Below are positions 1 through 64,000 of a DNA stretch of 64,000 nt, in pieces. Every line of letters begins with the position of its first letter. The first letter of the stretch is position 1. The stretch lies in the NCBI GenBank assembly GCA_031310005.1, contig CM062379.1:4650001-4714000 (forward strand), in the 5' to 3' direction. The stretch is from Dactylellina haptotyla. Its lineage: Eukaryota; Ascomycota; Orbiliomycetes; Orbiliales; Orbiliaceae. A model generated the notes under the pieces. That model was not told the origin of the DNA and searched no databases. It saw only the letters and a program-made list of their open reading frames with translations. Position numbers and translations under genes: made by a program.

Positions 1-2
1 TA

Positions 3-191
3 TCTTTTGCTCCGACTGAACCTGACGCTGATGCCGATATTCACACCCCTCACTCCGCCTTATATTCCTCGTCAGAAACCTCATCGTACGACCCCTCCTA
101 TGACTACCTAGATGCGTCTTTCGACCCAGCCGGCTTAGCATCATTAGAGCCTCAGCTATATATCAGATCGATGGCAGATCTTTTCCATTAG
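3..191 (+). CDS. C-terminal fragment of an unidentified protein (cut by left edge)
   Basis: An open frame enters from the left edge and ends at TAG 189-191, giving the last 62 residues. The segment is acidic and rich in Ser, Asp and Tyr, with a short hydrophobic-basic end (LYIRSMADLFH). It reads as the disordered tail of a larger protein, such as a regulatory protein, but no domain is visible and I do not recognise the family. The T-rich DNA that follows is consistent with a 3' untranslated region. The start and any introns lie outside the window. Confidence 0.5.
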   Translation, partial: SFAPTEPDADADIHTPHSALYSSSETSSYDPSYDYLDASFDPAGLASLEPQLYIRSMADLFH

Positions 192-994
192 ACGTGCAAC
201 GCGGGCTGTTGTCGTTGTCATTTTTTCAAGCTTTTAGGTGGATTTCATTTGACTTTAGGCGTATGGTAAAACCTTTTATTCCATTTTTTGTATATTCGTA
301 CGACGCGGGCTTGCTATCTGCATATCTTAATGATCATGTAACGAACAAATACACTAATATATTTCGCATCACGGCTCTTGAAATCTGTTTCGCTCACGTC
401 AAAATTTACTTTTTTTTTTTCTGTTTTCTGTTTTTCTTTTATTTAAGAGAGAAACCCTTGCGTGTTGGGTTTCAGTTTTTTATATTATTTATACTTTTTG
501 ATTTGGGGCCTTCTGTCATGTTGCGTATTCTTCATCGATCATTTCCGTGTCTTTTACTTCTTTTTGGTATCGATTGCTGCTCTCTACATTGCAAACTTTG
601 ATTTCGGCAAAAAAGAAAAGGTCAGGACGGTTATAGTAGAACTCAAGCTATTTATCTGAATAGGTTCTTTTGGAACTCAAATTACTATCAAGAACATTAT
701 ATAAAAATTCAACATCATATCCAAGTTCGTATCCCAATCGTGAATCATAGCTAGGAAAAATAAAAATAACATGATCAAGATATATACAAGTCTGATAAGG
801 TGAGATAAAACAATTATCAGAGAAAAGATCTGATAGGGTACTATTCCCCATCGTATAAACTGCGAAGACCAACATCAGCGATACTGTAATCCTCAACGGG
901 GCTTTGGAAAAGTATACCTTTCATCATCATCAATATGTATTACACCGTTGTGGTCTGGTTTCTCGGCTTTGACTATGGGAGAATCGTAATCAGA
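192..994. other. intergenic, no gene seen
   Basis: T-rich sequence, including a run of ten or more T near 410, fits the 3' region of the gene entering from the left. Short ORFs here are low-complexity Phe-rich readings of poly-pyrimidine DNA and were not accepted. Confidence 0.5.
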
Positions 995-1554
995 TTACTG
1001 GTTCCTGTTTGTCCGTGCATTCGATTGATGGCTCTCACATATATGAGCGGTCTGCTTAGACCCATACTCAGATTTTACTGCTTGTTTTGCAGATCTCACT
1101 GGTGTAGCGCTTGAAGTAGCTGATACCCGAGAAGTGCTTGCCACCTTCGAACCAGCTTTGTTGCTCTTAGAAGGCGTCTCCGGCATTTCTTCGTCGTCTA
1201 CTTCCTCTTCGTCACGATTCATTTGCGAGAGCTTTCGTTTTGCGGGTGTAGAAGTTTTGGAGACACCAGCACTACCTTTCCTAGGGGTAGAGGGTGATTT
1301 ACTGGTCTTTTTGATTTTTTGGAAGTGTTGTCTACGCGAGAACGGAAGGGTCGTCTTTTAGCATCTACCTGAATGTCGATACGGGATTTGGTTCGCTCTT
1401 ATTTGTCGTACCTGCAACCTTCTGCTGTGAATTCCATCCCCTGAGCTTGCATCTCTTTCGATACGTCCTCCCATTTCGGTAGCTGGCTGATATTCAGTAG
1501 TTTTATGATGGTAAGAAGGAGCCTGTGCTCGCTCTCGATGTTCCATGATGGCAT
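995..1554 (-). CDS. small Myb/SANT-like nuclear protein (cluster member 1)
   Basis: Two exons (1554-1412 and 1331-995) joined across an 80-bp intron (1332-1411, GTACGA...CGTAG, branch-like GCTAAA) give 159 aa. The N-terminal 50 residues show a Myb/SANT-like fold: an acidic start, a hydrophobic helix 1 (LLLTIIKLL), a Trp in helix 2 (PKWEDVSKEM), then helix 3 across the splice junction (AEGCRQHFQKIKK). The rest is a Lys/Ser/Thr/Pro-rich tail with an acidic patch (DEEEVDDEE). Such proteins are common in filamentous ascomycetes and are presumed nuclear and DNA-associated; the function is inferred from the fold only. Joining the exons restores the helix-3 motif, which supports the splice. An in-frame ATG at 1596 would add 14 residues. 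Confidence 0.72.
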
Positions 1555-2678
1555 GATTGGAGGATTTTTAAGGGTTTGGTCGGGTCTAGAATTCAAGGGC
1601 TCTGTTTTTTGTGAGGACGAGTTTTAGAGGGGGGGTGGGCGGTTGGAGAAGGCTATGGATAGGGCGATATAGGTTCTTCACTTGAAATATGCGAGCGAAT
1701 CCAGGCACTATACTATACTGCTTTCTCTTATGCGGGTAGCAGTGGTACTTGCCAACTATCGCGCTGAGATTTCGCTGGTGGACCAGTTATCGCAGGTTGG
1801 CTTCCAATCCCTGCAAGCTATTACAATTCCTATCCAGGAAATGAGCGGCCTGTCCGTGCAGTGATCCAGCAATGATCCTGCTTTCATAACATTTCCCGCT
1901 TCCGTGACGATGAACTACTGATAGACGGCTGCTTTCTGGCAAAGTGGAGTTCGTTGCTTATTGTGAATACCCGACGGCGTTCTGGACAAGGAGTCCACGC
2001 AAGGAGAACACACCAGAGAAAATCCAACAGTCAGGGTCAAAATCCCCCAAGCGAGCAGTGCAGCAGGCGCTGAGTTTGCGGCAGCTGTACCCCAAATACT
2101 GGCTGGCCAGTGGTCATGACCGGGGTCACCCATATGTGAAACATGAAGGCTCTCCTCCAGAGGGCGAGTGGTATGATGATTAGCTCTGCCCTGAACAACG
2201 GGGAGCGGGGCTGGACTAGTGCCCCCGAAGTTGTATGGTGGGCAGGGCAAACAGAAGGGGCAAAATCGCCCGTTCGCTACACCTTTTTCCCCTGAGTTGG
2301 GTGCTTTCCGTTCGCACGTTCACAGGGACGGTGTTCACAGCCAATCATCCGAATGAGAGAGGCTGGTGAGGTACGCATGTCCTTTGGAATACATGCAATC
2401 CGTCCGCGTATATGAAGGGAGCCCGTGGGACGTCCTGCGGTGAGGAAATGTTGTGTTGTCCTACAGCAGTAACTGCCAAACTATCACAATCCTTCGACAG
2501 TTTATTACAGTTGGAGACGCCTCATCCGTTTATTTATTTTATATCGCACAAGACACTTAAAATCCAGTCGAATACCTGGCTCAGACAACTGTTTCTCTCA
2601 CGGGCACTCTCGATTCATAATTTCTAAAAAAAATTCAATTTGACGTTTGTACACCCGGTCATATAGCGAACATTCGAC
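1555..2678. other. intergenic, no convincing gene
   Basis: Divergent upstream region between two Myb-like genes. Overlapping ORFs on both strands near 1,915-2,250 have no recognisable domain and oppose each other. No RNA gene was recognised. Confidence 0.4.
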
Positions 2679-3314
2679 ATGCCTGCCAAACTCACACATA
2701 CTCAAGAGGCTTCATTTCTCCTCGACATTATTAAGCACTCTGACCTGAAGTCGGTACGTAAAAAGCAAACCTATACTAAACCCCCTTCCATAAAATTATC
2801 TTGTTGAATATCTCTATTAACCCGCTTTTAGATCAATTGGCAGGCCATCGCGGACAAGAAAAAGATCAAGAAGGGCGCTGCCCAGATGCGATACCAACGC
2901 CTAAAGCAAGCTATTGAAAAAGCCGAGGCAGCAGAAGCCGGGATCATACTCCCAGAAGGGCCTAGAAGTGATGGCGAAGAACCCTCCCACCAGTCTCTAG
3001 TATCCCATAGTGCTCCCGTAACTCCAAAGAAACCGAGAGCGAATAAAGTCGAGAAACCAAAAACCCCTTCGACTGGCAGGAAGAAGAAGGTCGCAATCGA
3101 TACGAGCATGATCTCACCACATATCAGCATGATCTCAACAACATCAATGTCCGCTTCGCCTATGCAACAGAGCATATCGCCCATGCAGCAGAGTGTGTCC
3201 CCCGCGCCAGCTCCAATAATCAAAATGGAGGCGCAGGAGTACATGCCAATCCACCAGACGACACCAGTTGCGACCCCAATGCTACACCAAAATATGGCAG
3301 GTATGCCATACTGA
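2679..3314 (+). CDS. small Myb/SANT-like nuclear protein (cluster member 2)
   Basis: Exons 2679-2753 and 2832-3314 (78-bp phase-0 intron, GTACGT...TTTTAG) give 185 aa. The start MPAKLTHTQE leads into helix 1 (FLLDIIKHSDL). After the intron come helix 2 (INWQAIADKKKI) and helix 3 (GAAQMRYQRLKQAIEKAE). The tail holds a basic stretch (TPKKPRANK, STGRKKK) and then a Met/Ser/Gln/Pro-rich region with repeated SPMQQS. Exon 1 is exactly 25 codons and the intron is phase 0, as in the neighbour at 3638-4181, so the two are paralogues. The predicted role is a nuclear DNA- or chromatin-binding protein; the partner and target are unknown. Confidence 0.82.
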
Positions 3315-3637
3315 GCGTATCCGCCAACCGTTAGATTGCTAGAATCTCGTTTCCATTTGGCGTTTCGGACAGGTTTCGGCAATAGGCCTTGTATCATAGC
3401 ATCTTCCTTTGTGTTTTGTTTCGAACAGCGGATTTTTGGGTTAGAAATGCATGTAGTATGAGTGATTATATATTTTAAAGAATCAGGAGAGCCTCGAGGG
3501 CTCGGTATTAGATTAGAAATATTATCTTTCAATTCCCTAACACTTGATATTTATTTTTCTGCGCGCACGAAGACTTCAAATAAAAGACAAGTAGAGCGGC
3601 TCAGTACGTTTATGGATCTTAATCAAAACCCTTCCCA

Positions 3638-4181
3638 TTACTCATAGTACTCTGATTCCTCGCTCCCATCATTCTCCATTTTGAAAGACGCCTTTGGCTT
3701 CTTTCCTCTGTTCCTCTTCGAAAACGCACGCTCTTCCACATCCAGCTTGTCAACCTCGAAACCACTACTCTCGTTGACAGCCGATACCTTTTTCACGTCC
3801 TCTTCTTCTTCCATTTTAGCCTTCTTAGCCCTGCTCTCGGGGTACAACTGCTTTTTGCTCCGTTTATTTCGTCTCGTGGGTGATGTAGTAGACGAGATAT
3901 TTTCATCAGTATTGACGTTATTTAGTTCCGATTTAAGCGCGTCCTTGATATTTTTGAAGCGGCAATAGGCGCTGTGAGGAGTGATACCATGTTCTGCGCC
4001 AATAGCTGCGTAATCCACCTGCTTGTGTTGGTCACCAGTTAGTTATTGATAGTTATCGCCAAATACAGGAAAGGTTTTGGGGTGGGTAGTGAAAGGTAAA
4101 ACTGACCTTTTGTAACTCAGAGTGCTTGATCACAGATACGAGAAATGGGCCTTGATGCTCAAATCTCTGCGTAGCTTTCAT
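3638..4181 (-). CDS. small Myb/SANT-like nuclear protein (cluster member 3)
   Basis: Exon 1 (4181-4107, 25 codons) and exon 2 (4018-3638) are separated by an 88-bp phase-0 intron (4019-4106, GTCAGT...AAGCAG), giving 151 aa. Helix 1 ends VIKHSELQK, helix 2 is VDYAAIGAEHGI and helix 3 is PHSAYCRFKNIKDALK. The tail alternates basic (RRNKRSKKQ, KRNRGKKPK) and acidic (MEEEEDVKK) blocks and ends DGSEESEYYE. Exon 1 length, intron phase and the IKHS motif match member 2. The pair is convergent, with about 320 bp between stop codons. An ORF on the opposite strand is a shadow. Confidence 0.8.
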
Positions 4182-6744
4182 CTTGATGCACGGACTTTTG
4201 GTTATCTTTCTAAATGGATTCCAACCGTGGGGAAGTTCTAGGCTAGTTTAACGGTGGCCGTATTGTGAATCGTATTTGTAAAGCCGAAAACGATTAAAAA
4301 ATATATTTACAAATTCGATGTTTTAGTTGTCTCGTGTGTTTGACAAGGATTTGGTGAATACGTAATACTGTGTGTCTTGAAGCGTTCTCGAAATATCCAC
4401 TTTTCACTGGTGACGAAGGTGCTATACTAGTCTGGTGTTAAAGCAAAATGAGAGTATTTGAAGGCGTGATAAAACCTGGTACATATCCTTAGCTTTTCCT
4501 ATATTCAGGCGGATGACGGAAGAATTCTCTCACTTAATCTCACAAAAATGCCTGAAATTGTTAACTTGCTCCTCCCGAGATGAACAAAGTGAATCAAATT
4601 GATACAACAATATGATATTAGTCTAATTTCTCATGTATTTGGTCAGTTGCGGGCGACTAAGAGGCCTACGCTTAGTAGCTCTAGATCTTATTATAAAAAA
4701 AGAAGTGTTTTGCTTTTCTCTGATCAATGCGATGACAAACTCCACAATGCCTAAAACGTCACTTAATATGCTCACTGACGCCAGTTTAGCCACCAGAATA
4801 TCAGCTTCACGATTCTCAGCCGTCCCTGTTTTTTTTGGGAAAGAGAACTGCGCAACATGTTTGTAGCTTCTAACCCCACTCACTTTGGTTCCATCGAACT
4901 CTCTAGTGAGTAGATGCACCTGCAAGTAGGTAATACTAGTACTTGGTGGACGAAACCAAGTTGGCAAATGCAAACAGTAGGTTAAAATATCAAATGCATT
5001 TTGACTCCGTAGTGACGATTATACGTATACATAAGCCGATATCGGATGGATCGTTGATGTCGCCGTTTACCTAGGATCTAGTAGATGAAGCGCGTGATTA
5101 TATATTCTCATCGTATCGACAGCCATCTCTGGAGATGCAACCAATCACGTTGGCAATTTACATGGTAACCGGTCTCGAAGATCGAATCCGATAGGCTAGT
5201 CTCCAAGATTTTCGGCTTAAGTGGCGATAATGAATCATGCTTGTTATCAAAACAAGGATTCGAAGCAAGAACCAGGAAATTCGAATAGCAACAATCTGAT
5301 TATCGGTCTTCTTTTGAAACTAGGGGTATGTATTGGAGTCTTTGGAATGGCTTCATCTCTCACCTATGAGAAGTTTGCTAAATAGCCGTGCCGCATCCCG
5401 CAGCAGAATAGATGTGCTTGACGAGTGGAACCGAACGGGTTCCAGACCGCCAGTTGCAATTGACTAACTTGAATGTTACGTTTTCGTCCAATGTCTCTCG
5501 CATCCTTGTCGGTTTAGATTGTACATGTACATATATGTTATAACTTCCAGCTACTATCCATGGACCCATCAAATCAAAGTGGGGGATTGATATGCATATG
5601 CAGAATATGGTATAGTTGATACTAACGGCTAAGATAATGATCCCGCCATTGCGACATCACCCGCTTTGGCATTTGCGCCCCTCATTGCCCCTCACTGCCC
5701 CTCATTGCCCATGCTTCCAATATTTTTGAACGCAGATACAGAGATCCCTGCCTTCGGAACTACTGTTGAAGGCTCCGAGCATAGCCGTGAGAAAGACGGC
5801 TTAACCCCATGGCTTCCTTGTGACCATCGGACGGGACAAGAAAACCAAGCGCTACGAGCCGTTCTATGGCCCCATCTTGTACGGCTGCTGCTTTTCATCT
5901 TTAGAGACTATCGCAATAGAGTGGGAGCCCGGAGGGACTCGAAAGGCGGTTGGGTTGAATGGCGAAAAATCCAACATGCAACATTCTCCAGTTGGCCACT
6001 TTCGTTCTCGCAAGCTTGCAGCTTGCATGAGCAGGGATATCGGGCAGCCGCTCATCCATGTGATCTGTTGCATTAATTGCCCGGAGCCAATTTGCACATG
6101 TACCTCTTAACTGTGGTGCATTCCTTCGGGAAGGTTCCTAGTATGCCTCCCGAGCCATCTTCGGGGAACACTCTAGTTGGAAATACAACAGGCAACACGA
6201 TCCAGAGGAGTTGACAAGAATTCGCTCCAAAATCTTGAGAGGAATTGAGACGTCTACGAATATAATAGATGCTATAGTCAAAATTGAGGATATCTTCGAA
6301 GAACTTAGAATATAAGAGGCAAATTAAGAGAGAGCCAGATGTGCAAAAGAAGATTGCGGAGGAGCTCCAGGGCATGACACACAAGTTGGAACTTGTGTAT
6401 ATAAACCGCTCCTGACTTCCACAAAATTCAGATATAATCGACATTACTGAATCGTACAATCTTCTTAGGAGTAAAACTCTGGTTTTGCTATTCAATTTAA
6501 TATCCATACCGATTGGTTTTCTTGAATACCGCCAAATACCTGAGATCTGTCCTACGTCGAGCACTGAAATTTCTTCGCTGCCTACAGTTTGTGAGACCAA
6601 GACAAGAGACCGAAGGTGAGCTTAGATTGCTAGTATCGTGTTAAGCCCTTTCATAAATTCAACTTCTTTATCAAAACTGTCATCTACTACCAGAGACTGA
6701 ATCTTACTGTAAAGGCTTTTTTTTTATCTAGTTGCAACCTTAAG
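4182..6744. other. 2.5-kb gene-poor stretch with degraded coding remnants
   Basis: No intact gene is supported. Short opposing ORFs occur at 4,623-4,973 and 5,666-6,110 without a recognisable domain. A 10-bp unit (GCCCCTCAYT) is repeated three times at 5,677-5,706. The best sign of former coding is the two-frame remnant at 6,217-6,415. Confidence 0.4.
6217..6415 (+). pseudogene. possible degraded gene fragment
   Basis: Two neighbouring plus-strand segments in different frames read like amphipathic helices: 6217-6315 (ending KIEDIFEELRI) and 6329-6415 (DVQKKIAEELQGMTHKLELV). The frame change and stops between them suggest a decayed gene. The family is not identified. A long ORF on the minus strand covers the same bases but has no domain signal. 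Confidence 0.22.
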
Positions 6745-7141
6745 ATGGCACCCATTAACGTGACCGATTCTGATACCGTTCGCTTCCTTTTATTATGTAT
6801 CGACAAATGCGAGTAAGTAACGAACATGAATTTACTTCTTTCATAGACCCACATCTCTAACATGTTCAAACGATCGTAGTACCAAAGCCATTGATTATGA
6901 GGAAGTCGCTGAAACGGCCGGCTTGAATGGTTACAAAGCCGCTTATAAAAAGCTTTGGGATCTTAAGAATAAACATCTCGCGAAGAACGAAGATGCCTCA
7001 AAGAAGTCACGGGCCAAATTGGAGAAGAACCGCTCTCCAAAGTCCTCCCCCAAAAGGAAGAAGCAGAAGCAAAATATCGAGCCTAAGGAAGAGAAAGAGG
7101 AGGGACTTTTCATCTTAACCGCTAGTGAGGATGAGACATGA
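6745..7141 (+). CDS. small Myb/SANT-like nuclear protein (cluster member 4)
   Basis: Exons 6745-6812 and 6880-7141 around a 67-bp intron (GTAAGT...ATCGTAG) give 109 aa, the shortest of the cluster. Helix 1 is TVRFLLLCIDKC, helix 2 IDYEEVAETAGL and helix 3 GYKAAYKKLWDLKNK. The tail is strongly basic (SPKSSPKRKKQKQ), then acidic (EEKEEG), ending TASEDET. The intron sits between helix 1 and helix 2 as in members 2, 3 and 5, but in phase 2 instead of phase 0. The codon split across the junction (GA+T) restores Asp and an open frame. Confidence 0.75.
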
Positions 7142-7696
7142 AATCGGTGCTAATTTTGATTAGCCTTGGCCATCTTCGAGTCAAATATGATAAAATAGCG
7201 CTTAGTTTTTACTTTTGTTTATTTTTTATAAAATCGACAAATGTAGTAAAAAACTGCTTTGTCATTGTAATTGAAATGCCAATAAATCCATATTTGGGCA
7301 CGATTCCGTATCTTCGGTTGCCAGTGATGCCTCCCGAGCTCCGCCTTGTGCACGGTGCAAGCTCCAGGTTTAGGACAAGCTTGGTGTATAGGTACATATT
7401 CGACTATACGAGAATTACTTGGAGACTAATAGAATACACATGCCTGTTTATCCTAGACTTTTTCTCCAAGCATGAGCACCAAAATTTATATAAACCCCTC
7501 TTTTTCTTTGAAAGATATTTAACCACTGCCAGAAATATCTCGTTTCCTCCGTTTGAACTGCATTTTCTATCAGACCAAACATAGTTTTATTGCCATAGCA
7601 AAACTATACCTACTGGTTTCTCCATATTCCATAATAACTATCTCACAAGCTACTGTACTCCTTTCTTACGGCCTGGTCAAACAATAGTTTACTAAA
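7142..7696. other. intergenic between two tandem Myb-like genes
   Basis: AT-biased sequence. An open frame at 7,138-7,584 is Phe/Leu-rich with no domain and overlaps the 3' region of the upstream gene, so it was not accepted. Confidence 0.4.
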
Positions 7697-8308
7697 ATGG
7701 CACCCACCAATGCTTCGGTATTGTCTCCTTCTAAAGAAAAGCCTTACGAATCCTTTGCGAAGAAAACGAAAAGTGTCGAAGTCCTCGTCACCGTGTTACT
7801 TAGTACCAAGAAAGCAGATGCATTTGGTCTAGATGTAAGCCTCCCAAGTTGCCCCATCTCGGAAATCTATTTTAATTGTTGTGTATATCACTAATTCTTA
7901 CTTTCACATGCTTAGTCTGCACAAGTTAACTGGGACCTAGTTGCTCGCCGTCTCAGTCTTAAAAGCGCAAAGGTCGCTTCTACCAGATTCGGACAGGTAA
8001 AGAAGGAGTTGCTTGAATGTTCTGCAGCAATGAACACGCTCTCTAAGCAACAGAAGCCTTCAGACGAAAGCGAAGGGGAGCTTACACCCCCGGAAACACC
8101 GGTCAAGGCCGCTAGAGCTCCGGCAACCCCAAGGAAGAGTCCTAAGGTGACCAAAGCGAATACCCCACGACGTCGGGGACGGCCACCCAAAAATCAAAAA
8201 TTGAAGCAGGTAGAGGAGGAGGTAGAGGAGGAGTTACCGATAGCGGAGCGGGAAGAAGAAACTCCTAGTGAGGGCGAACAAAGTACTGACGCCGATGTGT
8301 TTGCATAA
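7697..8308 (+). CDS. small Myb/SANT-like protein with an AT-hook-like motif (cluster member 5)
   Basis: Exons 7697-7834 and 7916-8308 around an 81-bp phase-0 intron (GTAAGC...GCTTAG) give 176 aa. Helix 1 is VEVLVTVLLSTKKA, helix 2 (after the intron) VNWDLVARRLSL and helix 3 SAKVASTRFGQVKKELLE. The tail carries TPPETPVKAA and TPRKSPK phospho-site-like repeats, a PRRRGRPPKN segment that matches the RGRP core of AT-hooks, then Glu-rich blocks. An AT-hook binds the minor groove of AT-rich DNA, and the gene lies only 330 bp from the AT block at 8,641. Whether that proximity has functional meaning is speculation. Confidence 0.8.
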
Positions 8309-8640
8309 AAAAAACGGATGGCTGGGTGAAATGTGCGCAAGTTGGTGTGTTTAGTTTGTGGTTATCGTTTGCTTTTCGAGGTTTGATTTCACCATTTCTG
8401 CAATGTTGAGATATGTTGGGTTGGGGCTATTCTTACATGTTAGCTTTGGAATATGATGTAATATCCTTTAGTTGCGGGATCTAGTCAATAAAGTATGCTA
8501 CAATTTTAAAAAATGAAAGATTGTGCAACAAACGCCATAGCAGTATCCTGTGAATCGATAGTAGACAATTGAGGTGGGTGGGGGTGCTAATCCTAAGAAG
8601 GCTGAATGAATTTCTCGCGCATGCTTGTTAGTTATTGTTA
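8309..8640. other. 3' flank of Myb-like gene 5, left border of the repeat block
   Basis: Normal base composition with no ORF of note. It ends in ATTGTTA (8,634-8,640), which is repeated just outside the right end of the block (20,458-20,464). Confidence 0.5.
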
Positions 8641-8767
8641 TGAGAGGAAGTCGATGATTTCATTAAGAAGCTATCTACATCATTTCTTCTATATAGAGAT
8701 CCTCCGAATGAGCCAAATATCTAATCTACTACATAATCTGATTAAGATTTTCACTAATGTATTATTA
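8641..8767. repeat. left 127-bp terminal repeat of the old element
   Basis: It aligns without gaps to 20331-20457. Its outer (left) part keeps G and C, while its inner (right) part has A or T where the partner has G or C, for example TCTAATCTACTAC against TCTGATCTGCTAC. Confidence 0.8.
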
Positions 8768-11700
8768 CTCTTATTTAAAAACATTATTAAATATATTTAT
8801 TCTAAAACCCCTACCTATATTCATTTTTTAATAAATCTATTTTTATTCTTAATATAATAGTTATTATATTTGATAAGATATAGATAGAAAGCATTTTTTA
8901 ATATAAAATTAGTTTTATAGAATAGGTATAAAAATAAATTTATAAATATATTAATATTAAATATAAAAGTTATTTTAAATATAAAAAATATAATTAATTT
9001 AATTATAATATAAATTTTTTAAAATTTGTTTTTTATAAATAATTTAATTAAAAAATTAATTAGTATAATATTAGTAAATATTTTATAAATAATAATCCTT
9101 TTATTATCTACTTATTGGTTAATAAATTTTTCAATTATTATAAAATATTTAAAACTTATTAATATATTAAAATTAATAATTATGTTATATATGGATTTAT
9201 TATTATAAAAAAAGGCAGATTTCTTATTAAATGCAAGGCCTAAAAATATTAATATATTATAATATATTTAAATTAATTTTTTAATATAATATAATATTAA
9301 TATATATTTAATTTTATAAAATAAGGTAGTAATTTTTAATTATTTAATAAATTTTTATAAAATTAAGTTTCCTCTAATAAAAATAAGGTAATTAAAAGTT
9401 AATAAACTATTAAAATAATTTTTTAAAAATATTAGTATAACTTTTAATAAAAAAATTAAAAAAATTTAATAAATAGTATAAATTAATATCTATAATAATT
9501 AAGATATATTGGTAAAAATTTATTAAAATTATTATATATTATTTCTATAAATTAAAACTATATTAGTATATATATATTAGAATATAAATAATATTAGAAT
9601 AAATATAGTTTAATATATATATTAAAACCAGTTTTCTATTTAAATATTTTTAAAGGATAAAACCAAATTATTATTTATAATATTAAAAGTTTTAAATTAA
9701 TTTGTATTAAATATATATATAAATAAAATTTAAAAAGAAAAATATTTTTAAAATAATCTTTATATAATAAATTTAATTAAATATAATATTATAATTAAAA
9801 TTTTAAATAATAACAATATTTATATAAAAGAAATTTAATCTATTTTTTAATCTTAAATTCTTTTTAAAAGCTTTTAAAAAGATAATTTATTTATTAAAAT
9901 TTATAAAAATAAATTATTTATATAATATATAAAATAAATTTTATTTTTAAATTAAAAATAATAATTTTTAAAATTTTTAAAAATTAAAATTTTAAAATAA
10001 TCATACAATTTTAATATTAAAATCTAATAACTTATTTAAAATTATATAAAACTTTAAATAATCTCTATATTTTATTATCTTTTAACCAAAATAAGGTAGA
10101 AATCTTATATATATATTTATTTATATATTATTATTTAAAAAGTAATAATAAAATCATATTGCCAGATTCTTAATTTATTTTTAATAATAATGGATATAAA
10201 GATTTTAAATATTTAAAATTTAACAATAAAGGTATATAATAATTAGAAATTAATTTTTAATTATTTATCATTATATATTATAAATTTTACTTTATATTTA
10301 ATAATATTACCATTTTTATCTATTTTATAATTAAATATTTATTTAAAGAAAATGATTTTAACTTTAAATAGAATAGAAGAAATAATTTTATATATTTTAT
10401 TAATTTTAATAACATTAAGCTTATTATCTATTACTTTTAAAAATTTATTTTTATAAAATAAAAAAGATATTTATATAATAATTAAATAATATAAATTTTA
10501 AAGTTCTAAAAATAGGTAATATCTATATTATTATAGTTATAATAATAGGTATTATATTTTTAAATTAAACATATTTATAAATTATTTTTGAAATTATAGG
10601 TAGATAAATTAGTAATATTCTTTTTAATATATTTTTAAAAATATTAATAAAAATAATAATTTATTAAAGATGATGTCTTTTTATATAATATTTTATTTAT
10701 AATTATATTAAAAATTTTCTATATATTCTTTAATATAAAATAATTAAAAATATATATTTAATAAATCTAAATTTAAATTTTTATATAATTAATTAAGAAT
10801 ATAAACTTATATATTATAATTTTAAATTTTTAAATTATTAATATATAGTTTTTATTTATATAAAGCTTTGTATGGGGATATTTTAAATTTAAAAAATATA
10901 TTAGGAAATAGTTATAAATATAATTTATAATTAAAATTATATTATTTTAGAATTTGAAAAATAAATTGGAATAAAGTAATATTAAATTGGTCTTATAAAT
11001 AATAATTTATATAATTTTTTAATAATTTATATAATTTTTTGTTTAGAGAATTTATATCAATAGTATATAATTAAATATATATTTAAATAATATTATTATT
11101 TTTAGAATTTTTAGTGGTATTAGAATCTAATTTACTATTATTTATATAAATTTTTTTAATTTATAATTATATTATTTTTAATAAATATTTTTAATAAAAT
11201 AATATATATAAAGCATTAGATTTTTCTTTTAAAAGATATATCCAGAACATATATATATATTAATTTATAATAACCATATAATATTAATTATTATTAATAT
11301 TAAAATCTTAGATATTTGAAAAATTAATAAATATTTGTTTAAGGGCTTAGTAATTTTAATAAAAATAATATATTAAAACTCTCTTTTAATAATTTTAAAT
11401 ATATAAAAATATATATTTAATTTTTCTTTAACATTTAAATTTATAACTATAATAAATAATATATCAATAATATATTAAAATATATATTTAATACAATAAT
11501 ACTATAGAATTTTTAAATTAATATTTATAATAATAAATCTAATAAAGCCATTTAATAATAATTTAATAGAAGAATTTAAAAATTATATATAAATTCTATA
11601 ATATTTAAAATATAAACTATTTTATTTTTAATTAATTTATAAATAATAATCTTCTTTAATTTCTTATTTATTATATAAGCCTTATTAATAAAAAAAATAT

Positions 11701-12548
11701 TAAATCCCTTATAATTTAATTATAATATAAAAAGGAGATTAAGGTTTTATAAAATAAGAATATAGTATACTTTTATTAAAATAATAAAATAAATAAAATT
11801 ATTATAAAAAATAAAAAATTAAATATTATTAATACCTATAATATATATATAGCTATTATTAATTTTAATTACTTTGGATTCTATGATTTAAAAGTTGATC
11901 AGCTTATTTATATTATAAATAAAATAATACAAAACATCAAAATCAATTATCCAATCGGATTAATATATAGATAGTACTAGATTTAAAAATATTTTTTATA
12001 TAAAGAAGCTCAAATTTTTATTAGTAGACATTTTTTTTTTTTTTTTTTTAAGAAGAAGCAAAAATAAGGTTGATAATTATTATAAAATAGAAAAATATAT
12101 TTTAAAAAGAAGTAATCTTATGTAAAAAAAATTTATATTTATATAATAGGTATATATAGCATACCAATTAAAAAAAGATATAATAGTATTAAAAATTAGT
12201 ATATAATATATATATTTTATTTAATCCTATTGAAGGAAAAAAGATATCAATAGTATTTAAAACTAGGATAATAAATAAAAAAAATATAATAATTATAAAA
12301 AAATTTTTAATATTATTTAAAAGTTATTAAATATTAAAAATAATTTTAAAAAAAAATAATTAATATTTACTTAAATTTAACTTTAATATAATTTACTTAG
12401 ATTTTAAATAATTTATTAATATCTTTATAAATAAAAATTTTCTAAATTATAAATTTAATATTATTTTTATATAAAATTTAAATAAAAGATGAATCTAATT
12501 AAAATTCTTTGTGGGATTTATTAGCAAAAAACATATTTATATTATTAA
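8768..12548. other. AT-saturated interior of the old element, left arm
   Basis: Almost pure A/T DNA, with no ORF of 60 codons after about 8,857. Rare GC islets (such as AAAATAAGGTAG) are the only complexity. A T-run of about 20 lies near 12,030-12,050. Nothing functional is visible. Confidence 0.75.
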
Positions 12549-12715
12549 TGTAGAAGCTTCAGCTATAGCAGTATCACTGATCGTATGTAGGTATGAGCCT
12601 GTAAGGTTGATGTTCGATGATCTAGAACTACAACACATCGAGTCCGCTCTGTAGATACAAATACAGAGCGGTACGGGCGAACCCGGCCTGTACGGCCTGA
12701 CACGTAATCCTTACA
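12549..12715 (-). repeat. copia LTR (3' LTR in element orientation)
   Basis: 167 bp, TGTAGAAG...CCTTACA. It is identical to 19072-19238 by direct comparison. A short purine-rich stretch (minus strand GAGCTGGGG) abuts it and fits a polypurine tract. Confidence 0.92.
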
Positions 12716-13359
12716 CCCCAGCTCGTGACAGTGCCGGCGTGGTGTTTGTGCAGTTCTAAAAACGTACGAAACAGTGGTTTTACGGCGCTAACTTCAGAGC
12801 GGCCGAAGGTAACATCAACAATCGGTTCGCTATAACAGTTGCTTCCTTATTTAGAATAGAGGGTTGGAGCTGTGCAGCTCTCGCCGTAGAGCTTACCAAT
12901 TTCCTCTAACTGCTTTACCATAGACGAGCGAGAAAAGCACTAAATATAGTGTAAAAACTCTGCCGTATTGTTGGACCTGTAAACGGTAGTCTCTACCAAT
13001 TGCGCTTCATGCAATTTAAACGGCAGAGAACTGACAACATGTGTATATATAGCTCAAACAGCCAATATACAACAAAACCAACAACATTTCTGTTGCTTTG
13101 GTACGGTAGACTGTAGCCAGAAATAGCAGTTCGTGCCTCTCAGTTCGAAAGTTGCACAAATCTAAGATTAGTGTAGCGATTTCTAGAATCCTGTGGTGGG
13201 GATGGAACGTATACTTAACGGTCGATTCTCCTCGAGGTAGCAGGTTTTGAACGCAACCTCTACCATTCACTAATCTTGCTAAACAGCCTGATTTTGCCTC
13301 ACATACACATCCTACCTTTCTGCCTTTGGTTCAGTACCATTTTCGTTTTCTTTGCAGCC
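12716..13359. other. non-coding segment inside the copia element, upstream of the accessory gene
   Basis: About 640 bp of normal composition without a supported ORF. TGTATATATAGC near 13,040 could be a TATA box for the plus-strand gene starting at 13,360. The assignment is tentative. Confidence 0.35.
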
Positions 13360-14174
13360 ATGTCTACAGGAGATGCCCGTTTTGACGCTGTAGTCAACGA
13401 TCCCAACCGGTACATTTGTGCCATTAGCTGTCAGTATTGCTACGACAGCAACCGCACATGCATAGTGGCGCCCACAACCCGCTCAGGCAAGTGCGCTTCC
13501 TGCGCGCTTGTGAATGCAGGCTGTACCTGGAGTGAGTCAGCTGTTTAGCGTCTACCTACTGGTCTGTACACTAATATATATTTTGCAAGGTCGTAACGTT
13601 AAACCTCCAGGCAGCAGGGGTCCTGGTGTCAACCGTGTGGTTTGTAACCCCCCACAGCTCGTTATTGTGCCTGGGGATCCGCAACACTACCAAACAGTTG
13701 CTCCACAGGCGCATGCCCGCAGCGCCAATACCCGGCTGGTACGGTTCACGGCGTAGTGTTAAACGGACCTCCCCCCCTCTCAAATGACTGTATTGTTGCC
13801 GGTACATTGTGGGGACCAGACGACGGTACCGGTACCGCTATTCCCCAGCTTCCCCACTTGCCCGCCAACCTTGACGTCAGGGCGCTCCAAACACAACTGG
13901 CTGCAGCGCCAATGGGAGCAGGTGGCGCATCATCCGCGCAGATTATGACTGCGATATCTGGAGTACAGGGACCTGCAGGTGCGCCTGCGCCTTACCCAGT
14001 TTGACGGATGTTATGGCGGAGTTAACCTTGTTGCGTACAAGGGCAGATGCGTAAGTTATACAAATTACTATGCATCTTTTCGTATATACCTGCTAACTAA
14101 ATGTACGTATTAGCATGCAGAACTACATGGCAGGGCAGGCTGGTGCCGGCGGTGCGTTCGCCTGGCCACCGTAA
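13360..14174 (+). CDS. antisense accessory gene of the copia element, Zn2Cys6-spaced N-terminus (frame-broken)
   Basis: It lies on the strand opposite gag-pol, between RNase H and the 3' LTR. Exon 1 (13360-13531) encodes 57 residues with Cys24-X2-Cys27-X6-Cys34-X10-Cys45-X2-Cys48-X6-Cys55, the exact spacing of fungal Zn2Cys6 clusters. It lacks the usual basic run between the second and third Cys. A 58-bp intron (13532-13589, branch ACTAAT, TTTGCAAG) and a 63-bp intron (14051-14113, GTAAGT, CTGCTAAC, TATTAG) are canonical on the plus strand. Exon 2 (13590-14050) needs two frame changes (about 13,745 and 13,990) to reach the last exon, which ends QAGAGGAFAWPP. Read strictly, the first frame stops at 13756 (112 aa). 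The middle is Gly/Ala/Pro-rich and a short helix (ELTLLRTRADAM) precedes the end. The function is unknown; nucleic-acid binding is a guess. Confidence 0.5.
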
Positions 14175-14269
14175 TTTTGGTTTGTGTGTTTTTCGCGCTG
14201 GCGCGCATTAATATATTTATTTATATATTATTTGTATTTATTATTATGAATGAAAGATCTTTTGTGCCT

Positions 14270-15915
14270 TCAAGGAAGCAGTCCCATCTTGGAAATATGG
14301 AATTTATGAGGGTCTCTTGGTAGTGCTTTCGTCATTACGTCAGCTACTAAATGCTCAGAGCCACAGTGTTCCAATGTGAAGGTACGTTGTAGCACTTGTT
14401 CACGTATCCAGAAGTATTTAACGTCGTAGTGTTTAGAGCGCTGTTGGGTTCCACCGGTAGTGTTTATAGTGATAGCGGCAGTGTTATCCATATACATAAC
14501 CGTAGGCGGTAGAGAAGGGATATCTTCGGTCCCATCTTCATGAATACCGTTGATAGGAGATTTCTCAACCAAATCCTTCTCTCCAGCGTGGTTAGAGGCA
14601 ATAACTTCCGCTTCAGTGGAAGACTTCGCAATCGTCCTCTGTAGCTTACTGCTCCAGGCTAACGCACTACCTCCCAGTAGGAACACGTAACCAGAAGTTG
14701 ACTTTCGTGCAATATCTTCCGGTCCGTAGGTTTGTGCCCAATCGGCGTCACTGTACGCTTCAAGACTTAGTGGAGCTGTTCTTCCGTGGTGCCATTGCGA
14801 TTATAATGCAGAGCCTGCTTGTACGTGCCCCCCAGATACTGGTATGCCCATATCATTGCTTTCCAGTGTTCTTCCGTGGGCGCACTAGCGTATTGGCCTA
14901 ATTTTGCAACCGTATAGGCAAGATCTGGTCTGCTACCTTGCGCTGCATACATCAGAGACCCTAGCATACTACGATACGTATGTGCATCCTCTGTATTTAA
15001 TTTGGGCCAGCTGTCATCCTTAGAGAGTCGTACCCCTGGGTCCATAGGAACATGCCTGGTCTTTCGATTCAGCATATCGAAGCGTTCAAGAATCCCTTTA
15101 CAATATTGTTCTTGGTCAATTTGTAGAGATCTAGTGGCTCGGTTACGTTGTATCCGTAGTCCCAGGAACTGCTTTACTTCCCCCAGGTCGGTAATTGGGT
15201 ACTTCTCCATAAGAGCTGCTTTCGCCCTCTGAATCATAGAGAGATCTGGTGATGCTATCTTAAAGTCATCGACGTACGTGGCAATTGTTATATTTTCTGA
15301 GATGTAGAGGCAGGTATCGGCGGTGCTTCTCTCCATACGGAATGGGAAGTCTGCGCTCAACAGCGTAGAATTCAATTCTTCATTCCAGAGATGAGGCGCC
15401 TGCTTCAGACCGTACAGGGACTTAAGCAGTAATAGTGCTTCTATCCCCTTTGGTACCTTACAACCTTCAGGCAGCGCAATTACTGCCCTCTCTGACAGCG
15501 GTAGCGTTGCATGTAGAAAGGCAGTTTTGACGTCAAGCTGGTGAACGTGTAGATCTTGAACGGCAGCCACTAATAGCAGCGTCCGTATTGTACGTAAATT
15601 TACAACTGGCGCGTACGTCTCAGTGTAATGAACGCCATATCTCTGCTCATAACCCTTAACAACTAATCTTGCCTTATATAAAATCCCAGAGTCTGTGCGC
15701 TTCCGTGTGAACACCCATCTTGATTTCATAGGCTTGATAGCTTTCGGTACCGCTCTAAGTTCAGTCCAGGTATTGTTCAAGGATAGCGCTTTCAGTTCTC
15801 TTTCTACGGCGGCAGTCCACTGAATATGTTCATTTGAAGACATAGCCTCCTGATAGGATTGTGGCAGATTGAGGTCAATGGCAGCATCCTCTGCAGTTAC
15901 CGGCGCGGCGGGCAA
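14270..15915 (-). pseudogene. copia reverse transcriptase and RNase H region (frameshifted)
   Basis: The reverse transcriptase frame (15915-14767) starts with the copia signature around WTAAVERELKAL and shows RWVFTRK, YKARLVVKGYEQRYG, VHQLDVKTAFL, KSLYGLKQAPHLW and the catalytic YVDD. The RNase H frame (14686-14270) has AWSSKLQRTIAKSSTEAE, YMDNTAA and TKALPRD. Between them the expected SDADW segment is present but in another frame, so at least one frameshift lies near 14,770. All the catalytic motifs I can read are conserved, so the damage is confined to frame breaks. Confidence 0.9.
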
Positions 15916-17315
15916 TTCCTCTTCAGACAGTAGAGTACCTGTTGCCCGGTAGGCAACTGCAGCGCGAAATTTACGTGCAGAGTCGATGACTGCAAGTCTT
16001 TACTACGTCGTAGAGCGCTCCGCTCGTCTACGGGTCTGGCAGCAGCTTGCTCATTTTCTTCCTCTACAGCTTCATCTTGGGTAATTTGAGCAGGCCTCTC
16101 TATAATTATAGAGAAGCTTGGCTGATTTGGTGTACCTTGCGCATTGCCTGCTGGTAGCAAGGAACCAATATAATTCCGGTCTTTGTCATACAGCTGCCTC
16201 ATACGTAGGTTCTGTACCGTTTCAGTATCCTTTGGATCTGGCAGTACAGGAGCTAGAGGTGCCGTGCCCGTATAGGTCTCTTCCAATAGTTCTTATCGGT
16301 AAAGCAGCTATCGAAGTCTTCCCTTGCAGGGTAGAGCTGTCAACGAAAATGGCATCTCTAACGATAGAGACGACCCGCTTAGACAGGTTCCAAACCCGGT
16401 ACTGCTTCATTGTAGCTGTGTAACCTAAGAAGATCCCTTCCACGCTCTGTGCGCACTGAGCAGCTTCTTTCGCTGTTCCTTTGGGATAGTGACGTAGACC
16501 AGGCACCCAAATGGGTGCATCCTGTTATAATCGACAGGCTGTTTGTAAAATAATTCATACGGAGACGTAGTGGCAACCTGCCCGTTCGTCTGTGTATACA
16601 GTAACCTGTTGCTTATTGCACAGGCTGCTGACATCGCTTCTGGCCAGAAGACCTCTGGTAACCCCGCTTCAATCAACATGGTTGTGGCCAGCTCACGAAG
16701 TATCCTTATTGCCCTCTCAGCAGTACCATTTTGTTCATGTGCGTATGGGGCGGATGTCTCCATTTCGATCCCATATTTTTCACAGAACTCCTGTATGTCG
16801 AGGCGCAGGAACTCCTTGGCATTGTCCATCCGTACCCCCATAACTCTACTACCAGGACCCAGCTTGCCCTCCATCATTGTAACGAATTGTATGAAGCGCA
16901 CACGGTACTCTGAGCGTTCGCTGAAGAACCGTACCCATCTCATACGGGTAGCTTCGTCTACAATTATAAGCGCATACTTGGCCTCTGCGTGCAGTTTATT
17001 CGTAGGGTCGGCATGTCGTTTATGTAATGAAGCGGTTTTGAATGGACCCACTACATCTATATGTATACGCTCCAGCGGGCGTAGCTTCTTGGTGGAAGCT
17101 GGTCCATAATTGCGATGTATTGTACTCTTGCCTAATGCGCATGGCTCACACAGAGGGTTGTGCTTTCCCTGAGGGGGCACGGGAACCCCAGCTTGCTTCA
17201 TAACTCTTTTCACTGTCTTCCAGCCTGCATGGCCCAGCTTCCTGTGCCAACGTAGCAAGTCGGTGATTTCAGTGGGCAGTTCATTTACAGCTGTATTACT
17301 TCGTGCGGCCATCAC
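15897..17315 (-). pseudogene. copia integrase region and linker (frameshifted)
   Basis: The integrase frame 17315-16425 carries the HHCC zinc site (HRKLGH ... LCEPCALGK) and DDE core motifs (IDVVGPF, MDNAKEF, EQNGTAERAIR), then HPFGCLVYV. The downstream GIFLGYTATMKQYRVWN signature is in a different frame (16506-16222), and the acidic linker in yet another (16286-15897). There are therefore breaks near 16,440, 16,280 and 15,900. Confidence 0.88.
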
Positions 17316-17326
17316 CGTGGACTTAT

Positions 17327-18985
17327 TTACGAATGTATCTTGGTCCTCGTTCGCCTCTGGCGGTACAATACAGCTGTTAGCATGTAGAGACCTACAGCAG
17401 GATCGAATATGGGCTCTGAGATCAGGAAATCATCCTTTTCGATAGCGGTCCACTTCGGTTTGAAGGTTACTGAAATACCCCTCTCGGTCAGTCTCCTGAC
17501 AGAGCAGAGATTCAGTGCCATACCAGGCGCATAGAGTACGTCGTGTACGACTAGATAGCAAGTGGGGGTCTCGATTTTGATTTGGCCATACCCGTAGGCT
17601 AGCACAATCGAATCATCCCCCAACTTGATTTATTTCTGTCGAATGAGAAGTAGCTACCGGGATGAATAGCGCTATATCCTTAGAGATCCAGTCGCTTGCC
17701 CCGGAGTCTATATACCATTCACTGTAAACGGTAGGGGAATTCGTTCTTTTAGTGATATTGGTTTTGTATGCATAAGTTACGTCACGGTGTAGAGGGACTG
17801 CAGTGTAAGCGGTAACAGTGGTCTTTTTCTTCCTATTGGGATTAAGATGGGGATAAAGGTCCCAGCAGCGATCTTCTGTATGTCCGGTCTTACCGCAGTT
17901 ACCGCACAGGAGGTGACTTCCTGGTTTCTCATGTTTATGAGGCGGTACAGGGTTACTGGTGCCGGCGCTTGGTGCAGCCTCGCTGAAGCGTGTCCTCTTG
18001 CCACTATTTTGCGTATTTTGCGCATTTTGCGCGCCATTACTGTCTCTGTCGTAGTCCACCGTGCGCTTCTGCTTGCGTTTATTTCTACCTTTGAACGTGG
18101 CAGCTGCCGCCAGCTGCAGCTGGAGTCTGTGTATCTTTTGAGTTGATGTCTTTTCTCTTGGTTTGGCTGTGACCCTATGGGAGTCAATTGCGTTCTTCTC
18201 TATAAGAAGATTCCTCAACATGAAATCCTGGAAGTTCTTAATGTTCCATTCGGCGTCTTTGGGCAATACGGTAGCTGTAAAGAACCGTGTAAACGCTATA
18301 ATTGGTTCGTTTCCAGAGGCATGGAGGGACCCCATAGCAGCATTGAGAAGCACAGTTTCATCAAAGGAACCTTCGGTAATAGCACGCCGTTCCTTCTGTA
18401 TGCCTGCAGACTCTTCAAACAGCTTCTGTACGGCTGTGTAGGGACTGTTGTTCTTCAGGTTGACAACCAGGAGAACAACCGAGTCTCCAATACCGTAATA
18501 GACGCGACTGACTCCGTCGGGCGGAATCGAGTCTTGATGGTTTCCATCATTTCCGCGGGGGTTGTTAAGCCTGTAAGGGCAGAGCGTATGTCGTCGTGCA
18601 CTGACTGTATATGCCATTCGGTGGTAGATTTGGCGATGTCGTATTTTTGCCTTGGAGGCAGGGCAGCAAGATCTGCAGCCTCTGCAGACAGGGTGGCAGC
18701 TACTGCCGTTGCTGCAGTTGGCGGTAACCTCCAACGCGGTCGGAGGTTCTACCGAGATTCCTTCACGAAATCGTGAAGAACGTAGCCTGCCTTCAACTGT
18801 ACGCGTAGATAGAGCGTGAGCTGCTCGAGCCAGCTTTGGTAATTACTACCATTCGCCAAGCCTATGCTCTGTTGGGAAGGTTGCTGCCATTCTGCCTGTG
18901 TAGATGTAGGGAACCGGATTCGGGTAATAGTATGTAATGTAATATACGTAGCGGTAAAAGAACCCTTGTAGATCAGGGATTCCAC
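17327..18985 (-). pseudogene. copia gag and protease region (frameshifted)
   Basis: A short first frame (18985-18749) contains NYQSWLEQLTLYLR, typical of copia gag. The main frame (18734-17613) holds a zinc knuckle CGNCGKTGHTEDRC (C-X2-C-X4-H-X4-C) and the aspartic protease motif YIDSGASDW. Its continuation (LGDDSIVLAYGYG ... VLYAPGMALNLCSVRRL) is one base out of frame at a run of five G near 17,620, and another shift lies near 17,330. Confidence 0.88.
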
Positions 18986-19071
18986 AACCGTTAGAGGCGT
19001 AGACTTCGAGATTCAGTAAATACCAATAGGTAGAGGCCTTCCAGAGATATCAGGAAGTGGTGCTGATAACG

Positions 19072-19238
19072 TGTAGAAGCTTCAGCTATAGCAGTATCAC
19101 TGATCGTATGTAGGTATGAGCCTGTAAGGTTGATGTTCGATGATCTAGAACTACAACACATCGAGTCCGCTCTGTAGATACAAATACAGAGCGGTACGGG
19201 CGAACCCGGCCTGTACGGCCTGACACGTAATCCTTACA
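19072..19238 (-). repeat. copia LTR (5' LTR in element orientation)
   Basis: Second copy of the 167-bp repeat. It is expected to hold the element's promoter for minus-strand transcription. Confidence 0.92.
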
Positions 19239-20330
19239 ATTAAGAGTAGCAAATACTAAAGTTAATTTTATTTGTATATTTAATAATAATATTTATTTGT
19301 TTCTTTTAACACCATAATAGTTTTTTATCCAATAACCATAGATTTAATAATTATCATATTATAATTGTATAATAAGATTTTTATATTTTTTATTAAATAT
19401 ATTATTATTAGAGATATAATACTTTTAATATATATAAGTATTTGATTAATTATTTTAATTATATTATCCTTAATTAAGAGTAGGGGATTAAACTTATATT
19501 AAATTTTTTTACTTAAATATATAAAAAGAAATATTATTTTAAATAATTAAATAATAGGGTATAGTAAAGTACATTCTAATCTCAACTATTTTTAATATAA
19601 AAATAAATATAAAAAAGTTAATAATTAAATTAATATTAAAATAAGATTAGATAGTAAATTAGAAAGCTATTAATAATTTATTAATAATATAGCTAATAAG
19701 TAATTTATTAAAAATAAAAATAATAAGATTAGTAAAATAAATTTAAATAATTTTAAATTTTATAATATATTTATTTATTCTTATATTTTTATCATAATAA
19801 ATTTTACCAAATTTAAAAATAATTACATATATAGTAATAATATTGCTAGATTTATAATTTTTTATAATTTATTCCATACTTTAATACTAGTATTTAATTT
19901 ATTCTTAAAAGAAAGAATATAATATATTATTAAATTATTGATAATAAAAAAATAGCTATAAAAGCCTATACTTAATCATTATTTTATTAAATAAAACAAA
20001 TATTCTAATTAATGGTATTTTCTTTTTAATTCTTAATAATAATATTAGAACCATTAATAAATATTTAAAAATTCTTACTATAAAGAACAGTTTTCATTTT
20101 GCCAAACTATACTATATAATTATCCAATTTTATTAATAAAGTGATTCTTTTAATATCAATTATAATTATAATAAAGAAAAAATTAACCATTTTAAATAAA
20201 ATAAAGATAAATTTATTAAAAAAACTTATAGATTAATAGGGTAAATAAAAAAAAATATAAAAAATTAATAATTTAAAATATTTAAAATAATATTATATTA
20301 ATATTTAAAAATAGAAGAGATCATAATTTA
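19239..20330. other. AT-saturated interior of the old element, right arm
   Basis: Same composition as the left arm. It begins with the second ATTAA target copy (19,239-19,243). A purine-rich AGAAGAGA precedes the right terminal repeat and could be a polypurine-tract remnant, but this is weak. Confidence 0.65.
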
Positions 20331-20457
20331 TAAAAGGAAATTGATGATTTTATTAAGAAGCTATCTACATCATTTCTTTTATATAGAGATCTTCCGAATG
20401 AGTTAGATATCTGATCTGCTACATGATCTGATTAAGGTTTTCACTAATGTGTTGTCA
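20331..20457. repeat. right 127-bp terminal repeat of the old element
   Basis: Partner of 8641-8767. Here the inner (left) part is AT-converted (TAAAAGGAAATTG against TGAGAGGAAGTCG) and the outer part keeps G and C up to the terminal TGTTGTCA. Confidence 0.8.
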
Positions 20458-20961
20458 ATTGTTAGCAGCGGATCAGGCTGCTTCTCACGACAGCCACTTG
20501 GGCACGGCCTGCAGGCGAAGTTGCAAACGTCTCAAGATTGAATATGCACCCATCCGAGCAGCTAGAAAGGCTTGGAGCAATCTGCCAAAAAGGGGAGATA
20601 TATATACGTTAAATGATGATTGTCTCAAACTATCCCTTTGAAGGCAAACGAGAGCTGAACATGGAGATAACAAAATTTCCCAAAGAATATCGGAATGAAG
20701 CTGGATAGAAATCTAGAGTGGTGAGCTTCGTCCACACCAAGATAACCTACAAGCTTTTGGGGCTCAGAATCTGCATATGGTGGAAAGACACTAAAATATA
20801 AGTCCTGAGATTGATAAACCCCTTGCCCCCGGTTCAGATTGGCATACTGTGAACTTGAAAACACGCCATCGTCGAATTCCTGTTGATTCTAGTACAAATT
20901 CTAGGATATTCATCTTAATAGCACTCTGGACCTGGCTGGATTCCCACCTTTTGACGTCAGA
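20458..20961. other. right flank of the AT block, no gene seen
   Basis: Composition returns to normal at once after 20,457. ORFs of 60-80 codons on both strands oppose each other and lack domains. It probably contains the promoter of the gene at 20,962. Confidence 0.4.
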
Positions 20962-21665
20962 ATGGGTAAAGTTGTTAGTCTACCTTGGCAGATGTTATAC
21001 AACATTGTACTCCGGACACTAAAGAACACTTTTCTACAGGTTTGGACAGCGGACAACGATCGCAAGGTGAATGATAGACCCCTCGCTGACGAGACACACC
21101 TTCATCGTTGCTCGGTCCTGTTAAGAAATACATCTATAGCTTTTAATTCGTTTGATCGATAAGTCCGCCAAGTCATACAATAGCGAAGCTCTGTGTAAAC
21201 TCTTTGAAGGTAGGCGATCGCTATCCTTATTCCAAAAGGATTCCAGCTAACAAAGAGCTTGCGCTGCTCACAGGGGCGACTCCGAAAGCCATCGAAGAGC
21301 GAATCGCCAAGCTCAAACGTGAAGCCAAAGCCTTGGATGCCAGGTGCGCGGTCCAACCATCTTCTCCACATAAGCCCAAAGGAAACTACTATACCGCTCC
21401 GCCGGTCCCTGGGCAGGCTTGTAGAGGAGTCAAGAGGACTATCACCCAGATTCAAGAGAATGGTAAAGATGAATATCAGGAGGATGGAAAGGGTGTAGAT
21501 GGACAACCTCGAAAGAAGGCAAAATGTGCAAAGAAGAAGAAGAAAGCAGCTGCCGCCACTGCTGTAGAGGAGGGGGCTGCAATCCCAACTACGGATCTTG
21601 ATACAATCCCAACGGCGGATCTTCAAGGTGCTCTGGCAGACTCCAAGATGGAGGGTCGTGCTTGA
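20962..21665 (+). CDS. small Myb/SANT-like nuclear protein (cluster member 6)
   Basis: Three exons (20962-21066, 21140-21209, 21256-21665) give 194 aa. Splicing reconstructs a clean helix-turn-helix: QVWTADNDRK | LLIRLIDKSAKSYNSEALCKLFE | ELALLTGATPKAIEERIAKLKREAK. Here | marks introns of 73 bp (21067-21139) and 46 bp (21210-21255). The second intron is very short, with GCTAAC only four bases before the final AG. The tail is basic (KKAKCAKKKKK) with Thr/Ala-rich ends. The start is uncertain: the first 26 residues before VWTADNDRK are hydrophobic and could partly be an intron with acceptor TTCTACAG. Role as for the other members: putative DNA- or chromatin-binding protein. Confidence 0.72.
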
Positions 21666-21786
21666 GGTAGATACCGATTGAGTTCTTGTCATCGGATAAG
21701 TACAGAGGCGAAGTGTGAGATGTATTTGAAGCCTAGTACGGAATAGTGAAACAGTCTTATTCACCTGCCTCTACAGTAGAAATGTC

Positions 21787-22477
21787 TTATGTGACCTTTG
21801 TTTTGGATTCTTTCGTGGCGATGGCGTCCATCCACCTGACAATTTGTATTCCCAGGTACCACGCCACGGAGGCCACTAAAATGATGAAGAGCCCGACGTT
21901 AAGAAGTGAGCGTGGTAGAACACCCATTAGGAACTCGTCGAGGATGATATCCACGAGAACGGGTTCCGGAGTTTTCATCAGAGTTGTATTGGTCGTGTAG
22001 TAAGCTGCAATGGCGGATATTTTGAGATACAGGTCTGAACGACCGTCTTCATTACGACCGGATGTCGAATGCACACTCAACCAGAAATCCGATGGTGCCT
22101 TGTCATAAAGAGTGTTAAAAAGCGTCCAAACAGGAGAGCGGTGTGATATATTGGGAAAAACTTACCGTAGCGGCCCAGCAGACTCGAGCTTCATATCGAG
22201 CGCCTTGTTTTAGGTTCTTCAAGTGGACCCAGGAATCGACGCCGCGAGGCGTGTCTACGGTTGGAAAGGCCCTCGGAAGGCCAACCCGCAGGAGCAATTT
22301 CTCAGAGGCAGCCGACGCATCGAGCTGGCCGACTGTGTTGAAATCGACGCTGGAAATCGGGTCGATGGAGGAGGTTAGGACGGGGGCCGAAAAGATGACC
22401 TTTTCGGTGTTGGCGGTGGCGAGAGAGGCGCAAAGGAGGAGTAGAACCGCGCGCGCGCTCGTCAGCAACGACACCAT
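21787..22477 (-). CDS. PGA1: GPI mannosyltransferase II co-activator, Pga1-like
   Basis: Two exons of 312 nt each (22477-22166, 22098-21787) around a 67-bp phase-0 intron (GTAAGT...GACAAG) give 207 aa. The protein starts with a signal/anchor (LLTSARAVLLLLCASLATA) followed by NTEKVIFSAP. It has a beta-rich lumenal part with RYEARVCWAAT, the VDIILDEFLMGVLPRSL signature, and a C-terminal membrane helix (LFIILVASVAWYLGI). This arrangement matches fungal Pga1, an ER membrane partner of the second GPI mannosyltransferase (Gpi18) in GPI-anchor synthesis. The identification rests on remembered family motifs. The gene is divergent from alpha-tubulin, sharing a 776-bp intergenic region. Confidence 0.75.
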
Positions 22478-23253
22478 CGCGATGTATCAAGACGGCAGTA
22501 TCGGTGGATATACACAATAATATATATATCACGGGCAAGCAAGCACGCACGAGGGCAGAGGTGGGCAGCTATCCGGCCCAGATAGCGGAACTTCGGGTAG
22601 CTTGCAACCGAGCAGGCAGCACGCACGATACAGCTCCTGTACCATCTGCCCGTCCAACCAGCAGAGACAGCAGAGAGAGAGGTTGAGCTGGCCGCGCTAA
22701 GCTGTCGGCGTCGAGGTGCAGGTGCATGCAGGGACGGACCCCAGCGGGCTAATCAAACCAAGTCAATCACAGCGCAGTGTTTATCTCGAGTGGGCAGACA
22801 CGTCCGCCGTCCCCCAATCAGATCACCATTCAAAATAAAAAAATTTTGCAACTGGTGCCACGCCGACGCTAGTCCCGGATGGGGGTACCCGGGCGGTCAT
22901 ACGAGCCAGCGAGCGCGCCAAGGTACCTTCCCCCACAGCAGAAAAATTCGGTGAGCGGTGGTGGTGTTGAGAGGAGCTACAGCTGGTTAGCACCAAAACA
23001 ACAGGAGAGACCACACCTGCTTTGTTAATCACAATAATAACAAAATTGGTGTTAGCAGTGTGCTCGCTGCCCCTTCCACGCACCGCCAGCAACTATTTCT
23101 TCCTCCTCTCCTATCCATCCATCCACCCATCATCCCCCGTCCTCATCCCCATCCATCTCATCCGCGCTCCCATCTACAGCTGCTACCCCCCCTTCTCCCA
23201 TTTCTTGACGACCTCGTTCTTGTTTTCCTTCGTAACGACTTATACTAATAATC
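22478..23253. promoter_or_regulatory. shared upstream region of PGA1 and alpha-tubulin
   Basis: 776 bp between two divergent starts. The tubulin-proximal 170 bp (about 23,085-23,250) is strongly C/T-rich on the plus strand (repeated ATCCATCC, CCCATCATCCCC), typical of highly expressed fungal promoters. No clear TATA box was seen. Confidence 0.5.
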
Positions 23254-23319
23254 ATGCGTGAAATCATCTCGGTTAACGGTGGGCTCTCCCTCCCTTTCCC
23301 CTCCTCAGCAAGCAAGCAC

Positions 23320-23354
<35 letters not shown>

Positions 23355-25342
23355 GGTCCATCCATTGACTGCTGTGCTGCTGTGTGGAGCTCGAGTGCTG
23401 ACTATCATCGTCGACATGCAGTCGGTCAGGCTGGTTGCCAGATCGCCAACTCCTGCTGGGAGGTAAGTCGCTCCTCTCTCAAGCTTCTTCCCGCCTGCGC
23501 TTCGTCCCCACATGATACTAACTCTCCATCATATAGCTCTACTGCTTGGAGCATGGCATCAAGGTACGCCAACGCTTACACACGCGTCGTCCCACGATCC
23601 TATAGCAGGACTGTCGTATATTTTAACAGATGCTCCTCATCTAGCCCGATGGTTACTTGACCGAAGAAAAGAAGGCCGATGAGAAGGATCATGGCTTCAG
23701 CACTTTCTTCTCGGAAACCGGTAAGGCAAAATTGTTGCCCCTTCCCACTTTTTTTTTTGTTCCTTTTGCTTTTCTTTTTTTTCCTGGGTCGTTGTTGTAT
23801 TTTGTATACATAAATATTCCGAAAACTTACTAACCGCACCTCCACCCAACAGGCCAAGGCAAATACGTCCCAAGGACCCTCTACGTCGACCTCGAGCCAA
23901 ATGTCATCGATGAGGTCCGTACTGGTACCTATCGTTCTCTCTTCCACCCAGAACAAATGATCACCGGAAAGGAAGATGCTAGCAACAACTGTATGATACC
24001 TTGTCCCAGTATCCTATCGTATAAATTTTTTATATATGTGTATTATGTGCGCATGCACTAACACGTTCGCCTTCCACAGATGCTCGTGGACACTATACCG
24101 TCGGAAAGGAACTTGTTGATCAAGTCATGGACAAGATCCGCAGAGTTGCCGGTAAGTTTCGTATCTGCTTAAATATCCATGCCTAAAAACAAAACTTTTC
24201 GTACTAATGTTGTGTAACTCCAGACAACTGCTCGGGTCTACAGGGCTTCCTCGTTTTCCACTCCTTTGGTGGTGGTACCGGTTCCGGTTTCGGTGCCTTG
24301 CTCATGGAACGTCTTTCCGTTGACTACGGAAAGAAGTGCAAGCTAGAATTCTCTGTCTACCCTGCTCCAAAGAACGCATCTTCCGTTGTTGAGCCCTACA
24401 ACTCCATTTTGACCACTCACACCACCCTTGAGCACTCCGACTGCAGCTTCATGGTCGACAACGAGGCCATCTACGATATCTGCAAGAACAACTTGGACAT
24501 CCCCAGACCTAACTTTGAGAATCTCAACAGATTGATCGCCCAGGGTAAGAAGAATGATAATCCATGTTAGATCAAGAAGGAGCGATCGTTATTAACCAAC
24601 CCCTACCTTTTCTTCTCTCTCTAGTCGTCTCCTCCATCACTGCTTCTCTCCGATTCGACGGATCCCTCAACGTCGATCTCAACGAGTTCCAGACCAATCT
24701 CGTCCCATACCCACGTATTCACTTCCCGCTAGTTTCTTACGCTCCAGTCATCTCCTCCAAGAAGGCCAAACACGAATCCAATAGCGTTAATGAAATCACA
24801 GCCAGCTGCTTCGAGGCGAAGAATCAGATGGTCAAATGCGACCCTAAGCTCGGAAAATATATGGCCACTTGTTTGTTGTACCGTGGCGATGTTGTTACGA
24901 AAGACGTCCACGCCTCCGTCGCCACTCTCAAGACCAAGAGAACCATCCAGTTTGTGGACTGGTGCCCAACTGGTTTCAAGATTGGTATCTGCTACCAACC
25001 ACCACAGGAGGTTCCAAAGGGTGACCTCGCCAAGGTTGAACGTGCTGTTTGTATGTTGAGCAACACCACCGCCATCGCTGATGCCTGGAAAGCACTGAGC
25101 CACAAATTCGATCTCATGTACTCCAAGCGTGCTTTCGTCCACTGGTATGTCGGTGAAGGTATGGAAGAGGGTGAATTCTCTGAGGCTCGCGAAGACCTTG
25201 CAGCTCTTGGTAAGTGTTTTTTTGTATGAAATAATATATGAAGTAAGGAATCTTTTTGCTAATTTAATATATTATAGAACGGGATTACGAGGAAGTTGCT
25301 AGCGACAGCATCGGCGAGGGTGAAGAAGAAGCTGAATACTAG
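23254..25342 (+). CDS. alpha-tubulin
   Basis: Nine exons: 23254-23278, 23422-23462, 23537-23563, 23645-23720, 23853-23990, 24080-24151, 24224-24544, 24625-25209, 25278-25342. Together they give 449 aa, the usual alpha-tubulin length. The read runs [22 protein letters not shown], through the GTP-binding [12 protein letters not shown] loop, to the acidic tail GEGEEEAEY with the conserved C-terminal Tyr. It polymerises with beta-tubulin into microtubules for mitosis and hyphal transport. All eight introns have GT-AG ends and most are 59-81 bp; intron 1 is longest (143 bp) and holds a CTG repeat. One local difference from the usual family sequence is [14 protein letters not shown] where PAPQVSTAVVEPYN-type residues are common. 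Confidence 0.97.
23321..23353. repeat. CTG trinucleotide microsatellite in alpha-tubulin intron 1
   Basis: Two CTG units, one TTG, then eight CTG units within the first intron. Confidence 0.85.
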
Positions 25343-27503
25343 ACAAAATCACATCAGATCTCTACATATTTTATAGTTTTATTCTTTGCGTTTTGGAATA
25401 AAAGAGAATGGGCCTACTATTAAGCTTTCCTTTCGATACCGTCCCCGTTGAAAACTCGGCATCCTAGTTCACAACCATGGGGAGGCAATAAATATTACGA
25501 CATCGTAGGTATATGTTATGAAAATGCCTTCGCCTGAACAACCTTTTATTTCTCCCTTGGTTGTGCGGCTAGATCCCTTATTACCTTCGCTGTTAACTTT
25601 TTTTATTGATAATACTCTTTCTTCTTTGTGCTCTCCCGACAGAGGCTTTTGACAAGAACGATATGAATTTGAAGCAATAGTGCGTTTGTACATGAAAAAG
25701 AAATTCCTTGCTCATAGAATATGTTACTTCCTCTTCGTTTCTTTCTTTATCATATACCCGGCGGGTCTCTCATAAGAAAAGGAAGAAGAACAGCCCTCTC
25801 CTCAACCAACTCCTACTTTCTTTCTCAAAAGCCGAAATCGGAACAATTTTTTATTCATGTCAATAAATGGTTTTTAATGAAAGCAAAATTGTTGAAACTA
25901 CACCTTGGGTTCCGCTTTGATACACATTTTTTCTTTCACGATGCTGCCAACCGCGAGTCGGCCGTCGGCCCTTATGACAAACTTGATTACTTCAGCCGCA
26001 TTGTCGTGACGGGTTTCTTTATATTCGATGCACGCACGCATGCATGTCAGAAACACTTAATTTCTCGTGATTCATCTGATCTTGACAAAAAGTCGAAATT
26101 TCGACGAGCCGCGGTACAAGTTTGACCAAAAATGCAAGAAAAAGTGGGCGGCTTATGCAGCATGCAGGCCGATAATCGATAATCGCCATATTTTTTTTCA
26201 TTTTTTTTTTTATCAGATAAACTGCATTTGCATCCGGCATTGGCTAGGCTACCACTTCCCAGTTCAGAAACGGGTCATGCGGCTGGAAAACCGTTCTTTC
26301 TTTCCACAAAGCATTCGCACATTCCATTCCCACCCCCTTGTCGGATTTCTACCCCGTGTAATTGTACCGGTGGTCTTAGAAAAGCTTATTTGGAGCGGCT
26401 GTCGCACAAGAACCGCGTGGGTGCTTTTTTACTGTGGGCATACCTAGAATGTGGTGTTTCTTGGAATGGCCTTACGAGGCAGAATTAAACCATTAGCCGC
26501 GTAGGCAAGGTACTCAGTATAAACGTTTCGATACTGATCGAAATGCTCTGTTCAGCTGGAGCGGACTTGAGCGGGTGTATACGACCCAATCCAGAACCCG
26601 ATTTTCCCGGACGGGTACCGACAAGTAAGCAAACCGCTTGGATACTGACGGGATGATATCACACTTCCCTGCCGGAATACAAATGTGTAGTCGAACAGGT
26701 ACGAAGAAATTTTGGCAACTTTGACAGCCACAATTGTGAAACGTACCTCCGTCGGAAAGCGTTCGACAAGGCACGATTCACAAGTATATCATGCACAAAT
26801 GCGGCCACCATTTCCCGGGGACGAGAGCTTGCGAGTGGCTTGAGCCAGTCAGCGGTGGGAACGGGTAAGCTATCGAGGCGCAGCAGGCGAGCTAGAGCTT
26901 TTTGCTCCAGATGCCCAGTTCTTCCCCATGCTCGAGGTCCAGCCGCACTTTTGCATTTTGCCTGTGCGAGAAACTGAGGGGAAGCAGCAGGTGGGAGGGG
27001 AAAGAGTACCCTTTGGTATTCGGTTTCCCAGACGAGATTGGTGCAGCTTGCAGCTTCGTAGGGCGTCTAAAGCGAGCTAAAATTGCTTGTCTGCCGGGCA
27101 CGACGAGACGAAGGGGGGAAAACCGGACCCTGCCTGATGACCACGCCCGGATTGATATTTGCATTTTGCTATTCTGCAGAAGAGGGCGAGTATGTGCACT
27201 CGACGGAGTTTTATTGGGCGAGACAGACGGCTGTGAGAGATTAAACTGCCTGGGCGAACGAAGCTCATCGGGTGTGCCTGGCAAATGGCGATATTTTACA
27301 GCCCCTCCTTTCCCACCTGCTCCAACAACAATACCCACTCCCTTCCCACCTGTCCTCCGTTTATTTATACAACCTCCCCCATCTGCCCTTCCATCCTCTC
27401 GGTCTTCCAGGAATAGCCAGTCTCTTTCCAACATAGCTCAGTCCCTCCCTCATCATACTCATCACATCTAAAGTAGTTGCATTTCCAGACCATCATCTTC
27501 ACA
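25343..27503. other. intergenic, no convincing gene
   Basis: About 2.2 kb between tubulin and the WW-protein gene. ORFs up to 189 codons occur at 26,892-27,471 on both strands over the same bases; neither has a domain, and the 3' part is C/T-rich leader (about 27,295-27,500) of the WW gene. TATTTATAC near 27,360 is a possible TATA element. Confidence 0.4.
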
Positions 27504-29040
27504 ATGGCGGACGCCGCAGCTCCAACCGCCCAGGCGGCACAACCTCAAGCCCAACAACCTGCTCAGATCACGCCGCAAGGGCAAACCAGTGCTTCTCCTG
27601 CGCAGGCCGTTGGCCCCACTCAGGCTCCTCCACCTCTCCCGGCCGGATGGGTACGTAGAATACTTATATATCCTTATGCATTCCCTTCTCGTTTTCCTTA
27701 GGGCTCTTAAAGTCGAGAGGCCTTGGATCCGTAGCATATGTCGTTCTGCAACTGTAGCGAACCCCACCACTAATAGATGACATCTCTCTGATATCAACAG
27801 ATTGCACAATGGGACCCGAGCAACCAACGCTATTACTTTGTCGAGCCGGCCACTGGCAAAACGCAATGGGAAGTTCCAGCTGGCGAGACTATTACCAACT
27901 TTAGCGGTAACACAGTCCCAACTCCGCAATCTCAAGGAGGAACCCCACAGGCAGGCACACCCGGTGCTCAACAACCGACCCAGTACTTCGACCCCAACGC
28001 TGCCCCGCAGAACCAGTACAACCCGCAGATGCAAACCGGCACTCCTCAGCCATACGACCCAAATGCCCAGCAACAGCAGCAGTATAATGCCAACGCTCCA
28101 GAACAAACCGCTCGCGCTGGCGGATTAGGGCAGGTTGTCAATCTCGCGGGTGGTCTCCTCGGTGGTGGGAAGAATAAACAGAGTGGCGGCCACGGCGGCG
28201 GCGGCGGCGGTGGGTTGAACTCGGCTCTCAATCTTGCCAATGGTTTCCTCGGCGGTGGAAAGAATAAACAGAACCACGGTGGCTCTGGCGGCCACGGAGG
28301 CTCTGGCGGTGGACTAGGTGGCGCCCTTGGCCTTGCGAGCGGTCTCCTTGGTGGAGGAAAGAACAAGCAGAGTCACGGCGGCTCTAGCGGCCACGGTGGT
28401 GGCGGTGGCGGTGGGTTGATGGGCATGGCTTCCAGCTTCTTGAGTGGGCCAGGTCACAACCAGCAGCACAACCAGCAAGCAGGTATCGCTCAACAATACG
28501 GTGGTGGTGGTGGTCAGCATGGAGGCTCGACATATCAAGGCCAGCCGTCATACGGTGGACAGAACCCGGTATGTGAACCGTCATATAACAGTTCTCCCAG
28601 CGCAAGAAAGAATGCGAACTAACTCGAAATGACAACATTTATAGACCTACCAACCACCACAGCCACAACAGAGCTACGGCCAGTACGGTGGTGCAAGCCC
28701 GCATGGAGCCCCCCAGGGTCAATACGCACCACCCCCTCAGCAGTACTACGGTGCTTCCCCTCCCCCACAGCAACAGTACGGCGGAACTCCCCAGCAGCCG
28801 CAACATTTCGGTGGGAGCCCTCAGCCATATCAAGCCCCTGGCCAGTTCGGTGGTGCACCACCCGGATATCAACCTCCTGGTCAACAGCAGTATGGTGCCC
28901 CTCCTCATGGCGCTTCTCCCCATGGCGCTCCTCAAGGCGGACCATCGCCTTACCAGGCTCCAGGAGGATACGCACCACCTGGACCTCAGGGACAGCAGGG
29001 GTTCGGTGGTGTACCGCCTGGTGGATTTGCACCCCACTAA
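27504..29040 (+). CDS. WW-domain protein with Gly-rich repeats and Gln/Pro/Gly tail
   Basis: Exons 27504-27650, 27801-28568 and 28645-29040 give 436 aa. After an Ala/Gln/Pro leader comes one WW domain split by intron 1: LPAGW | IAQWDPSNQRYYFVEP ... TQWEVP. WW domains bind proline-rich ligands. Residues about 135-290 hold repeats of a hydrophobic segment ending GGGKNKQ (GLLGGGKNKQ, GFLGGGKNKQ, GLLGGGKNKQ) separated by Gly/His/Ser-rich spacers (GGHGGGGGGG). The last 130 residues repeat Gln-Tyr-Gly and Pro-Pro-Gly motifs (QQYGG, GAPPG). No membrane segment is seen. The composition suggests a disordered, possibly condensate-forming adaptor; the role is unknown. The intron phases (both 0) keep the frame open. 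Confidence 0.85.
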
Positions 29041-29470
29041 GCGGTAAAAATGTATTGTTCGTAAAGTAATTGGATTTTGCTTGATAAGGCTTGGGTTCTG
29101 TTATTCTCTTTTACACCTTAATGATGATAATGAGTTTTACGGCTTCCGTTTTCTTCTCCTTCTGTTTGATAGTGCAATTGTTCAAAAAACTCACACTTTT
29201 TTCCAATTATATTTCCTCTCTTGATTTCATCATGCGGTATTATATTATAAGAATCGTCGCTTTCCTCTTGCTACTTCCTCTGCTGTTCTCAAAAGAAAAC
29301 CCAATATCGATTCGATGTGATCCTTTTCCGTAATGAGCGATGTTATGTGAGTACGAATAAAATTATATTCCGGCTTAATAAATATGTACAGTTTGATATT
29401 TACAGAAATATATACAGAGAATTTACCCGATCTCTATAGCTAAAACGGTGGGGTTTTGTTTTTCGGGCCA
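29041..29470. other. 3' regions of two convergent genes
   Basis: 430 bp between convergent stops, T-rich, with AATAAA-like signals (GAATAAAAT near 29,355). No gene seen. Confidence 0.5.
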
Positions 29471-30088
29471 TTAAGCCTCTCTATCGTACGACTCTTGCTT
29501 TCCTTCGCTACGCTCGTAGTTCCCCATAAACTGTCCCTGTAAAGGTTCAGTGCGCACACTCCACACGTCTTCAGAGCTGGGGCCCCTCTTGTACTTTGCA
29601 GCTTCTTTCTCCTTGTGGTACTTGACAATCATCTCCTTCTTCGTATTGGGGCCGTACATCTTGGTCTTCATGCAGAACCAAAAGTCTGAGGACTTGTCCT
29701 CGCACTCACGATACGTGCCATAGCGATAGAGATTTTTGAATTGGCCGCCGAGGGAGTAGCAGAAGTACAGTTCGTCAAAGGCTTCCCGGCACGACATAGT
29801 GGTTGGATAGAGGGTGTCTTGAAAGCAGGTGGGTGATTTCGAGGATTCAGAATTAGAGGCTTCTTCGGCGTGGAGAGTCTTGAGCAGCGCCGAGAATTCT
29901 TCTTCTGCTACATCGTCGCGGGATTTCTGAGGTACGGCACCAGCTGCAGGTGCCCTTGTCGCAGCTGTGGTCGGCTGGGCCGTGGAGGCAGAGCTCGAGG
30001 AGTCATCTTTGGAGGATGCTGCAGCTGCATGCTCGATTGGGGAAGATGAATCGGAGGCCGCGACAGGCTTGCGACCCCAGAAGCCCAT
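29471..30088 (-). CDS. EMI1: Emi1-type twin-CX9C protein (DUF3128 family)
   Basis: A single exon of 205 aa, starting MGFWGRKPVA. A Ser/Ala-rich disordered half is followed by SCREAFDELYFCYSLGGQF and RECEDKSSDFWFCMKTK. These give two exact C-X9-C pairs, the hallmark of small proteins oxidised by Mia40 in the mitochondrial intermembrane space. The spacing and surrounding residues match the fungal Emi1/DUF3128 family, named from a yeast early-meiosis gene; the molecular role is poorly defined. A basic, charged tail follows. The open frame extends upstream of 30088, but the family begins near MGFWG. Divergent from the next gene. Confidence 0.82.
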   Translation of the reverse strand: MGFWGRKPVAASDSSSPIEHAAAASSKDDSSSSASTAQPTTAATRAPAAGAVPQKSRDDVAEEEFSALLKTLHAEEASNSESSKSPTCFQDTLYPTTMSCREAFDELYFCYSLGGQFKNLYRYGTYRECEDKSSDFWFCMKTKMYGPNTKKEMIVKYHKEKEAAKYKRGPSSEDVWSVRTEPLQGQFMGNYERSEGKQESYDREA

Positions 30089-30457
30089 GTTGAGATCCGA
30101 TGGCGTCCTTAGTACTTGGCCGGTGTGTAGTAGGCAAGTCCTGATCATGCAATCAGGAAGCGAACAATTTTGACATACGGCGCCGGCGATATCGGAGATA
30201 GTGATAAGTCCGGACATGGGTTGGTGTCGCACCTGCAAGCGGATCCTTTCCAGCGAAGGCAACACAACGCGTCGGCATCTGTGTGCGCTCTCTCTCTCCA
30301 TCATATAATGGAATGGTCCACGGAGGAGATCGATCCATCGCCATCTCCTCCTCCCATTCCCCTCTCCCTCACCGTCCAGCAGTCTTTCGTCCAGCGGCAG
30401 CAATAGCTTAGCAGTATCCATATGCCATCCCACCCGGTTCTTCGAGAAATTGCAGCC

Positions 30458-32299
30458 ATGTCAACTCGGTCTCGTCGTGGAGCTGCTGGCAAGTCGTCCG
30501 CAGCTTCTTCAAGCTCCGCTGTGACGAGCTACAGCACACCTCGACAGTCCAAATACCCCCCTTGGACTCAATTGCCGTATCTTATCCTACTCGAAGTCTT
30601 CAGGTATGCAGCAGCAGACAATCATGGCAATTCTAGAGCTGTCGATCATGCCTGGCTCTACAAAACGGCGTTCACCTGCAAAGCATTCTTCGAGCCCGCC
30701 ATCAACCTCTTATATGGCTTCCCCCCTACGACGCCGGTTGCCCGACTTCGCAAACTCATCGAAACCGTCGTTGCCAACCCGAACTTGGGCGAGAAAGTGC
30801 GAGTTCTCGAATCCACTGGGGCTGAGATCCTCGACTCCCGACTTGTCAAGTTCGAAATCGAGAACTTTGTCCGCCTGACCCCCAACGTTCGCGAGATATG
30901 CATCTCCACCGAATCACAAAATGTCGACTATCCCGCGGTTCACATTCCAGGCTACATGATGCTCTTCCCCGGCAAACGGCTGGACATCCCACCCGGTCTT
31001 CTGGTTACGCTGGAAGATATGAAGGTACAACTTCGGAACTGGACTTGGGACGCACGCCTGTGTACGGCCATTGCGAGCCATTTCGACCCACGCAACGAAA
31101 TCCAAGGTGGCCGGCAGAAAAAGAAAACCAGGGGCAAAGGATTCGGCTGGCTGGATGCGATACACAAGGATTTCGAGGCGTTCAAGACCCTACGATCGCT
31201 CACGCTGAGCAACTTTGACACCGTCGACGCATTAAATATCGACGAGAGTACGGGACAGGTTCAGATTGATGTTGCCACGCTCGCTGGCGCCATAGGAAGG
31301 CTAAAGTACCTCAGAAACCTGTCCATCAAGCAGTGCTCATTTGTCAGCGAGTACTTTATGACTCAGATCGCCGGCGTCCATCAGCTGAAAAAGCTAGTCC
31401 TCGACGGGCTAAGGAATGTTGATGCGGGAGATCTAAAAAAGTTCTTGCAGGCTGGCGGGAAGGATCTAGAGGAGCTCGAGGTAATTCGTTGTCCTGATGT
31501 TATGCTGGGGTTTCTGAGCGAGCTGGACACGATGGCACCCAAGTTGAGAAGATTGTTTTTTGAAGACGTTCCCGGCATGCTCGATGACGAACAATTGTCC
31601 GTCTTGGATATTCCTATGCCACATTGGCCGACTACACTTGAGAGCTTGGTGATGAGAAGTTTGGGTAACTGGAAAGCCGTTGATTGTGAGACGTTCCTGA
31701 GGAGCCTTGTCAATACGGCCCGCGAGGGAGGTTTCATGGCCTTGAGGGAGATAGATATCTGGTGTATCTTGCCGGAGCTTGGTTGGAGAGACCGAGCTAC
31801 TAGCAGAAGATACTGGGGCGATGAGTTTGCCATGGCCTTCTTAGATCGACGCGGTAGCGCTTGGAATGATTTCCTTCAGAAGAAGAAGAGTGAGGGACAG
31901 AAAATCAAAGTTGACTTGCACGATACCGCTGGATTGTGTCAGAAAGTGCTCTTCAGGTTGGACGATTCGCGGCCAACAGGAAACCAGCTGAACGAAGACG
32001 ACTTTTTAGATCTGAGCAGTAGTTCGAAACCAGCAAAGCGCACGTCGAAGAAGACATCCACCGCTGGACCTTCAAAGACCAAGGGGAAAGGCAAAGCCGC
32101 CACTGCTACTAAAGTTTCTTCCCCTAAAAAGGCGAGCCCGACGAAGAAAAAGAGATCGCGCGAACCACAGAGCTTTGTGGTTGGAAGAAAGCGGGCCAAA
32201 TATAACAGCGACGAAGACGAGGATTTCAAAGTCGATCAATTGGCTTACGAAGACGAAGACGGCGAAGATTCAAGCTGGTCCTTCGATGAGAATGAGTAA
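30458..32299 (+). CDS. F-box-like / leucine-rich repeat protein with charged C-terminal tail
   Basis: A single exon of 613 aa from ATG 30458 (context GCAGCCATG); an in-frame ATG at 30422 would add 12 residues. A Ser-rich N-terminus leads to an F-box-like helix (PPWTQLPYLILLEVFRYA ... CKAFFEPAINLLYGF, residues about 35-95). Next come irregular leucine-rich units with LRSLTLSNFD, LRNLSIKQC, LKKLVLDGL and LEELEVIRC, each about 25-30 residues apart. The final 110 residues are Lys/Ser-rich with KKTSTAGPSKTKGKG and KKASPTKKKRSR (nuclear-signal-like), then acidic (YNSDEDEDF). The likely role is a substrate receptor of an SCF ubiquitin ligase acting in the nucleus, by family analogy. The substrate is unknown. 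Confidence 0.75.
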   Translation: MSTRSRRGAAGKSSAASSSSAVTSYSTPRQSKYPPWTQLPYLILLEVFRYAAADNHGNSRAVDHAWLYKTAFTCKAFFEPAINLLYGFPPTTPVARLRKLIETVVANPNLGEKVRVLESTGAEILDSRLVKFEIENFVRLTPNVREICISTESQNVDYPAVHIPGYMMLFPGKRLDIPPGLLVTLEDMKVQLRNWTWDARLCTAIASHFDPRNEIQGGRQKKKTRGKGFGWLDAIHKDFEAFKTLRSLTLSNFDTVDALNIDESTGQVQIDVATLAGAIGRLKYLRNLSIKQCSFVSEYFMTQIAGVHQLKKLVLDGLRNVDAGDLKKFLQAGGKDLEELEVIRCPDVMLGFLSELDTMAPKLRRLFFEDVPGMLDDEQLSVLDIPMPHWPTTLESLVMRSLGNWKAVDCETFLRSLVNTAREGGFMALREIDIWCILPELGWRDRATSRRYWGDEFAMAFLDRRGSAWNDFLQKKKSEGQKIKVDLHDTAGLCQKVLFRLDDSRPTGNQLNEDDFLDLSSSSKPAKRTSKKTSTAGPSKTKGKGKAATATKVSSPKKASPTKKKRSREPQSFVVGRKRAKYNSDEDEDFKVDQLAYEDEDGEDSSWSFDENE

Positions 32300-32633
32300 T
32301 ACAACGAATTATCATGGTTTTGTTTTATTGTCTTTGGTGTTGTTTATTGATTGATACCCATAGTGCGAATGGTGGGCTTTAAATGTTAACAAAATGTAAG
32401 AATAGGTCATCTTTTCGTTCTAGTTGCGGCGTCACGGTATCATTTGTATATGTTTATGTTTTCTTTTCAGGTATCAACGTATAGGTGCTAATGGCCATGA
32501 TCAAGCTTTGCTGTGTACTAGAGTAGTAATACAAATGTTGGTATATTAATACATTTCACTGAACTCCCAAGTGTGACGTAGAAGACCAAAAAAAAAAAAA
32601 AAACACAAAGACTTTTAATATTCCATTCTAAAT
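32300..32633. other. 3' regions of two convergent genes
   Basis: 334 bp, T-rich, with an A-run of about 17 at 32,588-32,605. No gene seen. Confidence 0.5.
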
Positions 32634-33701
32634 CTACTCCTGAAATAAATCCTTCAATCCGGCCTGCAGCTCCTCCCAATCCTTGCCTCCACCGCCTCCA
32701 ATACGATGCTTGTCCATTTTTAGCGCTTTCTTCTTGATCTCTCTTCCGACTTTCGCTGCATTCCTGACGTTGAATTTCTGTGCTCTTCTATTCCTGTATT
32801 CCGCTCTCAGAACGTTCGGCGAGACGTACTCCTTGTTTTCGTATATTATTGGGCCACCAAACGAACCTTCCTGTATGATGATAGGTGTGAGGACCAATCT
32901 AGGCCCGATCTCCAACAGGCTGACTTCAGTCTGCGACCTCGATCCGACCTTCTTGGCCTTCTTATCCTTCTCCCCGTCCTCTGCCCCATCCTCCTTTTCG
33001 CCGTTCTCCAGCTCCTTGGCATCCTTCTTATTTAGATCCGCCTCGCAAATCTGGTAACACCTGATCCAGATCTTGCCGTCCGCGACGGTAAAGCTCATAA
33101 CGTGGTCCACGAACGGCTTGCTCTTCCTGGCACCCTTGGGTACCCCGAACGTCTGCGTCATCAACTCCTTCACGACCATCAGATAAGGTTTCTCGTCGAA
33201 TCTCTTGTCGAAGCTCAATAGCGGCCTGCTGCCCTTCAGGCAATTTCCGGAGAAGTGGAGTTCCTCCATGGTGTGCAGGTTCTGCACGTGAAATTTGACG
33301 GTGGGGCCATTGGGTGGTTTCGACATCCACAGGTAAAGGTCTTCGCGTTTTCGGGCCTCAAAGAAGAGGATGTTATTGCAGTTGTAGAGATCGGCGAGTT
33401 CGTTCAGCTGGAAGAGTTTGGATTTGGTGTCTAGTTTGGAGTCCTTGCGCGCGTGTGGGAGGAGGGATGTGAGGTCCTGAAGAAGGTGGCGGTGTCTGCC
33501 CCCATTGACCGGGTTGGTTAGTACTGCGGACTCTTACTTCAAAACGGTAGATATAAAAGAAATTATATACCTGTACGTTACACCTCTGGACGAGAGGATG
33601 AGGACTCTTTGGCGGAACTTCTTGTCCGGACCGGATTCTGCGGCGTCCTCTTTGGACTTTGTGCTTCGCGCATCGGTTACAGACTTGAAGACAGCAGACA
33701 T
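32634..33701 (-). CDS. BRX1: ribosome biogenesis protein Brx1 (Brix domain)
   Basis: Exons 33701-33571 and 33495-32634 around a 75-bp intron (33496-33570) give 330 aa, near the family norm. The Brix domain opens with RVLILSSRGVTYRHRHLLQDL and continues NELADLYNCNNILFFEARK, YLWMSKPPNGPTVKFHV, NCLKGSRPLLSFDKRF and LEIGPRLVLTPIIIQEGSFGG. A Lys/Glu-rich insertion (residues about 215-240) interrupts the second half. The C-terminus YRNRRAQKFNVRN is basic. Brx1 acts in nucleolar 60S subunit assembly in a complex with Ebp2. Splicing across TAC-AG/A restores YRHRH. Confidence 0.92.
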
Positions 33702-36700
33702 TGTAGATTGTAGTAAGGAGTCTCTAGGGCCTTAGGTTAAGTCGAAGGTAGCTATTGTTTCTGCGACCCGACTTAGAGGTTGGGAACTAGGGTTATACGA
33801 GTGATGTCGTCGACGGTCGGAGGGAGGAGAGATGAAGCAGATGGGCTTAAAGAAATTTTGCGGTTCTGCGACACCCAAAAAAAAAAATGCCAAGCGAGAA
33901 TGCAAGGCAGGGATCCAGGTTCAACCGCAGACAGAGAAATGTGTTGGTGTGTTGATTCTTCAGCAGAAGACAGAATTAACTACATGGCTATATTAGAAGC
34001 CGCATTATAACTGCAAAGGTTGGCAGTGGCGAACAAAACAATGGCTCTCTCGTATTATTGTTCAAATAGGGCACCTGAAGTGGAAATCGTCAGGCCACAA
34101 ATCACAAGATTCGATCTCACATTGCCCTGGATATATTTTTTGATCAATACGGGAGCTTCTCTCGACTCGCATTACGTTGCGACCTCGCAGATATCATAAC
34201 CATTAACAAGCCTGCTAAATTTTGTAAACCACACAAAATATCGAAATACTTGCCATATAAGCAAGCATTAATGAGTAGCCATATTATGGACTTCTGGGAA
34301 CAGTATCGCATGGTTCAGAAATTAATCCGGTGTAATCTTTATCCCCAAGTTTGGGCACCAACCAGATCATCAAAACGTTGAATGGGTTTTATTAGACCCC
34401 AAGGAGCCAGAACGATTATCTAACCTGGGTGTGTGTTCGGATGTTACCTTTTATTTGTGTCTTATGTTATCAAATGGTCCATTGTCAGTCAGTACGTTTA
34501 GACTTTCAACTATCTTGGGGGTCATGCTGTGCGCGCAGACGAAAGTCTTTGGTGCATGGACCAGGACCGACTGAAAGATGAAATTCGGGCACTAACGACG
34601 GCCTGTGCTACTACGGGTAGAGGCTCCAACGCTTGCGGAAGGCACGGCTCAACGATTTCTAAATTCTCCCCGATATTCTCTCGTTTAAAAAGAAAAAAGA
34701 TATTATAAAATCAAGACGGAGCTGATAAGTTATAAATAATTAATTTCTAAGGACACAATATTTACCAGGACGGTTAGAGTTTGGGACATGCTGCATATCG
34801 GTGGTTTTCGGAGGCGGACTTTGAGCGGGCTGCGTGCCTGCGCTAGGCGCAAATGCCTCGAAAATGGCACAAATGGATTCGTGAAGATCTGATTTAGAAA
34901 GCGTTAGTCAGGTGGAGTGGGCTTTTAATCCCTCGATATGGTGGGGACCGAGTGTTTTCCAGAGAAAGGTTTGCTGAGGGTGGGAACACAAGATGGAGGG
35001 TGAGGTTTCAGAGCTCCAAGACATATGAACTTTAAACCTATATTGTGACTGCAACTTGCAGGTACAAAATCTGCAGCGTTCTGGAGCAAGTTTATTTGTG
35101 AGAACCATTTACATCGATTGGTTATCTACAGCCAAAAATCGTGCTATTGCCGTATTGCTCTGTTATGTTCCTCCATCCCACGATCCCTCCATAGTGTTGT
35201 CCGGTGATATGATATTTCTTACTTTGAGGCTCGGGTAAATGTACTACGATGGTTAAACCTGATGGAGCCCTTGGTAAACTCAATATGTAGACCCTCGCTA
35301 GTAATATTTTAGACCACAATGTGCCTTCGCAGGAGATTTAAATGGGCACGCCAGGTGATTGAATATCGCTGGGCTGTTGGAATTGAACCGAAATGAAGAT
35401 CTCAACGCTACCTACCCTGGCCGTAAACGACCACCCCAAGGAACCGTTTCGATGACCGCTTACAGAGTATGGACTAAACTGGAAAATCGACCGTTATTAA
35501 TATATTTACCAGTAGGGTTCACCGTTGCAGAGTTCTGTGCTTGAAGCGTACTAATCAGATCTTGTGACACGTCCCATGCCGTGGGGGAGATGGTGATATT
35601 TCGCTATTCTGCTATGCAAACATGTGGGCTGGATTTGGTGGAATTCCTCGATTTCGAGGGCGAGCCTCCGCAATATTCGTAGTTGGGTGTGGTGTCAGCT
35701 TCAACCGAGATCCTTCTCCTCACTAAGCGTAATGGCTATTGGTATTGGAACCCAGTTACAAAAATGGTTCTTTTGATGATCGAGCCACAACTGGATCGAT
35801 CTAAAAGTATCATACATCAAACCACCATCACACGATAGAGGCTTCTTTCGTGGCTCGGTTTGAACGGGAGGAATATGAATTTGTAACAACCCCCGAGTCA
35901 TGCTATTCCAACTCAGGCGCATGTCGCTTTCGTATCGCACGTCTGTGCGCTTCCCTCCATGTGTTGGGTGTGAGCGCGAGGTTGCTGACACGGGAGAAAG
36001 CCATTTCCTGGTTTGTGGTGTTTGATAGCGCTTGTCCCAATCGATACTCTTTGCCGAACCAATTTCGTCGCCGTTCTGAACATAAAACCATCTTAGTGCA
36101 GGGGAGGGGGCACAAATCCGGTGCCTGTCGACATCGTTCGAAAAGCTGAGAGACATGCATCGTGAAGTCGTTATCGTGGTACATCGAATCGGCTCGATGG
36201 CCCCAATTGTAGAAGAATCGGAACCGCGTTCATTTCTTGCGCCTGAAATTTGAGACAAACCGGCCCATTAGGCTCGGATGATTCCCCTTTCCCTTCCTCG
36301 ACCCACTGGCCATCGATTGCTATCTCTACCTCTCTTTCTCACCAGCGGTTTTGAAATCACCACTAGGCATCCGGCTGTTTGTTGCACCGACTAGCTCGCC
36401 AAGGCTGGCAGGGTGAGTGGTCTCCAGCACTATCGAGAGCTTGAGTTTCCATCCTTGTTTCGAAAACAGGTTAGCGCGATGAAGCAGAATATGGTGTCAG
36501 ATTCTCTGCACTTTCGCTCTTGACTGAAGCCATGGATTTCGGGTTTCGGTTCAAGCAATTTGAACCATTCGATTGGCGTAACAGGGTTTGCCATGCTCCA
36601 CTCAACCACGGAGACTTAGTTTTGGTTAGACCGCCCCACTAGACACATGCCCAGTTCCCTGCAGGTTCTGAGCCCATCCACCTCATGGAGAGACCGAAAG

Positions 36701-37118
36701 CATGGCGCCCACTCGGTTTTCTTTTTGGGGGTGAGTGAATGAACAGGAAACCAGGAATTCGGGTGCTATTGTGCAATAATATATTCCCAAATAATTCCTG
36801 TTGAGGAGAAAACAGATTGGTTTAAATCTGAAATTTCTTTCTTTCTTTTTAGAAACCCAAAATTCCAAAACCACCGCCGCCACCAATCCAGGCTTGGGTT
36901 TTTGAGCAATCACGAAACACATTCAGGGAACTGCCGCCGACAGAGTGATGTGCTAGAAAGAGAAGGATAGTGTTTTGGTTGCGGAAGGGGCGGAGAGTTC
37001 GCTTTTGGTATCGACATCCTTCCAGCTCTCCTCTCGCATGCACTTCGTGCCGACAAAACCAAGTTTGGCTACGGAGAGGACGACGAAGAAATAGTTTTTG
37101 TGATAGCTGCGCTTCACA
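33702..37118. other. 3.4-kb gene-poor region
   Basis: No gene is supported. The longest frame (minus strand, 36,258-35,701, 185 codons) has no domain, repeat or codon signal that I can recognise. A plus-strand frame overlaps part of it. No tRNA cloverleaf with a GTTCRAN loop was found by eye. Confidence 0.4.
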
Positions 37119-39044
37119 ATGGGGAACCCCCCGCATCCTCAAACTCAGGCGGATCGGGACTACCTTACGACTTTATTTCCACTGTTCAAAAAATTCCCGC
37201 CGGATTTCGAATTCCCTCTCGAAATTGATCCGAATTATATACCGCCCGTCAATACCTTCTACTGTCTGGTCACGGGGGTGATATTGTGCATTATCACGAC
37301 GTTAGTAGTGGGTTTGAGGTTGTGGGTGAGGAGTAGAGGAACTTTCGGAATGGACGATTGGGTTATGGGCGCGGCGTTTGTATGTCAACGAACCCTCAAA
37401 AAGTACCCGATAAACGATATCCTTACTGATCTGGTTCTTTGCGACAGTTGTCTTATTGTGCTTTCAACTGTGTAAATTTAGTTGGTGAGTATCCCGAAAC
37501 ATCCGCATGGTGAATAAAATTCCTGACATCTGTTTCCCCTAAAAAGCTGTACTGGGTACTGGGTTGGGATTTCATCTCTACGACCTTTCGAGAGTCGACA
37601 TACATAATTACTTAATCGTAAGCATATAATTTTCTTTTCCCGCAATATTTCCCCTCGAAAACGGGGTATCTGCAGTCGTCCCGTATCCATGGAACCAAAT
37701 CGGTTTTCTTCGGTTTGGCACATGGGTATCGCATATCCTATGCAATGCACCTGGTTTAGCCGATACATGTCGACGGTCGGAAGACTGCGTATCCGATTTA
37801 CTCGGTCTTCGATAATTCCCATGCTCATAACCAACAGCGACTGATTAATATTTGCGTGTTAGATGCAATTCCTGCATGTCATTTTTTGGTTCTGCTCACT
37901 ACATCTCTGCAGATGTTCGATCCTGCATTTGTTTCTTCGGCTGGCACATCTCCAATCCGTCCATCAAATGCTATATCTTAGGGTCGTTCTCGGCCTGTCA
38001 TATGCCTTCCTCTTGGCGTGCGTCTTCGTTCAGATATTCGAATGCGGCTTACCCATCACAGAAGGATTCGAACTCGAAAGGAGGTTCGACGGTACCTGCA
38101 TTGGATCTAATTCAGCTGCTGTATATGGAGGCCTTATCGCTGGTCACATCGGCTTGGACGCACTCACCATCTTCCCTCCTTTGGTCGTTCTCGCCAGATT
38201 ACCGCTCGCGCCCGGAAAGAAATTCAATTTGGTGTTTCTTCTCATTCTCGGTGTGTTCACCATGGTGTTCAGCGGTCTCCGGCTCTTCTTATTCTACCAA
38301 AAGATGGTGGATTCCTTCGACATTACTTGGAATGCTACGGCTGTCGCATTCTGGGGAATCTTGGAGAGCAGTCTTGCGGCTATCATCACCTGCCTGCCAG
38401 CGCTCAACCAGGCCATGATTAAATTTGTCAAAAAAGTGTACAACAACAGCCACCTCAGCCGATCCAGCCGCTCACGAGACTCGGGGACTGGCAGCAGGGT
38501 CAGAAGCGGCAGCGGAGCCAGGACCAGTAGGTTTGGGATCAGTCTTTTCGAGCGGACGCATATCTACCGGGGACCCGCTAAATTCGTAAGCTATTCAGCA
38601 GATGCGACAACGCTGACGACAACGGGCGGAGGCACGATGCGCGATTACGTTGAGCTGGGGGACGTAAACCCCATGGACGGTTCGAAAAGGGCAGCAAATA
38701 ATAATGGTAATAAAACCAACAACAACGATGCGAACAAGGATCAGGTACTCCAGAGGACCGCGAACGATTCCTACCCGGATATCACTGTGGAGCGGAGTTA
38801 TTATATTACAGAGGAGCGGGCGTCAGACTTGGAGGCTCAGGAGGAAGAGGAGCGGAGAAGCCAATCGACGACGAGTTTAACGTCGCCGCCAACGAAGCCG
38901 CCGAAACTACGAACATTTTTTAGGCGGCCGTCGTCGCCTACGATTCCCAGTAGCCCTGCGGCAATGCAATTGCCGTCGCTACCGCCGATACCACCGTTAC
39001 CTATGGATTACGATATATCAAAGGCGTCAAAAGAGGAGAAGTGA
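37119..39044 (+). CDS. PTH11-like integral membrane protein (fungal rhodopsin-like domain)
   Basis: Four exons (37119-37379, 37448-37484, 37547-37617, 37863-39044) give 516 aa. Helix 1 is FYCLVTGVILCIITTLVVGLRL, followed by RSRGTFGMDDWVMGAAF, the Asp-Asp-Trp loop typical of this family. The small exons complete helix 2 (LSYCAFNCVNL) and the loop (GTGLGFHLYDLSRVDIHNYLI). Exon 4 supplies CSILHLFLRL, LGLSYAFLLACVFV, GLDALTIFPPLVVLARLP, FLLILGVFTMVFSGLRLFLF and ILESSLAAIITCLPAL. A 200-residue Ser/Arg/Asn-rich cytoplasmic tail ends with polyproline blocks. Such proteins are candidate G-protein-coupled sensors of surfaces or nutrients. Intron 3 (245 bp) is long and an extra small exon within it cannot be excluded. 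Confidence 0.78.
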
Positions 39045-39763
39045 GGTTACGAGCGTCTCCATGGATCTTTTGTTTTTTTGTTTTTTTCCTTCGGCGTCTT
39101 TTTTCTTCCCTGTAATTTATATTGCACGGTGATTTATATTGCACGATATCATTTAGCGGGGTCTGTTTGCATGTATATTAATACCATTGATGAGAATAAC
39201 GGCTATACCAGGGAGGTGCAATGTAGGGTTTTCCCTCGATTTCAAATACATACATCTAACTGTGCACGCGCACACGCACATGCACATGCACACCTACGTA
39301 ATCATCAGCAGCGTCGAAGTATTGCTCCGTTAAGAGTAGGAGATATTAAGCTTGTGAGTATCCGAGTTGCTGCGGATGCCATGACCTGCTTGCCGAAAAA
39401 AGTCTCTCGCTACTGCAGGGCGAGAGCCGTTTGATATGCGATATAAACTACTTATATAAGCCCGTTTTGCATTGTTGCGCTGCAGCAGCGCTAACTTGTA
39501 ACGGAGCCTGGGCCGCAGTGCTCAGCGCAACAACAGAAAACGCTCCGTCTCACGCAGCACTCCTCGATCGCGAATTCAAAAACCTGCGACCAAGTCTGCG
39601 TCGAGTTTCTCTAGCAACTTTCCTCGAAAAAGAGTGGCGAGCGGGCTCTAAAGTCCTCATGCGCTCGAGCTCCAATCTGGGCTATAGCTCTAGCCAAGCT
39701 TCTCTAGTGGGCTAATCCACGGTCCTTGGTCCTTATACAAACTTCATACCGTAACATCACACC
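39045..39763. other. intergenic, no gene seen
   Basis: T-rich 3' end of the membrane-protein gene, a short CA/CG alternating run (CACGCGCACACGCACATGCACATG, about 39,263-39,286), then the promoter side of the PRC2 gene. Short ORFs lack domains. Confidence 0.4.
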
Positions 39764-41886
39764 ATGCCGCGCAAAAAGGCGGACGCAACGACGTCTACCT
39801 CAAAATACGCGCCGCTAAAGACTCACAATGGCGGGAACCTCACGCTATCCGATGCGTACCAGGGCAATCTGTTGCTCTACCAGTCTCTTGCAAGGTACAC
39901 GCAAAAGATCCTGCTCGAGAGAAACATTACCCGAGTGTTAGCTGTGCAGGCAGATCTTTTGCGCGCTGAGAAACAGGGCAGGCGGGTTGGGGGTGGTAGC
40001 GGTGCGAAACGTCACCGGGGTAATGTGGCTGCTACCGCTAGCCGCAGTGTAAGTGGAGGGGCGAGGGGCACCTTGGATGCATCGCTCGAGAAGGTCGCTC
40101 TCGTACCGGATTTTGATAATGGCCCGACGTTGGGGGTTATGCCGGTGAAATTGGAGTGGGTGCTTCTTTCTTTTGATTTACTAAGTCAAGCGGGGAGTGA
40201 TTGCGGTTGAGTTGCTAATATGTAGCTGGGTACTTTAGATGGGCATCTGATTCTATCGCCGCTGGAGAGGAGAATTTCAGGTTGGATGGAATTAATCGAC
40301 TGCCCTGTGAATGCGAAGCTACACTATTCTGCGTCAACAAAGATGGCGTAGAAGAGGATATGTGGAAAGACAGTAAGAGCGCGGTTCTAGTGAGAGGAGG
40401 CGAATCAAGCTTCGCTTACCTCAGATTGAAGCTGGAGAGGCCTTTCGAGATCCCACTCGAGGCATTTGCTCACGATAGAAGGGATGCGGTTACAAGACTG
40501 GCCGATGCCTATGAAATTCGGGTTTTGGTCAAGTCAGGAGAAGCAGCAAGAGGGTCGCCGGATCTTGGGAGCTTAAGCTTGGTTGATGCTCGCGCGGAAT
40601 TTCTCAGGGAACCTCTCGTCACATCATTCAGACTGGATAGATCATTAAGATGCACCAGCAGCTGCTCACTACCGATGAAGTATCAGAGGACGGAGGATAC
40701 ACCAGCGGATGTCGAACTCACAATAAAACACGCCTGGAGCGGGCGGATAAACTTCACGGCCCCGACAACGAAGAGAAAAGCCGCTTCGGCGAGCGAAGAC
40801 ACCATCACAGTCCGCTCCTTTAAGCGCCCTAAAACGGTACAGATGGAATACACCTTCCGCGGATCCGTCAAGCACTTTGATGACCAGGGTCCTAAGAGCA
40901 GCACAAAAATCGACACTAACAATAAATTCTACATTTTCAAATGTCAAGGGGCAAGATACACATGTGTGATATGTTCTAATAGCACATTCAAGAGCCTCGA
41001 GCGGCTGAGATTTCATTTGAAGAATACACATATATACTTCGCTTTCGCGCTGAAGCAATACCGAGCTTTGAAGGGCAGAGAGCTGGCAAAGATCATGGTT
41101 GATCCGGCGGTGGAATCGACGTCTAGTAAGCCGTCGCTACACCATGGGAAGCAGCAGCCGTTTACATGGATTCGGCCTAGGGGATACAAGGCGTTCAATA
41201 TAAAGCAGTATCTAGAAGGTGATAATAGTTGGACGACACGGGTTGGGATATCGGAGATGGAGAGGAAGATGATGAATGGGCCGGGGAGGGTGTGTAAGCG
41301 CAAAGGAATTGTACCGAAATTGGTTTCTAGCGAGGAGAATAAGAGAAAGTGTGTAGTTCCAGAGAGGGCAGATGGGAAAGCATTTGTGAGGTTTCGGAAT
41401 AGAGAAGAGATCTGTGCTGGGGATGAGGTGCTAGAAAGTGACGATGAAGTAGACGAGACCTGGCTGAAGAAGACGGTAGCTGATGTAAGAAAGCCTTTTT
41501 CACTTTGCGTCGTATTCAGGGTGATTGCTAACGAAGGTGGTTTCTTTTTATAGAGAATCGAGGCGGCCGGGTTTTCGTCGGACACGACTAAATTTATGAA
41601 GCTGTGGGCGGACCATCTGTGGGTTGAACGGTATATACCTGTTTTCCAAAGCTGTTTTATTGTTTTTTTGGATTTATTGGGACTAACGTGACCAAACGAT
41701 CGTAGTCCAAGAAGTAACTATCACCTTCACGATTGCTTGATCCGGTTCTGTAAACAGAACAGGCAGTCGCTACAGTTTCGGTCCCTGCGAGGAGAGTTTG
41801 AAAAGTTAGTGACAGAGTTGGAGAGCCGAGGGCAGGTTAACGGGTCCTGCGGGAAAGAGTGCGAGAAGATACTAGGGGGCACGTAG
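39764..41886 (+). CDS. SUZ12: SUZ12-type subunit of Polycomb repressive complex 2
   Basis: The main exon (to 41484) carries CECEATLFCVNKDG, the W-DSKSAVLV segment, LKLERPFEIPLEAF and a C2H2 zinc finger (CVIC ... RFHLKNTH, about 40,960-41,032). The VEFS box begins DEVDETWLKKTVAD and continues over two small exons (41554-41630, 41706-41886) as AAGFSSDTTKFMKLWADHLW and HDCLIRFCKQN. This zinc finger plus VEFS architecture defines SUZ12, which the EZH methyltransferase needs for H3K27 methylation and gene silencing. The N-terminal exon starts at 39764 and holds LYQSLARYTQKILLERN. The join between it (to about 40,160) and the main exon is unresolved: no pair of good GT-AG sites gives a matching phase. 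Either a site is unusual or there is an indel. Confidence 0.85.
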
Positions 41887-42080
41887 GAGAGCTACCTTGA
41901 AGCTGAGATTGGGCAAATTAGTCTACGGAGTTTGGTTATCTGGAGTGTTTTAGCGGAAGGTTTGGATTGCGGATAGTGACGGAGTTGGGTATATTTGTAT
42001 AAATTGGGTTCGATATTATTAATTATAAGGGTATTGGTACAGCTATCATATACAGACAAACACGTATATATATATATATA

Positions 42081-43403
42081 TTACAGTAGCCACTCATCGT
42101 CGCCAATGTTGCGTTCCCACCCACAGAGGGCATCTATGAGTCTATTTTTCATCTCATTCCGTTCGCAATTGTTTATTTTCAGATCGCGATAACACTGAAG
42201 GTTTGCAACGGACCGTTTTAGGTCTTCATTGCCAGAGAGCTCAACGACTTCACGGAGGAATAGGTATAACTTCTTCCTACACACGGCACTTCCTTTTCTG
42301 TTATCGCGAGAGGTGGAGAGCTGGCCGTTTCCTTGCTTCACGCCGGATATGAGAACCTCGGTGGTAGGATTTGTGGGGTGGTTGATGTGAAGTACGGAGA
42401 TATTTGATGCTCTGATGGTCGTATCCTCCGGGGCCGGTTTCGAGCACGGGTAAGAGAGCTCGAAGAATTGGGGAAGGGGGGTGACTTTGAAAGGGTTGAA
42501 GGCGTAGGGTCCTATTCTTAAATCTCCCTCGAGGGTGGAGAGTCTGCCCTTTGAGGTGAACGCACGAGCGTATCCCTCGGGATTATATTTATCGAAGGGG
42601 ACTGTGAACGTGGAGATGTAGGCATTGCGGGGGGATATCAGGAGGGTGGAAGGGGAGGAGAGGACGGAGGTGAATTGCTTGAGGGTTAGTTTGTCGGTGC
42701 AGGATTTGGAGAGGGAAGGGGGGGCATCGGGACGGGAGGGTTTACGGCGGACGACGGCGAGGGAGGAGAAGTAGGAGCGGCCGGGGAGGGATGGTGTTCT
42801 AAAAGAGGGATTGGGTGCTGGAGGGAGCCAAGGAGTGGCGTCCTGCTGGGCTGCCATGATGAATTCCATGCTGGCGTCACCGCAGGGAGGTTCGGTGGAG
42901 AAGAGGTGGATGGAGACGGAGGGCCGCAGCTCGAACGTCCCGGCGGCAGCACCACCAGCGACCCGCTCGAGGAAGGGGGAGGCGTAATGCGGGGAGAGGA
43001 GGATCGCCTGCGCGTCTTGGAGCAGGAAGCGGTTGAGGGCGCGCAGGGCCAGGATCTCGGCGTGGGAGTCGTGCAGGACGAGACCCGACGCTTCGGGCAG
43101 GATGGCGGCGGGCAGGCACTTGGAGCCGGTTGCCAGCGAGGCGAGGTGCAGGACGCCGTCGTCTACGAGCCCAGGCGTTAATCTCTACACCCATATTTCC
43201 GTATCCTTTATATTATAATAATAACAATAATAACAATAAACATCATTGAGCGGAGATATACTTTGGGCGAGGACGACGGCGCTCATGGGCACCCACTCGC
43301 AGACGCCGGCGGGCGGGTCCCAGCGAGGCTTGCACCTGGCGGGGAGGGCGTGGAAGGCATCGAGGGCCAGGCGGGCGACCCGCTGCTCGAGGCTGTCTCC
43401 CAT
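42081..43403 (-). CDS. TAD1: tRNA-specific adenosine deaminase Tad1
   Basis: Exon 1 (43403-43242) and exon 2 (43184-42081) give 421 aa. An in-frame ATG at 43433 would add 10 residues. All zinc and catalytic motifs of the ADAR/Tad1 deaminase family are present: LVLHDSHAEILALRA (His and the proton-shuttle Glu), TEPPCGDASM (Cys) and LSKSCTDKLTLKQ (Cys). PGRSYFSSLAVVRRKP precedes the last. Tad1 converts A37 of tRNA-Ala to inosine. The 57-bp intron (43185-43241) has a weak donor, GTTTAT; a better-looking GTATAT site just upstream gives the wrong phase. The 5' part of the gene is much more GC-rich than its surroundings (about 42,880-43,180). Confidence 0.87.
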
Positions 43404-44126
43404 CGTGAATGCATTATCGATGTTGCGAGGCACGGCTGCTGTTGCATTTTTGGCGGGGCCTGGATCCTTCTTTCTGTGCCAAACTGTGCCCCGCCAACAG
43501 CTCGCCCGTCACGTGTTGGCTCTGGCTGCCAAAAAAGGGTGGAAATGTGTGGTGGGGCACCCCTGCCGGAATGATGTCGGTGTTTGGAACCTCGCGGAAG
43601 CACATCGAAGCAGCGTCGAAAATTCTGCCAGCCTTTTTAAAGACACCGCCAAACACACGCACCTTCTCGCTCGACAGAACCATCGAGAAACCTCCACCAC
43701 CTCCTCGTCCTCACCACTCCCTTCTCCCTCTTTCCTCCAACCAAAAAAGGTGAGCTCAATACCCAATCCCTTCCCCCCCCCAGCCGCTAGCGTTGGCCGC
43801 TCGACCTGTTATAAATCTACCTCGCCCAGCTTGCTCTCCCTCACTTTCCTCCCTTCTCTTCTCATCTCACACTCTCACCAATAAAGATTCATTCACACTC
43901 ACCTGTGACCCTCTGTACTACTACTACTATTACACTCCATCATCATACTCTTGCATAAAGGGCTCGATTCGCTTCTCAGCCTTTTCTAACGACCCCCCTC
44001 GTGCTGTCTTTTGCTCTTTTCATTTGCTACTAGATACCCACATTTTCTGTCTTCTTTCTTCTCCTAACTCTTCGGGATCCAACAGACCGCATTTCTTCTT
44101 TCTTCTTTTCACATTAAACATCAAAG
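43404..44126. promoter_or_regulatory. divergent promoter region of TAD1 and HSP70
   Basis: It contains a heat-shock-element array (43,587-43,625), a TATA-like TTTTTAAAG at about 43,634, and a long C/T-rich HSP70 leader (43,680-44,120). GGTGAGCTC at about 43,749 could be the donor of a 5'-UTR intron. Confidence 0.5.
43587..43625 (+). promoter_or_regulatory. heat-shock element array upstream of HSP70
   Basis: GAA triplets start at 43,587, 43,597 and 43,607, exactly 10 bp apart, followed by the inverted pair GAAAATTC at 43,618-43,625. HSF trimers bind NGAAN units in such gapped and inverted arrays. A TATA-like site follows 10 bp downstream. Confidence 0.55.
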
Positions 44127-44666
44127 ATGGCTCCAGCTGTCGGTATCGATTTGGGAACCACCTACTCCTGCGTGGGTGTCTTCAGAGATGACAGAATCGA
44201 AATCATTGCCAACGACCAGGGTAACAGAACCACACCCTCATTCGTAAGTACATTCCTCCCCTCGATGGTGGGGTAATCACCACCCCCCCACCATCGTGAT
44301 CCATCCTGCAATAGGAAAGAAAAAACACAGATGCTAACAGTTTACTTCTCGCATAACAGGTTGCCTTCACTGATACGGAACGTTTGATCGGTGACTCTGC
44401 AAAGAACCAGGTCGCCATGAACCCTCACAACACCGTCTTCGACGCCAAGCGATTAATCGGTAGGAAATTCTCTGACGCAGAGGTCCAATCCGATATGAAG
44501 CATTTCCCCTTCAAGATCATCGACAAGGGTGGCAAGCCAATCATCCAAGTCGAGTTCAAAGGCGAGGAGAAGGTCTTCACCCCAGAAGAAATCTCCTCCA
44601 TGGTCTTGACCAAGATGCGTGAAACCGCTGAATCTTACCTCGGTGGCACCGTCAACAACGCCGTCA

Positions 44667-44715
<49 letters not shown>

Positions 44716-45532
44716 CGCCGGTCTCATCGCCGGTCTCAACGTCCTCCGTATCATCAACGAGCCCACCGCGGCCGCCATTGCCTACGGTTTGGACAAGAAG
44801 GCCGAGGGTGAGCGAAACGTCCTCATCTTCGATCTCGGTGGTGGTACCTTCGATGTCTCCCTCTTGACCATCGAGGAAGGTATCTTCGAAGTCAAGGCCA
44901 CCGCCGGTGACACTCACTTGGGTGGTGAGGACTTTGACAACCGTCTCGTCAACCACTTCGTCCAGGAATTCAAGAGGAAGCACAAGAAGGACCTCACCTC
45001 CAACGCTCGTGCTCTCCGACGTCTCCGAACCGCCTGCGAGCGTGCCAAGAGAACCCTCTCTTCGTCCGCCCAGACCTCCATCGAAATCGACTCTCTCTAC
45101 GAGGGTATCGATTTCTACACCTCCATCACCCGTGCCCGTTTCGAGGAACTTTGCCAGGACCTCTTCCGTTCCACCATGGACCCCGTCGAGCGTGTCCTGA
45201 GGGATTCCAAGATTGACAAGTCCTCCGTCCACGAAATCGTCTTGGTCGGTGGCTCCACCCGTATCCCCAAGATCCAGAAGTTGGTATCCGACTTCTTCAA
45301 CGGCAAGGAGCCAAACAAGTCCATCAACCCTGATGAGGCCGTCGCTTACGGAGCCGCTGTCCAAGCTGCCATTCTCTCCGGAGACACCTCCTCCAAGACC
45401 CAGGAGATCCTTCTTCTCGACGTCGCTCCCCTCTCCATCGGTATCGAGACCGCCGGTGGTGTCATGACCGCCCTCATCAAGCGTAACAGCACCATCCCAA
45501 CCAAGAAGTCCGAGATCTTCTCCACCTTCTCC

Positions 45533-45563
<31 letters not shown>

Positions 45564-46168
45564 ACGAGGGTGAGCGTGCTCGCACCAAGGACAACAACTT
45601 GCTCGGAAAGTTCGAGCTCACCGGTATCCCACCCGCCCCACGTGGTGTCCCACAAATCGAAGTCACCTTCGATGTCGACGCCAACGGTATCATCAACGTC
45701 TCCGCCGTTGAGAAGGGTACCGGTAAGACAAACAAGATTGTCATCACCAATGACAAGGGCCGTCTTTCCAAGGAAGAAATCGAGCGCATGTTGGCTGAAG
45801 CCGAGAAGTACAAGGCCGAGGATGAAGCCGAAGCCGGCCGTATCCAAGCCAAGAACCAACTTGAGAGCTACGCTTACTCCCTCCGAAACACCATCAGCGA
45901 TAACAGCTCCAGCGGTAAGCTCGAAGCTGCTGACAAGGAAACCCTCGACAAGGCCGTCTCCGAAGTTGTCGAGTGGCTCGATAGCAACACCACTGCCACC
46001 AAGGAGGAGTTCGAAGCCAAGCAGAAGGAACTCGAGGCCGTCGCCAACCCAATCATGATGAAGTTCTACCAGGCTGCTGGTGGTGCTCCAGGTGGTGGTG
46101 CTCCAGGCGGCATGCCAACTGGCGGTCCAGGTGGCGACGATGGCCCAACTGTCGAGGAAGTCGACTAA
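44127..46168 (+). CDS. cytosolic Hsp70 chaperone (Ssa type)
   Basis: Exons 44127-44243 and 44360-46168 around a 116-bp phase-0 intron give 641 aa. The ATPase domain starts with [16 protein letters not shown] and includes [14 protein letters not shown] and [15 protein letters not shown]. The linker and substrate domain include [20 protein letters not shown], and the lid ends in GGAPGGG/GGMP repeats and the EEVD terminus that recruits TPR co-chaperones, which identifies a cytosolic/nuclear form. It folds nascent and stress-denatured proteins. The large minus-strand ORF opposite it is a codon-bias shadow. Heat-shock elements upstream predict HSF1 control. Confidence 0.98.
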
Positions 46169-49100
46169 ACAGAACGAAAAAAATCTCAAAAGTTTTTTTT
46201 TGGTTTTCTGCGACTTTTTTTTTCCTCTGCGACTCCCTATATTTTTTTCGAACTAATCAAAATGATAAAATTATAATCGCATTTGTACATCCTTTCCTTT
46301 GTTCTTGAACCGTCGTCTTTTCATTTCTTTTTCTTTATGATCATGTTCTCTTTCACGATAAAAGGAGTTTATATACGGGGGTTTCTGTGTTCCTTTTCTC
46401 ATTTTCCATCCTTTTTTTTTTCCATTGAAGAACTCTTGGGAGAAAATTTGTCAAAACATTCGTCATGTTAATCCTGCTCCCTCATAACTTCTCATCATTC
46501 TTCCGACAAAGAGCCTTTTACCTCCTACATCCTTACAAATAATAATGTTGTCTCTTCAAAGGCTTTGTAGGTTAGTCTATGACGAATAGAATCTATTTCC
46601 AAGTGGAAACCCAACTTGTCCGTAAAATCCATTTTCTAAGTGACTTTCTGAAAAATTCTGGATCGATTGTTTGACATCAGAGGTTTTCAAATTCTAAAGA
46701 CTAGCATTATGAACTTCCTATATTTCAACTTGGTCTCGTCGCAAGATGCTGATTTCAATTTGTTCAAAATACTTATATAAGGCATCCGCATTCTTTGATA
46801 TATCCACTGAACTGGAACCCGCCTACCGACTAGAGCCGCAATTGAAAGAGGTCTCCTAGATACCATAAAAATTTACAAGGCGAGATATTCGAGATAAAAC
46901 TACGCGGGGAAGTGGGGCTGTAGTCGTCCCAGCTTTTGTTGATCACGCGGGCACAGATGCTAGCACGCTGAGCTTGTGATTCTTTACTCTTTATATCAGA
47001 GATGAAGACAGATATATATTTCCTGTAGCTCCTTGAAACGCCTGTTCGCCGTTTATGAGGTATGCTGTCCATGCAATGTTTATTCTATTGCGCACTTTTT
47101 CAATATGATTGTGAAAGGCGTATGAATAACTTTTCCGGGGCTCACGAGGAGTAGATAGACGTGATACTGATAAATCCACAAATCGCAAGAGGAAGAAACG
47201 AATGAGTCATATAGTCAGTTGGTGATCGGCCAGGAGTAAATGTTTGGCGCGAGAGATATCTTGAGCTTCAGAGCTGGTGAGCTCGGGGTGCTCGGAGAGA
47301 TATGGCAGGGGCGTAAGATCGCGTCTATATACTTGGTCCGATATGCGAGCAGCCACAGATCGTGGATACACAAGGGGTGGATCCGGATCTGCTACTGGGC
47401 AAGAGACTAATTGTCGCGGATCAACTGCTCGTGCCTTACATGTGGATATTTCGCATTCTGCATGCTAAACGCAGATCAATTTACGAGGATACTGAGCGGC
47501 ACAGGATGCTGCAGGTACTGCAGTACTGGCCAAGTTTACAAGCACATGTTAAAAATCTTTGATAGACAAAGATAGATAGATACTTTACTGATGCTGCTAT
47601 AACGCGAGCAAGAATGCACCGCATTCCTCTCCTCTAAGTGTAGGGCACGGAGGATCGATCTCGAAGCCCTTGAAGGTCAGACTAGTAGTTCATCCGTCTC
47701 GCTTCATACGTATATGCATTCAATGAAAACAAGGCAGTCAGGAGAAGATAGGGCGTTAGGATATTAATACTAAAGGAAGATTTTCTAGAAACCTTGAGAG
47801 TAGGAATTACTTTTCCTTTGGTGTTTCAATGAGGAACTGCGTAGGCTGGCAGAACGTCGAGGCGCGCTTGCAGCCTAGGGGCCGTCTTTAAAAACTCCGC
47901 TAGGTTTCTACTTTTGAACTTTCTCCCAGTGTAAGCCTCTTGAGGGTATTGAGTCATCATGATTGGCTAGTCTTATGTTAAATAGCTGCGGCGGTGAGGA
48001 CGCCGTTTGTGGGAAACGCTGAGCCGCGTCGCCTTATTCTGGCTGGTTAAATTTCCCAGATCACGGGATTTCTGTTTGAGCACCGACATATCGAGACTCT
48101 GGGAATATATATAAGACGGCCCCTGTTCCCAGCTCCTGTGCTGACACCTGTCCTTTCCCTTTTTTCATCTTCTATCGAACCGTCTTTGTATTGATCGTCA
48201 TCGTCAGTTGTAAGTCAACTTTGAGTCTCGCGATCCCGACGTTAGATTGTGATTTTATGCGAGTGAGAACTGTGTTGTGAGTTGTGTTGCAGCGTTTGTC
48301 GTGTTTGTCGTTGCTGTGTTGGACGGCGCCGGCACCTTGCTCAAGCTGCTGGCTGCTGCGGTTGTTGAGGTCAAAGAAGCTCAAACGTCACCGCTTCAAT
48401 TTTCATGTTGCGACGCTTCCAACAAGCCCCATCCTCATCTCTCAAACGCCATCACATCCGCTCAGCCTTCCCACCAGCTCTGCGCCAGACTCAAAACCCT
48501 GCACCTGCATTCGAGTTCCGCTTCTTCGCTCTCGATCCCGTCGATACGCCATCCTTCTTGCTCCTTCGCGAAGCATCCAGCGTCCGTTCCTGGCGCATCG
48601 CATTGAAGCAAGTCCTAGTTTGTATACTGGCCTACCCAACTACTCCGGTGTGTTCCTTGCGCGGATAACGATCGCCTGCTATTGGCAATGGAGTGCTGAC
48701 ATGTTCTCGTTGACCAGTAAAAAGCGCAACCGTTGCGGCTCGATTCACCGAACGAATCAACCGTTGGAACCCCGCTAAATTTTTATATATCTTTGCCGGT
48801 CTTCCTTGAGCCTTTTCGACGGCAACTCCTCACTTGGTTTTTCCATTCCGGCTCTGCGATTCCCAACTTATCCGACCAGTCGATTGCCCTCAGGTACCTC
48901 CAGGTCACACCACTGACGGTCCCGGTACCACACCATACTGACAAGCGCCGAGGAAACATCCAGCTTCGCGAGAAAGTTCCGACAGTGATAGCCTTATACT
49001 CTATCCTCCAGACTCGTAAACTCAGCACCCGGTGACTTCTATCAAAAAACCTCTGGCGCTCTTCCATCGCTTTCACATTCAGCCTAGGTATGATCCATAA

Positions 49101-49442
49101 CCTCTAAAACTAGCCCACAGTCCGTCTTCTTCTTCTCGTTCCGTACCTTTCTTCTGCTCCACGGTAGTTTCTACGCTTTTACCAAGGCTAACTCTTGCAA
49201 CATGGAAAAAGGGAAACTTGATATATCTTTCGACCCTTCGCACTCTGTCTCATACCTCTGTTTTCTGGCACCCACCTGCGACCCGCCTCACCTTTACCAG
49301 CCGTAGCGTTAACGTTTGATTTTTCTCCTATATCCCCGAGGCGATCGAGCTTCTGTTACCATATTTTCCTACATATCCCCTTTTATTCACAAAAAAAACT
49401 TTCTAGCAAATCTACCGGAGGCCCTTACCTTCGGAAAAGTTA
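46169..49442. other. intergenic region and long HSF1 leader
   Basis: 3.3 kb without a supported gene. The left part is HSP70 3' region and gene-poor DNA. From about 48,120 it reads like a transcribed leader of HSF1, C/T-rich with several upstream ATG frames, the largest 87 codons from 48,405. GCCTAG|GTATGA (49,088) to TTTCTAG (49,406) could be a 5'-UTR intron. Confidence 0.4.
48106..48115 (+). promoter_or_regulatory. TATA box, probable HSF1 promoter
   Basis: TATATATAAG, followed by GACGGCCCCTGTTCCC and a pyrimidine-rich stretch, fits a start site near 48,140-48,170. That is about 1.3 kb before the HSF1 start codon. Confidence 0.4.
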
Positions 49443-51516
49443 ATGTTACACGCGATGACTTCGCGCAAGCGAGGATTCGCGGACCTTCAGTCTGACCAAC
49501 CTACATTTGAGCCTGATGCGTACGTTCAGGATATACCAGACATGAACTACGGCATGCTCAGCCAGGGCATGAATCAAGTCCCTTTCCAAGGCGGACAAAT
49601 AGTTCCATATATTCAACCCGGGCCTTATGGCATGCCTGCGAACGGATTCAGCACATCCTATCTCGACGGAACCCAACAAGCAAATCTTCAAGACGATTTT
49701 GGCGCTGACGACAACTACCCCGAGGACTTGGAGAAAAGGATCGCGGAGGCAAAGGCAAAGAAGAAGAATAAACTTCCACCGTTTGTTGAGAAAGTTGCCA
49801 CGTGAGTTCACCCCGACCCTTTCGTTCCCTTTGATACTGTATTTTAGTTTTCGATGTATTTCTATGCACATATCCACCCGTGCGTTTGCTTTCTTTCATC
49901 TAGCCTTTTTATTTTATTCCCTGTTATCTTTTTTTTTTTTTTTTTAGAAAAATATGAATATATGCTAACGCGACGGAACACAACTTGATAGATTTGTTAA
50001 TGATGAAAATAACCACGAAATTATCCGTTGGTCAGACGACGGTGATTCTTTCATCGTTCTTGATGAAGACAGGTTCTCCAAAGAGCTTATCCCAGGGGTT
50101 TTCAAGCACAATAACTTTGCATCGTTCGTCCGCCAGTTAAACATGTACAACTTTCACAAAAAGGTTGGAATGACGGACGGATCTCTCAAGGCTTCGATGG
50201 ACGGCCAGAAAGCGCGCCTTGAATACGAACACAAATATTTCAAACGCGGTCATCCTGACATGCTGTTCCTCATCGAGAAACCGAAAGCCGGGAGAAAGTC
50301 GAAAAGCGGCAGCGGCAAGAAGTCAGAAAACGTCAAGGAAGAGAGCGACGATGATCTCCTTAGTGATGATGATCATTATGAGAATGAAAGAGGCAGCAGC
50401 AACGCCCCTCGTCTTATCGAAGACGCGCCCTCTGTTCCACCTAAACAAGAATTCTACGGCGGGAACACTGTGCCGCAAAGTGGTCCTTCTCATGTTAGCA
50501 ATCTCAAACCAAGCGGTCCAACACAGACATACACCAATCTTGATACTGTCATGAACCATATCGTCACACAGATCAATGATCTCAAGACCCAACAAAATAT
50601 GATCTCGAATGCTATCGGTAGACTTCGTTTGGAACACCAACAGCTGACTAAGCAGGCCAGCGCCTTTCAGGAAATGCACGACCGACATGAGATGTCTATT
50701 TCCAACATTCTTCAATTCCTTGCGTCCGTTTATAATAAGAACATTGACGGTATGAACCAGAGTGGGATGGTACCTCAACCCAATACTTCAGTCATTCAAT
50801 CCTTTGCCAAACATACGGTACCGGATTTGGGTAATGCCCGTCCAACCAAGCGCCCTCGTTACTTGATAGAAGATGGTCGAAACGCTAGTAGCAACCGTAA
50901 GGCGATGCCGAGCTTTGAACCAGCAGTTGATGATAATCGCTTGCAGGATATGGGTCGTCTGCAAGAATTGGATACCCCCACTGAGAAAGAAACTCCTTCT
51001 GTCCGTCACGCCTCTGTCACACCTGTCACCACACCCGGAAAACCACAAACCCAGCAACAGCCTTTTGGTAGCAACGCTCTGATTAGAAATGCCTCTGGGA
51101 TGCTGAGTCTCGGCAACACTCCGGTTCCCGCTATTCCATCTGACCATGAGCTGAGGAAACTCGAGGAGCACCAAGCCGTAGTTGACCAGACCTTGAAGGA
51201 ACTCCAGCAAAACGTCGAGGATCTCGCCGGCCAGTCTGACGGAATTGGGCAATTTGATCTCGGTAATCTCGATGGGTTTAACTTTCAGGATGGCGGTTTA
51301 GACCACTGGATCGCTGGTTTATCTCCTGGTAGCCTCCAGACCTTTAACGACGGCCTTAAAGACATCGAAACATCGATCACGGACCCTCTCGCATTCGACC
51401 AGACTGACATTGAGAATGGCGTTTTGAACACCCATATTGATAGCACAAATGGCACGCCGGAACCAGGCCACCGGGTTGAAGAGATCGGACGCGGTGGCCG
51501 GACTCCTGAGGTGTAG
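49443..51516 (+). CDS. HSF1: heat shock transcription factor (HSF1-like)
   Basis: Exons 49443-49801 and 49992-51516 around a 190-bp intron (branch TGCTAACG) give 627 aa; a second ATG at 49455 is possible. The HSF winged-helix domain (residues about 112-218) spans the intron: KLPPFVEKV ... FVNDENNHEIIRWS, FSKELIPGVFKHNNFASFVRQLNMYNFHKK, YFKRGHPDML. A Lys/Ser linker and acidic stretch precede a heptad region (residues about 300-370, MNHIVTQINDLK ... FLASVYNKN) for trimerisation. The C-terminal half is Asn/Gln/Asp-rich and suits activation. HSFs bind GAA arrays such as that upstream of the neighbouring HSP70. No response-regulator receiver domain follows, so it is not Skn7. Confidence 0.93.
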
Positions 51517-53291
51517 GTGTTCTCGTACGGGCCATCTTGGACTTTTCCCTAAACTTCCCATCTACCCCATCATCTTTTACTCTTTTCATTCGGTTGGAGG
51601 AAACAGTCGGCTTGGTATTGTTCGAATAGCTTGTTGAAACAACTCTTCTCTTGCCTCCATCTTTGCATTTTTATGAACTTGATGATGTTAACACATAGAA
51701 TTTTCTTTTCTTCATGACGATTCCCTGTTCCTTCCAGAATTTTGATTCTCTTTGCTCATATAAGCCGGGCGCGACGGTTTCCATTACCTATATTTCCTTT
51801 TAATGACGCAACTGTTGTGTGTGCGCAATTGGGTGGTGGTTGGCCATTTCTTTTTCATCTTTTCGAATTACAAAAGACAAAAAAACACATCCTTGAGCTT
51901 CGTTATCCTTTCGATTCCCTTTCTTTTCACTCGTTGATGATCAAATGCCACAAAGGGCACTAGAGCGCTGGTACGACTTCCTTTCTTCTTTCTATTTCTT
52001 TACTCTTATGAAATACAAGAAAATGTATGCAAAAAGAATAGTATTACTGGGAACATATTGTTTGTTAGGCACTTTTTGAGATTCATACAGGCGTTCGGGT
52101 TTTCTGCTTTCTCTCTCTTTCTCTGTCTCGTTACTTGTCCTCGGTTGTATTGTATGATTCGATACTGGTTTGTCTTTTTTCAGGCGGGAACGAAAAATTG
52201 CTAGATGAAATCAGATATAAACTTTTGGTCAAGCTACCGTCGCACCGTGAGAGACGTAGAAATCTACGATATTCATTAGAACGAGGCTTCCCATGTATGC
52301 CGGGCACAGATTGGCTCGCTGGCTCGCTTAGACTGGTAAGGGACGAGCAGGGGCTTTGATTCAGGACAGCCTGACATCTTCTTCGCTGGTTTCACACCGG
52401 CGATGTCAAGTGCCTTAAGGTAGGCTACTTTCAAGCTAGCAGGACAATTAGTTTAGTTGATTGATTTGGCTTAATTTAAAATTTGCAGCTGGCTTTCTTC
52501 TTCTAGCCACCTCTTAGCTCTCGCCAGTGCGATACTCGCCTTGAAATTAGTGCTTCATCTCTTTCGATCCCTCTCTTGAGTGTCTCTCATCTCGGTATTT
52601 GTTTGAGCGCCGCCTTGCCTTGACCCTCGCTGCCACAATCTCGGTACCTGTCGCGTGGGCGAGGGCGGACAAGCGATATCGATAAAGCGGAGTTGCACAT
52701 ACGAGCTCAAGGAAAACTTTTAACGGCAGCATTCGCCGTCTGCATAGTAGCTATTAGCTGGCTGTCCTTGTGAATCAGGTGAGAGCTACCCCTCCGGCTA
52801 GACTCGAGGGGGGCCGGCATCCCTGGACTGGAAGGCGTAGCTTTTGACCTAATTGACCATAATCAGGACGTCGTTACTTACCGTACGCAGCTTGGTCACA
52901 AACAGCTGTGCTTTTGGTGCGGCGCAACACTCACAACAACAACGTCAACCTCAACGCAACCTCAACTCCCTTTTTATCGATACACAACCTTCGACCTTCA
53001 TCCCACCAACCGCCCACCCGACCCATCGCCTCCCTCCCACCCACTATCCTTCTGCCTTCGACCCACCGTACGCTATCCTTCTCGAAAGCCCAGAAGCTCC
53101 TCGATACCTCTATACCATCCTGTCACGACCGTCACGACCGTTTCACCAGCTGTTGCTCGATCCCCATCAGCTACGCTTCCATTTTCTCACCCAACAACGA
53201 TTAGCAACGAAGTGAAAATTTAGATATTTCTTTAAAACACCCACCCTATCAGCTAGCTTCATTCCAGTCCTTACGGCCATAATACCATACC
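51517..53291. other. intergenic region and striatin leader
   Basis: 1.8 kb: T-rich HSF1 3' region, then unremarkable DNA, then a C/A- and C/T-rich leader of the striatin gene (about 52,900-53,290). The leader contains an upstream frame of 120 codons (52,853-53,215) of low complexity, judged non-coding or an uORF. Confidence 0.4.
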
Positions 53292-55934
53292 ATGGCATGG
53301 CAGGCGCACAATGCCGGCGGCGCAGTCGATGGAGGAGGAGGGGTAACCGGCAACGGCGCTCCTGCTGGAATCCACGCCAACCAACCCGCGGGCACTGAAT
53401 ATACCCTACAAGGCAAGCAAAAACACGTCCCGCACTGGCACCATCCTCTTTCTTTCCTGCAAACCCGGGATATCCTCGTTTTGGCGCGTTAGGGGACCTA
53501 CAAAGGCTAACATCATCATCCATCGGACGGCTCTGTCGCTCGTGCGTTCCTGGTTTATAGGTGTCATGCGTTTCCTCCAGACCGAATGGCATCGCCACGA
53601 ACGCGAACGGAACCAATGGGAGATCGAACGAGCGGAGATGAGAGCCCGTATTGCGAAGCTCGAAGGCGAGAGCTCAGCTGCGAAGAGACTGCAACAGGGT
53701 TACCTCAAGAGGGTAAAAATGCTTGAGTCTGCACTGAAGCAAGAGAGGTACGCCTACACAAATCACGACACTGACGATTGATAAAATCCCCGGAGCTAAC
53801 TGTGGCGGCGGTTTAGATCAAAGAACGCAAAGGTTAATGGGGTGGTATCTGAGAAGGATGGCGATGGTATGAATCTCTCTCCGCTATCAAGATAAGAGTT
53901 TACATTAATATGAATTGGAATACTAGATATCCTACGGAAAGAACCCATACCGGAGATACCTCAGATCTCTCTACGCTCGGAGGAAGCGAGAAAGAAGAGC
54001 CGCCATTATCTCGACGAGTGCCTCAAAGAGATCACGTATCTTCTGCTTCCTCCCAATCACCCTCCACCACCAAATCCGCCCCAGTCCATAGATCTGATGA
54101 CTGGGGCCCCCATTTCCGCCGATCAGGGATTGTCCTCTCTACCTCAGTTCCCCCAACAGTTATCGCAGCAGCATATACAGAAGTTCCCGGATACGCAGCA
54201 GCGCGGCGGCAACGGAACGGATCTATCGCGGCCGCTGCATCCTGCTCCCATGTCAATTCTTCCAGCTCCTCCAATTCAACAATCCGTTCCATCTCAGCCA
54301 AATAACACGAATTTGCCATACTCACACGCTCACGAGAACCGACAGAATCATGTCTCCGCGAAACAGACTTCTATGGATGTCCAGAATGCCATCGAAGGTT
54401 CAATCAATGATGAACCTTTGGAAAAGATCGTTTATAAAACCGATGCGCTCGGCGAACCATTTGATTCAAGTGATACAGGCCGTATTTCTTTACGCCGGAT
54501 CGGGGCCCCACAGTCTAAAGCCGAAGATGCTGCAGATGATGCATGGGATTTCGATGATAAGCCAAAGCCTCTTCCTTCAAGCTCCGCACGGCCGTTGAGC
54601 TCGTCATCTCGGAGAAAGTCGATCAATCGCCGACGGCTATCGCAGGAATCGGCCCTCAACGCTTTGAAGCAAGAGCCAGGAACAAACCATAAAGTCAAGT
54701 TCCAGTTGAGAGGGCACCTAGATGTCGTTCGAGCTATCACGTTCACTGGAGGAGGCTCAGCAGTTGAGCCGGAGATTTGCAGTGGCGGAGATGATGGAGT
54801 GATCAAGAGATGGACGATCCCTGGAGGATATTTGAACCCTGGAACCTCGGATGTTGATGTTAGCTGCAATTTCACTCATAGGGGGCACACTGGGATGGTT
54901 ACATGCCTGGCTTCTTCCCACACTGCCAGTTTGTCTGGTGGACTTAGTAACGATTGCGAGGGCTGGATCTTCTCTGGCAGCGTTGATACCACCGTCAAAG
55001 TTTGGCAAAAAGGACAAGTCGAACCGAAAGCCACTCTCGTTGGCCATACTGATGTCGTCTGGGCGGTCTGTGTCTTGCCATTGAGCCGGCTTGATGATCG
55101 AATCACGCTCGTTAGCGGGTCTGCAGATGGCACTTTGAAGATCTGGACTGTTTCCCCACCTGTCAAGACACAGCATAGTAGCATTCGCAGCACCCAATCA
55201 AATTTCTTGAGCTCGTCTCCTTCGATCAAGGATGAATTCTCGCATCACTTGGTTACCACGATCAATAGGGATACTGGAGCTTCGCCAACTGCCATTACTC
55301 CACTATCGCCTACTGGCGAGACTTTTATCGTCGCTTACAACGATGCCAGTATTCTCATCTACAACAGCCAAACGGGAGAAGAACTCGCCGCCATGAGCTC
55401 GTTAGAATCATACGATGGTACCCCAGCCACTGGTGTGAATACTGTGGTTGCTACTACACTGGGATTGAGCGATGTCGACCCTAAAGATGGAATGGAGGAA
55501 GAGGCTGTCGGTGGCGGCGCTACCGGTGGAGGCCGTGATGGTGTCACTGGAGTAGTTATTGCTGGAACCGAAGACCGATACGTCAGATTCTACGATGCTA
55601 ACTCCGGTAGGTTTTAACACAACATTTATCCTGATTTTTCCCTCATGGAAGACTCCTTAGCTAACAGATATTAGGACAATGCACATACAACATGCTTGCG
55701 CACCCGGCAGCTATCTCCTGCTTAGCTTTACAAACTGAACTGAAAATGCTTGTCTCCGCTGCTCATGATGGATCCTTGAGATTCTGGGACCTAGAGAAGC
55801 GAGCTTGTATCCAAGAACTCCCGGCCCATAGGTTAATGAGAGAAGAAGGAGCTTGTGTCGTCGTCTGGTCTGCTGACGGACGCTGGGTGGTTAGCGGTGG
55901 CGGTGACGGAGTGGTCAAGGTTTATGCTAGGTGA
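53292..55934 (+). CDS. striatin (STRIPAK scaffold), WD40 protein
   Basis: Five exons (53292-53412, 53561-53747, 53817-53866, 53927-55606, 55675-55934) give 765 aa. The conserved N-terminal block [25 protein letters not shown] leads into a coiled coil ([18 protein letters not shown] ... LESALKQER) that binds partners and calmodulin. A phospho-rich middle follows, then WD40 blades from about residue 375 ([53 protein letters not shown]). Fungal striatins (Pro11) scaffold the STRIPAK complex controlling fusion and fruiting. Intron 1 (53413-53560) starts GCAAGC, not GT. Phase and protein conservation demand it, so this is a GC-AG intron. Confidence 0.94.
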
Positions 55935-56676
55935 TGATACCTTATCATTTACTGATTATCGCTTATTATGCTTCTTCTTCTTCTTTTTATATTTACGAAA
56001 CGCCCTGATTTACGACTACCCCTATGTATCCCCTATATCTCACCGTCTTCCATTCTGCCTCTATCACCCTTTCTTGTCCTTTTATTTCCAACTCTTTATG
56101 TATGGGGCATAGCGTTGTGAAAGCGATGCCGTCATTTTATGAAAGAAAAAGATAAAGCACTTCAAGATAGAGATAATATTTCCCCTAAAAATCTCTTTTT
56201 CTACCTTCGTATATACCATTGGCTTCCTATTCCTCTTTTTTTTTTGGTTATTTTTTTTTCTTCTTTTCTTTTGCTTTCCCCTCTTTTCGTTTTGAGCCAC
56301 TTGAATGCGCGACGGTTTCAGTATCTTCCTTTAACCCTTCATCTATTCTCCCTGTAATATATTTATCGCAAAGGAACGAAAGACGAAAGACTCTTTTGGA
56401 AAGAGGTGGATATTTTTTTAACATTGATAATGTGCGATGAACGGGGTGGGTTATCGGATTGATAAACAAAAAGCGTGTGATTTGAAATATATACCCACGC
56501 ACTTTTCTATCATAGCATGCTACTACCTTCTATCATTTGGGTGAATATATGACTGCTTACTAGCCCATCTTCTAAAACTGAATACCGAACTTGTCTGTAT
56601 TAAGAGGTCCCCGAGCCAAACTTTTTGGAAAATTGAGATACTGAACAACGTCATATAATATTATATATATTCGGTT
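55935..56676. other. 3' regions of convergent genes
   Basis: T-rich, with poly-pyrimidine runs (56,235-56,290). No gene seen. Confidence 0.5.
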
Positions 56677-58626
56677 TTATGGGTTAAGCCTTCTCCTAGT
56701 ACCTGCATTAAACTGCTCATAATCTTGAAAACTCTCAGCAGGCACTTGCCCTGCATCTTCGGCTGCTAGATAGTTTTGTATACTGCTTATATCTAGTTCA
56801 TTCACTATATCCCCGACTATATCTGTCGACTCTGGAACCGGCTGAGCCGGTCTTTGTCTTACCCTATCTCTCCAAGAGCTTGATAGAGGTCGGTCACCAG
56901 GCCCTAAAATCGGTTGATTCTGGGTTATAGTTCTGCTTCCGCGTGGTATTTCATTAATATTGCTCCCAGGAATAGGTACAACTTCTTGAGTATTCATGTC
57001 GTTCGCAGTGCCGAGCAGTTCGAGTCCCTCTTGGAGTACATCGGTTGCTGTGGCTCGAACACCCTGTTCTGCGAGTGAGCGGAGTAACTCTATAGGCAAA
57101 CCTTGGTTCGGCCCTATGTTGTCTAATATACCACTGAATTGGTCTTGGATCGGTTCTTCCTCGATGATAGGTTCAGAGAGATGGTTCTGGTACCCGCTAA
57201 CGGATGGAGAAGAGAGTTTAATTATCTCGGGCTCGGGTTTTGGCGCCTCATCAGTGAGATCGATGATTGGTTTGTTCGTCTGACCTAATTTCTCCGCAAG
57301 CGCATGAAGAATTATCGATACTCCTTGGTAAATACCTTGTGGCTCCTCGCTCTCGATGGATAATATGGGTGCTTCCTTTTCAGAATCTGGAATTGCTGGT
57401 TTCTCTGATTCAAGAATATTTCTCCAAATTTTTGCACGCTGACTCGTTTTTTCATCAAATTCTACTGCTGGTATTGCTCTTGATGCTGGGATTCGATTTC
57501 GTGGTAACTTCATTTCATAAATCCAAGGGTCCGCCTCTTTCATGAACGTCTGAAACTTTCTAGCTCTCGCGTCTAGGTCTGGATCTTCAAACTCCATTGA
57601 CGCTGCTTTTACTAGCCTCTGGTCGTCTGGCACATCATCGTCAACAGCGAGAGTATCTACCGTCACCTCTTCTTCGTCGGGTATTTCGCCAGTATCAAGG
57701 AAGTGTAGAAATACATCCTGGGTTTTTTGATCGTATTTTGGCCGGTCAATATATTTCGCCAGAATATCATCGACCCATTCGGGCTCCTCTACTTCAAGTT
57801 TCGTCTCCTTCTTCTTCTTCTTCTGTCTCGACTTGCCCTTCGGCTGAGTAAACATCGTTTCCGTCTTTAATTCTTTAGGTGTTTCCACAGGCAGTGTCTG
57901 TGGCTTATTGGTCCCGAAAAGATGTTTCCAAACACGACTCTCACTATTCACGGATAGCTGCGTTATAGCTCTTTCTGTAAGATCCCTAAGAGCCATGTAT
58001 ATATCCCCACTATCCTTCAATCCATCTAGTTCGTTTTTCTCGCCTAGTACTTTGTAAATACTACCCGTTATAGCATCCGGATTCCCGCTGGTTTCCATAT
58101 CTGAATACTTGGACCAAGAGTATACGATGCTAGTTGCATCTGGGGAGCTGATCCCATACAATAATCCGTCGGGTAGTAACTGCGACGAAAAATCGATGGC
58201 TTTGAAAGATATGATATTCCAGGGAACATCACCAATCGCTTTTGCCAGATCGATCACCCATACCCCACCGGGGCCATTCGGATCCAGTACGGCGAGAAAC
58301 ACGGGCTTCTGCTGCCCGTCAGTTTTCGAATCTCCGCAGATACCGTCGGTCCAGAATGCGATGGTGGTAGCCATCTCCGAGCCAAGCTTATTGTATATTC
58401 CCATGGCGACGAGGGGCCCCTTGTCTCTAATGTTGTGATAGCGCTGGCATTCGTTTACTTTGTTGGTTTTAATCTTGGTGCCTGTTTTGGAGAGTTGCGA
58501 TTTATTGAACCATTGTCCGCGGTTGGTGGTTAGCGTCACTTGGTAAAACGCTGATGTCGGCGCGATGAAGCTCCAGAAGGTGATCACATAGAGGAGAGAT
58601 GGGATAAGCCGTCTAACTCGGGACAT
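56677..58626 (-). CDS. large secreted protein of unknown function
   Basis: A single exon of 649 aa from MSRVRRLIPS; an ATG six codons upstream is possible. Residues 1-26 form a signal peptide (basic start, LLYVITFWSFIAPTSA, likely cut before FYQ). Residues 27-200 look folded (NECQRYHNI, TIAFWTDGICGDS, VFLAVLDPNGPGGVWVIDL), with two Cys that could pair. After that the chain is largely polar and acidic, with a Lys block (GKSRQKKKKKETK), several EEE/PEPEI stretches and a Pro/Gln-rich tail. No transmembrane segment or GPI signal is seen. I do not recognise the family; a secreted or cell-wall role is an inference from the signal peptide only. Confidence 0.75.
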   Translation of the reverse strand: MSRVRRLIPSLLYVITFWSFIAPTSAFYQVTLTTNRGQWFNKSQLSKTGTKIKTNKVNECQRYHNIRDKGPLVAMGIYNKLGSEMATTIAFWTDGICGDSKTDGQQKPVFLAVLDPNGPGGVWVIDLAKAIGDVPWNIISFKAIDFSSQLLPDGLLYGISSPDATSIVYSWSKYSDMETSGNPDAITGSIYKVLGEKNELDGLKDSGDIYMALRDLTERAITQLSVNSESRVWKHLFGTNKPQTLPVETPKELKTETMFTQPKGKSRQKKKKKETKLEVEEPEWVDDILAKYIDRPKYDQKTQDVFLHFLDTGEIPDEEEVTVDTLAVDDDVPDDQRLVKAASMEFEDPDLDARARKFQTFMKEADPWIYEMKLPRNRIPASRAIPAVEFDEKTSQRAKIWRNILESEKPAIPDSEKEAPILSIESEEPQGIYQGVSIILHALAEKLGQTNKPIIDLTDEAPKPEPEIIKLSSPSVSGYQNHLSEPIIEEEPIQDQFSGILDNIGPNQGLPIELLRSLAEQGVRATATDVLQEGLELLGTANDMNTQEVVPIPGSNINEIPRGSRTITQNQPILGPGDRPLSSSWRDRVRQRPAQPVPESTDIVGDIVNELDISSIQNYLAAEDAGQVPAESFQDYEQFNAGTRRRLNP

Positions 58627-59125
58627 CTTATGGTTAGTAATCAAGTTGTTAGACCTTGATGTTCTAACTTATTTAAGAGTACTAGCGACACTCATTATGA
58701 TTATTATAAAATCCTTCTTGAAAAGAGATAAGAAAAGTTGCACTAGGTAGCCTCGAGATCGGCTCAAAACGCTAACATTATTTGGGCGTAAGGCATATAT
58801 CCTCTCATACATTTGAATGCTCTCATTGTAACTCATACTGAGAAGTCGGTGCTGTTGGTGAGGCAGTTTTCTTCTTTCCAATATTTTGTTGCATCTTGGG
58901 TGATAGCTATATAGGCATCATTAGAATGTATCTTGTTTTGGGTTGATGCTTCAGTTTCTATCAGAACACGAAGTTTTTCTAGGTCGAATTTAGTTTTTTT
59001 AAACATTTAATCATATTTCAATCACGCGATCATGTATTTTGCTAGATTAGGCTAAGAGATGGCTATAAATCGACTTAAATATACAGAGCGGAGTGGTTAT
59101 CATGATAGAGCGAAGCTTAAATGTG
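58627..59125. other. intergenic, no gene seen
   Basis: About 500 bp, AT-biased: promoter of the secreted protein gene and 3' region of the monooxygenase gene. Confidence 0.45.
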
Positions 59126-60759
59126 TCACGGTTTTGTTTTCAAGAACTTTTCCACTTCCATATCAGCTTTGTACCCATATGTGCCGTCATGCATGCCTTC
59201 AGGAGCAAATCGCACTAAAACAAAATCGTTAGTCCTTAGTAATTTGAATAGAGCCTGGCAGGAGAACCTCAGTTTACTCACAAAACAACCCGAAAAAGAA
59301 GTCTCTTGACTTTTCTTCCCACCAGCTTAAGTTTCTCTTTGTATTTCCCGCTCTTGCTGCAGCAGCCATGATTTTATCATTCCTAGGTTTGCGCATTTCT
59401 GTATAATACCTCCCCGCAGTCGCAAGGGCCTCTTTGTAGTCTTTGAACTCCGTGGCTTTTGTACGCTCAATCTCATGGGCGAGAAGCTTAGCATATACGT
59501 AGCCATCTTCTGAAGCAAGCGAGACACCTTGGCCAGAATGTGGGGGCATTACTATAAAAAAGAATGTTGGTTTTTTCTGTGAAGTCAACGAATTCGGCGG
59601 GTAAACATACCGTGCGCAGCGTCGCCCACCAACAAGATCTTTCCATCGTTGCTATTGTACTTTTCCATTATTTGCATATAGTAGTTAGGAAGCACCAGTA
59701 TCTTTTTCGATCTGTCTGTTTCTCCGGCCTCCTTGTGCTGCTGGATAGCAAATCTACAATGAAATTTGTGAGAAAACCTGAAGGTGGTTTGAGGTGCAGG
59801 AGGAGAAGGATAGATATACATACCTCACAATAGTATCCACAACCTTTTGGCCATCCGGGCTGACCCAATCTTTATGCCTCTCGGTCAGCTGGCTCTCGAT
59901 TTCTTCTATTGAGAGGTCGCGATTCTCGCTATCGGATTCGGCTGTGCTCCACCACTGATATCTTCCCTCTTCTCCCATTTTGGAATTAATGGGCGAATAA
60001 CCAAAGAATCCGTTGCTGCCAAAGGTCATAACAATAGGCGAACTTTTGGCATTTTTGTAATTGTATGGAAGTTCTTTTGGGTGTTCGCTTTTTGGTACTG
60101 CACTGTACGGGATCGTGCTTCCGACACCAACCAATCCTCTGGAATAAATTCAGTGTTAGATATAAACTATCGCTTCAGAGACGCTCCAATTTATAGAGGT
60201 CTTCATACTCAAATCGAGCCTCGACTCCGGGGAAGGCTGCCTTTCGAACAGTACTCTTGATTCCGTCCGCCCCAACCACTAGATCTGCCCTAATTGTTTC
60301 CCCGTCTGCAAATGTAACTTCAACTCCGTCCTCCTTTGGTGTTACAGCTGTTACGGTTTTCCCGTAGTGTATCTTAGCGCCTTGTGCCTCCAGCACCTTC
60401 AATATCTCCTCATATATTACAGCTCTAGAATGCATCACCTCACCACCGGTGCCAGGATACCTATCCGGCGAGCCAGCAGACATCAATCCCAGAACTTTAC
60501 CCTTGGAATTCCTCATCTCAAATCTAGAGCATGCAAACCCCGAGGCTAAGATATTAGAATGGGCCTCTTCAGAGATAAGCTTTATAGTGTAGAGCCCATT
60601 CGGCGCTAGACCAAGGTTCCCACCAACACCTATTGACGGCGATGAATATGATTCGTATGCATCGATTTCAAGATCCGGGACTATTGGTGTAAGAAATCGA
60701 TGCAAGAAGTGGTAGGCTGAAAGGCCGGAAATACCCGTGCCAATAATTACGATTTTCAT
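59126..60759 (-). CDS. FAD-dependent monooxygenase (salicylate hydroxylase-like)
   Basis: Five exons (60759-60209, 60138-59824, 59753-59611, 59551-59282, 59214-59126) with four introns of 59-70 bp give 455 aa. The start is MKIVIIGTGISGLSAY, an FAD Rossmann GxGxxG motif at residues 7-12. DLVVGADGIKSTVR is the DG motif, and GDAAHVMPPHSGQGVSLASED (the GD motif) is rebuilt exactly across intron 3. The protein hydroxylates a small aromatic or polyketide-type substrate using NAD(P)H and oxygen. The substrate is unknown. No signal or membrane segment is seen. The last exon (FAPEGMHDGTYGYKAD) is short and well supported by phase. The neighbour upstream is a fungal-specific transcription factor on the same strand. 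Confidence 0.9.
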
Positions 60760-61764
60760 GGCGGTGGAAGATAAGATGTAAATGCGTGTTGTGTATGTTG
60801 CAGGAATCAGTTGAAGCTGAACAGCGAACTTGGCGTTTCTGAAGATCCCAAGCGGAAACAAGATCTCAAAGGCTTAACTTTATACATTCACGCGATCACA
60901 GTGGCCACGGAGCTCGGATAGTTTCCTACCGATATGATCATCTTTTTGATCGTTCGTCTGAAAACGGTAGCTTGATATCAAATGGTATCTGCACGTACAC
61001 GTCCGTGGAATGCTGAAGTTTCGTTCAGGTGTTGTTATACAACGTTATGCTTGGATTAGCCTTGTCGCACGCCTGCAATTGGCCATTGAGACCAAGGAAC
61101 GGGCCTCGTCAAGGCCGCGTAACATGCATGCACTTTGGCGGCTACCCACAGTTAAATTAAAGCTTAAGTATGGATAATATGATAGCTTCCTTAATAATAG
61201 AGTACGTAATCATTCGATATGCCTATAATCCTCTTTACAATCCTCGATTGTTATGGGAGAGAATTTGTGTCTGTGCGTTTGACGGGGTTAAGAAAAATAT
61301 ATTTTGCCAGTTTCTCGGGCCTCAAGATGCTCCGCAGATAAAACGAAAAAGAATATAAAAAATATAAAAAAATAACCAAAAGGCGAACCCCAGGTGAACA
61401 CTACAAGTTGCTAAGTAACAATAGCTCGACCTATGATACAAAAACACGAAAAGGCTCGAAATGATGCAAGAAACGAGCTCAAACTACAAACAAGTTGCAA
61501 AGTACTGCAAAACGCCTGAGAAATATTTCCAAATTTCCTGCTTTTTCAGACTATAAAAGTATCCCATAGTCTGATAGACCATCCACCAAAATGCAATTGA
61601 CGGCAAAGCAAAGGTGCGCAATTTTGTACAATGCAAAATCTCAAGTAAGATATCAACAGCAATAGAAGAAAAGGATTCGGCATCAAAATTATATTTATAC
61701 AGCGAATTAAATGAAAGAAGAAGAAGAAGAAGAAGAAGAAGAAAGGGTGTAGAAGAGTGCGCAT
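60760..61764. other. intergenic, no gene seen
   Basis: 1 kb between two minus-strand genes. Holds a GAA/CTT microsatellite at 61,715-61,744 and AT-rich DNA around 61,300-61,375. No ORF with a domain. Confidence 0.45.
61715..61744. repeat. GAA trinucleotide microsatellite
   Basis: About ten consecutive AGA/GAA units just downstream of the transcription factor stop codon. Confidence 0.85.
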
Positions 61765-63999
61765 TTACCAATACGACTCAGACCAGCTGGGCTTCATGCT
61801 GTTCATGACTTCACCGTTCTGCCACGTCACTTGATTTTGCTGCGGCACATAACCCGCGACATTAGGATTGAAGGGGCTAACGGGGTTGTTAGCCGCGTTT
61901 GGATCGACACTGTTCACCATGCCTCCGTTCAACCAGAAATCGAAATTGGCTTGCTCAAGAAAGTCGTAATTGCCAGCAGAGCCGTATTGAGTCTGTTGGT
62001 GCTCGTTTATTACGGACAGGTTTGCCCGGCCGTTAGGGTTTCCTGTTTCCGTATTGAAAACGCCATTGCTATGAATTGTAGTCTCGTCTTCCGCGATAGA
62101 AGACATTGTGCTGTCTTCCTGACCGTTAATATTCGGTCTACCAATATCCTTGTATTGGTTTAGGGGCGACAAGAGGGAGTTAATGGCATCCATACATCGA
62201 CCAGCCGCAGGGATGACAGGCTTTGCCGCTTGCATAACCCAAAGAACTTTATCAATCTGTTCCTTACAGTCCTTTGCGTTCGCACTCTCTGTCCCTGGAG
62301 CCTCATTTTCCTCCAACGGATCTGCCAATAACGACACCAGAGGAATAAATACAGCCGAGAATATGAAGTAGACCACATACCAAGTCCCTCCCTGGTTATG
62401 GGCTTGGGTCTTGTAGAAGTTGTGGATACCGTTAATGGACTGCTTCGCGACCTCCCGGCAGATATTGATAACTTTCTCGTTGGTTTTCTCCGACAACTTG
62501 GTGTCCTTGTTCTCTCCAACCACCGAGCCTCTTTTACCAGATTTGCCTTCCATTACAAGGTTGAAGAATAGTTGTCGATACAAGATGAGTCTCAAATCTC
62601 GAGCTCTCCACCAGAAGATGCCTCGCGGCAAAGCAAGCCATGCCGGCTCACTTGGGGACTCATCGACAGCCAGGTATGTTGGGAGCGATGCTGCCCACCT
62701 ATTGATCATCTCATCGAAAGGCTGGATCTCCTCATATGATGAAAGGCTACCGGCTAATAACCGAGAATGAATTTTCACCGCAACCTTTGCGAATGTAGCC
62801 TGGGCAATCAAGCAACTATAGGGCGTAGGTTCGTTACAAGGGGTGGGCACCATGGCGGCAGATGCGGGGAAATCCTGTGCGGACGTAATGAGCTTTGAGA
62901 AATCTATCAATGCAAGGTTTTTTACATAGTGACATGTACGCGGGGTAAGGGGCTCAGGGTCATACCTCATCTTGAACATTTAAAGGAAGCCGAACGTTCA
63001 AGGCGCCGAGAGTACCTTCGCCAAACGTCACTGGTCGTCCCAGGGTTACACAGGCACCGGCATCCAAGACAAAAAGACTCCACCACACTCGTCTCCGGAT
63101 TTCCTTTTGTAGAGGCGCGACATTCCAATCCGGAAATTCTCTGTGAAGCCCAAGACTTAGAGCCATGCGGATAGCGATTCCCATTATAATATGGCCAGAG
63201 TTTGGTTTGTTTCGTTTCTGGAGATAGTTTGCCATCAAGGTGAGCGCTTGGACCATACCCAGTCTTCCGGATTCGAAAACATCAGCAGTGAGATGATGCC
63301 TAGCCTGTTCATAATAATAAATATCAACATCATTTGGTGCCGTCGAACTCGTCCAGGATCCGATCGCGAAAATCATGTTAAGAATCAATGGCCACCTGGT
63401 AGGAAGTGTGAGCTAATCATATGACAATGAATGCAAGAGGAGTCGGAAAAGACATACGAGCCGTCAACTGGACGAGGTAATACGCCTTTATACTGTGCAA
63501 GAAATGTCGGTTCATGCAGGACAGGATAAGATTTATGGAAATATGTGAAATAGGCTTTGATTAAGTCGTCGGCAATATGGGAAGGCGGAGTCCCGGTACC
63601 GTTCGCCTCGCCCGAAGGCATCATCTTTGGGATACCAAAGCCCTGTCCCTGGATAGATGGCGATGAATTACAAGAATCCACATCAAGTCCCATCCACGAA
63701 TCTGATCCTGACATCGTAGAACTTCCTTGCCTTTTAGACAACTGCCGGGCGATTCGAAATACCGCCGCTCCAGACGAGGCCCCTAGGTATGAAGAGCCTT
63801 TATCGACGTCAACGGAGAGAGATGCCATTCCGTCGACGACAGAAGCAATCTCATTGAAGACTTGCTTCTCATCCCACTCGTATCCATCGCAATTCAAAGG
63901 CGTCTCCTCAGGGAGAGTTTTGTCCCCAATGTCCGGATCGGTGGTGTCAGTGGTTGCGGAATTGCCGGAATAAGCCCCAGACTTGAGTGACAACTGTTG
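61765..63999 (-). CDS. fungal-specific transcription factor, middle and C-terminal part (cut by right edge)
   Basis: The frame is open from the right edge. Exons 63999-63458, 63395-62966 and 62892-61765 (introns 62 and 73 bp) give at least 699 aa. Exon 1 is Ser/Thr-rich with DDLIKAYFTYFHKSYPVLHE, the usual entry to the fungal-specific transcription factor domain. Exon 2 holds MALSLGLHRE and IRRRVWWSLFVLDAG, its best-known motifs. Exon 3 continues the helical domain and ends in an Asn/Gln-rich tail. The Zn2Cys6 DNA-binding part should lie beyond the edge. The acceptor of the last exon is ambiguous (CTCAAAG or CCGCACAG, nine codons apart). It may regulate the adjacent monooxygenase; that is inference from position. 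Confidence 0.85.
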
Positions 64000-64000
64000 A

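Follow-up and report, generated by a model that had tools for sequence, protein, structure and literature searches.

A candidate antisense accessory gene with zinc-cluster-like cysteine spacing in a copia retrotransposon family of Dactylellina haptotyla

The window analyzed here, a 64,000-nucleotide stretch of the genome of the fungus Dactylellina haptotyla, contains a copia LTR retrotransposon on the minus strand (12549-19238) and, within it, a gene of spliced type on the plus strand (13360-14174), opposite to gag-pol and between the end of RNase H and the 3′ LTR. At least 18 copies of the element carry this gene at the same place, on the same strand and with the same sequence, and in one of them its reading frame is intact. 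We lean toward reading it as a family-wide antisense accessory gene of copia that encodes a 231-residue, zinc-binding, trans-acting regulator. Antisense and additional ORFs have been published for other LTR elements, so the kind is already known; the combination of a copia setting, two introns and zinc-cluster-like spacing was not found in the literature searched.

Results

Structure of the copia element

The element is bounded by two identical 167-nt LTRs identified in a direct-repeat search (TG...CA; 5′ LTR, 19072-19238; 3′ LTR, 12549-12715; both minus strand) and is flanked on both sides by the target site duplication ATTAA (12544-12548 and 19239-19243). Pfam places gag-pre-integrase and integrase-core (rve) domains at 16425-17315 and a reverse transcriptase at 14767-15915 (RVT_2, E 2.1e-54) on the minus strand, so that integrase precedes reverse transcriptase in sense order; this order, the TG...CA LTRs and the 5-bp duplication are those of Ty1/copia elements. 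Pfam lists no family for two further minus-strand regions, which we take from copia motifs to be the RNase H part at the C-terminal end of pol (14270-14686) and a gag region with a CCHC knuckle (17613-18734). The preliminary description had proposed a copia element with an opposite-strand gene between RNase H and the 3′ LTR, and the LTRs, the duplication and the Pfam order all agree with this.

A matching 5-bp duplication also flanks six of nine other copies, and is absent in L035 (C9:2380608-2387293), L037 (C9:20641-27361) and L039 (C5:58059-64788). The flanks of these three copies are mismatched within each copy and matched in a ring among the three (AAAAT/TTAAT, AGCAG/AAAAT and TTAAT/AGCAG, respectively), as if contig-end arms had been exchanged by ectopic recombination or misassembly.

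AT-rich DNA, down to 7% GC, lies on both sides of the window copy (8700-12548 and 19239-20700); 10 of the window's 128 500-bp bins have a GC content below 0.25, including the AT-rich DNA around the element. Five of the six young copies (the window copy and L031-L035) have such flanks (GC 0.07-0.19, under 20%), and L033 alone lies in DNA of normal GC content. We rejected the idea that the AT-rich flanks are themselves decayed copies of the element, as their scores in a RIP-tolerant alignment lie at the null level.

Anatomy of the antisense gene

From sequence and copy alignment, the gene comprises three exons on the plus strand. Exon 1 (13360-13531) begins with ATG and spans 57 codons plus one base; it is followed by predicted intron 1 (13532-13589; 58 nt, GTGAGT...ACTAAT...AAG), exon 2 (13590-14050), predicted intron 2 (14051-14113; 63 nt, GTAAGT...GCTAAC...TAG) and exon 3 (14114-14174), which includes the stop codon. 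Both introns had been proposed in the preliminary description, and splice and branch-site sequences are present at each, although the AAG end of intron 1 is a less usual form. The antisense gene and gag-pol are convergent (tail-to-tail), separated by an AT-rich spacer of 95 bp (14175-14269). On the other side of the gene lies a 644-bp leader (12716-13359, plus strand), a putative promoter and 5′ UTR in which a pattern scan finds a TATA-like run, TATATATA, at 13044-13051. A scan for bacterial-type promoters gave counts close to shuffle level and was set aside.

The plus-strand, spliced-type layout of the earlier claim holds up, but a frameshift in exon 2 makes the full gene unreadable in the window copy. 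Among the ten better-preserved copies, the frame is open throughout only in L032 (G000:C2), where the spliced frame runs through both introns for 231 amino acids to a stop. The predicted protein has a cysteine-rich N terminus. A linker follows in which Pro, Gly and Ala make up 41% of the residues, and the short segment at the C terminus seems helical on visual inspection.

No spliced ORF of 231 or more residues arose in 2000 dinucleotide shuffles of the L032 gene (maximum 222, median 62). With the same spliced-ORF finder, the longest ORF on the reverse strand of the gene is 48 residues, and none of 19 overlapping stretches taken antisense to gag-pol in the window exceeds 143. GC content by codon position is 0.62/0.58/0.54 in the exons versus 0.34 in the introns. 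In codon log-odds the spliced frame is the best of six with either table used, at −0.049 versus −0.098 for the next frame with a host table (13 host stretches, two of them overlapping on opposite strands), and by a tiny margin, −0.047 versus −0.056 for a reverse frame, with a gag-pol table; its score is thus slightly negative in both. Elsewhere in the window, at 44356-46252, two overlapping stretches of about 600 codons each are open on opposite strands.

A cysteine motif spaced like a zinc cluster

Six of the seven cysteines of exon 1 form the motif C24-x2-C27-x6-C34-x10-C45-x2-C48-x6-C55 (residues 24-55; 13429-13524, plus strand). This is the exact C-X2-C-X6-C-X10-C-X2-C-X6-C read in the preliminary description. 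When the residues of exon 1 were shuffled 200,000 times, the general Zn2Cys6 spacing appeared in 31 shuffles and the exact spacing in one; because the motif was picked post hoc, these frequencies are guides rather than probabilities.

The resemblance to the Zn2Cys6 family (Gal4-type, PF00172) lies in this spacing and in the end of the motif, which reads C-x-W in the antisense protein and C-x-Y/W in the family. In Zn2Cys6 proteins a basic segment separates the second and third cysteines; the antisense protein has YDSNRT there, with a single arginine, and it lacks the proline that precedes the fourth cysteine in the family consensus. A Pfam search of the protein returned no family, its sole listed matches (E 0.26 and 0.43) falling below the cut-off, and Zn_clus was not listed at E values up to 10. 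Likewise, the exon-1 locus is absent from the 112 Zn_clus matches found in the genome, 98 of them over the cut-off. The protein is therefore spaced like a Zn2Cys6 cluster, as had been described along with the missing basic segment, while membership of the Zn2Cys6 family is not supported by these sequence comparisons. The N-terminal cysteine-rich module probably binds zinc.

DUF3716 (PF12511), a fungal cysteine domain, has a similar layout of paired C-x2-C motifs. Pfam does not list this domain for the antisense protein, and we set the identity aside: DUF3716 matched neither the protein nor the genome, its absence from the genome being weak evidence because the controls also matched nowhere there. 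A structure model of exon 1 made with no alignment was too poor for use (pLDDT 42.9). A scan of the viral contigs of IMG/VR with exon 1 gave 22 stretches that fit the peptide pattern, none of which was confirmed as a relative.

The gene across copies of the element

We searched the 39.8-Mb D. haptotyla genome (11 contigs) for further copies. The DNA search scores the best candidates only, so copy counts are lower bounds; it gave at least 41 matches, of which at least 10 span the antisense gene. These ten comprise six young copies (98-100% identity), one at 87% with many indels, and another three at 71-77% whose differences are nearly all C-to-T and G-to-A. A RIP-tolerant alignment, judged against a null of reversed sequences, located the gene in another six copies, whose GC content is 5-9% (L024/L040, L025/L041, L055, L056, L057 and L058). 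Of five further sites, chosen for an anticipated 3′ end or an LTR match, two (L060 and L063) carry the gene, and at the other three this alignment found neither the gene nor an LTR. Four LTR loci (L019, L022, L023 and L027) show no match to the antisense gene or to the 5′ end of the element and may be solo LTRs. Eleven LTR matches of the DNA search carry no locus, and seven were left out of the copy count.

Presence in other copies had been set as a test of the gene, and the searches yield the total of at least 18 given above (10 by DNA search, then 6 and 2 by RIP-tolerant alignment). Among the sites examined, every one with a recognized RNase H end and 3′ LTR also carries the antisense gene. 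Its occurrence in most copies of the family, on the antisense strand and between pol and the 3′ LTR, is what is expected of an aORF. Moreover, intron sequence is retained in all 16 copies that we aligned base by base. The preliminary description had argued that introns on the strand opposite to gag-pol survive retrotransposition; their retention is expected if minus-strand gag-pol RNA is the template, and is borne out by these copies. Overall, these comparisons support the view that an antisense accessory gene of spliced type belongs to the element.

Decay and assembly quality of the copies

Two RIP-marked copies, L037 and L038, have the same exon and intron lengths as the intact gene and no indel within it, but contain RIP stops; since they keep the intact lengths, the intact frame probably preceded the disrupted ones. 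In L039, the third of the RIP-marked copies, a single base is inserted within the gene, and older relics carry small indels there. Compared with L032, copies L037-L039 show zero transversions within exons and introns, and the six older relics show transversions in 28 of 4079 CDS cells (6, 8 and 14 at the three codon positions); L055, which is poorly aligned in its 3′ part, accounts for 12 of the 28. This near-absence of transversions indicates that the degraded copies are essentially the L032 sequence plus RIP. Because the differences are RIP-type transitions, the relic protein identities of 26% to 63% in the genome searches with exons 1 and 2 reflect mainly RIP and not deep divergence.

The window copy and L031-L036 differ by scattered small indels and hardly any substitutions; over about 1 kb, the six young copies have 8 substitution columns versus 44 gap columns. 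The gag-pol of the young copies is broken at different places. This pattern suggests that the scattered indels of the young copies are likely uncorrected assembly errors in repeats, so the frameshifts of the window copy and the indels of the others can be read safely as biology only with raw reads.

Origin of the gene

Searching the genome with exon 1 gave at least 13 matches, and all those listed lie in copies of the element. Exon 2 gave at least 21: element copies, two relics that were confirmed as elements, and one weak match at C5:1608606. Apart from the latter, no host paralogue was found among the listed matches of either exon. Capture of the gene from this host, one of the origins raised in the preliminary description, is not supported by the listed exon-1 and exon-2 matches or by the Zn_clus matches of the genome, which do not include the exon-1 locus.

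Discussion

The convergent genes, the TATA-like leader, the host-type introns and the cysteine-rich N terminus followed by a linker together fit a separately expressed accessory protein. We propose that a separate promoter within the 644-bp leader would drive the antisense gene, and that removal of the two introns would yield the 231-residue protein, in which the Pro/Gly/Ala-rich linker joins the N-terminal cysteine-rich module to the short segment at the C terminus. This protein would act in trans, as a regulator, and its target would be the DNA, chromatin or transcript of the element itself. Regulation of the element appears the most likely role by analogy with what has been suggested for antisense ORFs in plant elements. 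Target choice, which is raised by the AT-rich flanks, is a weaker possibility, as survival bias would explain these flanks equally well.

The plant elements with antisense ORFs considered here, such as Grande, are gypsy elements. The preliminary description is fair in holding that copia elements usually carry gag-pol and nothing more, yet other LTR elements, among them the fungal element Boty, are known to have antisense accessory ORFs in just this position, and the available text of two studies describes antisense ORFs at the equivalent position (PMC7264820; PMC11963269). In the portions available, such genes are described mostly for gypsy elements, with function unknown (PMC7264820; PMC11963269). 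Boty resembles our element in being a fungal LTR element whose antisense gene sits between pol and the 3′ LTR (PMC7264820; PMC8365987), but it is a gypsy element rather than copia; the excerpted text on this Botrytis gene, brtn, places it in BcGypsy1 and mentions further additional ORFs (PMC8365987). The plant elements share the antisense orientation and the position between pol and the 3′ LTR, and a nuclear protein and an own promoter are reported for the Grande antisense gene in the accessible part of the same source (PMC7264820). Retand, a plant gypsy element according to the text available, has antisense TRP28 ORFs in 97% of clusters (PMC11963269); its ORF has a Transposase 28 domain, which was not found in our antisense protein. 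Almost 4000 additional ORFs have been identified in plant copia and gypsy elements, as summarized in the excerpt available (PMC11728184). Our literature search, which covered titles and abstract openings, returned no fungal copia element with an antisense gene.

Several other explanations deserve consideration. It is unlikely, though less so than the other alternatives, that the gene is a passenger, captured once from a host or another element and carried without function: its introns are of host type, and leader and gene form a self-contained unit, but among the listed matches neither exon 1 nor exon 2 has a paralogue outside elements (the weak exon-2 match aside), and the length of the frame has been retained in two RIP-marked copies. 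Somewhat more doubtful is a role for the antisense transcript rather than a protein, in which convergent transcription would generate dsRNA or block gag-pol and so limit or silence the element. The convergent layout with its 95-bp spacer would suit such a mechanism, and a regulatory role of antisense RNA is among the topics of PMC7264820; an intact 231-residue frame across two introns and the cysteine pattern would, however, be left unexplained.

That the ORF, the introns and the cysteine spacing are all coincidental strikes us as very unlikely. The cysteine pattern was chosen after the fact, the window copy is itself frameshifted and the codon score is modest, but shuffling never reproduced an ORF of this length and seldom even the general Zn2Cys6 spacing, and a single frame is restored by two introns with branch sites. 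We give least credence to a nested mobile element, or its remnant, inserted into the ancestor of this copia family: a site downstream of pol would presumably tolerate insertion, but a search covering repeats of at least 60 nt found none near the gene apart from the LTRs, and no separate genomic copies appear among the listed matches.

Returning to the accessory regulator that we favor, a bolder version, which we regard as improbable, is that a spliced, antisense, zinc-cluster-like trans-regulator evolved within the element and controls it or directs its insertion to AT-rich islands. Such a fungal trans-regulator would parallel, in its logic, the antisense regulators of retroviruses, for example HBZ. 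A copia family with a spliced antisense gene, present in one intact copy and in RIP-marked copies of a single compact fungal genome, would offer a tractable test system in which to ask whether antisense proteins regulate, target or restrain their element.
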